DNA of 40,877 nt from Dysgonomonas sp. Marseille-P4677 (lineage in GTDB: Bacteria; Bacteroidota; Bacteroidia; Bacteroidales; Dysgonomonadaceae), in contig NZ_JAEPKU010000023.1 in the NCBI RefSeq assembly GCF_016652235.1, forward strand, positions 1-40,877. The letters run 5' to 3'. Positions 1 to 40,877 of this stretch are shown here, piece after piece. Within the stretch, counting starts at the first letter, position 1. Each line of letters starts with the position of its first letter. The position numbers and the translations under genes are program-made. A model generated the notes under the pieces. The model did not search any database, was not told the origin of the DNA, and was given only the letters and a program-made list of their open reading frames with translations.

Positions 1-24
1 CATAAAATACTATGTCTTCTCTTT

Positions 25-885
25 TTATGAAAATAAGACAGTTTTATTCTTATAGACTAACACTCTACGGGTAAGATGATATTCTATAGCATGAGATAAT
101 ACGATCTTTTCCAAGTCCTGCCCTTTTCTCACTAAATTTTCTATACTATCACGATGCGTTATCCGGGTAATATCTTGCTCGATAATAGGCCCTGCATCAA
201 GCTCTGCTGTTACGTAATGGCTGGTTGCTCCAATAATCTTCACCCCTCGTTCATAAGCGGCATGATATGGCTTCGCTCCCACAAAAGCGGGCAAAAACGA
301 ATGATGTATATTAATTATTCTATTGGGATATGATTCTATAAATTCATCTGTTAGAATTTGCATATAGCGGGCCAGAACTATAAAATCTATATTGTTTTCT
401 TTCAGGAGAGCAATTTGTTTAGTTTCAATCTCTTCCTTATTATCCTTATTCAGTTTCAACACATGATAGTCAATTCCAAATTTTTCGGCAACCCACCTTA
501 AATCTTCATGGTTACTAATAATCAGAGGAATCTCAACCTTCCATTCACCCGCTGTGTAACGCGCCAATATATCGAATAAACAATGTGACATTTTAGACAC
601 AAAAACGGCCATACGTGGTGTATAGTCGTTAAAATAAAGTCGAAAAGTCATCCCATATTTATTTGCATACATTGTCTGAAAGTAGTCTGCTATTTTTTCT
701 CTTGGGATAATAAAATTAGTCAGATCCCACTCGACACGCATAAAAAAAGTATTCTCCTGCTTATCTACATGTTGCTCAAGATTAATTATATTACCACCAT
801 TCACATTTATAAAATCAGTAACAGCCGCCACCAAACCAGGGCGATCTGGAGACGATATGAGGATAATTGCGTGAGCGTTATTCAT
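25..885 (-). CDS. purU: Formyltetrahydrofolate deformylase PurU
   Basis: Hydrolyses 10-formyltetrahydrofolate to formate and tetrahydrofolate, supplying formate for PurT-type purine synthesis and balancing the one-carbon pool in the cytoplasm. The 286-residue protein has an N-terminal ACT regulatory domain (about 5-85, opening with SSPDRPGLVA) and a formyltransferase-fold domain (about 90-286). The catalytic triad of that fold is visible: Asn192 and His194 in NIHHSFLP, and Asp230 in ELDAGPI. Length is normal for PurU, and the ACT domain separates it from the shorter PurN. The ATG start sits 11 nt after the stop of the small unknown gene upstream, so it is probably the last gene of a parE-unknown-purU operon. 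The stop lies 25 nt from the window edge, so its terminator cannot be seen. Confidence 0.95.
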   Translation of the reverse strand: MNNAHAIILISSPDRPGLVAAVTDFINVNGGNIINLEQHVDKQENTFFMRVEWDLTNFIIPREKIADYFQTMYANKYGMTFRLYFNDYTPRMAVFVSKMSHCLFDILARYTAGEWKVEIPLIISNHEDLRWVAEKFGIDYHVLKLNKDNKEEIETKQIALLKENNIDFIVLARYMQILTDEFIESYPNRIINIHHSFLPAFVGAKPYHAAYERGVKIIGATSHYVTAELDAGPIIEQDITRITHRDSIENLVRKGQDLEKIVLSHAIEYHLTRRVLVYKNKTVLFS

Positions 886-896
886 TGTTATATTTG

Positions 897-1373
897 TTAA
901 TCTCCCGGAGACTGTTCCGGAAATATCTTTACTTTGGTTATTTTATTTTCTTTAAAGAACACACCAATTCCAGCCCCATAATTGACTTTCGGGAAATCTG
1001 CATCAGCAAATCGAATTAACCATGTCTTATCGGGAAAGAAAATAATATTAGGAAATTCAACGGGAAAATCAGACAATGATAATTCCTGATATTTACCAAT
1101 TTCATCATCAGTTATACCAAAACTAAAAGGATCAACCTCCAGTTCGGCTTTTATAGATGCAGTAGCTTCTAATAAGTATTTATCTATATTACTTATGATT
1201 GATTCTATAAATAGGAGGTCAAACTGATTCAGATCATCTTTTCGAATAGTATCTCGAGATACTAGTTCGACCCGAATAGGCTCCGCATATGTTATTGTAG
1301 TCTTTAGTTCATCTTCTCGAATCCAATACCAAACACCTGTAGGGATACCTTCTTTTACTTCTTTCCAACCCAT
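897..1373 (-). CDS. Unknown 158-residue cytoplasmic protein in the parE-purU operon
   Basis: I do not recognise a family. The frame stays open 7 codons further up to a TTG that overlaps the end of parE, but ATG at 1373 is the better start: the bases AAGAGGAT about 10 nt upstream make a good Shine-Dalgarno, and the gene then begins 7 nt after the parE stop. The protein starts MGWKEVKEGIPTG, has no signal peptide or membrane segment, is acidic, and carries aromatic/glycine patches (GVWYWIRED; VNYGAGIGVFF) resembling a small alpha/beta domain. Its position suggests translation coupled to parE, but says little about function. It is clearly coding: an intact frame fills the gap between two conserved genes with short spacers on both sides. 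Confidence 0.75.
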   Translation of the reverse strand: MGWKEVKEGIPTGVWYWIREDELKTTITYAEPIRVELVSRDTIRKDDLNQFDLLFIESIISNIDKYLLEATASIKAELEVDPFSFGITDDEIGKYQELSLSDFPVEFPNIIFFPDKTWLIRFADADFPKVNYGAGIGVFFKENKITKVKIFPEQSPGD

Positions 1374-1380
1374 TATAAAC

Positions 1381-3231
1381 CTAATCCTCTTCAACTACAA
1401 GATTATCAATAATAAACTCTTGTCTTTCAGGTGTATTTTTCCCCATATAAAAATTGAGCATATTATTGACAAGGTCTTCTTTTTTCATCGTTACACGATC
1501 CAAGCGTATATCTTTACCAATAAAATGGACAAACTCATCCGGTGAAATTTCTCCCAACCCTTTAAATCGGGTTATCTCAGGATTTGCTCCCAGTTTACTA
1601 ATCGCATCCAATCGCTCTTCTTCTGTATAACAATAAATAGTTTCTTTCTTATTACGAACACGGAAAAGTGGGGTTTGTAATATATATACATGATTCTTCT
1701 TTATCAGATCGGGAAAGAACTGAAGGAAGAAAGTAAGTATTAACAAACGAATGTGCATACCATCGGTATCGGCATCAGTTGCTACTATTATTTTATTATA
1801 ACGTAGTCCATCTAATCCATCTTCTATATTCAATGCAGCCTGTAGAAGATTGAATTCTTCATTTTCGTATACAATTTTCTTGGTCAAACCAAAACTATTC
1901 AAAGGTTTACCCCGAAGACTAAACACTGCCTGTAAGTTAGGATTACGACTTTTTGTAATAGATCCACTAGCAGAATCCCCTTCTGTGATAAAAATACAGG
2001 TTTCATCCAGATTATCTCCTTTTGTATCATTGTAGTGAATCCGGCAATCACGTAATTTCTTATTATGCAGGTTCGCTTTTTTTGCACGCTCACGGGCTAA
2101 TTTTGTCACTCCTGCAATAGCTTTACGTTCTTTCTCCGACTCTAAAATCTTTTTAAGTAAAGCTTCCGATGTCTCTGCATTTTTATGCAAAAAATTGTCC
2201 AGCTCTTTCTTAAGAAAATCTCCTATAAACTTTTGTACAGAAGGACCTTTTGGTCCCATATCTTTTGATCCCAGTTTTGTTTTTGTCTGGGATTCGAAAA
2301 CAGGTTCTTCAACCTTTATACTTATAGCAGCTACTATTCCACTACGAATATCGGCATAGTCAAAATTCTTATTATAAAATTCCTTTACCACACGTGATAA
2401 AGATTCCCTGAAGGCAGATTGATGTGTTCCTCCCTGCGTTGTATGCTGTCCGTTGACGAAAGAATAATATTCTTCCCCATACTGATCGGTGTGAGTAATA
2501 ACCACTTCGATATCTTCATCTTTCAGATGAATGATCGGATAAAGTGGTTCGGAAGTCATATTCTCATTTAAAAGGTCTACCAGACCATTTTTTGAATAAA
2601 ACTTTTTACCATTATATATTATTGTCAAACCTGTATTGAGGAATACATAGTTCTTCAGGAGACTCTCTACATAATTATCTCTAAAGTTATAGTTAGTAAA
2701 GATTGTATTATCTGGTATAAATTCGATAAGAGTTCCGTTTTCTTCACCTGATGATTGAATCTTATCTTCTTTAGTTACGATAGCCTTGCTATATTCGACC
2801 GACATAGTTTGTCCTTCACGAAAACTTTGTATATGAAAGAACGATGAAAGCGCATTTACGGCTTTAATACCGACACCATTCAATCCTACTGATTTTTTAA
2901 ATGCTTTAGAATCGTACTTTGCACCTGTGTTCATTTTTGAAGACACATCTTTCACTTTCCCTAGGGGGACTCCACGTCCGTGGTCACGTACTTTTACTAC
3001 ACCCTCTTCGATAGTAACATCTATCGTTTTACCAAACCCCATCATATATTCATCGATAGAGTTATCCAGTACCTCTTTCAAAAGTACATAAATACCATCA
3101 TCGGCTGATGTTCCATCACCCAATTTACCGATATACATACCCGGACGGCGACGAATATGTTCCTGCCAATCGAGGGTTTTTATATCATCATCGGAATAAT
3201 TTACTTCTGGTAGCTTGATCTCTTCTTCCAT
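1381..3231 (-). CDS. parE: DNA topoisomerase IV subunit B (ParE)
   Basis: ATPase subunit of a type IIA topoisomerase; with ParC it unlinks daughter chromosomes. The 616 residues contain a GHKL ATPase domain: Glu53 and Asn57 in EVLDNSID, Asp83 in DHGRG, and the lid [10 protein letters not shown] at 116-125. A transducer domain carries the QTK loop (Gln315-Lys317). The Toprim domain has Glu417 in ITEGDSASG and the Asp486/488/490 triplet in ATDADTDG. The length of about 616 and the lack of the GyrB-specific insert favour ParE over GyrB (usually about 650 in Bacteroidota), although motifs alone cannot fully separate them. The ATG start is in the gap after the acetyltransferase gene. It heads the operon with the small unknown gene and purU. 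Confidence 0.93.
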
Positions 3232-3319
3232 AAACGTCTAAAATCTCTTTTAATAAAAATGCATTGTAAAATTATAAAAAATTCTTCGGAAGAAAAAGTC
3301 CTCAACTTAGCGTGTCTTT

Positions 3320-4459
3320 TTATCGAAGCTGTTTTATATATGCTCTACGCTTCTTATGATTTTCGGCATTAAAACCATCCCATAATGAAGCGACTTTATT
3401 ATTCATTTCCAATTCAGGGTTAGATTCTGCAAACTGAAATCCACATTTATAAGCCGATGGAATAAAATCATTAAATATGATTGCATTTACACCTTTCCCC
3501 TGATATTCAGGTGCTATACCTATCAGAAGAAGATCTATAACAGGATTTTTCTTGCTTTTCAAATCCTTAAGTAAAGGAAGCCATCCAAATGGGAACAATT
3601 TACCTCGCGATTTGATCAATCCACGTGATAAACTGGGCATTCCGATTCCAAAACCTATAACTTCATCTGTTTCTTCTTTTATAATGATGGATACAATATC
3701 CCAACGTAAAAGAGGAACATACATCTTGACATAATGATCGATTTGCCTTTGTGTCAAAGGCGCAAAGCCATAAAGTGGTTTATAAGCTTCATTCATCAGT
3801 TTGAATAAGCGAGCTACATACGGGCTGATTTGCTTCAAACTTTTGAATTTCAAAACCTTTAATCCATAACGTGTCGCTATCATGTTGGCAATACGCTGAT
3901 GTCTTTCGGGCACTGCGCTAGGCACAGGAATCCTATATTCATTCCAATCAGCTTCTTTTTCAAAACCCAGGCGCTCAATTTGAGTTACGTAATATGGATA
4001 ACTATATTTAGTCGCCATTGTACTTACCTGATCAAAACCATGTATAAGCAATCCTTCCGGGTCAAGATCGGTAAATCCCATAGGCCCTACTATGGCATCC
4101 ATTCCTTTCTCTTTTACCCATTTTATAGCTGCAGCGAATAAAGAATCGACAACCTCATTGTCGTCTATAAAATCGACAAAGCTAAAACGAGCATGCTTCT
4201 CGTTCCAAACTTCATTAGCTTTACGATTTATTATAGCAGCTATTCGACCTACGATCTTATCATCTTTGTAGGCTAAAAACATTTGCATTTCACAAAAGTC
4301 AAATGCCGGATTCTTCTTTGTGTCCAATGTATCCATCTCATCCAGAATAAGGGATGGTACATAATAAGGACAATCTTGATATAACTTAATAGGGAATTTG
4401 ACAAAAGCTTTTTTCAGAGCTTTATCATTTTCATCAACTTCTTTTATTAATACAGACAT
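3320..4459 (-). CDS. GNAT-like acyltransferase, YghO-type
   Basis: Predicted acyl-CoA-dependent acyltransferase of unknown substrate, cytoplasmic, 379 residues. The C-terminal half carries the GNAT acetyl-CoA-binding motif A (IAPEYQGKGVNAII, about 320-333), where the Q-x-x-G-x-G-type loop binds the pantetheine. The N-terminal half has a second degenerate GNAT-like fold ending in GPMGFTDLDPEGLL. The length and this doubled layout resemble the E. coli YghO family, whose function is unsettled. ATG at 4459 is the only sensible start. It lies alone between parE and the cyclo-ligase gene, 88 nt from parE, and upstream there is a perfect 16-bp palindrome (4510-4525) that could be an operator. Confidence 0.8.
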   Translation of the reverse strand: MSVLIKEVDENDKALKKAFVKFPIKLYQDCPYYVPSLILDEMDTLDTKKNPAFDFCEMQMFLAYKDDKIVGRIAAIINRKANEVWNEKHARFSFVDFIDDNEVVDSLFAAAIKWVKEKGMDAIVGPMGFTDLDPEGLLIHGFDQVSTMATKYSYPYYVTQIERLGFEKEADWNEYRIPVPSAVPERHQRIANMIATRYGLKVLKFKSLKQISPYVARLFKLMNEAYKPLYGFAPLTQRQIDHYVKMYVPLLRWDIVSIIIKEETDEVIGFGIGMPSLSRGLIKSRGKLFPFGWLPLLKDLKSKKNPVIDLLLIGIAPEYQGKGVNAIIFNDFIPSAYKCGFQFAESNPELEMNNKVASLWDGFNAENHKKRRAYIKQLR

Positions 4460-4509
4460 ACTCTTATACAGGTGTTTCTATTTTGGGCGTAAAGATAATA
4501 TTTTTAGTT

Positions 4510-4525
4510 ATAACTTATAAGTTAT
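4510..4525. repeat. Perfect 16-bp palindrome upstream of the acetyltransferase gene
   Basis: ATAACTTATAAGTTAT reads identically on both strands. On the minus strand it lies just upstream of a near-match to the Bacteroidota -7 box (TATCTTTA, 4490-4497), at about where the -33 element should be. It could be a dimeric repressor site, but in AT-rich DNA chance palindromes are not rare. Confidence 0.4.
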
Positions 4526-4570
4526 TAAATACAGGCGGGATCTTGTTTTTATAAATTTTAGAACAATTTA

Positions 4571-5167
4571 TTACCATATCAGTTCATTTTCCGACACAAT
4601 ATAATCCATCTTTACATCGTTAGCTTCTACCGGAATCTTATCTAATAATTGAAAATCGAAACATATCCCTAGCTTAGGTGCTTTCAGTTTTGTAAGAAAA
4701 CGATCATAGTATCCTTTTCCTCTTCCTAAGCGATTCATATATCTATCGAAAGCAACACCGGGAATAATAATTAAGTCAACTAGCCTATAATCGGTAAAAT
4801 TATCCCCTATCGGCTCCATAATCCCAAAAGATGATTGCAAAAAGCCTGTAGTCTCAGCATAAGGTCTAAAAACAAGATTATCAGACTCGACTACCGGAAG
4901 GTAAAAATTCTTCTCAGAAGACCATTTGCTGATAAATTCAAGAGTTTGCACCTCGTCATCAAAATTATTATAAATAAAAACATTCTTTGCATCCTGAAAT
5001 ACCCCAGTCAATTCTAATACTGACAAAACTTCATTCGATCGATTATATAACTCGTTCGAACTATAACCTTTTTTGATAGAAGATATTTCTTTCCGTAACT
5101 TACTCTTTTCCTGTTGTATGTTATTCATTATTTTTGATATTGAGGTTAAAAACACCCCTTTACTCAT
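4571..5167 (-). CDS. 5-formyltetrahydrofolate cyclo-ligase
   Basis: ATP-dependent conversion of 5-formyl-THF to 5,10-methenyl-THF, returning stored folate to the one-carbon pool (MTHFS/YgfA/Fau family). The signature is intact: PGVAFDRYMNRLGRGKGYYD at about 136-155, the loop that binds ATP and folate, and an N-terminal basic helix (KSKLRKEISS). The frame opens at ATG 5167, but the family-like sequence begins at Met14 (ATG at 5128, MNNIQQEKSKLRKEI), so the true protein may be 185 residues. A -7-like box TATTTTTG (5192-5199, minus) lies upstream of both starts. In many Bacteroidales, from memory, this gene follows the dCMP deaminase/CtpA pair; here a plus-strand glycosyltransferase gene separates them. 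Confidence 0.92.
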   Translation of the reverse strand: MSKGVFLTSISKIMNNIQQEKSKLRKEISSIKKGYSSNELYNRSNEVLSVLELTGVFQDAKNVFIYNNFDDEVQTLEFISKWSSEKNFYLPVVESDNLVFRPYAETTGFLQSSFGIMEPIGDNFTDYRLVDLIIIPGVAFDRYMNRLGRGKGYYDRFLTKLKAPKLGICFDFQLLDKIPVEANDVKMDYIVSENELIW

Positions 5168-5191
5168 TTAAACGTAAATAGAAATAATTGA

Positions 5192-5199
5192 CAAAAATA
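5192..5199 (-). promoter_or_regulatory. -7 box for the cyclo-ligase gene
   Basis: TATTTTTG on the minus strand fits TAnnTTTG exactly; no good TTTG is seen at the right distance upstream. It is 24 nt before the first ATG of the cyclo-ligase gene. It forms a divergent pair with the plus-strand box at 5222-5229. Confidence 0.4.
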
Positions 5200-5221
5200 C
5201 ACTAGTTAGACAATATTATCC

Positions 5222-5229
5222 TATTTTTG
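5222..5229 (+). promoter_or_regulatory. -7 box for the GT87-like gene
   Basis: TATTTTTG on the plus strand fits TAnnTTTG exactly, 47 nt before the ATG of the glycosyltransferase gene. Its expected -33 region falls on the -7 box of the opposing promoter, so the two promoters would overlap. Confidence 0.4.
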
Positions 5230-5276
5230 AAGCTTAAAATAAAAAGGCTTAAAACAATTTTAAGAAAACTACCCCT

Positions 5277-6467
5277 ATGACTACCTTTTCTAGATTCTTT
5301 CAGAAACCTATTTTTTACGACAAACGACTTATTTTTACTCTATGGATAGGAGCTGCACTATTTGCAGGAATAAGTCATATAAGCAAAGACAATAATTATC
5401 AAATATTCAAACATGTATTCTATAACACAATAGAACAGATAAATCTTTATGCCGAATACCCTGAAAAATATTGGGATACAAATCATTACGGGCCTTTCTT
5501 CAGTATCATCATAGCACCATTTGCCTTGCTACCTGATTATCTGGGCATTCCCTTATGGGAGATGTTTATAGCTGCGACCTTATTGTTAGCAATATATAAA
5601 CTACCAATTCAGTGGAAAGGAAAAGTTATTATCTACTGGATAGTAATACATGAGTTATACGTAAATGCAACCAATAGCCAGACAAATACACTGATTGCAG
5701 CTCTAATTATAGGCACATTTATTTGTATCCGTTCAGAGAAAGACTTTTGGGCTGCATGTTTTATTATGCTAGGCCTATTTATAAAACTCTATGGTATAGT
5801 TGGTCTAGCCTTCTTTTTCTTTTCCAAAAAGAAAATAAAATTCATAGGCTATCTACTCCTGTGGGGTACTATATTTTTTATATTGCCTATGTTGCTATCT
5901 TCGCCTCAATTTATTATACAAAGCTACTTGGACTGGTACGAATCACTCGCCCTCAAGAATGTCTTAAATACAGCCTCTGCATACCAGGATATATCAGCTA
6001 TGGGTATGATAAGGCGAATATCGGGCATATTAGAATTATCTAACATGATAATGCTCATACCGGCGATTATTCTTTTCGCACTACAATATATACAAATTAA
6101 AGCTTATAATAATCCGATCTATCAATTTGGGCTATTGGCGTCTACATTAATGTTTGTAGTTCTATTTAGCAGCGGATCTGAAAATAGCACTTATGTAATA
6201 GCCACATCAGGCCTAGCCTTTTGGTTCATTCTTCAAAATAAACCATATAGTAAATATATAATCATCCTTTTTATCATCACTTTATTTATCACAATTGGAG
6301 CAGGATCTGACATAATGCCGTCATATGTAAGAAAAGAAATAATAAGACCTTATGCACTGAAAGCATTACCATATCTTATAGTTTGGTTAACACTTGTATA
6401 CCAACTTATAACATTTAAAAGAACAACTAAAGAAACTCTCTCTAACAAATATTTAATCGAAGAGTAA
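5277..6467 (+). CDS. GT87-like polytopic membrane glycosyltransferase
   Basis: Predicted GT-C-fold glycosyltransferase of the GT87/DUF2029 type, using a polyprenyl-phosphate sugar donor at the outer face of the inner membrane. The acceptor is unknown. The 396 residues hold about nine to ten hydrophobic helices. The family pattern is visible: a large first loop with YPEKYWDTNHYGP (61-73) leading into IIAPFALLP, and the N-x-Q-x-N motif (Asn133-Ser-Gln135-Thr-Asn137) followed by a leucine/isoleucine-rich helix, then FIKLYGI. It is a single plus-strand gene set between minus-strand genes, with its own -7 box and its own terminator (6471-6499), so it looks like a self-contained insertion. Family assignment rests on motifs and topology only. 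Confidence 0.72.
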   Translation: MTTFSRFFQKPIFYDKRLIFTLWIGAALFAGISHISKDNNYQIFKHVFYNTIEQINLYAEYPEKYWDTNHYGPFFSIIIAPFALLPDYLGIPLWEMFIAATLLLAIYKLPIQWKGKVIIYWIVIHELYVNATNSQTNTLIAALIIGTFICIRSEKDFWAACFIMLGLFIKLYGIVGLAFFFFSKKKIKFIGYLLLWGTIFFILPMLLSSPQFIIQSYLDWYESLALKNVLNTASAYQDISAMGMIRRISGILELSNMIMLIPAIILFALQYIQIKAYNNPIYQFGLLASTLMFVVLFSSGSENSTYVIATSGLAFWFILQNKPYSKYIIILFIITLFITIGAGSDIMPSYVRKEIIRPYALKALPYLIVWLTLVYQLITFKRTTKETLSNKYLIEE

Positions 6468-6470
6468 AAT

Positions 6471-6499
6471 AAAAAAAGCCGCTTTTTTAGCGGCTTTTT
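6471..6499. terminator. Bidirectional intrinsic terminator
   Basis: AAAAAGCCGC (6473-6482) pairs with GCGGCTTTTT (6490-6499) around a 7-nt loop, with U-tract sequence in both directions. It lies between the convergent ends of the GT87-like gene and the CtpA-type protease gene and should stop transcription from both sides. Confidence 0.85.
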
Positions 6500-6521
6500 G
6501 TTATTTAATAATTACAATAAT

Positions 6522-8165
6522 TTATTTATACCTCTCTTCTTTAATAGCGTCAACTGTCGCTTTATTTGCCTTTATCAAATTAAGTGCCTCCTTTAGAATA
6601 GAATCGTCTTTTTGAAATATCGAATAAAATCCCTCTTCTCCATACAAATTCCGTATTATAAATGATGCTATCTGAGTTTGCAGAAGTTTTCTCGACTCTT
6701 GAATAAGATATGGTTGACGGCGTATTCCTTTGCCATAAGCATACTCTACTAAATTATCTACAAGTGGCTGGGTTGCTAAAAACCTTTCTGCTTCCTGCCA
6801 TGTTTTATATTTTTTGAACAACTCTCTATTTTGTTCAGTATAAGAGAATGCATATTCGCGCAAAGCTCCACTATTAGCCACCCGAAGATAATAAGAGTTG
6901 ATGCCTATGGTATCTCGAGGTACAAATACATCAGCAAGAATACCATCATCACCGTATACAGGGCGACCTGAAAGCGTTTGGAATTTAGGAAGATTATCTA
7001 ATTTTATACTATCGCGATTATCAAATTCACCACGATTATATCTATTCACCAAATCCAAATCATAATCTGTGCGATCACCTTTTTTATAAGCTTTCTGTAT
7101 ACATCTTCCTGATGGTGTATGATAACGGGCTATTGTCAATTGCAGGGCCGATCCATCCCTGAATACATGTCTGCTTTGAACTAATCCTTTACCAAAAGAA
7201 CGACGACCTACAATCAGTCCTCTATCATTGTCTTGCATAGCACCCGAAAATATCTCACTTGCAGAAGCACTTCCTTCATCAATTAATACCACCAATTGGT
7301 TTTCTTTGCAAGTTCCGGAACCGTCAGCAAAAACATTTTCCCTCGGATATGCACGACCTTCGGTATAAACAATCATATTTCCACTAGGTAAGAATTCATT
7401 AGTCATCATTATTGCTGCACCCATATAACCGCCTGTATTCCCCTGAAGGTCTACAATAAATGATTCACACCCCTGACTCTTCAATTTTGCAATTGCGGTA
7501 ATAAATTCGTTATATGTAGTACTACCAAACTTGGTAACCTTTATATATCCTACTTTATCATCTATAATATAAGATACCGGTACTGTTTTTACAGGTACAT
7601 CAGCACGTGTAACTTCAAATGAAATCAGATCTTTGCTTGTACCTCTTTTTATATCTAGTTTTACTTTTGTATCTTTTTTACCTCTTAGGTTGCGAAAGAC
7701 TTTTTCTTCATTGAGACCTTTTCCGACAAAAAGACTGTCATTAACATATACCAATCTATCGCCAGGAATTATACCAACTGCCTCTGATGGGCCACCAGGC
7801 ACAATGTTTACAATAACAACCGTATCGCTTTGAAGCATAAACTCGACCCCAATCCCGCTGAAATGACCTTCTAGCTCATCCCCTGTCAATTCCATATTTT
7901 CGGCCGAAATATAAGTTGAATGAGGATCTAGTCCCGCGATAATGGTAGGGATAGCACTTTCCATCAAATCATCTACATTTACGGTATCTACGTATGACTT
8001 ATTAATATAATCAAATATGGTCTCCAATTTATTACTTCCCGAATTACCTATCCAACCTCGAATAGGACTGAATACAGAGAAAACATTTCCAATAAAAATA
8101 CCAGCTGCGATACTCAATGCTATGCATAAAGGCAACCAAACATAAATTCCCTTATTACTTTTCAT
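6522..8165 (-). CDS. CtpA-type C-terminal processing serine protease (S41)
   Basis: Periplasmic, membrane-anchored protease that trims or degrades proteins from their C termini. The 547 residues comprise an N-terminal membrane anchor (about 8-28), a PDZ domain (about 100-185, GIGVEFMLQ then PGGPSEAVGIIPGD), and the S41 catalytic domain. The Ser-Lys dyad is intact: Ser301 in GSASASEIF and Lys326 in SFGKGLVQ, with the 25-residue spacing known from Tsp and D1P. A C-terminal helical extension (about 430-547) is typical of Bacteroidota members. ATG at 8165 lies 20 nt after the stop of the dCMP deaminase gene, so the two are cotranscribed. The minus-strand end uses the bidirectional terminator at 6471-6499. 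Confidence 0.93.
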   Translation of the reverse strand: MKSNKGIYVWLPLCIALSIAAGIFIGNVFSVFSPIRGWIGNSGSNKLETIFDYINKSYVDTVNVDDLMESAIPTIIAGLDPHSTYISAENMELTGDELEGHFSGIGVEFMLQSDTVVIVNIVPGGPSEAVGIIPGDRLVYVNDSLFVGKGLNEEKVFRNLRGKKDTKVKLDIKRGTSKDLISFEVTRADVPVKTVPVSYIIDDKVGYIKVTKFGSTTYNEFITAIAKLKSQGCESFIVDLQGNTGGYMGAAIMMTNEFLPSGNMIVYTEGRAYPRENVFADGSGTCKENQLVVLIDEGSASASEIFSGAMQDNDRGLIVGRRSFGKGLVQSRHVFRDGSALQLTIARYHTPSGRCIQKAYKKGDRTDYDLDLVNRYNRGEFDNRDSIKLDNLPKFQTLSGRPVYGDDGILADVFVPRDTIGINSYYLRVANSGALREYAFSYTEQNRELFKKYKTWQEAERFLATQPLVDNLVEYAYGKGIRRQPYLIQESRKLLQTQIASFIIRNLYGEEGFYSIFQKDDSILKEALNLIKANKATVDAIKEERYK

Positions 8166-8185
8166 TTTATTTCCCGTCTCACTTA

Positions 8186-8626
8186 TTATTCATTATATAT
8201 TACATCAATATCTAAATACACAACCTCAATGCCAGCTCTTTCAAGTAAAGAAGCTCCATCACTCCGCCGATATTTCTGACAGTATACAACCCTCTTTATA
8301 CCCGCTTGTATAATTAGCTTCGCACACTCGATACACGGAGAAGAAGTTACATACATTGTAGCTCCCATACTACTATTGTGCGAACAGGCAACCTTTGTAA
8401 TGGCATTAGCCTCGGCATGTAAAACGTATGGCTTAGTTTCATTGTTTTCGTCTTCACAAATATTTTCAAAACCGGAAGGAGTTCCATTATATCCGTCAGA
8501 TATAATCATTTTATCTTTAACAATAAGAGCTCCCACCTTCCGACGTACACAATAAGAATTTTCGGCCCAAATAACAGCCATTCTCATATAACGCTCATCC
8601 AAGAGTCGTTGTTTATCCTTTTCCAT
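8186..8626 (-). CDS. dCMP deaminase family protein
   Basis: Zinc-dependent deaminase, probably dCMP to dUMP, feeding thymidylate synthesis (ComEB family). The 146 residues show the cytidine/deoxycytidylate deaminase zinc site: His70-Ala-Glu72 in VLHAEANAI and the Cys98-x-x-Cys101 pair in SSPCIECAK. The DGYNGTPSGFENICE stretch is characteristic of dCMP deaminases rather than cytidine deaminases. It is the first gene of an operon with the CtpA-type protease. A -7-like box lies at 8745-8752, implying a leader of about 110 nt. Confidence 0.9.
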   Translation of the reverse strand: MEKDKQRLLDERYMRMAVIWAENSYCVRRKVGALIVKDKMIISDGYNGTPSGFENICEDENNETKPYVLHAEANAITKVACSHNSSMGATMYVTSSPCIECAKLIIQAGIKRVVYCQKYRRSDGASLLERAGIEVVYLDIDVIYNE

Positions 8627-8744
8627 ATGTAATTAAAAAACTAAACCTAATTTATAACCGATAACCCAAACCTAATTGAAACAGACATTTACAGATAAAA
8701 GGAGGAGACAAAAAATAGTCTTCTATCCGTTTCTTTTGGCAGGA

Positions 8745-8752
8745 CAAAGATA
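8745..8752 (-). promoter_or_regulatory. -7 box for the dCMP deaminase operon
   Basis: TATCTTTG on the minus strand matches TAnnTTTG exactly. I see no convincing TTTG at -33. The intergenic region (8627-8921) is shared with the divergent pyrophosphatase promoter and holds no gene. Confidence 0.4.
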
Positions 8753-8847
8753 ATCAAAAGTTAATGATATGTTATTATAAGTCTGTTTTTTATCAAGAAT
8801 ACTCACACCCTTATTTAAGCCAAAATAATCTTTTCTACTCCGCTAGA

Positions 8848-8878
8848 TTTGCGATTCAACGCAATTAGAGTAAATTTG
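8848..8878 (+). promoter_or_regulatory. Promoter of the pyrophosphatase operon
   Basis: TTTG (8848-8851), exactly 19 nt, then TAAATTTG (8871-8878): a full match to the Bacteroidota vegetative promoter. Transcription should begin around 8883-8886, leaving a leader of some 36-39 nt before ATG 8922. Confidence 0.75.
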
Positions 8879-8921
8879 CAGACAGAATCATTAATACAAA
8901 CTGATAAAAAAGAATCGACAT

Positions 8922-9545
8922 ATGAAAGATCATAGATTTAAGGCACATCCTTGGCACGGAATCAGTATAGGCGAAAATGCACCTGAGGTTGTAACTTGCT
9001 TTATTGAAATAGTACCTACAGATACTGTAAAATATGAGGTGGACAAGGAAACAGGATATCTGAGTATAGACAGACCCCAGAAATATTCAAATATAATACC
9101 GGCTCTCTATGGATTTATACCTCAAACATATAGCGCAGACCGAGTAGCAGAGGTTACTAATATCCAACTAAAAAGAAATGATATAGAGGGCGATAACGAC
9201 CCCGTTGACATATGCGTATTGACAGAAAAAGACATAACACACGGCGATATAATCGTTAAAGCACGTCCGATTGGAGGTTTTAGATTATTAGATCACAACA
9301 AGGCTGATGATAAACTCATAGCTGTATTGGAAAATGACGCAATATATGGTTCGTTCCGGGATATATCTGACGTGCCTACGATGGTAATAGACCGATTGAA
9401 ACATTATTTTACAACCTATAAAGACCTACCTGGAGATAAATCTCCACGTTGTATATTAACTGACATATACGATGTAACAACCGCATACGATGTAATCCGT
9501 CGCTCGATAGAAGACTACAACAACGAATTCAGAAATGAAAAGTAA
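8922..9545 (+). CDS. ppa: Inorganic pyrophosphatase (family I)
   Basis: Hydrolyses cytoplasmic pyrophosphate to phosphate, pulling biosynthetic reactions forward. The 207-residue protein keeps the family I active site: Glu29, the VKYEVD segment (Lys37, Tyr38), ALYGFIPQT at 61-69, and Asp91, Asp93 and Asp96 in GDNDPVD, equivalent to Asp65/67/70 of the E. coli enzyme. Further down come the ADDKL acidic cluster (about 128-132) and Tyr166-Lys167 in TTYKDLPG. It is some 30 residues longer than E. coli Ppa, mostly at the N terminus. A consensus promoter precedes it, and its last 11 bp overlap the next gene, so the two are translationally linked. Confidence 0.92.
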   Translation: MKDHRFKAHPWHGISIGENAPEVVTCFIEIVPTDTVKYEVDKETGYLSIDRPQKYSNIIPALYGFIPQTYSADRVAEVTNIQLKRNDIEGDNDPVDICVLTEKDITHGDIIVKARPIGGFRLLDHNKADDKLIAVLENDAIYGSFRDISDVPTMVIDRLKHYFTTYKDLPGDKSPRCILTDIYDVTTAYDVIRRSIEDYNNEFRNEK

Positions 9546-10386
9546 GAACGTCAGGAAAATAATTATACTAACTATTTTTATACTTACACCTTGTTTATGT
9601 GTATTGTATGGTTATTTTGAAGCTCGACATATCGTTATTAAAAAAATAACTTTTTCTCACAATGATATTCCTGAGTCCTTTAATGGGAAGAAAATCATTT
9701 TTATATCCGATATTCATTGTGACAACTATTTTCCTGTTAAAAAAGTGGCAGATCTTGTTGATATAATCAATGAGCGAAATCCTGATATAATTATCATAGG
9801 AGGTGACAATGTTCGTAAAGACACAACATACTTTACTCCCTTCTTTAAAGAAATCAGTAATTTGAAAAGTAAATATGGTGTATATACGGTCTTGGGTAAT
9901 CACGATCATTGGGAAGACCCACAACTTATACAACAGGGCTTTAGAGATTGTAAATTTTATATTTGTGACAATCAAGGCTATTGGATAAAGGAAGACAATG
10001 ACAGCATTCGAATTGGCGGAGTCGGAGATTTTTGGGAAGATAAACAGCTTTTAGAAAATACGACACAAGATGTCAAAAAATCAGATTTCTGCATTCTTCT
10101 ATCTCACAACCCTGATTACATGGAAAATCTAAATAGCAATCTGGTCGACCTTGTTTTGTCTGGACACACACATGGAGGACAAATTACCCTTTTGGGGCTA
10201 TGGGCTCCTATAATGCCAAGTTCGATGCATCCCGAATATCTTCAAACGGGTCAAAAGTATAGATATGGCTGGAAAGAGAAAGATAATATCAGGGTGTATA
10301 TTACCTCTGGAATTGGAATGGGAGGTTTTCCTTTTCGTTTTTTTGCACCTCCGGAGATTGTAGAGTTTACATTGAGTAATAAATAA
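9535..10386 (+). CDS. Membrane-anchored calcineurin-like metallophosphoesterase
   Basis: Two-metal phosphoesterase of the YkuE/LpxG-like class; the substrate is not determined by the sequence (lipid or UDP-sugar pyrophosphates are known for relatives). The 283 residues begin with a signal anchor (about 8-27). All five metal motifs are present: Asp59-x-His61 in ISDIHCD, Asp91 in IGGDN, Asn122-His123 in GNHDHW, His191 in LLSHNPD, and His211-Thr-His213 in SGHTHGGQ. ATG at 9535 lies inside the end of ppa (11-bp overlap), so expression is coupled to pyrophosphatase. The operon ends at the terminator 10385-10417. Confidence 0.88.
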   Translation: MKSKNVRKIIILTIFILTPCLCVLYGYFEARHIVIKKITFSHNDIPESFNGKKIIFISDIHCDNYFPVKKVADLVDIINERNPDIIIIGGDNVRKDTTYFTPFFKEISNLKSKYGVYTVLGNHDHWEDPQLIQQGFRDCKFYICDNQGYWIKEDNDSIRIGGVGDFWEDKQLLENTTQDVKKSDFCILLSHNPDYMENLNSNLVDLVLSGHTHGGQITLLGLWAPIMPSSMHPEYLQTGQKYRYGWKEKDNIRVYITSGIGMGGFPFRFFAPPEIVEFTLSNK

Positions 10387-10417
10387 AATAAGAGACTAAT
10401 AAACGGTCTCTTATTTT
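10385..10417. terminator. Bidirectional intrinsic terminator
   Basis: AAAATAAGAGAC (10385-10396) pairs perfectly with GTCTCTTATTTT (10406-10417) around a 9-nt loop. It lies between convergent genes (phosphoesterase on plus, lipoprotein on minus) and partly abuts the lipoprotein stop. Confidence 0.7.
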
Positions 10418-10419
10418 AT

Positions 10420-10773
10420 TTATTTGTATAATTGATTATTTTCATCCATCCGTAAAAACGTCTTATTCTTACCGAAATAGCATTTTAATGTATCACTTAT
10501 GTTGAAAATCCGATAACTATCTTGATATGCCCATGTCCCTTTTACATATACTTTGAACAGATAAACTTCATCCGGATTACTCCTTTCATTATCAGCTGTT
10601 TTTTCGTAGGAGATAGGTTCTATATATTCGATCTTAGTAATCGTGCTGTTTTCGGCATCTCTATATTTCAAATGACTTTTTACTGCTTCACCCATCTTAT
10701 CCAAATCATACTGATAAGAACTGCAAGAAATTAATCCAAGGCCTATGACTATTAAAAATATATACTTCTTCAT
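10420..10773 (-). CDS. Small lipoprotein of unknown function
   Basis: No family recognised. Starting at ATG 10773 gives 117 residues with a clear lipoprotein signal, MKKYIFLIVIGLGLISC, the modified Cys being residue 17. The frame continues upstream to a TTG at 10800, but that would put nine polar residues before a complete signal peptide, so I reject it. The mature part is polar, with a beta-rich feel (VYLFKVYVKGTWAYQDSYRIF), suggesting a small periplasmic-facing lipoprotein. It follows the mechanosensitive channel gene by 75 nt on the same strand and ends at a bidirectional terminator, so the two may share a transcript. Confidence 0.7.
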   Translation of the reverse strand: MKKYIFLIVIGLGLISCSSYQYDLDKMGEAVKSHLKYRDAENSTITKIEYIEPISYEKTADNERSNPDEVYLFKVYVKGTWAYQDSYRIFNISDTLKCYFGKNKTFLRMDENNQLYK

Positions 10774-10848
10774 ATCCGACAAAATATTAATGTTTTTCAA
10801 ATTTAAATTAATAATTCGAGATAATCATTTAATAAAGTCACAAAGAAC

Positions 10849-12171
10849 TTAATTATTCGCGTTTTCTTTTAATCCATTACTTTCTTTAATAAACACATTA
10901 TAGTTATCAGATCCTGAAGACTCTTCATAGATTACCAAATCAAAAAATTTAACAACACTAATCAGATGACTCATAACTTCAGCTAAAATTATTTCATACT
11001 CTGCCCAAACTGTTGTATTTGTAAATGTGTATATTTCAATAGGTAAACCTTGTGTTGTAGGAGATAATTGACGTACCAACAATGTCATCTCATTACTTAT
11101 ATGAGGATGATTTTTAAGATATCCAATACCATATTGCATAAACAGTTCACAATTTGTAATTACATGCTTGTCTAAAGACAGATCGTTCTCAATCCCGTTA
11201 TTTAATTTAGCAAATGCTTTTTGTTTTGTTTTTATATACCCAGCAAGACTCTCTACTCTTTTAAATTTTTCTAATTCTTCGTCGGTTAACGGACGAATAC
11301 ACTCATATTTAAGATTAATGGCCCGTTTAAATCTTCTACCCCCCGACTCTTGCATTCCCCTCCAATTTTGAAACGAATCAGAGATAAGGGCATAAGTTGG
11401 GATTGTAGTGATCGTTTTATCAAAATTTCGCACTTTAACGGTTGTCAAATTTATTTCCTCTATTGTACCATCAGCACCGTATTTGTTCATAGTAATCCAG
11501 TCCCCTATCTGCACCATATTATTTGTCGAAATCTGAATACTACCTACAAAACCCATAATAGAGTCCTTAAACATCAACATTAAGATAGCTGATGCAGCCC
11601 CCATCGCAGCAAAAAAGGCTGTTGCCGATTTCCCTGTCAGAATAGAATATATAACTACTGCTGCAAAGATGAAAAGCACAATTTGTATTACCTGAAAATA
11701 GCTTTTCATCGGTTTATTCTTGAATGCAGGTTTTTCCTGTAAAACATCACCACATGATTTCACTAAAGCCATTATTGTCCAGATAATCATAAATACCAAA
11801 TAAATATCTGTAACCTTTATTAATGGAGAGATGAGACCTTTAAAATCATAGAAAACAATAGGAATAGTTCCTCTTACAAAGGAATAAGGTATAACTAAAG
11901 CCAGATAATGAGGAAGCTTATTATTAATTGTATAGCGAAAAAAGGTAAGCTTTGTGATCCTCTCTACCCGATAAAAAACGAATGTCAATAATTTTCTCAC
12001 AACAAACTGCAAGACATAGACTGTTATCGCCAAAATAGCTAACAACACTATCAATTTAACATATATAATCCATTGCTCGGAAACTCCCGCCTCGGAAAGT
12101 ACTTTTTGCATCCAACGGGCTATAACGATTGTTATTGATTCGTAATCTGATTGTAATTCTTCTATGTCCAT
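10849..12171 (-). CDS. MscS-family mechanosensitive channel, YbdG-type
   Basis: Inner-membrane channel that opens under membrane tension to relieve hypo-osmotic shock. The 440 residues have about five hydrophobic helices (about 36-56, 85-108, 121-138, 159-178, 181-200). The last runs into the MscS core: ATAFFAAMGAASAILML is the small-residue pore helix, followed by FKDSIMGFVGSIQI and the beta-domain motif IGDWITMNKYGADGTIEEI. The next segment, TVKVRNFDKTITTIPTYAL and NWRGMQESGGRRFKR, closely resembles E. coli YbdG, as does the length (415 there). It starts at ATG 12171 behind a full-match promoter at 12263-12294. Confidence 0.88.
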   Translation of the reverse strand: MDIEELQSDYESITIVIARWMQKVLSEAGVSEQWIIYVKLIVLLAILAITVYVLQFVVRKLLTFVFYRVERITKLTFFRYTINNKLPHYLALVIPYSFVRGTIPIVFYDFKGLISPLIKVTDIYLVFMIIWTIMALVKSCGDVLQEKPAFKNKPMKSYFQVIQIVLFIFAAVVIYSILTGKSATAFFAAMGAASAILMLMFKDSIMGFVGSIQISTNNMVQIGDWITMNKYGADGTIEEINLTTVKVRNFDKTITTIPTYALISDSFQNWRGMQESGGRRFKRAINLKYECIRPLTDEELEKFKRVESLAGYIKTKQKAFAKLNNGIENDLSLDKHVITNCELFMQYGIGYLKNHPHISNEMTLLVRQLSPTTQGLPIEIYTFTNTTVWAEYEIILAEVMSHLISVVKFFDLVIYEESSGSDNYNVFIKESNGLKENANN

Positions 12172-12262
12172 AATCTCTTTCTTTATGTAAAATATAATGT
12201 TTTGCTACAAATAAATTCAGGCATTTACAGCTTTTACTTTCAATAATTGTTTGATAGTTTCT

Positions 12263-12294
12263 CAAAGCTAGATATTTTAAAGTTTAGCCACAAA
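12263..12294 (-). promoter_or_regulatory. Promoter of the mechanosensitive channel gene
   Basis: Read on the minus strand: TTTG (12294-12291), 20 nt, TAGCTTTG (12270-12263), a full match to the Bacteroidota pattern. The leader to ATG 12171 would be about 85 nt. Confidence 0.65.
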
Positions 12295-12391
12295 CCCTAT
12301 TTAATCTATAGCCGATAAATATTATAAAAAAAGCTAAATTAGCCTTCATTACGATAAGTGGACTTCTATTTATGTGAGTTTATGCTCATCT

Positions 12392-12427
12392 CATTCTATC
12401 ATCTTTTCTATAAAAGATGATAGAATG
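12392..12427. repeat. Perfect 16-bp inverted repeat with 4-nt loop
   Basis: CATTCTATCATCTTTT (12392-12407) and AAAAGATGATAGAATG (12412-12427) are exact reverse complements around CTAT. It sits in the 329-nt divergent gap (12172-12500) between the channel gene and the kinase gene, 73 nt before the kinase ATG. No T-tract follows on either strand, so it does not look like a normal terminator. Apart from this hairpin and the promoter at 12263-12294 I see nothing else in the gap. Confidence 0.75.
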
Positions 12428-12500
12428 TTTAAATTAATTATGATACATTAAACTTTTTACATCTTATTTTCTTACTTTAGCGTATCTTTATGAAGCGCAG

Positions 12501-12899
12501 ATGAAGAAGAATAATGGAAAAGGGCAAAAGAAATTTTCTATAAAAGACAGATTATTAACATTTAAGCATATATCTAATGGATTCAGGGTATTATGGAAAG
12601 AAGAACATAATGCACGCATTCATATTATCACGTCTATTGTTGTAATAATACTTAGTTTTGTTTTGAAGTTATCATTTATGGAATGGCTAATAATCTTAGT
12701 ATTAATTACATTAGTGTTATCCCTTGAGATTATCAATTCTGCTATTGAAAATATATGTGATTATATTTCACCCGAATGGCATCAATCTATAAAAAAGATC
12801 AAAGACCTTTCAGCCTCTGCCGTTTTTTTAGCAGCAATAGTATCTGTTATCTGCGGTATTATTATTTTTCTCCCCAAACTATGTGATTTTATAAAATAA
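12501..12899 (+). CDS. dgkA: Diacylglycerol/undecaprenol kinase (DgkA family)
   Basis: Small integral-membrane kinase that phosphorylates a lipid alcohol with ATP. Relatives use diacylglycerol (E. coli DgkA) or undecaprenol (Gram-positive UdpK), and the sequence does not decide between them. The 132 residues have three hydrophobic helices and the family signature EIINSAIENICDYI, with catalytic-type Glu76 and Glu83, then IKKIKDLSASAVFL (Lys101-Asp102). The EEHNARIHI segment near residue 34 is the conserved amphipathic entry. A tiny frame ATG-AAG-CGC-AGA-TGA starts at 12490, and its stop overlaps the kinase ATG, so translation may be reinitiated there. Confidence 0.9.
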   Translation: MKKNNGKGQKKFSIKDRLLTFKHISNGFRVLWKEEHNARIHIITSIVVIILSFVLKLSFMEWLIILVLITLVLSLEIINSAIENICDYISPEWHQSIKKIKDLSASAVFLAAIVSVICGIIIFLPKLCDFIK

Positions 12900-12943
12900 A
12901 ATTAGACTAATTATAGTTAGATAAATTAAAGACATATTAAATA

Positions 12944-13825
12944 ATGAAAAAAATATTCTATTTACTTGCAATCTCTTTATTAATGATCTCTTGTGTCGAA
13001 AAACCATTAAAATTGAATGTAATGAGTTTCAATATTCGCCTCGATCATGCAGGAGATAGCCTTAACAGTTGGCAATATAGAAAAGATGTAGCAGGTAAAA
13101 TAATAAAAGATAATGATATAGATGTATTAGGTACACAAGAGGTGTTACTTAATCAGTTGAACGATCTAAAAGAAAGACTACCTGAATACACAGCAATAGG
13201 TGTAGGTAGAGATGATGGAAAAGAAGCTGGAGAATTTTCTGCTATATTTTATAAAAAGGATAAATTCACAGAAGTAAAATCAGGAAATTTTTGGTTGAGT
13301 GAAACTCCTGACATAGCTGGTTCTAAAGGCTGGGACGCTTCTTATGTACGCGTTGCAACATGGGCAATACTAAAAGATAAAGAATCGACGAACAAATTTC
13401 TAATAATAAATACACATCTGGATAACGATGGACTCTTAGCTCGTATAGAAGGTGGAAACCTACTATTAGAAAAGGCTAAAGAGTTGGGTAAAGATATACC
13501 TGTTATACTCACAGGAGACTTTAATGACACGCCCGATTCTGAAACGATAAAAAACATCACTAATACAAATAGCTCTAAATACTTTAAAAATAGTAGAACT
13601 ATTGCAGCAGAAGTATCCGGTACAGACTGGACATTCCATGATTTTGGTCGTCTTGCGGAGGATGAACGTCCTTGTCTTGATTACATATTTGTTAGTAACA
13701 GAGCATCAGTCTCAAACTTTCAAGTGCTTGCAGACTCTATCAATGGCATATATATATCTGATCATAAAGCAATAATGGCTACAATACAGTATTTTCCATT
13801 CGAGTTTTCTTTTGAAATAAATTAA
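12944..13825 (+). CDS. Endonuclease/exonuclease/phosphatase-family lipoprotein
   Basis: Secreted, lipid-anchored hydrolase of the EEP superfamily; members cleave phosphodiesters or sugar/inositol phosphates, and the substrate here is unknown. The signal MKKIFYLLAISLLMISC gives Cys17 as the lipidation site. All EEP motifs are present: Asn30 in SFNIRLD, Glu66 in GTQEV, His158 in NTHLDND, Asp192 and Asn194 in TGDFNDTP, Asp247 in LDYIF, and Asp273-His274 in SDHKA. The 293-residue length is typical of Bacteroidales relatives. It follows the kinase gene by 44 nt and precedes the M16 protease by 33 nt, so the three probably form one transcript. Confidence 0.88.
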   Translation: MKKIFYLLAISLLMISCVEKPLKLNVMSFNIRLDHAGDSLNSWQYRKDVAGKIIKDNDIDVLGTQEVLLNQLNDLKERLPEYTAIGVGRDDGKEAGEFSAIFYKKDKFTEVKSGNFWLSETPDIAGSKGWDASYVRVATWAILKDKESTNKFLIINTHLDNDGLLARIEGGNLLLEKAKELGKDIPVILTGDFNDTPDSETIKNITNTNSSKYFKNSRTIAAEVSGTDWTFHDFGRLAEDERPCLDYIFVSNRASVSNFQVLADSINGIYISDHKAIMATIQYFPFEFSFEIN

Positions 13826-13858
13826 ATGTCTTTTCACATTCACCAAATACAATTTAAT

Positions 13859-16663
13859 ATGAGGAAATCATTCATTTTATTAGCTTTAATAGCCGTAGTA
13901 GGTATAATTAAAGCACAAGGACCTCAAAAGTTACCAATCGATCCACAAGTGAGATTTGGAAAACTTGAAAACGGTCTTACATATTATATCAGGCACAATG
14001 CTTATCCTGAAAAAAGAGCTGATTTTTATATTGCTCAGAAAGTAGGATCGATGCAAGAAGAAGACAATCAGGCCGGGCTGGCTCACTTTCTTGAGCATAT
14101 GGCTTTTAACGGAACAAAGAACTACCCAGGAAAGAAAACTATGCTCAATTATCTGGAAACTATCGGCGTTAAATTTGGAGCAAATGTAAATGCTTATACA
14201 TCATTTGACGAAACAGTTTACAACCTTTCAGATGTTCCGGTAGTTCGCCAAAGTATTATCGATTCATGCCTACTAGTCCTACATGACTGGTCTGGATTTA
14301 TCGCCCTGGAGGATAAGCAAATAGATGAAGAACGTGCTGTTATAAAAGAAGAATGGCGCACACGTAGCGGAGCACAATACCGAATTTGGGACAAGCAATT
14401 ACCTGTAATATTCGAAGGAAGTAAATATGCAGATCGAATGCCTATCGGTAAAATGGAAATAGTAGAAAATTTTCCCTACCAAACACTTAAAGATTATTAC
14501 AACAAATGGTATAGACCTGATTTGCAAGCAATAGTTATTGTTGGAGACATTGATGTGGATGCTGTAGAAGCACAAATAAAAAAGATGTTTGCCGATATAT
14601 CTAAACCTGTAAATCCTGCTGAAAGAATATACTTTCCTGTGCCAGACAATGAAGAACCGATTGTTTCAATTGCAACCGATCCTGAAGCTGTAAATACACA
14701 AGTAACTTTATTTATAAAGCATGATATTATACCAGCCGAAGTAAAAGAAACTCAAGCCGGATTAGTAGTCAGCTTTATGAAAGGTATGGCTTCGAGGATG
14801 CTTTCTGACAGATTAAAAGAAATATCTCAAAAGGCTGATGCTCCTTTTGCCGGCTCATACGCATACGATGGTAATTTCTTTGTTTCTAAGACCAAAGATG
14901 CCTGGACTACAATCGCTTTGAGTAAAGAAGGTAAAGTAGACCTAAGTCTTGCCAGCCTTATCAGAGAAAATGAGCGTATCAGAAGATTTGGTTTTACTGA
15001 TACTGAAGTGGAAAGAGCTAAAGCTACTTTCTTACAAGAATACGAAAGAATGTACAACAACAGAAGTAAAGAGCGTAATGATCGTTATGTACAAGAATAT
15101 GTACGCAGCTTTATCGATGGAGAAGGTATTCCGGGAATCGAATATGAATACAATTTCGTAAAACAATTCGCTCCTATGATCAATGCTCAGGCTGTAAATG
15201 CAATGGTTCAACAGATCATTAACAATAAAAATATTATTATTACTGTTACCGGACCAGAAAAAGACGGACTAAAATATCCAACAAAGGAAGAGCTGATAGC
15301 TGTATTCAAAGCTACGGAAGCGGAAGAAATCACACCTTATGCTGAAACAGTATCAAACGAACCTCTTGTTGCAAACCTTCCGGCTTCGGGAAAAGTGGTA
15401 AATACCGAAACTGACGCCAAACTCGGAACAACGATATGGACCTTATCTAATGGGATGAAAGTAGTCATAAAAAAGACAGACTATAAAGATGACCAAATTC
15501 TTATGTCGGCACATGGATATGGTGGAACATCAATAGTTCCCGATGCAGATATTAATAATGCAAATATGGCATCGATGGTACCATATGTAGGAGGTATAGG
15601 CAATTTTAGCTCTACTGATCTTAAAAAAGTTCTTGCTGGAAAATCTGCATCTGTGAATGCAAATATATCATCTTACACGCAAGGATTTAATGGTTCGTCT
15701 ACAATCAAGGACATCGAAACTTTGCTGCAATTAACCTATCTGTACTTTACTTCTCCACGAAAAGATGAAGGGGCTTATTCTACTATTATGGATATGGTAA
15801 AGAACCAATTGAAAAACTTGAGTGCAGACCCTTCTTTTGTTATGGGATTAGAAATATCAAAAACAATGTATGGAGATAATCCTCGTATGAAAGAGATGAC
15901 TCTTGAAGATGCTGAAAAACTTAATTATGATCGTATTATAGAAATTTATAAAGAAGTATTTGCAAATCCGGGATCATTTACCCTAAATTTTGTAGGAACC
16001 GTAGATGAAGCGACTCTTAAACCTCTTGTAGAACAATATCTAGCCTCACTCCCATCAGGAAACAAAGATGCTAAATATAAAGAATTCAATGCTACAATCT
16101 TAAAAGGGGATAAAAAAAATGTATTCGAACAAGAAATGAAGACTCCGAAATCTTCTGTATTCGAACTATATAGCGGAACATTAAAACGCAATCAGAAAAC
16201 TCAGATATCTTTATCTGCATTAAAACAAATACTAGATATAGTCTATATGCGCACTATAAGAGATGAAGCCGGTGGTACATACGGAGTTCGCTCACAAGCT
16301 TCGATAAGTCGTATACCTGACGGTCAAACTAAATTGCAGCTGACTTTCGATACTGATCCCGATAGAGTACACACAATTTCACCTATTATCGACCGTGAAG
16401 TGAAAAACATAGCCGAAAATGGGCCGGAGGATGCCGACTTCCAGAAAGTAAAAGAGTATATGATTAAGAAATTTCAGGAAGATGAAAAGACAAATGGATA
16501 TTGGGTGGGAATACTTGGCAGTAAATATTTCTATAACGAAGATAATCACTCTAATTATTTGTCATTAGTAAGCGCATTGACAAAAGATGATATAAAAACA
16601 CTTACGAAAGAACTTATCTCACAAGGTAACTTTATTGAAGTGATTATGAATCCGAAAAAATAA
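13859..16663 (+). CDS. Secreted M16 zinc metalloprotease (pitrilysin family)
   Basis: Large periplasmic peptidase with two M16 halves that enclose short peptides. The frame opens at 13826, but ATG 13859 is preferred because it places a clean signal peptide (MRKSFILLALIAVVGIIKAQ) at the N terminus; this gives 934 residues. The inverted zinc motif HFLEH is present (His76, Glu79, His80 in this numbering) with the distal Glu in IDEERAVIKEEW about 77 residues later. The second half (from about 500, GTTIWTLSNGMKVVIKKTD) lacks the zinc motif, as usual for the non-catalytic half; R-Y-type substrate-binding elements (GGTYGVRSQA) sit near 820. It ends at a strong terminator (16685-16719). Confidence 0.92.
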   Translation: MRKSFILLALIAVVGIIKAQGPQKLPIDPQVRFGKLENGLTYYIRHNAYPEKRADFYIAQKVGSMQEEDNQAGLAHFLEHMAFNGTKNYPGKKTMLNYLETIGVKFGANVNAYTSFDETVYNLSDVPVVRQSIIDSCLLVLHDWSGFIALEDKQIDEERAVIKEEWRTRSGAQYRIWDKQLPVIFEGSKYADRMPIGKMEIVENFPYQTLKDYYNKWYRPDLQAIVIVGDIDVDAVEAQIKKMFADISKPVNPAERIYFPVPDNEEPIVSIATDPEAVNTQVTLFIKHDIIPAEVKETQAGLVVSFMKGMASRMLSDRLKEISQKADAPFAGSYAYDGNFFVSKTKDAWTTIALSKEGKVDLSLASLIRENERIRRFGFTDTEVERAKATFLQEYERMYNNRSKERNDRYVQEYVRSFIDGEGIPGIEYEYNFVKQFAPMINAQAVNAMVQQIINNKNIIITVTGPEKDGLKYPTKEELIAVFKATEAEEITPYAETVSNEPLVANLPASGKVVNTETDAKLGTTIWTLSNGMKVVIKKTDYKDDQILMSAHGYGGTSIVPDADINNANMASMVPYVGGIGNFSSTDLKKVLAGKSASVNANISSYTQGFNGSSTIKDIETLLQLTYLYFTSPRKDEGAYSTIMDMVKNQLKNLSADPSFVMGLEISKTMYGDNPRMKEMTLEDAEKLNYDRIIEIYKEVFANPGSFTLNFVGTVDEATLKPLVEQYLASLPSGNKDAKYKEFNATILKGDKKNVFEQEMKTPKSSVFELYSGTLKRNQKTQISLSALKQILDIVYMRTIRDEAGGTYGVRSQASISRIPDGQTKLQLTFDTDPDRVHTISPIIDREVKNIAENGPEDADFQKVKEYMIKKFQEDEKTNGYWVGILGSKYFYNEDNHSNYLSLVSALTKDDIKTLTKELISQGNFIEVIMNPKK

Positions 16664-16684
16664 TTATGTAAAATAAACTCTAAG

Positions 16685-16719
16685 AAAAGCCGTTTAAGCA
16701 TAGAATTAAACGGCTTTTT
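16685..16719 (+). terminator. Intrinsic terminator after the M16 protease gene
   Basis: AAAAGCCGTTTAA (16685-16697) pairs with TTAAACGGCTTTT (16706-16718) around an 8-nt loop, with a run of T. It ends the kinase-EEP-M16 transcript and insulates it from the porin promoter downstream. Confidence 0.85.
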
Positions 16720-16745
16720 ATAGCATAACAGACAAGAAACACAAT

Positions 16746-16803
16746 CTTAACTAAACCTTAATTATAATACAAAGCTGTTTTAAAATGTTTACGCTTTACT
16801 TTG
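16746..16803 (+). promoter_or_regulatory. Putative Pho box and -7 box upstream of the small porin gene
   Basis: Two direct repeats with an 11-bp period, cTTAACTaaac (16746-16756) and cTTAATTataa (16757-16767), have the spacing of PhoB-binding sites. A near-match -7 box TTACTTTG (16796-16803) follows 28 nt after the second repeat, and the ATG is at 16817. The same layout precedes pstS (repeats 24181-24202, -7 box 27 nt later). The motif identity is inferred from that parallel, not demonstrated. Confidence 0.55.
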
Positions 16804-16816
16804 CAGAAAAAAGAAT

Positions 16817-17842
16817 ATGAAACAACTTTATCTCATTATTTGTATACTCTTTCTTCAAGCTATGGATATGTGTTTCGCACAAGATACTATAGCATTTAAA
16901 CCTTCCGGTAAAGTTATCGCCAGAGGATTTCTCGATTACAGCACAGGATTTGGACATGTAAATCATCAAAAGGGGTTTGATATTACCAGAGCATTTGTGG
17001 GCTACAATTATAAGTTTACCCATACTATCCAAGGGCAGGTTATCATTGACGGTGCAGCCGGAAAAACTTCTTCCAATGGTCTGGAAGTATATCTCCGCAA
17101 TGCTTTTATTAATTGGAACGACAAAGGCTTCAACATAAATATTGGGCAAATAAGCCTAATGCAGTTCAGTATACAGGAGAAATACTGGACACACCGTTAT
17201 ATACAAAAGTCTTTTCAAGACTTGAATAAAATGGCTCCAAGTGTAGACTTAGGATTTAGTGTAGAGTATGATTTCAATCCATATATTTCAGCAGATATTA
17301 GTTTAACAAATGGTGAAGGATATAAAAAAGTAAAAAAAGACAACTCCATGCGTTATGCTGCCGGTATAAGCTTACACCCGATAAAGAACACTATTTTCAG
17401 AGTATATGCAGACTATTACAATAAAGACGAAGCTCAATACGACAAACTACCAGAAGGTATTACCGATGCAAAATACAAAGATCAATATACGTTATCCTTA
17501 TTTGCAGGGTATCAGAACAAGAATATTTCAGGTGGTGTCGAATACAATAAGGTCTATAACAAAGGCTTTATTGAGAAAAAGAATTACTATGGGTATTCTA
17601 TCTATGCATCAGGAAAAATAGCATCTAAATGGAGAGCTTTTGCCCGCTATGATTTGATGGATTCTTCTAATCCGGTTAATTTTACTTCTCCATGGAATAG
17701 TCTAGACGGGCAATTGATGATGGCCGGTGTAGAATTCCAACCTGCAAAGCAGCTAAAAATAGCCCCTAATTTTCGTAATATAAATCCGAGTAGATCTAAG
17801 GCTGAGCAATATTTCTTTATTAACCTTGAGTTCAACTTATAA
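16817..17842 (+). CDS. Outer-membrane porin, probably phosphate-linked
   Basis: Outer-membrane beta-barrel of 341 residues with a signal peptide ending near CFAQ (about 22) and a C terminus with terminal alternating aromatics (EQYFFINLEFNL), a normal barrel end. Many amphipathic strands with Tyr/Trp belts are visible (FLDYSTGFGHV, GYNYKFTHTIQGQVII, NAFINWNDKGFNINIGQI). It most resembles compact OprP/OprO-like porins of Bacteroidales, but at this length the family call is soft. Pho-box-like repeats upstream and the nearby pst and glpT genes suggest that it admits phosphate or phosphate esters. It converges on a second, larger porin gene and shares a bidirectional terminator with it. Confidence 0.72.
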   Translation: MKQLYLIICILFLQAMDMCFAQDTIAFKPSGKVIARGFLDYSTGFGHVNHQKGFDITRAFVGYNYKFTHTIQGQVIIDGAAGKTSSNGLEVYLRNAFINWNDKGFNINIGQISLMQFSIQEKYWTHRYIQKSFQDLNKMAPSVDLGFSVEYDFNPYISADISLTNGEGYKKVKKDNSMRYAAGISLHPIKNTIFRVYADYYNKDEAQYDKLPEGITDAKYKDQYTLSLFAGYQNKNISGGVEYNKVYNKGFIEKKNYYGYSIYASGKIASKWRAFARYDLMDSSNPVNFTSPWNSLDGQLMMAGVEFQPAKQLKIAPNFRNINPSRSKAEQYFFINLEFNL

Positions 17843-17865
17843 TATTAATTTCTATACAAAACAAC

Positions 17866-17903
17866 AAAAAGCAGTATGGCGTTTGATCACCATACTGCTT
17901 TTT
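17866..17903. terminator. Bidirectional intrinsic terminator between two porin genes
   Basis: AAAAAGCAGTATGG (17866-17879) pairs with CCATACTGCTTTTT (17890-17903) around a 10-nt loop, with U-tracts both ways. It separates the convergent porin genes. Confidence 0.88.
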
Positions 17904-17941
17904 ATTTTATATATAATAATTATCAATTACTCTGACTCATT

Positions 17942-19285
17942 CTAGAATGAGAAGGCTGTTCTAGCTTGTAATACATGAAAGTTCTTATCCATCGAATAAT
18001 ATACATTATCTAATTTATTATATGTATAGTCAAGCATGATTTTAGCGTTTTTATTGAAAGCAAAGTTTAGACCTACCGTTACAGAGTGCATTTTACCTCC
18101 ACCAATACTTGTTGAAACAGGAGGATAGTCTACATATTTGCCATTAGGATAAAATTGTTGCCTACCTTCAAGAAATACATCGCCTTCTGTAATATCATTC
18201 AGATTAGTATAGTTATAACGCGCTACAACCTCAAGTGCCCGACCATTATGCCCATTCAACATACCTTCTTCTTTTGAATATGTATAGCCAGATCCGAATA
18301 TTTGATATCCCAGCTCGGCATAGGCTCCATCAAAAGAATTACTTCTTATAGGATTTCCTTTTTGCCATGATGCCAATGTAGTCCAACTCCATACTCCACC
18401 CAATTGATTAGTAAACAAAAGTTCATCCGGACGCTCTTTAGTGACCTTCTTATATAGATATTCACCTCGAGCAAAGAATTTCGAATTGTGGTATAGAATT
18501 TCGGCTCCAAGATTTAGAACCCCTTTAGCCCATGGTAATTCAGCTTGAAGCAAGTTTTTATCATCGACCAAAGAATGAAGGTTTGTCTGAAGTGTAACTG
18601 ATGTTTTGTTTACACCGTCAACCATTTCGCCGGTATGAACATCTGCATAACGAGCTGAAAACCCGACATGTAATGTTTGATTATCCGTACTAACTGGTCT
18701 TACCAACCATCGCCCACTAACACTTACTCCCTGGAAACCTGACAATTGATCATTATATTTATTCTCAGCAAAAACACCTTGAGTAGCAGTAAACATATTG
18801 TTGTAGAACTTATATGAAATTCCTAACGACCTTTTTATACCTAAGGCTTCGGCTGCACCTGCGCGAGTCATAAACCGATAGCTATACAGGCTTGTAAGTA
18901 AACTCATACTATTGGGTTCAGCATAGTATCCGGCTTTAATACTATGATTTGCGGTTCCACTTACATTCGGTAGAGTGTACTTCAGGAATATATTCTTTTG
19001 TTTAAAATCGCCTCTCGAGAAGTCAAAATCTGCATAAAAATACCAATTCTCATAACTCAACCCTGCCCTGATACGTGCATCAACAATTGCAGCACCTGAT
19101 TTTAACGACGTATAGTCTGTATTGTAATACGCTGCATCTGCCATGAAACGACCACCTATCTTCATATTAACATCATCTTTTGTTAATTGCAGAACAGGGT
19201 CTGTATCAAAGTCCTGAGCTTTTGCTTTAGTAGAACAAATAAGTAAGCTACAAACAGCTACTAATAGATATATATTTTTTTTCAT
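17942..19285 (-). CDS. OprP/OprO-type porin
   Basis: Trimeric-type outer-membrane porin of the phosphate-selective O/P family. The 447 residues have a signal peptide (cleavage about AKA/QD, residue 23) and then the family's first strands: MKIGGRFMADAAYY, DARIRAGLSYENWYFYADFDFS and KQKNIFLKYTLP. The C terminus ends VLQARTAFSF, a good barrel end. It is the third gene after glpT and the glycerophosphodiesterase, 13 nt from the latter, so it should be cotranscribed. I infer that it admits glycerophosphodiesters or glycerol-3-phosphate rather than only inorganic phosphate. Many family members are annotated phosphate-selective without proof. Confidence 0.85.
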   Translation of the reverse strand: MKKNIYLLVAVCSLLICSTKAKAQDFDTDPVLQLTKDDVNMKIGGRFMADAAYYNTDYTSLKSGAAIVDARIRAGLSYENWYFYADFDFSRGDFKQKNIFLKYTLPNVSGTANHSIKAGYYAEPNSMSLLTSLYSYRFMTRAGAAEALGIKRSLGISYKFYNNMFTATQGVFAENKYNDQLSGFQGVSVSGRWLVRPVSTDNQTLHVGFSARYADVHTGEMVDGVNKTSVTLQTNLHSLVDDKNLLQAELPWAKGVLNLGAEILYHNSKFFARGEYLYKKVTKERPDELLFTNQLGGVWSWTTLASWQKGNPIRSNSFDGAYAELGYQIFGSGYTYSKEEGMLNGHNGRALEVVARYNYTNLNDITEGDVFLEGRQQFYPNGKYVDYPPVSTSIGGGKMHSVTVGLNFAFNKNAKIMLDYTYNKLDNVYYSMDKNFHVLQARTAFSF

Positions 19286-19298
19286 GTCTATTCAATAT

Positions 19299-20726
19299 TT
19301 ATTTAGTATAACCCAATTTATCTAATAATTCTTCCGAATCAGGTACTGTTTGCGGAGCATTTTGATCACGAACACCTTTATCTATAAAGAAGTCAAGTGT
19401 CATTTCGGAACGATTGGTAAACATCGCATCGAGATATGGAGGTTCAAACAAGTTACTTCCTGAATTGCTAAAGTTATAATCACCATAATATTTAGCCATT
19501 TGATCCCGAGTATCGAAAGAATATGGATGATTCAGCATACCCGCCCTTTTTATCAAATAATCTTGCCATGGTGCATTCAGTTCCGGATAATTATTAGGAG
19601 CTCCGGCTATACACGGACCTATAATATGGGCCAAATATTTTACACCTAAATTAATAAACGATGCATATCCAACCGGACTATCGTCCTTAATATCTGTAGC
19701 ACCATTACCCTTCCACAATAAGAAACACATAGGAACTTGTCCTTTATATACATCGGCTACTCTGACTAAGCTTTCTAAAGAGAAAGTTTGTAATATCACT
19801 TTACCATTAGTATTCCCTACATTAACTTTTCCATCTTTATAAAAAGGTGTATTTGAATTTTCCGGTTTAGTAATAATATTCATATCTAATCGGTCTAATT
19901 CATCATATACCCTCTTTTCGAAATCGGATGGATTTAGCCAAGACTCTTTAAATTCAAGATAAATACCAGGAACATTACCACTTCCACCTTCAACATCATC
20001 CTCAAATTCAAACTCATATTTTACTACATCAGCAGTTCCCCCAAGTGTGCTTACAGATCCGCCTGTTTTTCCGATTATGCGATATATCCTGTTTCCGTTA
20101 GCATCTCTTTTCAATTTTTTACCTTTGGAATACTGAACCAAATCTTCTAAAGTAGAAATATATTGTTTTTGAGTACTAAAACCACTACGAGCCTGTTCGA
20201 TACTAGTTTCATTAAACCATGTACCGGCATCGAGCTGTAGTAGTTCTTCATATGTATAATAGCTTGTTAAATTAGGGACGAAACCGGCCTTATCTTGTTT
20301 CACTTTCGCCTCAGCTTCTGCTTCTGTGTATCCAAGTTTCATATAATAATTTTTCCTACCCTTAGGAAGGGTTTCACCAAACACATTTTCGATATTCGTC
20401 GTTCTCTTTAGGTTATCATCATGTAATGCCAGGATAACCCCATCTTTAGATATCTGCAAATCGGCTTCAAGATAATCAACTCCCATTTCCCTAGCCCAAC
20501 GATATGAAGCTTCCGTTTCTTCAGGAGTCCAAAACGTCGATCCACGATGTGCTATTACAGAAAATTGAGGAACATAATCTCTTACCTTTTCCATTTCGGG
20601 TGATAGCCTGTCTATATGTACATCATAGGCGTCTTCCCGAACTTTATTCGTCTCATTATCTTCACAAGACAACAAGAAAAACATGAGCATACAAAATACT
20701 CCGAATTGTAAGATCTGTTTAATCAT
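19299..20726 (-). CDS. glpQ: Glycerophosphodiester phosphodiesterase lipoprotein (GlpQ-like)
   Basis: Cleaves glycerophosphodiesters (deacylated phospholipid head groups) to glycerol-3-phosphate and an alcohol. The signal peptide MIKQILQFGVFCMLMFFLLSC marks a lipoprotein at Cys21, so it is anchored in the cell envelope, unlike soluble E. coli GlpQ. Catalytic GDPD residues are all visible: His60-Arg61 in IAHRGS, Glu87 and Asp89 in DYLEADLQ, and His102 in ALHDD. At 475 residues it is over 100 longer than E. coli GlpQ, partly through a charged segment near 190-260 (GKKLKRDANGNR; FEFEDDVEGGSG). Its product is the substrate of GlpT encoded 31 nt upstream, which supports the assignment. Confidence 0.9.
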   Translation of the reverse strand: MIKQILQFGVFCMLMFFLLSCEDNETNKVREDAYDVHIDRLSPEMEKVRDYVPQFSVIAHRGSTFWTPEETEASYRWAREMGVDYLEADLQISKDGVILALHDDNLKRTTNIENVFGETLPKGRKNYYMKLGYTEAEAEAKVKQDKAGFVPNLTSYYTYEELLQLDAGTWFNETSIEQARSGFSTQKQYISTLEDLVQYSKGKKLKRDANGNRIYRIIGKTGGSVSTLGGTADVVKYEFEFEDDVEGGSGNVPGIYLEFKESWLNPSDFEKRVYDELDRLDMNIITKPENSNTPFYKDGKVNVGNTNGKVILQTFSLESLVRVADVYKGQVPMCFLLWKGNGATDIKDDSPVGYASFINLGVKYLAHIIGPCIAGAPNNYPELNAPWQDYLIKRAGMLNHPYSFDTRDQMAKYYGDYNFSNSGSNLFEPPYLDAMFTNRSEMTLDFFIDKGVRDQNAPQTVPDSEELLDKLGYTK

Positions 20727-20757
20727 AGTTTTTAATTTTTAATTATAATAATAAGGC

Positions 20758-22092
20758 TTAATGTTTTATTAAATATTTTTCTTCTTTATAGGTCAGTCCA
20801 ACAAAGAAAATAGATAGAACACATGCTAATAGCAGCATAATAAATCCTGAATCCCAACCTAAATGATCGACAATAAAACCCATTGCAATATTTGCTAAAA
20901 TTGCTGTTCCAAAGAAATAGCCAAAGAATCCCGTTAAACCGGCAGCAGTTCCAGCGGCTTTTTTGGGTGCAAGATCCAGCGCATGTACGCCAATCAACAT
21001 AACAGGCCCATAGATTAAGAAACCTATACCAATAAGTGCAATACTATCTAAAAGAATACTTCCCGTATTCTTCCAATAAATAAATACGAATACCGCCACT
21101 AAAACCATATAGATCATGGTTGTAATCGCTCGTCTTCCTTTAAAGACTTTATCACTTAAAATTCCACAAATAATAGTACCCGGTATTGCAGCAAACTCAT
21201 ATGCTGAATATGCCCATCCTGTCTCTTTGATATCGTAACCTTTCACCTCTTGTAGATAAGTAGGTGCCCAGTCTAAAACTCCATACCTAACTAAATAGAT
21301 AAAAGCATTAGCTATAGCAATAAACCAGAGAGTTTTATTTTTTAACACATATTGAAAAAATATTTCTTTTGTTGACAATTCTATTTCTGACTGTTCATTA
21401 TAGCTTTTAGGATAATCATTCCTGTATTTCTCAATAGGGGGCAAGCCGCACGATTGAGGAGTATCCCTTATCATTATTAATGCAACAAAGGCAATAACTA
21501 TAGCTATAACAGCAGGAAAAACGAATGTTCCGGTTTGCCAGGAAGCAAACCAAATTGTTCCATATGCTGCTATCGGCCCAATAAGACCTCCTCCAACATT
21601 GTGTGCTACATTCCAAATAGACATCTTTGTACCGCGCTCCTTTATTGAAAACCAGTGAGTCATGACTCTTCCACATGGAGGCCACCCCATTCCCTGAAAC
21701 CATCCGATCAAGAATTGTAAGATAAACATCATGATAATGGATGATACACCTGCCGTTGTTCCCATAAACATAGTAACAACTGCAGATAGAATAAGACCTA
21801 ATGGCAGAAAGTAACGGGCGTTACTTCTATCAGAAACTCCTCCCATAATAAATTTAGAAAGACCATAAGCTATTGCATTCGCTGAAAGAACAACGCCTAA
21901 TGCTCCTCTATCGAAGCCCGCATCAATAAGATGAGGCATAGCTAAACTAAAGTTTTTACGTACCAAATAATAACCTGCATATCCAATAAAAATTCCGATA
22001 AAAACTTGCAAACGCAATTTCTTATATTCAGAATCGACCTTTGAAGGCTCTAGCATAGGCTTATGCTCTGCTGGTTTTAAGAAAATCCACAT
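20758..22092 (-). CDS. glpT: Glycerol-3-phosphate/phosphate antiporter GlpT
   Basis: Inner-membrane major facilitator of the organophosphate:phosphate antiporter family, importing glycerol-3-phosphate in exchange for phosphate. The 444 residues show 12 hydrophobic helices and near-continuous resemblance to E. coli GlpT: YYLVRKNFSLAMP, GWFQGMGWPPCGR, RDTPQSCGLPPIE and YGPVMLIGVHALDLAPKKA. The two substrate-binding arginines of E. coli GlpT fall at the same numbers, Arg45 and Arg269 (YLVRYGVLDW), and AHNVGGG supplies the central His164. It is the first gene of glpT-glpQ-porin. A 632-nt gene-free region lies upstream, and I see no convincing Pho-box repeats near its start. Confidence 0.95.
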   Translation of the reverse strand: MWIFLKPAEHKPMLEPSKVDSEYKKLRLQVFIGIFIGYAGYYLVRKNFSLAMPHLIDAGFDRGALGVVLSANAIAYGLSKFIMGGVSDRSNARYFLPLGLILSAVVTMFMGTTAGVSSIIMMFILQFLIGWFQGMGWPPCGRVMTHWFSIKERGTKMSIWNVAHNVGGGLIGPIAAYGTIWFASWQTGTFVFPAVIAIVIAFVALIMIRDTPQSCGLPPIEKYRNDYPKSYNEQSEIELSTKEIFFQYVLKNKTLWFIAIANAFIYLVRYGVLDWAPTYLQEVKGYDIKETGWAYSAYEFAAIPGTIICGILSDKVFKGRRAITTMIYMVLVAVFVFIYWKNTGSILLDSIALIGIGFLIYGPVMLIGVHALDLAPKKAAGTAAGLTGFFGYFFGTAILANIAMGFIVDHLGWDSGFIMLLLACVLSIFFVGLTYKEEKYLIKH

Positions 22093-22724
22093 AATTTAAT
22101 AGGTATTAAGATTAGGTTCTATATATAGATTAAAAACATTTCATAACTTTTCGAAACTTATACAGAAAGTAAACGTATAAAAAAAGAATAATATCTCAAT
22201 AGCATCAATATATAAAAAAGTGCATATATGTTATAAAACATACAAATATTACATCAAAATAAAGAGAGCATAAACACCTCAAATGCTTTATAATAAAAGA
22301 ACAAGAGAAATAAAGGAAAGTTAACCAGAGTAAAATTCTTAAGTAATTGAACACAAAAGGAATCGAAACAATAATAAAAATAAATATACAAACGAAACAA
22401 TCAATCAAACGAAACAAACGGAAAAAGAAAAATACAGTAGTGTCATCAATGTTAATAGTGAAGATCTAAATATGATTAAGGTGTTATAATACATAAGACA
22501 CAAATAGATACATAGATATCTAATATTAAATATATTAAAACAAATAAAAACAGACTAAGAACTACCTATATTCAGGAAATAAATATTATAGAATGGTATT
22601 TACACATAAAATAATAATTACAGGTTATAATATTCGATAAACATTCGAAACTATTTACTTTCGAAAACCAAAGAGAATATAAAAAAGCTCTTGTCTTATA
22701 ATATACACTTAGAACAATCCATAA
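22093..22724. other. Gene-free AT-rich intergenic region with strong strand skew
   Basis: No supportable gene. The plus strand is A-rich and T-poor over about 22200-22440, so the minus strand (the glpT transcript strand) is pyrimidine-rich. Short repeats occur: CGAAACAA three times (22364, 22393, 22410) and TTCGA-type words (22633, 22644, 22660). A weak -7-like TAAGTTTC lies on minus at 22153-22160. It could hold a long glpT leader, a small RNA or regulator sites, but nothing is decisive. Confidence 0.5.
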
Positions 22725-24071
22725 TTATGGTATATTGATATTCCTTGTCTTTTTATGAAATCTCCAAAACATTAATATCGCAGCACAGCTAAGCCCTGTA
22801 GGGAAAGTCATCCATACACCCGGAACTCCCCAACCCAAAATAAATCCACAAATATAACCTATAGGCAGAGCAACTATAAAATAAGATATAAAAGCAATAA
22901 TCATCATCACCTTAACATCGGCAATACCTCGCAATGCATTGGCAAAAGCAATCTGCATGCCATCGCTAAATTGATAAATCAACATAGGAAACACCAAAGT
23001 AATAACGACCATATTTACTTCATATTCATCAGTAAACCACCCACCAATATAATTCCTTAATAAAAAGATTAATGAAGATGTTATAATTGCCATCAGTATA
23101 ATAATATGTGCTCCTGCAAAGGCTGAATTTCGGATATTTAATACATCATCCCTCCCTTTAAAATTACTGACTCTTACTGCAATCGCCGCCCCCATACCAT
23201 AAAACATCATAAAACTTACGGTAGAAACCGTTACCATAATCTGATGTGCGGCCAATGCAACTGCACCCAACCATCCGATCATTACAGCACTCAGACTAAA
23301 CGAAGCTGCCTCCATACCCATCTGAAAAGCCACAGGCCATCCTATTTTGTTGAGTTTATTAAAATCAAATTTATTTATACTAGATCGGGAGAAGCCTCCA
23401 CGATACAAGGCGTATCTTTTCGTAAAAAAGAAAATAACTACAAATGCAACCAACATTATTATCCGTACAAAGAGGGTACTAATACCCGCACCCAAAAGAC
23501 CCAATTCAGGCATTCCCAATTTACCATGAATAAGTATATAATTACTGACAATATGTATCACATTGCCCCCAAGTAATATCCACATCGCTGTACGTGTATC
23601 CGTTATACCATCAGCGAACTGCTTAAATGCATTAAATAACATAATGAAGATAATTGAGATAAGTAATACTATAAAATAAGATTTTATTAAAGGAATTAAT
23701 TCTTTTGGCTGACCTATCTTTTCAACATTAAAATAAAGGATAGTCATTACTATCGTAAGTAGGATGGCAACCAAAACATTAGCAAACAAACTATTCTTCA
23801 ATATTCTACCAGCTGCCGGTAGTTCTTTATTACCGAATAAGCTGCCTACAATAGGTGTAAGGCCATAGGCGAAACCTGTTCCGAAAATTATAGCCAAATT
23901 GAACACATTATTTACAAAGGATGCAGCAGCCAATCCTTCCATACTATAATGCCCGACCATAAGAGTATCCGCAAAGCCGACTATAATAACGCCTATCTGC
24001 CCTATGACTATAGGAAGTCCTAAATATAATAATGCTATATAATGAGATTTATATTTCTTGAAAAATTTCAT
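22725..24071 (-). CDS. MATE-family multidrug/toxin exporter
   Basis: Inner-membrane cation-coupled antiporter exporting drugs or metabolites. The 448 residues have 12 hydrophobic helices in two homologous halves. Recognisable MATE features include LGLPIVIGQIGVIIVGFADTLMVG in helix 1 (cited only as position 16-39), the AAASFVNNVF stretch of helix 2, the cytosolic GTGFAYGLTPIVGSLFGN loop (59-76), and the second-half counterpart FMMFYGMGAAIAVRVSNFKG. This fits the NorM/DinF group without identifying a substrate. It is divergent from pstS, with a promoter-like pair at 24121-24156, and appears to be a single gene unrelated to phosphate uptake. Confidence 0.88.
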   Translation of the reverse strand: MKFFKKYKSHYIALLYLGLPIVIGQIGVIIVGFADTLMVGHYSMEGLAAASFVNNVFNLAIIFGTGFAYGLTPIVGSLFGNKELPAAGRILKNSLFANVLVAILLTIVMTILYFNVEKIGQPKELIPLIKSYFIVLLISIIFIMLFNAFKQFADGITDTRTAMWILLGGNVIHIVSNYILIHGKLGMPELGLLGAGISTLFVRIIMLVAFVVIFFFTKRYALYRGGFSRSSINKFDFNKLNKIGWPVAFQMGMEAASFSLSAVMIGWLGAVALAAHQIMVTVSTVSFMMFYGMGAAIAVRVSNFKGRDDVLNIRNSAFAGAHIIILMAIITSSLIFLLRNYIGGWFTDEYEVNMVVITLVFPMLIYQFSDGMQIAFANALRGIADVKVMMIIAFISYFIVALPIGYICGFILGWGVPGVWMTFPTGLSCAAILMFWRFHKKTRNINIP

Positions 24072-24120
24072 ATCTATATATCTAAGTGTAGCCTACTATT
24101 GAAAATACAATAAGCGGGTG

Positions 24121-24156
24121 CAAAAGTAGTAATTATAATTTCTGATTGGAAACAAA
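24121..24156 (-). promoter_or_regulatory. Probable promoter of the MATE exporter gene
   Basis: On minus: TTTG (24156-24153), 24 nt, TACTTTTG (24128-24121). The -7 box is a perfect match; the spacer is slightly longer than the usual 19-23. The leader to ATG 24071 is about 45 nt. Confidence 0.45.
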
Positions 24157-24180
24157 TCCACGAATAAGCATTCGCCTAAT

Positions 24181-24237
24181 CTTAACAGTTTCGTAACAAA
24201 TCCTTAGTTTGTTTGTTATAATTACTAAATAATATTG
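24181..24237 (+). promoter_or_regulatory. Putative Pho box and promoter of the pst operon
   Basis: Direct repeats with an 11-bp period: cTTAACAgttt (24181-24191), cGTAACAaatc (24192-24202) and a weaker cTTAGTTtgtt (24203-24213). A near-match -7 box TAATATTG (24230-24237) follows, with TTTG at 24208-24211 18 nt before it. The arrangement fits PhoB dimers bound head-to-tail over the -33 region, as known for Pho boxes in other phyla. Transcription would start near 24243, 20 nt before ATG 24263. Confidence 0.65.
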
Positions 24238-24262
24238 CATAAAAATTATAATATATAAGATT

Positions 24263-25333
24263 ATGAAAAAGACTTTATTATTTACAGCAATAACATTTAT
24301 AATAGCACTTTACTCGTGTGGAAAGAAAGAGTCTGCTTTATCCGGGGCAGGTGCTACATTCCCGGCTCCATATTATAACATCGTATTCAAAGAATATGCA
24401 AAGATAGGAAGTAATGTTACATACGGTGCTATAGGTAGCGGAGGTGGAATCCGTAGCCTTAAGGATCAAACTGTTGATTTCGGAGCTACCGACGTGTTCT
24501 TATCCGATGCCGAACTCAAAGATATGGGAACAGAAATAGTACATATCCCAACTAGCCTTGGAGCCGTTGTACTATCATACAATCTGAAAGGTGTAAAAGA
24601 ATTGAAACTTACTGCAGATATTATTTCAGATATCTACAGAGGTAAAATAACAAAATGGAACGATACGAAAATAAAAGATCTTAATCCCAGATTAGATTTA
24701 CCAAACAAAGGAATAACCGCTGTATATCGCTCCGACGGCAGTGGAACAACATCCGTATTCTCTGAATATATGTCGAAAGTGAATGAAGCATGGAAGATCG
24801 AAATAGGAGAAGGTAAATCTTTAAAATTTCCGGTTGGCATAGCAGCTAAAGGAAATCCGGGTGTTGCTGGCATTGTTGCCGAAACAGAAGGTGCAATAGG
24901 ATATATCGGTTCTGAATACGCTTTAGCTCTAAATATGCCTTCAGCATTATTACAAAATAGCGCGGGCAATTTTATCGCAGCCGATACTAAGAGTATTTCA
25001 GCATCAGCTAATGTAGATATACCAAATGATACACGTGTTGTTATCACCAACTCTCCTAATCCCGAAGCTTATCCAATCAGCACATTTACATGGATTATAG
25101 CTTACAAGGAACAAAACTATAACGCAAGAAGTGAAGTTCAGGCAAAATCTTTAGTAGGTCTTCTAAATTATATAATAAGCGAAGAGGGACAAGCAATAGC
25201 AAACAAAACGCATTATGCGCCACTTCCTCCTGTAGCTCTTGAAAAGACTAAGGCTATTATAGAATCTATGACTTTTGAGGGAAAAAGAATAGAAACTTAT
25301 CAGTTATCTGTAGCAAAAGGAACAAGACATTAA
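24263..25333 (+). CDS. pstS: Phosphate-binding lipoprotein PstS
   Basis: High-affinity periplasmic phosphate receptor for the PstSCAB transporter, here a lipoprotein (signal ending IALYSC, Cys19) rather than a soluble protein. The 356 residues contain all phosphate-cradle segments: GAGATFPAPYY (28-38), GSGGGIRSLKD (58-68), FGATDVFLSD, and the YRSDGSGTTSVF loop (155-166), then KGNPGVAG (196-203). It is the first gene of a seven-gene operon behind a putative Pho box and should be strongly induced when phosphate is scarce. The gap to pstC is 37 nt, with no obvious hairpin. Confidence 0.96.
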   Translation: MKKTLLFTAITFIIALYSCGKKESALSGAGATFPAPYYNIVFKEYAKIGSNVTYGAIGSGGGIRSLKDQTVDFGATDVFLSDAELKDMGTEIVHIPTSLGAVVLSYNLKGVKELKLTADIISDIYRGKITKWNDTKIKDLNPRLDLPNKGITAVYRSDGSGTTSVFSEYMSKVNEAWKIEIGEGKSLKFPVGIAAKGNPGVAGIVAETEGAIGYIGSEYALALNMPSALLQNSAGNFIAADTKSISASANVDIPNDTRVVITNSPNPEAYPISTFTWIIAYKEQNYNARSEVQAKSLVGLLNYIISEEGQAIANKTHYAPLPPVALEKTKAIIESMTFEGKRIETYQLSVAKGTRH

Positions 25334-25370
25334 ATACAGAAGGCAAATAGCTAAACAAAAGCTAATTTAC

Positions 25371-26216
25371 ATGAAAGATAAAATATTCAAAGCCGCATTA
25401 TTCATTGCAGCCTGCCTGATTATCCTCCTCACAGCAGGAGTTATCTACGGGCTTGTGAGTAAAAGTATCGGAGCTTTCTCCGAGTTTGGGATAGGCTTTA
25501 TTACTTCCTCCGAGTGGGATTCAAGAAACGATATATATGGAGCGCTACCTTTTATTGCAGGTACAATGATGACGTCCATATTAGCCTTGCTCTTTTGTAT
25601 TCCCTTCTCTCTATCCGTTGCTCTTTTTAACGGAGAATATTTCAGAAATAAAAAAATATCGACATTTGTTAGTTCAATCGTAGATTTGCTGGCAGGAATA
25701 CCATCAATAGTATACGGGTTGTGGGGGTTTTATACCCTACGCCCTATACTTATCGACATGGGTATTAGTGATCAAGGTTTCGGGATACTGCTATCTTCTA
25801 TTGTTCTGGGAATTATGATTATACCTTATGCATCCTCTCTCAGTGCCGAATTCATAGCAATGGTTCCAAACGAGCTAAAAGAAGGAGCATATAGTCTTGG
25901 CGCGACCAATCTGGAGGTTATTACTTCTGTAAATCTACCTGTAGCCGGCTCAGGAATATTTGCATCTTATGTGCTAGCTTTCGGGCGCGCATTGGGAGAA
26001 ACAATGGCTGTAACAATGCTGATAGGAAATACCAATAATATACCTACTAGTATTTCCGACACAGGAAACTCCATGGCCAGTATCATCGCCAATCAGTTTG
26101 GTGAATCGAGCGGACTTAAATTAAGTTCACTTATGGCTATCGGTTTATTACTATTCCTGATCACAGCATCGATCAATTATGTAGCCAAGTACATCATGAA
26201 AATGGTAAATAAATGA
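25371..26216 (+). CDS. pstC: Phosphate ABC transporter permease PstC
   Basis: One of the two membrane subunits of the high-affinity phosphate importer. The 281 residues contain six hydrophobic helices; the periplasmic segment GIGFITSSEWDSRNDIYGAL after helix 1 is the PstC hallmark. The coupling-helix EAA-type loop that contacts PstB is visible as KEGAYSLGATNLEVITSVNL (about 170-189). Its stop overlaps the pstA start by 4 bp (ATGA), implying coupled translation and equal subunit supply. Confidence 0.94.
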   Translation: MKDKIFKAALFIAACLIILLTAGVIYGLVSKSIGAFSEFGIGFITSSEWDSRNDIYGALPFIAGTMMTSILALLFCIPFSLSVALFNGEYFRNKKISTFVSSIVDLLAGIPSIVYGLWGFYTLRPILIDMGISDQGFGILLSSIVLGIMIIPYASSLSAEFIAMVPNELKEGAYSLGATNLEVITSVNLPVAGSGIFASYVLAFGRALGETMAVTMLIGNTNNIPTSISDTGNSMASIIANQFGESSGLKLSSLMAIGLLLFLITASINYVAKYIMKMVNK

Positions 26217-27091
26217 AAAAGAGACTTACATCTACAGCTAAATACAGATTAACAAAAAGTAAAATATTTTTCTTTGCTGTCTGTGCTTTGTCCGGAATTA
26301 CGATGATCCCTCTTTTCCTTATTCTTTGGGAATTAGTAAAAAAAGGATACAAGCAATTTAATATCAGCCTCTTTACAGAAGTGGCTCCGACCTCGATGGA
26401 AGCCATGCTTGCCCGTATTAGCGATAGCCCCATTCCGGGAGGTATATTAAATGGTATTACAGGAACCTTGCTTATTTTGGCATTAGCTATTCTTATAGCC
26501 ATTCCTATAGGGATAATGACTGGAATCTATCTTGCCGAGAATCAAAAGAAGCGTATTGCAAACATAGTCCGCAGTTTAAGTGATTTACTACAGGGGATAC
26601 CCTCTATTGTTATTGGTGTAGTAGTATATATTTGGGTGGTAATTCCCATGTCGGGGTATTCAGCAATGGCCGGTAGTGTAGCACTCGCTATAATGATGCT
26701 ACCAATGATAATACGCTCGACCGAAGAAAGTATAAAGATGTTGCCTACATCTCTAAAAGAAGCCGGGTTGGCTCTAGGCGGTTCATATACAACAGTAGTA
26801 TTGCGAGTACTCCTACCCTCTGCTTTTAGCGGACTGTTTACAGGATCTCTACTTGCTATTTCGCGTGTAATGGGAGAAACAGCACCTCTTCTGGTTACAG
26901 CCCTAGGTGCATCTACTATAAATTGGGATATAACCCATCCCACAAGTGCCATATCACTTTTGATATGGGAGTTTTATAACGACCCGAACTTGGCAAATCT
27001 GGTATGGTCTTCATCCTTACTTCTTTTACTATTTGTTTTGGGTATTAATCTTTTTGCAAAAAGTATAGCTAAAAAATGGAAAATACAGTAA
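26213..27091 (+). CDS. pstA: Phosphate ABC transporter permease PstA
   Basis: Second membrane subunit of the phosphate importer, 292 residues with six hydrophobic helices. The PstA pattern is present: [20 protein letters not shown] near 75-95, then MTGIYLAEN, and the coupling loop [20 protein letters not shown] followed by [10 protein letters not shown]. It starts inside the end of pstC (4-bp overlap) and ends 16 bp inside pstB, so all three are translated as a block. Confidence 0.94.
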
Positions 27092-27864
27092 ATTTGAATC
27101 AACAAGAACAATATATACTCGAACTCAAGGATGTATCGGTATCTTATACTCCGGGCAAGAATGCAGTAAACAAAGTAAATGCCAATATAAAAGAGAATAC
27201 AGTTACCGCCATTATGGGGCCCTCGGGCTGTGGTAAAAGTACATTATTACGTGCGATTAACCGCATGCATGAATTATATCCCGATATTGAAACGACAGGT
27301 GAAATACTTCTCAAAGGGAAAAATATCTTTGAAATGAACCCGATGAAAGTACGCCGGCTTGCAGGCATGGTATTCCAGCGTCCTAATCCCTTCCCTACTA
27401 TGAGCATTTATGAGAATGTTATTGCAGGATACAGGTTAAACAACATCAAATTAAGCAAATCCGAAAGAGACGAAATAGTTGAAAATAGCCTGCGCAGCGT
27501 GGCACTTTGGGATGAAGTGAAAGATTCGATGACCAAGAAAGGTACTTTTCTTTCGGGAGGACAACAACAACGTCTCTGTATTGCTCGAGCATTAGCCTTA
27601 AAGCCGGAATTACTTCTTATGGATGAGCCGACTTCGGCGCTTGATCCTATTTCGACTAACAGAGTAGAAGAATTGATTTTTGAACTGAAGAAACAATACA
27701 CAATTGTAATTGTTACGCATAATATGTCACAGGCTGCAAGGCTATCAGACAATTCTATGTTTATGTATATGGGAGAACTTGTTGAATATGGGACTACAAA
27801 ACAAATGTTTACTAAACCAAAAGATAAACGTACTGAAGATTATCTGACTGGTGTATTCAGTTAA
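27076..27864 (+). CDS. pstB: Phosphate ABC transporter ATPase PstB
   Basis: ATP-hydrolysing subunit that drives phosphate import. The 262 residues have Walker A GPSGCGKS (48-55), the PstB-specific FQRPNPFP Q-loop (100-107), the signature LSGGQQQR (159-166), and Walker B LLMDEP with Asp183-Glu184, followed by TSALDP. The switch His is in VTHNMSQ. The start overlaps pstA by 16 bp. A 51-nt gap separates it from phoU, with no terminator visible. Confidence 0.96.
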
Positions 27865-27915
27865 TATACCCATTTGAAATTAAATTTGCTAATCTGTTAA
27901 CTTACAAATATAAAA

Positions 27916-28596
27916 ATGACAACGAATATAAAAGCCAAACAACTGGAGCTTCTTCTTAACGATTTTGAACTGCTATCAAAGACTGCAATGATACAAATGC
28001 AAATAGCAACAAAATTGCTTAATGACAACACCATAGAGTCATTATATGAAGAAGCCGAATCGAACGAAATAATAATGGACAGATTGGAGATAAAAGTACG
28101 AGAAGAAGTCGTATTTACTATTTTCCGGTTCAACCCTATTGCCGCTGACCTACGCAAGATCATAACTTATCAGGATTTAACTACAAATCTGGAACGGATC
28201 GGCGATATGCTTTTGAATATTATCCATTTCCTCAAAAGAACAGATCTTGCAAATCCCCAATTTGATGGCATAAAGAAAATAATTGTAAAGATGGTACAAT
28301 ATACAAGCGAAATGCTTCGCAATGCTATTTTTTCGTTTTCGAATGAAGATGGACATATTGCTTATCAGGTAATTAAAGATGACGACAAAGTAGATGAATT
28401 ATATCACCAAATAGGTTTATCTTTACAAGAGGCTTTTGCTGATAAAAAACTCAGCAAACAGGAAATACAGAATCTGATAAATATAAATTCTATATCTCAT
28501 AATCTGGAGCGAATAGGTGATAGTGCAACAAATATTGCTGAAGCTACAATTTATTTAACTGAAGGAAAAGATATCAGGCATGGAAACAAACAATAG
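27916..28596 (+). CDS. phoU: Phosphate signalling regulator PhoU
   Basis: Cytoplasmic adaptor between the Pst transporter and the PhoR kinase; it keeps the Pho response off when phosphate is sufficient. The 226 residues form two three-helix repeats, each with the metal-binding E/D-x-x-x-D motif: LERIGDML near 92-99 and LERIGDSATNIAEA near 198-211. The length matches the family. Its 3' end overlaps phoB by 17 bp, so the adaptor and the response regulator are translationally linked. Confidence 0.95.
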   Translation: MTTNIKAKQLELLLNDFELLSKTAMIQMQIATKLLNDNTIESLYEEAESNEIIMDRLEIKVREEVVFTIFRFNPIAADLRKIITYQDLTTNLERIGDMLLNIIHFLKRTDLANPQFDGIKKIIVKMVQYTSEMLRNAIFSFSNEDGHIAYQVIKDDDKVDELYHQIGLSLQEAFADKKLSKQEIQNLININSISHNLERIGDSATNIAEATIYLTEGKDIRHGNKQ

Positions 28597-29284
28597 AAAT
28601 ATATCAATACTGATAGTAGACGACGAACCGGATATACGGGAAATCCTACAATTCAATCTACAAAATGAAGGTTATGACATCGACCTTGCTGAATCGGCAG
28701 AACAAGCAGCCCAATTATTAACTCCCGAACACCGTCTTATTTTATTAGATGTGATGATGGGTGGAATATCAGGGTTTAAATTTGCAGATCAACTTAGAAA
28801 GGAAGGCAATAACATACCTATCATTTTTCTGACAGCAAAAGATACCGAAAACGATATGTTAACAGGATTCTCGATTGGAGGAGATGACTATATAGCTAAG
28901 CCGTTTTCTATCAAAGAAGTTGTAGCTCGAGTAAGAAGCGTTCTAAAGAGAACAGATAGCCATAAAGGCAAAACAAATCATAAAAATGTATTAACAGTAA
29001 ATAATCTGGAAATAGACTTCGATACTAAAACTGTTACAATCGACAATACAATCATCGAGCTTACCAAAACAGAATTTAATATACTGGTATTACTAGTTGA
29101 AAATACAGGCCGTATTTTTTCCCGTGCCGACATTCTGGATAAAGCTTGGAAAGATGATGGGATTGTATTAGAAAGAACTGTAGATGTACATATTGCAAGG
29201 TTAAGGAAAAAGATAGGCAGCTATGGAGATTGCATCGTAAACCGAACAGGATATGGATATACATTTAACCTACAAAATAAATAA
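28580..29284 (+). CDS. phoB: Phosphate response regulator PhoB
   Basis: OmpR/PhoB-type DNA-binding response regulator, 234 residues. The receiver domain has acidic pocket Asp14-Asp15, phospho-acceptor Asp57 (LILLDVMM), Thr85, Lys107 (AKPFS). The winged-helix domain (about 130-232) carries TKTEFNILVLLVENTGRIFS and the recognition region RTVDVHIARLRKKIG, then GYGYTF. It starts inside phoU (17-bp overlap), 21 nt before phoR. The 11-bp repeats upstream of pstS and the small porin are its likely targets, giving positive feedback on its own operon. Confidence 0.95.
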   Translation: METNNRNISILIVDDEPDIREILQFNLQNEGYDIDLAESAEQAAQLLTPEHRLILLDVMMGGISGFKFADQLRKEGNNIPIIFLTAKDTENDMLTGFSIGGDDYIAKPFSIKEVVARVRSVLKRTDSHKGKTNHKNVLTVNNLEIDFDTKTVTIDNTIIELTKTEFNILVLLVENTGRIFSRADILDKAWKDDGIVLERTVDVHIARLRKKIGSYGDCIVNRTGYGYTFNLQNK

Positions 29285-29305
29285 CCAACCTAAAGGTATA
29301 TAAAG

Positions 29306-31033
29306 ATGAAAATGACATATAAGCAACGGGTCTTCGCTTACTTTCTAATCATATTTGCACTATTTACTTTGTGCATAATCATATTTGAACAGAAAGAGGA
29401 AAAAGCCCAACGTACAAAAGCTTTGGAAGAACAGTTGGACAAGTATGCTGAAATGCTACATTCGTATATAGAAGTGAACAGATTATCTGACAGCAATATT
29501 ATAAAACTCCAACACTTGGTAGCCGTACTTCCTTTAGAAATACGCATAAGTATAATCAACGAAGAAGGAAAAGTAACTTTTGACAAAGATGTCAAAGATA
29601 TAAATACATTGGACAATCACCTCGATCGTCCGGAAATACGTAATGCCCTATATCAGAATATAGGTTCAAATATACGTATGTCAGCTTCTACCAAGCATGA
29701 ATACTTATATTATGCTAAACATTACAATGGTTACTATGTACGTGTAGCTTTACCTTACACGATCAAGACCAAAAGCATGCTTAAGGCTGACAATTTCTTT
29801 ATATACATAGTTATAGGTATGTTTATCATTGTCCTGATACTTTTAAATTATGTAGCAGGACGTTTCGGCAAATCGATATCGCAACTGCAAGCATTAACAA
29901 CTAAAATAAAGGATGACAAACCCCTCTCGGAAAAGATAGAATTTCCTGACGATGAATTGGGCGAAATAGGAAAACAGCTTGTAGAAATACTGAAGCAGAA
30001 GGAACGGAGCAAACATGAAATAGAACGAGAAAGGGAAAAACTTATTCAGCATTTCCAATATTCACAAGAAGGTATTTGTATTTTCGACAAAGATTTCAAA
30101 AAGATATATGCTAATACACATTTCTTCCAATATTTCAATTTCTTGGTCGACCAGCCGGTTTTCGATCTGAAAGCTATTATAAAAGAGCAAATGTTTAGTC
30201 CTGTTATTGAATTTCTCAATAAACGAAAAGTTGAAGAGAACTATCATACGTTCCTATTAAATAAGAATGGAAAAATATTCTCTATCCAGACAATCGTATT
30301 TGAAGACGCCAGTTTCGAAATAACGATAAAAGATACTACTCGTATTGAAAAAACAAGACTCCTAAAACAGGAAATGACAAATAATATCGCTCATGAACTT
30401 AGGACTCCGGTTACAAGTCTACGTGGATATTTGGAAACACTCGATTCTCAAAAACTGGATAGTGAAAAACAAGCTCAATTTATTCATCGAGCTTATCAGC
30501 AAACTATACGGCTATCGAATCTTTTGGAAGATGTAAGCCTGATAAGTAAAATTGAAGAAGCCCCCTCTCATTTCCAATTAGAAAAAGTCAATCTGTCTCA
30601 GCTTGTAGATGAAGTAAGAATAGATCTGACAGAAAAGCTAAAAGCCAACGATATTAAACTCAATGTTTCGATAGACAGTGATCTCTCTATAAATGGCAAC
30701 TATACCCTACTCTACTCTATTTTCCGCAATTTGATGGATAATACCATCAATTACGCAGGACAACATATAGATATAAATATCAAAAACTATATGGAAGATA
30801 GTGAATACGTATATTTTAGCTTTTGCGATACGGGGAAAGGAGTGGAAGAACAATATCTAGCACGGCTATTTGAGCGCTTCTATCGTGTAAATGAAGGGCG
30901 TACACGCGACACTGGTGGCTCGGGTCTTGGTTTATCTATTGTTAAGAATGCAATTTTGCTGCATAAAGGAGAAATTCAAGTTAAAAACCGAGTTGGAGGA
31001 GGGCTGGAGTTTTTCTTCACATTGAAAAAATAG
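29306..31033 (+). CDS. phoR: Phosphate sensor histidine kinase PhoR
   Basis: Membrane sensor kinase that phosphorylates PhoB. Of 575 residues: TM1 (about 9-27), a sizeable periplasmic domain (about 28-163), TM2 (about 164-184), HAMP (about 185-237), a PAS domain (about 245-345), then HisKA with His363 in NIAHELRTPVTSLRGY, and HATPase_c with N-box Asn475/Asn479, G1 DTGKG (508-512), FERFYRV, and G2 GGSGLGLS. Unlike E. coli PhoR it has a true periplasmic domain, more like the Gram-positive layout; no ligand for that domain can be assigned. It is the last gene before a strong terminator. Confidence 0.92.
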   Translation: MKMTYKQRVFAYFLIIFALFTLCIIIFEQKEEKAQRTKALEEQLDKYAEMLHSYIEVNRLSDSNIIKLQHLVAVLPLEIRISIINEEGKVTFDKDVKDINTLDNHLDRPEIRNALYQNIGSNIRMSASTKHEYLYYAKHYNGYYVRVALPYTIKTKSMLKADNFFIYIVIGMFIIVLILLNYVAGRFGKSISQLQALTTKIKDDKPLSEKIEFPDDELGEIGKQLVEILKQKERSKHEIEREREKLIQHFQYSQEGICIFDKDFKKIYANTHFFQYFNFLVDQPVFDLKAIIKEQMFSPVIEFLNKRKVEENYHTFLLNKNGKIFSIQTIVFEDASFEITIKDTTRIEKTRLLKQEMTNNIAHELRTPVTSLRGYLETLDSQKLDSEKQAQFIHRAYQQTIRLSNLLEDVSLISKIEEAPSHFQLEKVNLSQLVDEVRIDLTEKLKANDIKLNVSIDSDLSINGNYTLLYSIFRNLMDNTINYAGQHIDINIKNYMEDSEYVYFSFCDTGKGVEEQYLARLFERFYRVNEGRTRDTGGSGLGLSIVKNAILLHKGEIQVKNRVGGGLEFFFTLKK

Positions 31034-31077
31034 AAGTATTTGTAGAAACTGATAACAACTTACATGTTATACTTGGG

Positions 31078-31105
31078 GCACGGACATATTCTGTCCGTGC
31101 TTTTT
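31078..31105 (+). terminator. Strong intrinsic terminator of the pst-pho operon
   Basis: GCACGGACA (31078-31086) pairs perfectly with TGTCCGTGC (31092-31100) around a 5-nt loop, followed by TTTTT. It is 45 nt after the phoR stop. Confidence 0.92.
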
Positions 31106-31168
31106 ATATACTTCCACTTATAATAATATATTTATATTAATCGTCTTGCTCATTTTTCATATCGTCAT

Positions 31169-31201
31169 ATTGGTACATTCATTTTAAATATTATAACTTT
31201 G
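31169..31201 (+). promoter_or_regulatory. Promoter of the YidE/AspT-type transporter gene
   Basis: ATTG (31169-31172), 21 nt, TAACTTTG (31194-31201): a perfect -7 and a one-mismatch -33. Transcription would start near 31207, about 26 nt before ATG 31233. Confidence 0.6.
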
Positions 31202-31232
31202 CCGTCGCATTTCAAATTTGTTATGTGATTTC

Positions 31233-32909
31233 ATGGATTGGTTAACAAACGCCATTTTCGAACCGTCATCGGTTCAGTCAATTATAATCATTTCAGTTGT
31301 TTCAGCCATCGGTTTACAACTAGGCAAACTGAAAATACTCAACATCTCGCTGGGCATTACCTTTGTTTTCTTTGTAGGTATTATTTTAGGTCATTTCAAT
31401 CTTGATCTGAATAAAGATATGCTCAATTTTGCTCAAAACTTTGGGCTTATTATGTTTGTTTATGCACTTGGATTGCAGGTTGGACCAGGCTTTTTCTCTT
31501 CTCTGCGAAAAGGTGGATTACAACTTAATATGCTAGCTCTCGGAGTAGTATTTATAGGACTTTTCCTTGCTCTTATATTCAGTATTATAAGCAGGATCTC
31601 TTTACCCAATATGGTGGGTATACTTTGTGGTGCTACAACTAATACTCCTGCTTTGGGAGCGGCGCAACAAGCCCTAAAACAAATAACAAACGGTGATATG
31701 AAAGCTATTGCCGATATGGCTTTGGCCACAGCTATTACCTACCCACTGGGAGTAGTAGGGGTTATCCTTGCTATCATTGTTCTGCGTAAATTTCTTGTTC
31801 CCAAAGAAGCTTATAATACTCCGGGAGAAAAGAAGGATCATGATACTTATGTTGGCGAGTTTTGTATCATAAACCCGGCGATTGAAGGTAAAAGTATCCG
31901 TGAGATAATGAAATTATCACCAAAGCGATTCGTTATCTCTCGTATATGGCGCGATGGTAAAGTTACGATTCCAACATCTGAGAGCATATTACAACATGGC
32001 GACCACTTGCTGATCATCTCCATCAAATCGGATGTAGAACATATCAAGGTATTGTTTGGTGAACAGGAGAATGTCGACTGGAACAAAGAAGACATAGATT
32101 GGAATCATATAGACAATAGTCAATTAGTATCTCGCCGCATAATTGTTACCCGTAGTAAAGTAAATGGAGTGAAACTTGGTGTACTGCGTTTAAGAAATAA
32201 TTATGGAATCAATATCACACGTATAAACCGTGCCGGTATAGACTTATTACCTTCACCAGACTTATCTTTACAAATTGGAGACAAATTGACTGTAGTGGGT
32301 GAAAAGTTATCAATAGACAATGTTGCCAAAATACTTGGAGATGAAGAAAAGCGCCTCATTAGGCCAAATTTGATTGCAATCTTTTCCGGTATTGCTTTCG
32401 GGCTAATACTGGGAGCACTACCTCTCCCTTTCCCTGGTATGAGCTTTCCTGTAAAACTTGGTATAGCGGGAGGTCCTATTATTGTAGGAATACTAATGGG
32501 AGCATTTGGACCTCGCTTCCGCTTCTCAACATATACAACTCAGAGTGCAAACCTATTAATGCGTCAGTTTGGACTAACGGTATATCTCGCTTGTCTGGGT
32601 ATCAGTGCTGGTGAACACTTTTTTGAAACTGTTTTTCAGACGGAGGGTCTTATATGGGTAGGCTTCGGATTTGTGCTTACAATAGTTCCTGTCATTATTG
32701 TTGCTTTTATTGCCATGAAAATGCTTAAGATCAGTTATGCAAAAAGTGTAGGTATGTTATGCGGAAGCATGGCTAACCCAATGGCACTTAACTATGTAAA
32801 CTCAACAATAGACGACGATGAACCTTCAGTAGCTTATGCCACTGTCTATCCTGTATCTATGTTTGCGAGAATCATATTTACACAACTATTACTAATGCTA
32901 TTTTATTAA
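31233..32909 (+). CDS. YidE/AspT-family membrane transporter
   Basis: Inner-membrane protein of the aspartate:alanine exchanger family, like E. coli YidE/YbjL; the substrate is unknown. The frame opens at a TTG (31218), but ATG 31233 (MDWLTNAIFEP) is the natural start, giving 558 residues. Two membrane halves of five helices each flank two RCK-C/TrkA-C domains (about 208-275 and 295-365; EGKSIREIMK, LQIGDKLTVVGE). The duplicated signature is visible as CGATTNTPALGAA in the first half and CGSMANPMALNYV in the second. It sits downstream of phoR, but a strong terminator and its own promoter separate it from the pho operon. Confidence 0.9.
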   Translation: MDWLTNAIFEPSSVQSIIIISVVSAIGLQLGKLKILNISLGITFVFFVGIILGHFNLDLNKDMLNFAQNFGLIMFVYALGLQVGPGFFSSLRKGGLQLNMLALGVVFIGLFLALIFSIISRISLPNMVGILCGATTNTPALGAAQQALKQITNGDMKAIADMALATAITYPLGVVGVILAIIVLRKFLVPKEAYNTPGEKKDHDTYVGEFCIINPAIEGKSIREIMKLSPKRFVISRIWRDGKVTIPTSESILQHGDHLLIISIKSDVEHIKVLFGEQENVDWNKEDIDWNHIDNSQLVSRRIIVTRSKVNGVKLGVLRLRNNYGINITRINRAGIDLLPSPDLSLQIGDKLTVVGEKLSIDNVAKILGDEEKRLIRPNLIAIFSGIAFGLILGALPLPFPGMSFPVKLGIAGGPIIVGILMGAFGPRFRFSTYTTQSANLLMRQFGLTVYLACLGISAGEHFFETVFQTEGLIWVGFGFVLTIVPVIIVAFIAMKMLKISYAKSVGMLCGSMANPMALNYVNSTIDDDEPSVAYATVYPVSMFARIIFTQLLLMLFY

Positions 32910-32915
32910 AAGAAT

Positions 32916-32968
32916 TTGAACGAAGTGAAGCTTTATTCGAAGCTGATATTATCCTCCACTCCGTTCAA
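32916..32968. other. Hairpin between convergent genes
   Basis: TTGAACGaAGTG (32916-32927) pairs, with one mismatch, to CACTcCGTTCAA (32957-32968), and an inner stem AGCTT/AAGCT lies inside. There is no U-tract on either strand, so it is not a standard terminator. It may act as an RNA end-protecting or termination structure between the transporter and oxidoreductase genes. Confidence 0.35.
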
Positions 32969-32983
32969 TAGAAGTAATTCTTA

Positions 32984-34294
32984 TTATACATTAGGCAAAG
33001 TCCAAGGTGAACGATATTCTTTTATCAAATATTTATCTGCTTCAGCATCATTAAAGCTTCGACCATCCCAAGATAACTTCTTACCTGTTCGATAAGCTAT
33101 ATTTCCCAACTGCGAGAATTTTGCTATATGCGCGCCTATCTCAATACTAGCATTACAATTTCTATTCCTTGATTTTATACATTCCAAATGATTCTTCACA
33201 TGCAGGTTCAAACCGCCTATACCATACTGTTTCTTTAAAGGAACTGCATCCATACGAGCCTTACCGTTTACACGTTCAGGTATAACTTCCCAACCACCAC
33301 GATCCAGTACTAATGTTCCATTTTCACCAACAAATCCCAATCCGTGATTACGGCCATATGCACCATCATCTATTCCGATAGCATGATCCCACATTACAGT
33401 AAAGTCATTAAAGGTATAGATTGTTTGCAATAAATCAGGAGTTTCACAGGCATCATCCGGATAGCCGAATTTTCCACCCGAAGCCATAATCGAATTCGGT
33501 GCTGTTACGTTCATTCCATACAAGGCATAATCTAATAGATGCACACCCCAGTCTGTCATCAAACCTCCCGCATAATCCCAAAACCAGCGAAATGTAAAGT
33601 GAAAGCGATTTCTATTGAACGGCCTTTGGGGTGCAGGCCCTAACCACATATCATAATCTACCCCGGCAGGCACAGGTTCATTAGCTAATACAGGAATAGA
33701 TGGACACCAACCCTGATATGAGAAAACCCGTACAGTACGAATTTTTCCTAATTGTCCACTATGTACAAAATTTATTGCATCCTGCCAATGTGGATCGCTA
33801 CGCTGCCATTGTCCTACCTGAACCACTCTATTATATTTTTCGGCAGCACGTACCATGATATTACATTCTTCGATACTGTTACCTAACGGCTTTTCACAAT
33901 AAACGTCCTTTCCTGCTTCACAAGCGGCAACCATTTGTAAACAATGCCAATGATCGGGCGTTCCGACAATAACAACATCGATATCTTTATTATCAATCAG
34001 CCTTCTCCAATCCTTATAAAGGTTTTTAACTTTTTTCCCTGTAATCTTTTCAGTATCAGCAGCTCTTTCGTTAAGTACTCCCTCATCAATATCACAGAGA
34101 GCAACACACTCTACTTCGGGATTACGAAGGAAAGCTTTAAGGTTTTCAAATCCCATTCCTTTACAGCCAATGAGGCCTACATTGATTTTATCATTAGCAC
34201 TAACCGAATTTCCGGCTCTCATAAAAAATGGACTTACAACTAGTCCTGTACCCAACAAAGCTGCTTGTCGGATGAAGTCTCTTCGTGTTGTCAT
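32984..34294 (-). CDS. Tat-exported Gfo/Idh/MocA-family oxidoreductase
   Basis: NAD(P)-binding protein of the Gfo/Idh/MocA family, exported folded through Tat; in Bacteroidota such proteins act on sugars, and some (GH109) are NAD-using glycosidases. ATG at 34294 is preferred over the upstream TTG (34303) because it gives a compact Tat signal, MTTRRDFIRQAALLGTG, with the twin Arg at 4-5. In the 436-residue protein, the Rossmann turn is GLIGCKGMG (about 40-48), the family's catalytic-side motif is CEKPLGN (Glu134-Lys135-Pro136), and PDHWH precedes it. It is a single gene without an obvious pathway neighbour; the substrate is not assignable. Confidence 0.85.
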   Translation of the reverse strand: MTTRRDFIRQAALLGTGLVVSPFFMRAGNSVSANDKINVGLIGCKGMGFENLKAFLRNPEVECVALCDIDEGVLNERAADTEKITGKKVKNLYKDWRRLIDNKDIDVVIVGTPDHWHCLQMVAACEAGKDVYCEKPLGNSIEECNIMVRAAEKYNRVVQVGQWQRSDPHWQDAINFVHSGQLGKIRTVRVFSYQGWCPSIPVLANEPVPAGVDYDMWLGPAPQRPFNRNRFHFTFRWFWDYAGGLMTDWGVHLLDYALYGMNVTAPNSIMASGGKFGYPDDACETPDLLQTIYTFNDFTVMWDHAIGIDDGAYGRNHGLGFVGENGTLVLDRGGWEVIPERVNGKARMDAVPLKKQYGIGGLNLHVKNHLECIKSRNRNCNASIEIGAHIAKFSQLGNIAYRTGKKLSWDGRSFNDAEADKYLIKEYRSPWTLPNV

Positions 34295-34491
34295 TTTGGG
34301 CAAAATATTAGTTAAAAGTTAATTTGATACTAATATAGGGCTTTAAATTAACAATACCTCATTTAAAAGAAAAAATAAGTGAATGATTTACACTAATTAC
34401 AGAGATTCTGCATTATATTAAATTGGCTTTATCTCTATCTAAGATAAAATTAAAAGGAACAAATAGTGGAAAGATAGAAATCGTAAAAACG

Positions 34492-34510
34492 TGTCACTTT
34501 TGTCACTTTT
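34492..34510. repeat. Tandem 9-bp repeat TGTCACTTT
   Basis: TGTCACTTT occurs twice head-to-tail (34492-34500, 34501-34509), with one further T. It lies in the 303-nt gap (34295-34597) between the aminotransferase terminator and the oxidoreductase start. Nothing else in that gap beyond the terminator is supportable. Confidence 0.5.
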
Positions 34511-34542
34511 TAGTTAAAATAGGTCTTTGACATATTAGCAAT

Positions 34543-34569
34543 AAAAAAGGCATTCCTTACGAAATGCCT
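34543..34569 (-). terminator. Intrinsic terminator of the lptF/G-ribBA-aspC operon
   Basis: On the minus strand AGGCATT (34569-34563) pairs with AATGCCT (34554-34548) around an 8-nt loop and is followed by a T run (34548-34543). It is 29 nt after the aminotransferase stop. Confidence 0.8.
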
Positions 34570-34597
34570 CTATAATATAATAAATTAAAACTTAAGT

Positions 34598-35791
34598 CTA
34601 TTTCAGTTTAGCCAAAGTTTCTTTTACCCTTTTCATTGCTTCAATAATATTTTCATCAGAAGTAGCATAAGAGAAACGAATATAGTCCGGAGCTTCAAAC
34701 GCAAGACCTCCAACTGATGCAACATGTCCCTCTTCGAGTAAAAACATAGCTAAATCAGCAGATGTATTTATCACTTTATCATTGTATGACTTACCGAAGT
34801 AATAACTACATTCAGGGAACAAATAAAAAGCACCTTCCGGTTTATTTACTTTAAACCCCTCTATCTCAGAAGCTAATTTCACAATCAAATCACGACGACG
34901 AGCGAATGCCTTACACATATCGGCCACACATTGTTGACTTCCTGTATAAGCAGCTTCTGCAGCTTTCTGTGCAATAGAAGATGGTCCTGAAGTATATTGC
35001 CCCTGCAATTTATTACAAGCCGATGCAATCCATTGTGGCGCGGCCATCCAGCCCAAACGCCAACCAGTCATAGCATAAGCTTTAGAAACCCCGTTGATAA
35101 TAACAACACGTTCTCTAACATTTTCAAATTGAGCGATACTTTCATGTTTTCCCACATAATTTATATGCTCGTATATCTCATCTGAAATAATAATTATATT
35201 CGGATGCTTAGCTAATACATTAGCCAATGCCTCTAACTCGTTTTTTGAATAAATACTTCCTGTTGGATTTGAAGGAGAACAAAGAATAATTGCTTTTGTT
35301 TTAGGTGTGATAGCAGCCTCCAATTGCGCCGCATCAATCTTAAAGTCTTGTTCTATTCCTGTATGTATAACAATGCTCTTACCTTCCGCTAGCTTTACCA
35401 TTTCGATGTAACTTACCCAACATGGAGCAGGAATAATTACTTCATCTCCTACATTTACTACACTTAGAACAGCATTACATACAGCTTGCTTCGCGCCATT
35501 AGAACAAATAATTTGCTCAGGTTTGAAGTTTAAGCCATTCTCTGTTTTTAGCTTTTCACAAATAGCCTGACGCAAAGGTAAATAACCCGGAACAGGCGAA
35601 TAGAAAGAGAAGTTATCATCGATAGCCTTCTTTGCAGCCATTTTCACATGATCAGGCGTATTAAAATCCGGTTCTCCCACACTGAGGTTAATCACATTGA
35701 TACCTTGTGCTTTCAATTCATTACTTTTTTGAGACATAGCTAACGTCTCTGATATTGCGAGACTGGCTATACGTTCAGATACTTGTGACAT
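34598..35791 (-). CDS. Pyridoxal-phosphate aspartate aminotransferase (class I)
   Basis: Cytoplasmic fold-type I aminotransferase, most likely aspartate/glutamate (AspB-like, class Ib). The 397 residues carry all cofactor contacts: Asn175 in SPSNPTGS, Asp204 and Tyr207 in ISDEIYEH, Schiff-base Lys237 in GVSKAYAMTGW, Arg245, and the YSPVPGYLPLRQAI segment (64-77) typical of the group. The C-terminal Arg in YIRFSYA binds the substrate carboxylate. It lies 44 nt after ribBA and ends the operon at a clear terminator. Substrate range within the family cannot be fixed from motifs. Confidence 0.9.
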   Translation of the reverse strand: MSQVSERIASLAISETLAMSQKSNELKAQGINVINLSVGEPDFNTPDHVKMAAKKAIDDNFSFYSPVPGYLPLRQAICEKLKTENGLNFKPEQIICSNGAKQAVCNAVLSVVNVGDEVIIPAPCWVSYIEMVKLAEGKSIVIHTGIEQDFKIDAAQLEAAITPKTKAIILCSPSNPTGSIYSKNELEALANVLAKHPNIIIISDEIYEHINYVGKHESIAQFENVRERVVIINGVSKAYAMTGWRLGWMAAPQWIASACNKLQGQYTSGPSSIAQKAAEAAYTGSQQCVADMCKAFARRRDLIVKLASEIEGFKVNKPEGAFYLFPECSYYFGKSYNDKVINTSADLAMFLLEEGHVASVGGLAFEAPDYIRFSYATSDENIIEAMKRVKETLAKLK

Positions 35792-35835
35792 TTACTATAA
35801 AATTTGATGCTATATACTATTTAATTTCAATATTC

Positions 35836-37053
35836 TTAATCTACATTATGTAAATCGTGCCCCATACGCTCTTTCTTTGTATGCATATAGAAAGCATTGT
35901 ATTTATTAGGAGCAATTTCGATGGGAACATTACCTACAACAGTAAGCCCGAATGATTCCAATCCTTTTCTTTTTACCGGATTATTAGTTAACAGGCGCAT
36001 TTTAGTTACACTCAATTCTCGAAGGATTGCTGCCCCTACCCCATAATCGCGTTCATCGGCCCGATATCCTAAATGCAAATTAGCATCTACAGTATCATAA
36101 CCTTCTTCCTGCAACTTATAAGCCTCCATCTTTGCCATCAATCCAATACCTCTCCCTTCTTGGTTGAGATAGACTATGACACCTTTACCTTCTTTCTCAA
36201 TCATTTGCATAGACTTATGCAACTGTTCGCCGCATTCACAACGCATAGACCCGAATATATCACCTGTAATACAAGAAGAATGTACACGAACCAAAATAGG
36301 CTCATCTATATCCCATGTACCTTTTATCAGAGCCACATGTTCTAACCCTGTAGATTTTTGTTTAAATGGAATTAATCGAAAACCGCCATATTCAGTAGGC
36401 ATATTCACCTCAGCACCTCTTTCTATCAACGATTCTCTCTCCAATCTGTACTTGATTAGGTCAGCAACAGAGATAAGTTTCATACCATGCTCATCAGCCA
36501 TTCTTCTTAATTCCGGCAAACGAGCCATTTCTCCATCTTCCCTTTTTATCTCAATAAGTACTCCTGCCGGATATAAACCAGCTAAACGCGCCAAATCAAC
36601 AGCGGCTTCCGTATGTCCTACACGACTCAAGACCCCTTTATCCTTTGCTCTCAGCGGGAATATATGTCCCGGGCGTCCAAAGTCTTCGGACTTTGTGTCT
36701 TTACGAGTCAAAGCTAATATAGTTTGTGCTCTATCATATGCTGAAATACCGGTGGTTACTCCGTTCTTAAGTAAATCTATAGAAACTGTAAATGGTGTGG
36801 CATGGGTTGCTGTATTGTGAGTTACCATCATTGGCAGATCAAGTTCTTCGCATCTTTCAGCTGTAATAGGGGTACAAATCAATCCCCTCGCATGCGTTTC
36901 CATAAAATTAACTTTCTCGGGGGTAATAGCTTCAGCTGCAATAATAAGATCACCTTCATTCTCGCGGTCTTCATCATCGACTACAATAACAAAATTACCT
37001 TTTCTTATTTCGTCTATAGCTTCTTCTACCGTATCTAGTTTTATATTATCCAT
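35836..37053 (-). CDS. ribBA: Bifunctional riboflavin enzyme RibBA
   Basis: Fusion of 3,4-dihydroxy-2-butanone-4-phosphate synthase (RibB, about 1-200) and GTP cyclohydrolase II (RibA, about 205-400), the two entry reactions of riboflavin synthesis. RibB: the acidic loop [13 protein letters not shown] (24-36) and [14 protein letters not shown] (146-159). RibA: zinc cysteines Cys261, Cys272, Cys274 ([16 protein letters not shown]) with the E. coli spacing, then NQEGRGIGL (297-305) and RADERDYG. Both halves look active. It starts 20 nt after the lptF/G-type gene; that gap is too short for an FMN riboswitch, so flavin feedback at this site is unlikely. Confidence 0.96.
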
Positions 37054-37073
37054 AATTATATGATATCTATCTT

Positions 37074-39119
37074 TTATTCTTTTATATTATCTAAATCTTT
37101 ATCCATTTGTTTCTTAAAATATCGGTAAAAAGCCCAGATACAAACAAATGAGAGAAACACAGCAATACCTATATTCTTTTTAGGTTTCTTATCGATACAT
37201 CTGTAAAAATCGAAATAACAAATAAATGTTCTTATATAAAACACAATATAACCTAAAAGCGCTATAGTTCCAAAAAGCTCTGCATCGAGTTGTAGTATTT
37301 TTTGTATAACCAAATATAACATTCCGACTACGTAAAAGAGAGTTGCTAATTTAAAGCTATTTAAGAATGTCTTATAGATATTCTTAGCCTCTTCAAAGTC
37401 TAGGTTCCTTATTTTAACATCGAAAAAGCTAGCTCCTTTTTCTTTGAGTATACTAAGAACTACTTGTATAGTATCTGTACCATAACCGTATTCCTCGTGG
37501 TTTTTAACCACATCTTTCAGAGTCTCTACATTTCTCATTTTAAGAGTCGCTACCACTTCCGGATTGGCGTTTAATGTAGATAAAGCCGGGATTAAAGATT
37601 CGTCTACAGATTCATTCGTCTCATATATTTTCTTTTTGTTGAGGCCAAGAAGCCTTCGGAAAAAGTTACCATATGCTTCAGTATTAAATAGGGCCGAATC
37701 GTTCATAGCCTTATACGTAAGAAATACTCCTAGCGGAAATAATGCAAATGAGCTCAACCACATACCTTGCCAAGACTCCCAAACACCATCACGAGCCATT
37801 TTGTATCCTATATTATTTATAATATAGTACACAATAAACAGAGCTACAGAGACAACAACAGGCATACCTAAACCTCCTTTACGGATAATAGCACCTAAAG
37901 GAGCACCAATAAAAAAGAAAATGAGACAAGCGAAAGAAAGTACAAATTTCTGATGCCATTCTACTTTGTGAAATCGCAAATTCTTTTGCAGAGCTATTTT
38001 TTGAGTTGTCTCAAGAATATTAAATCTGCTATTTTCTGCTTCACTAGCCGCAGTACCCAAGTACTGTATCATTTCATCTTTACTAAAAGAGTGAACTAAG
38101 GAATCAAAGTTTATTCTTCCTATTTCTTCTTTAGTTACAATATCGGCATTATGCTTTATTGAATCCTTTTTCTGATAAGTGTCTGAATTTCGATAGGTAA
38201 GATATGTATGTTTCCCTATTATTTTACGATCTTGGGTATTTACACTATCTAGCCGAACACTCATAGAGTCGATAGAATGTCCCAGTTGCGTTATATTCTT
38301 CGATATTTGTGTTCCATCTAAATTGGATTCATCCATTCGGTCAAATCCTGTATTAAAAGGAATAATTACTTCCTTTCTATTAAAGTTCTCCCTACTATAT
38401 GGAACAAATTCGTTATTTCTTCGACCTGGCGAAGTATTATTAATATCTGCCTGACGGAAGTTAGCAAACTGTTGTCCTTTCATCAAACTCAGCAACAAGA
38501 AGCTTTTATCTTCCGATACTTCCATCGTAGCCGAATCACATGTAATAACAGCCATATTATCAAATCCCTTCGATGTATCATATATTATCACATCGTGCAG
38601 CATCTTTGTATCCCGGTCTTTTCTCTTCACATAAAGACTATAATTGGGAATATCGCTATAAAAAGAACCTTCAGGTATATCCAGTTCAGGCGATTTTTGC
38701 TTAATAGAATACAATAATGCCCTCAATTTTACCTGAATGCGAGGCATCGCTTCATTCTGAAAGAAAAAAGCACCTATACAAACAAAAGCAACTAAGATTA
38801 TCAATGGCCTCATCGCTTTCAGCAAAGAGACTCCTGATGCTTTAATAGCAAGAAGTTCCAACCGCTCGCCTAGGTTTCCAAAAGCCATTAGAGATGCTAA
38901 CAATAAGGATAACGGCAGAGCCATCGGTATAAGCTGAAAGGCTGCATAAAGAAATAGTTCGGCCAAGACTGATATATCAAGCCCTTTACCAACTAAGTCC
39001 TCAACATAACGCCACAGGAATTGCATCAATACTATAAACAAACATATTGCAAATGTCATGGCAAAGACAGGCAAAAATGTCTGAATAACAAATGTATATA
39101 GTCGCTTTACTTTTAGCAT
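37074..39119 (-). CDS. LptF/LptG (YjgP/YjgQ) family permease with C-terminal extension
   Basis: Inner-membrane subunit of the LptB2FG complex that extracts lipopolysaccharide and passes it to the periplasmic bridge. The family core covers about 1-480: three N-terminal helices (13-36, 52-77, 102-121), the [10 protein letters not shown] start, the coupling segment [14 protein letters not shown] (86-99), a long periplasmic domain (122-392), and three C-terminal helices (393-412, 419-440, 452-470). E. coli LptF/LptG are about 360 residues; this one is 681 because of a larger periplasmic domain and a tail with three more helices (about 590-607, 613-637, 649-668). It is the first gene of an operon with ribBA and the aminotransferase. 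Confidence 0.88.
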
Positions 39120-39144
39120 TAATTATCTATACTGAAATTGAGTA

Positions 39145-39152
39145 CAAAAGTA
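39145..39152 (-). promoter_or_regulatory. -7 box for the lptF/G-type operon
   Basis: TACTTTTG on the minus strand matches TAnnTTTG exactly, 25 nt before ATG 39119. No clear -33 element is visible. Confidence 0.4.
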
Positions 39153-39285
39153 GTAAAAAGATGAATGTTAAGCTTAATATTATGAGGAAAGATGTTATTC
39201 TTAAATTTTATTAGAGTTTTTCTCATTGTATATGAGATATTTTGACCGTTCATTGAAATTATTTTCATTATTTTCTTCCCTGAAA

Positions 39286-39317
39286 CTTGTATTATATAAA
39301 ATAATCTTCTATTTTTG
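39286..39317 (+). promoter_or_regulatory. Promoter of the tRNA-Met gene
   Basis: CTTG (39286-39289), 20 nt, TATTTTTG (39310-39317): a perfect -7 and a one-mismatch -33. The tRNA 5' end lies 19 nt after the -7 box. Confidence 0.6.
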
Positions 39318-39336
39318 CACCCGCTAACATAAAGTT

Positions 39337-39410
39337 GGCGGGATAGCTCAGATGGTTAGAGCGCATGATTCATAATCATGAGGTCCGGGGTTCAATTCCC
39401 CGTCCCGCTA
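39337..39410 (+). tRNA. tRNA-Met (anticodon CAT)
   Basis: A full cloverleaf can be drawn in 74 nt: acceptor GGCGGGA with TCCCGCT (first pair G-U), D arm GCTC/GAGC, anticodon arm CATGA-TTCATAA-TCATG with anticodon CAT, T arm CGGGG-TTCAATT-CCCCG, discriminator A. CCA is not encoded. The paired position 1-72 (rather than the C-A mismatch of initiators) suggests elongator tRNA-Met; a tRNA-Ile2 with modified CAT cannot be wholly excluded. Confidence 0.95.
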
Positions 39411-39422
39411 CACTGAAAATGA

Positions 39423-39453
39423 GAGGTTTACAAGAAATTGTGAGCCTCTTTTT
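39423..39453 (+). terminator. Intrinsic terminator after tRNA-Met
   Basis: GAGGTTTACAA (39423-39433) pairs over 11 positions (two G-U) with TTGTGAGCCTC (39438-39448) around a GAAA tetraloop, followed by TTTTT. It begins 12 nt after the tRNA. Confidence 0.85.
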
Positions 39454-39460
39454 ATTTAAG

Positions 39461-39533
39461 GTGTAAACATAGTGTAAACTAATCGGGTGTAAACACCGTT
39501 TTTACTGAGACTCTCTACCAATACGGTGTAAAC
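39461..39533. repeat. Four copies of the octamer GTGTAAAC beside tRNA-Met
   Basis: Exact copies at 39461-39468, 39472-39479, 39487-39494 and 39526-39533, all in the same orientation, with steps of 11, 15 and 39 nt. A fifth, inverted GTTTAC core lies in the tRNA terminator stem (39426-39431). The cluster resembles protein-binding arrays such as recombinase arm sites. The rest of 39534-39661 holds nothing I can support. Confidence 0.6.
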
Positions 39534-39661
39534 GCATATCTCCTAAAACTTTCTCCATTCCACAAAAAACAGAAGTCTTTTATTGATACCTCATCTATGG
39601 GTGGGTGTACCCCCTAAATGAAACTTACATATTCGCCCCAATCCGATGAGAAAATATTTTT

Positions 39662-40877
39662 TTATTTTTTTTCTAAATAATTACTCACAATATCCCTAAA
39701 CTCAGTATCTAAGCTAATTTTATCTTCGCATATAAGATTTACAAATATTTGGGTTTCAAAAATACCATTATTTACACGTTTCAGATATTTTTTCAAGTCT
39801 ATTAATTCATTAAACAAGTATTCTTGTTTCTTTAGCATCCATTTACAAGAAAATAAGCAATTAGAATTATTACTACATGGCTTAAGTTCATCATCTAGAA
39901 TTTCAATAGATATTCCATTGCTTGTGTTTTTAGCCAAATAACCTTTACACGTAGAAGGGGCATCTACTTTTGTAAATTGCTTCGTATTTAGATATATATC
40001 TATGTTAACGATTTCATCTATGGCATTTTTTTCTAAAGGACTATTAATCATCTTGGAATCCTTTAGTTTATAATCCAATTTGACATCACATTTATCCGTA
40101 ACCAAATGTGATATCCAATGGAACTGGGATATATGTTCCATGTGCCTAATATTCTCTTTTAAAATATAATAGCTAACTCTATCCTTACACATATCTAAAA
40201 GGTCAGCTAACCTCAACAAAATCATTAAATACTTGACACTATAGATATCCGTAGACCCTTTGGATTTTCGTCCGTATACTTCATAAGAATAAAAACCATG
40301 AGCCTCAGAAACATCTGCAACAATTTGTAAATGTGTTTTCTCTAGAAAACTGAGATATGTATCTTTTATTTTAATTATAAACTGAGCACTTTGTTTAGGG
40401 TGCTTTCCTCTTACTTCATTCTCAAAAAAGGAGAATACCTTTTTGAAATATTTTAGTAGTAACGTTTTGGTGTCTATCTTCTTAGTTGAAGAATCTTCTA
40501 AGATATATTCTGTAAAAATAGTATCGCTAGCATTTTTTTCGGTTTTAAAATCATCTAAATTAGGATGAACAACCATGCTAATATCATGCAAATAACAAGC
40601 AAGGAATAATAAATAAAAGTCAATATCTTTCAATCTAAAATAATCTATTGCTCTAGTCAACTTTAATGTCTGTTGAATTAATTCAATAGCATGCTCTTCA
40701 TTATGAAGAGTATAAAAGTGAAGAAACTTAGACCCATTTTTCCATAATCCGTTTACTAACTTGTGTACGATAATGAGTGAATCTACATAGTTAGGTTGTT
40801 TCACTCTTTTTATAAATATGTGGAGTACTTCAAATATCTTGGAATCTACCTTTTCTGGGGTTTTATCTTCTTTTGAT
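39662..40877 (-). CDS. Partial HD-domain protein, conflict-system-like (5' end outside window)
   Basis: Metal-dependent phosphohydrolase-type HD domain, C-terminal 404 residues only. The frame stays open to the window edge; the GTG at 40804 is unlikely to be the start because the 24 codons before it also read as ordinary protein. Counting from that GTG: His34/His38 (LHNEEHA), His73-Asp74 (YLHDISM), Arg132-x-x-His135-x-x-x-Ser139 (VRGKHPKQSA), His169 (SEAHGFYS) and Asp201 (LLRLADLLDMCKDRV). The long insert with R-x-x-H-x-x-x-S and the LRLADLLD ending resemble HD domains found with Hsp90-like ATPases in conflict proteins, more than RelA/SpoT or dGTPase types; this is from memory. The C-terminal 170 residues contain Cys pairs near 285-316 and match nothing I know. 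It converges on tRNA-Met. Confidence 0.65.
   Translation of the reverse strand, partial: SKEDKTPEKVDSKIFEVLHIFIKRVKQPNYVDSLIIVHKLVNGLWKNGSKFLHFYTLHNEEHAIELIQQTLKLTRAIDYFRLKDIDFYLLFLACYLHDISMVVHPNLDDFKTEKNASDTIFTEYILEDSSTKKIDTKTLLLKYFKKVFSFFENEVRGKHPKQSAQFIIKIKDTYLSFLEKTHLQIVADVSEAHGFYSYEVYGRKSKGSTDIYSVKYLMILLRLADLLDMCKDRVSYYILKENIRHMEHISQFHWISHLVTDKCDVKLDYKLKDSKMINSPLEKNAIDEIVNIDIYLNTKQFTKVDAPSTCKGYLAKNTSNGISIEILDDELKPCSNNSNCLFSCKWMLKKQEYLFNELIDLKKYLKRVNNGIFETQIFVNLICEDKISLDTEFRDIVSNYLEKK

Follow-up and report, generated by a model that had tools for sequence, protein, structure and literature searches.

Contig C138 of Dysgonomonas sp. Marseille-P4677 breaks off inside a gene that lies next to a tRNA. 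This raises the question of what the gene is, what preceded its remaining part, and whether a defence island begins here. The DNA analysed, termed the window below, is 40,877 bases long and is the entire contig, one of 278 in a 4.73-Mb genome assembly. The gene is represented by an open frame at 39662-40876 on the minus strand, which has 404 codons, a stop at 39662-39664 and no start before the window ends; its truncation is therefore the end of the assembly. The GC content of positions 39662-40877 is 28.7%, a value equally low in 5 of 382 overlapping slices of the remaining window, and by itself it would not single out this region.

By its sequence, the frame is assigned to the C-terminal portion of a reverse transcriptase (RT) of UG24, a catalogued group of defence-associated RTs. 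Residues 4-403 match the PADLOC RT_UG24 profile (E 6.5e-149, profile positions 648-1036), and residues 54-268 (window 40073-40717, minus strand) match the Pfam family HD-CE (PF24391; E 4.1e-23; score 82.8 bits, Pfam cut-off 27). Both matches are far above chance, and there are relatives at 91% and 55% identity. HD-CE belongs to the HD superfamily, whose members hydrolyse phosphate bonds, and is linked to Hsp90 conflict systems; a literature search found no source paper for the family. The HD motifs are kept in all four aligned rows that include the HD part. The motifs of the frame are LHNEEH (residues 57-62, window 40691-40708), LHDIS with its H-D pair (residues 96-100, 40577-40591), SEAHG (residues 190-194), and LRLADLLD with the last aspartate of the domain (residues 221-228, 40193-40216), and LHNEEH, LHDIS and R-x-A-D-L-L-D are invariant in the four rows. 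The preliminary description, which was made from the letters of the DNA, had recognised the HD motif order and an R-x-x-H-x-x-x-S insert, found as R-G-K-H-P-K-Q-S within residues 155-163, and had suggested an HD-CE-type module. The profile search that it proposed bears this out, but its “terminal” LRLADLLD is followed by another 176 residues.

The N-terminal partner of the HD domain is found elsewhere in the same genome. A search with the RT_UG24 profile gives two places, the window frame and C38:10314-12269 (profile positions 2-619), and the latter lies within 659 N-terminal codons (C38 10293-12269) that run to the end of contig C38 with no stop. This part includes YVDD, the YxDD catalytic motif, and the window part begins after the RT. 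The RT motifs FFPSI, QGLP and YVDD are kept in all four rows with an RT part, namely C38 and three relatives, L006, L007 and L017. When both contig ends are placed on the related Bacteroides cellulosilyticus locus L006, C38 ends at position 9913 and the window at 10000, which leaves a gap of 86 bp. DNA identity to L006 is 77% and 82% for two pieces of C38, between which part of L006 was masked in the comparison, and 86% for the window end. When searched against the assembly, the 86-bp stretch yields no match better than E 0.1, and none covers more than 31 of its 86 bases. Because the profile halves are complementary, the gap on L006 is short and the gap sequence has no good match elsewhere, the simplest account by a wide margin is a single gene divided between two contigs, in which C138 would join C38 at this point.

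There is a small chance that the gene is instead broken in the host by an insertion between the contig ends, so that the window holds a mere remnant. The assembly does stop inside the gene on both sides, and a remnant exists in a sister genome (G010; 153 residues, 90% identity, in L008). Nevertheless, both halves stay open up to their contig ends, the ends leave 86 bp on L006 where a target duplication would give an overlap, nothing in the assembly matches that stretch well, and the motifs of both the HD and RT domains are intact. A single gene interrupted by the assembly accounts for these observations more simply.

Finding the RT half also settles a different possibility, namely that the frame encodes an HD hydrolase with a housekeeping role or acting alone, or else an HD-CE protein of the Hsp90-like kind. 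The preliminary description had likened the frame to the HD modules of Hsp90-like conflict proteins, and such an arrangement does occur in the genus: in G010, one protein (L018 7662-10646, minus strand; contig C11 of that genome) combines HD-CE (E 4.9e-51) with HATPase_c_3, an Hsp90-like ATPase. The HD domain family is the same, but HD-CE stands N-terminal to the Hsp90-like part there and C-terminal to an RT here, and the protein of the window gene has no Hsp90-like ATPase. The RT_UG24 match across residues 4-403 and the RT half on C38 refute this possibility, which now has next to no probability, and 24 sister genomes show at most the G010 remnant or weak partial matches. Both identities, as a housekeeping hydrolase and as an Hsp90-like protein, were accordingly rejected. 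The gene for the G010 fusion protein adjoins genes that look by eye like those of a nucleotidyltransferase and of mobilisation functions.

Intact relatives of the gene exist in other genomes. L007, from a Tannerella metagenome-assembled genome, encodes a protein of 1,086 aa (RT_UG24 1,131 bits, profile positions 2-1034 of 1036), and L017, from genome G134, encodes one of 1,126 aa (1,231 bits, positions 2-1035 of 1036). Like the two halves in the host genome, they match the UG24 reverse transcriptases of PADLOC, which are listed among the defence-associated RTs (DRTs), nearly from end to end and in the order RT then HD-CE, with no difference found. What is added here to the PADLOC model is a small partner gene and, in the host genome, adjoining Avs2 and metallo-beta-lactamase (MBL) genes. 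UG24 has been catalogued in PADLOC-DB (2023), and hence this is not an undescribed system, as the preliminary description had thought possible. Among the PMC papers found for UG24, no phage or enzyme test of the group was found, and the one paper devoted by its title to bacterial RTs names UG24 once, in a table. A PDB sequence search matched no solved structure, an NCBIfam search of the window part of the RT gene and a PHROGs search of four proteins gave no match, and AlphaFold confidence was poor (mean pLDDT 34.5 for full-length L007 and 37.8 for the window part), so that neither a helical-repeat middle nor the HD fold found support in structure prediction.

In each of the four loci, a small gene immediately precedes the RT gene; it encodes 172 aa on C38, 171 aa in L006, 186 aa in L007 and 225 aa in L017. 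Its product matches the RTas1299 family weakly (E 1e-4 to 2e-3), with no match for the L017 counterpart. The latter is also not found by tblastn with the C38 small protein and is 19% identical to the L007 small protein; its kinship with the others is putative and unproven. The DNA similarity to L006 sets in 27 bp ahead of the small gene and extends to window position 39663, inside the RT stop codon. In addition, ten C38 and C11 proteins were compared at 1e-5, eight of them from the element described below and two either unassigned or from the C11 flank. A match in L006 or L007 is seen for just two of the ten, the small protein and the RT half, and in L017 for the RT half alone. These limits of DNA similarity and these protein matches single out the small gene and the RT-HD-CE gene as the two-gene unit that the relatives have in common.

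The order of domains in this unit resembles that of class 3 UG/Abi RTs, which are defined, in the account given by PMC13275509, by the fusion of the RT to a domain of the nitrilase or phosphohydrolase type. In the same account, DRT1 consists of RT, helical repeat and nitrilase, and its DNA synthesis is template-free, protein-primed and controls the effector; the RT classes are also summarised in PMC13174585. The single L007 protein, which is matched by both RVT_1 and HD-CE, agrees with the domain definition insofar as HD-CE, from its superfamily, would be a phosphohydrolase. UG24 shares with class 3 and DRT1 an RT towards the N-terminus, a long middle and a C-terminal hydrolase, but has HD-CE in place of nitrilase and an extra small gene, and the likeness is one of domain order. 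On this analogy, the best reading of the RT-HD-CE protein and its small partner is a class-3-like DRT.

It is improbable, though somewhat less so than a broken gene, that the same gene instead belongs to a class 2 DRT, in which a non-coding RNA (ncRNA) inside or overlapping the genes would template repeat DNA. The RT part has side matches to the DRT profiles UG17 (class 2), Drt1a (class 3) and UG6. Its best DRT profile other than UG24 is UG17 for both C38 (L002) and L017, and UG17 is DRT10, a class 2 system templated by ncRNA as PMC12632851 presents it. However, in L017 the score of Drt1a is about equal to that of UG17, in L006 Drt1a ranks first among the DRT profiles after UG24, and the RT part of L007 matches no DRT profile other than UG24. 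The position of the genes can be read both ways. The RT genes of L007 and L017 either overlap the adjoining genes or stand 1-2 bases away from them, which leaves no room there for a separate neighbouring ncRNA; intergenic room is present in L006 and behind the RT gene of the host (about 250 bp), and an ncRNA could also lie inside or antisense to the genes. In C38 and the window end, Rfam detects no family other than the tRNA, though Rfam need not include such ncRNAs. A class-3-like DRT continues to be the preferred reading.

The neighbourhood of the gene points to mobility. ARAGORN places a tRNA-Met (cat) at 39337-39411 on the plus strand, with its 3′ end facing the RT gene, in agreement with the preliminary description, which had pointed to the tRNA as a usual site of integration. 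The last 46 bases of this tRNA gene (39366-39411) recur exactly at C11:2278-2323, about 150 bp from a tyrosine-integrase gene (C11:805-2124, minus strand), and the 46-bp repeat may represent the attachment site. When the last 22 bases of tRNA-Met are searched with up to 2 mismatches, they occur in only two places in the genome, the copy at 39366-39411 and that on C11. A direct repeat of the tRNA 3′ end and an integrase gene are therefore both present, and would be linked across the contigs. The element would end between the repeat and the RT stop (39412-39661), and the DNA match to L006 ends at 39663. The start of C11, C38 and the end of C138 probably make up one element of about 16 kb, in which all three parts would have a consistent orientation and more contigs may lie between C11 and C38.

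The same site can be followed in related genomes. The tRNA-Met flank is present in 23 of 24 sister genomes (G006 is without a match), and 17 of these 23 were examined, G011, G013, G014, G022, G023 and G024 being left out. All 17 stretches have the tRNA-Met, but none has a match downstream of it, at 1e-5, to the small gene, either half of the RT gene, MBL or Avs2, and the gene is consequently not a constant companion of this tRNA among relatives. In two of the 17 (G020 and G008), a second partial copy of the tRNA follows about 14-16 kb on, beside an integrase that shares 31-32% identity with the C11 enzyme; the exact repeats in these two genomes measure only 18 and 15 bases. In a third genome, G012, the integrase match is partial and weaker (E 9e-7). 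Beyond the second tRNA copy, the genes of G020 resemble by eye those directly behind the tRNA in G002. The gene on C11 beyond the repeat (GH97-like by eye) stands behind this tRNA in none of the 17 stretches, so that there is no empty site matching the host’s own flank. Elements with differing cargo have used the tRNA-Met as an insertion site, and no empty site for the host’s insertion was found in the 17 stretches.

Other traces of insertion are seen at this tRNA. The G008 element (L069 5672-12922) contains a gene of 295 aa that looks by eye like a nucleotidyltransferase, together with open frames of 1,404 and 656 aa, and possibly represents other defence cargo. In G019 (L055 1316-1551) and G012 (L061 1728-1962), a 5′ part of tRNA-Met, cut near the anticodon, occurs about 110-125 bases before the intact copy. 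These cut 5′ parts are perhaps left over from a previous insertion that used the same crossover point.

C38 bears genes of a probable second defence unit in front of the RT half. In order towards the RT, these are genes for DUF3853 and DUF5906, three small ORFs (153-168 aa, with no Pfam match), Avs2, an MBL gene and the small gene. Avs2 is a STAND gene of 1,585 aa that matches the PADLOC profile almost from end to end (1,970 bits). Its residues 17-235 match the N-terminus of RT_UG9_large and its residues 17-376 match the LmuA model; Pfam gives no trypsin-like protease match in the N-terminus, which may nonetheless be read as a trypsin-like protease part. The MBL-fold gene overlaps the Avs2 gene by 14 bp and matches the PADLOC RT-associated MBL family RTasMBL (E 3.6e-51). 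Pairs of an MBL pro-nuclease with a trypsin have been published for AVAST, Lamassu, Hachiman and DRT, and the MBL gene is typically upstream in such nuclease-protease pairs as PMC12799240 describes them. The genes on C38 are like these pairs in the STAND protein with a protease-like N-terminus and the adjoining MBL gene, but the MBL gene stands downstream both here and in G359, and the pair would be a neighbour of the RT unit rather than a part of it.

The existence of RTasMBL in PADLOC was the reason to consider the MBL gene as part of the RT unit, and, going further, Avs2, MBL, the small protein and RT-HD-CE might constitute one composite system. All four genes are on the same strand, with gaps of 4-12 bp or the 14-bp overlap, and MBL-protease pairs are reported with DRTs too in PMC12799240. 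Yet neither MBL nor Avs2 has a match in L006, L007 or L017, where L007 begins about 700 bp upstream of the small gene and so covers the near neighbourhood only. Moreover, the nearest other MBL relative found (G359) follows an Avs2 C-terminus (56% identity) and has no RT match within 8 kb. For this reason, the MBL gene probably goes with Avs2 rather than with the RT unit; its place in the RT unit was set aside after these comparisons, and a composite of all four genes is unlikely. Seven of the eight MBL hits in relatives were covered, with G202 left out. At L015 3928-9757 and L079 2-1870, the MBL gene lies downstream of the Avs2 gene, and in L084 (6478-12070, G236) an MBL gene overlaps the gene of a 1,527-aa protein, possibly another protease-STAND pair.

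With Avs2 and MBL beside the RT half, C38 looks like a defence island. Together with the 46-bp repeat beside the integrase gene and the other elements at the same tRNA, this makes it most likely that the window touches an integrated defence island, whose possible edge the preliminary description had placed here. The search for neighbours that it had called for yielded the integrase, Avs2 and MBL genes. Its further remark that the frame is the only gene of the window with no housekeeping or nutrient role was checked in part: among 28 other ORFs of at least 200 aa, overlapping frames included, ten were scanned, and none matches a PADLOC model at 1e-5. Nine of the ten have a Pfam family at 1e-5, none judged to be of defence type, and one is without a family.

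UG24 looks rare in the sampled genomes. At E 1e-3, RT_UG24 matches 6 of the 25 genomes of the genus, namely the host, G010 with its remnant and its HD-CE-Hsp90 protein, and four genomes with weak matches to the RT part (E 5e-4 to 3e-9); beyond the G010 remnant, the 24 sister genomes show only weak partial matches. At E 1e-30, matches occur in 2 of 393 genomes sampled from the order and 1 of 395 from the phylum, with the host counted in both. When the order search around G134 was repeated with 11 genomes, only G134 matched. No relatives were found in plasmid and phage records, and none was confirmed by tblastn in viral contigs, where single-protein queries find close relatives only. The G010 remnant (L008 2929-3387, contig C47 of that genome) corresponds to the last 153 residues of the gene. 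It sits between the gene of a CBS-domain-like membrane protein and HTH/HipA-like genes (names given by eye), and the surrounding 13 kb contain no tRNA. The host genome contains a second reverse transcriptase, at L004 1501-2046 (G000:C236:73006-73551), with RVT_1 matched at E 3e-23 in an open frame of 419 codons. In B. cellulosilyticus, the two-gene unit adjoins the 3′ end of a tmRNA gene (L006 11600-11994), another usual insertion site, and a serine recombinase gene lies about 3.5 kb upstream of the unit; within 21 kb, the tmRNA end has no clear second copy that could serve for attachment.

Overall, the best explanation, which is favoured with some reserve, is that the UG24 RT-HD-CE protein and its small partner form a two-gene anti-phage unit in a tRNA-Met element, where DNA synthesis with no RNA template would control HD-CE and harm the infected cell. 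The unit is laid out as an RT domain, a long unassigned middle and an HD-CE hydrolase domain, with the 172-aa gene just upstream. It would be carried, beside a second defence unit of Avs2 with its protease-like N-terminus and the MBL pro-nuclease, by an integrative element of about 16 kb, inserted in tRNA-Met by the tyrosine integrase. The RT would make DNA with no separate ncRNA template, the protein itself probably acting as primer. This synthesis would control how the HD-CE domain assembles or is gated. Infection by a phage would then free the HD domain, which may cut a phosphate-containing small molecule such as a nucleotide, or a nucleic acid, and the infected cell would be stopped. Gating by the RT product and release upon infection are proposed because UG24 shares its order of parts with class 3 and DRT1.

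UG24 fuses an RT to an HD domain that is also found with an Hsp90-like ATPase. A more tentative extension, held with rather less than even confidence, is that UG24 represents a distinct mode of RT immunity in which template-free DNA gates a fused HD-CE, and that HD-CE is a shared effector adopted by different sensors, either an Hsp90-like ATPase or an RT. The intact relatives would serve as test genes for the question of whether hydrolases apart from nitrilase can be activated by DNA synthesis.
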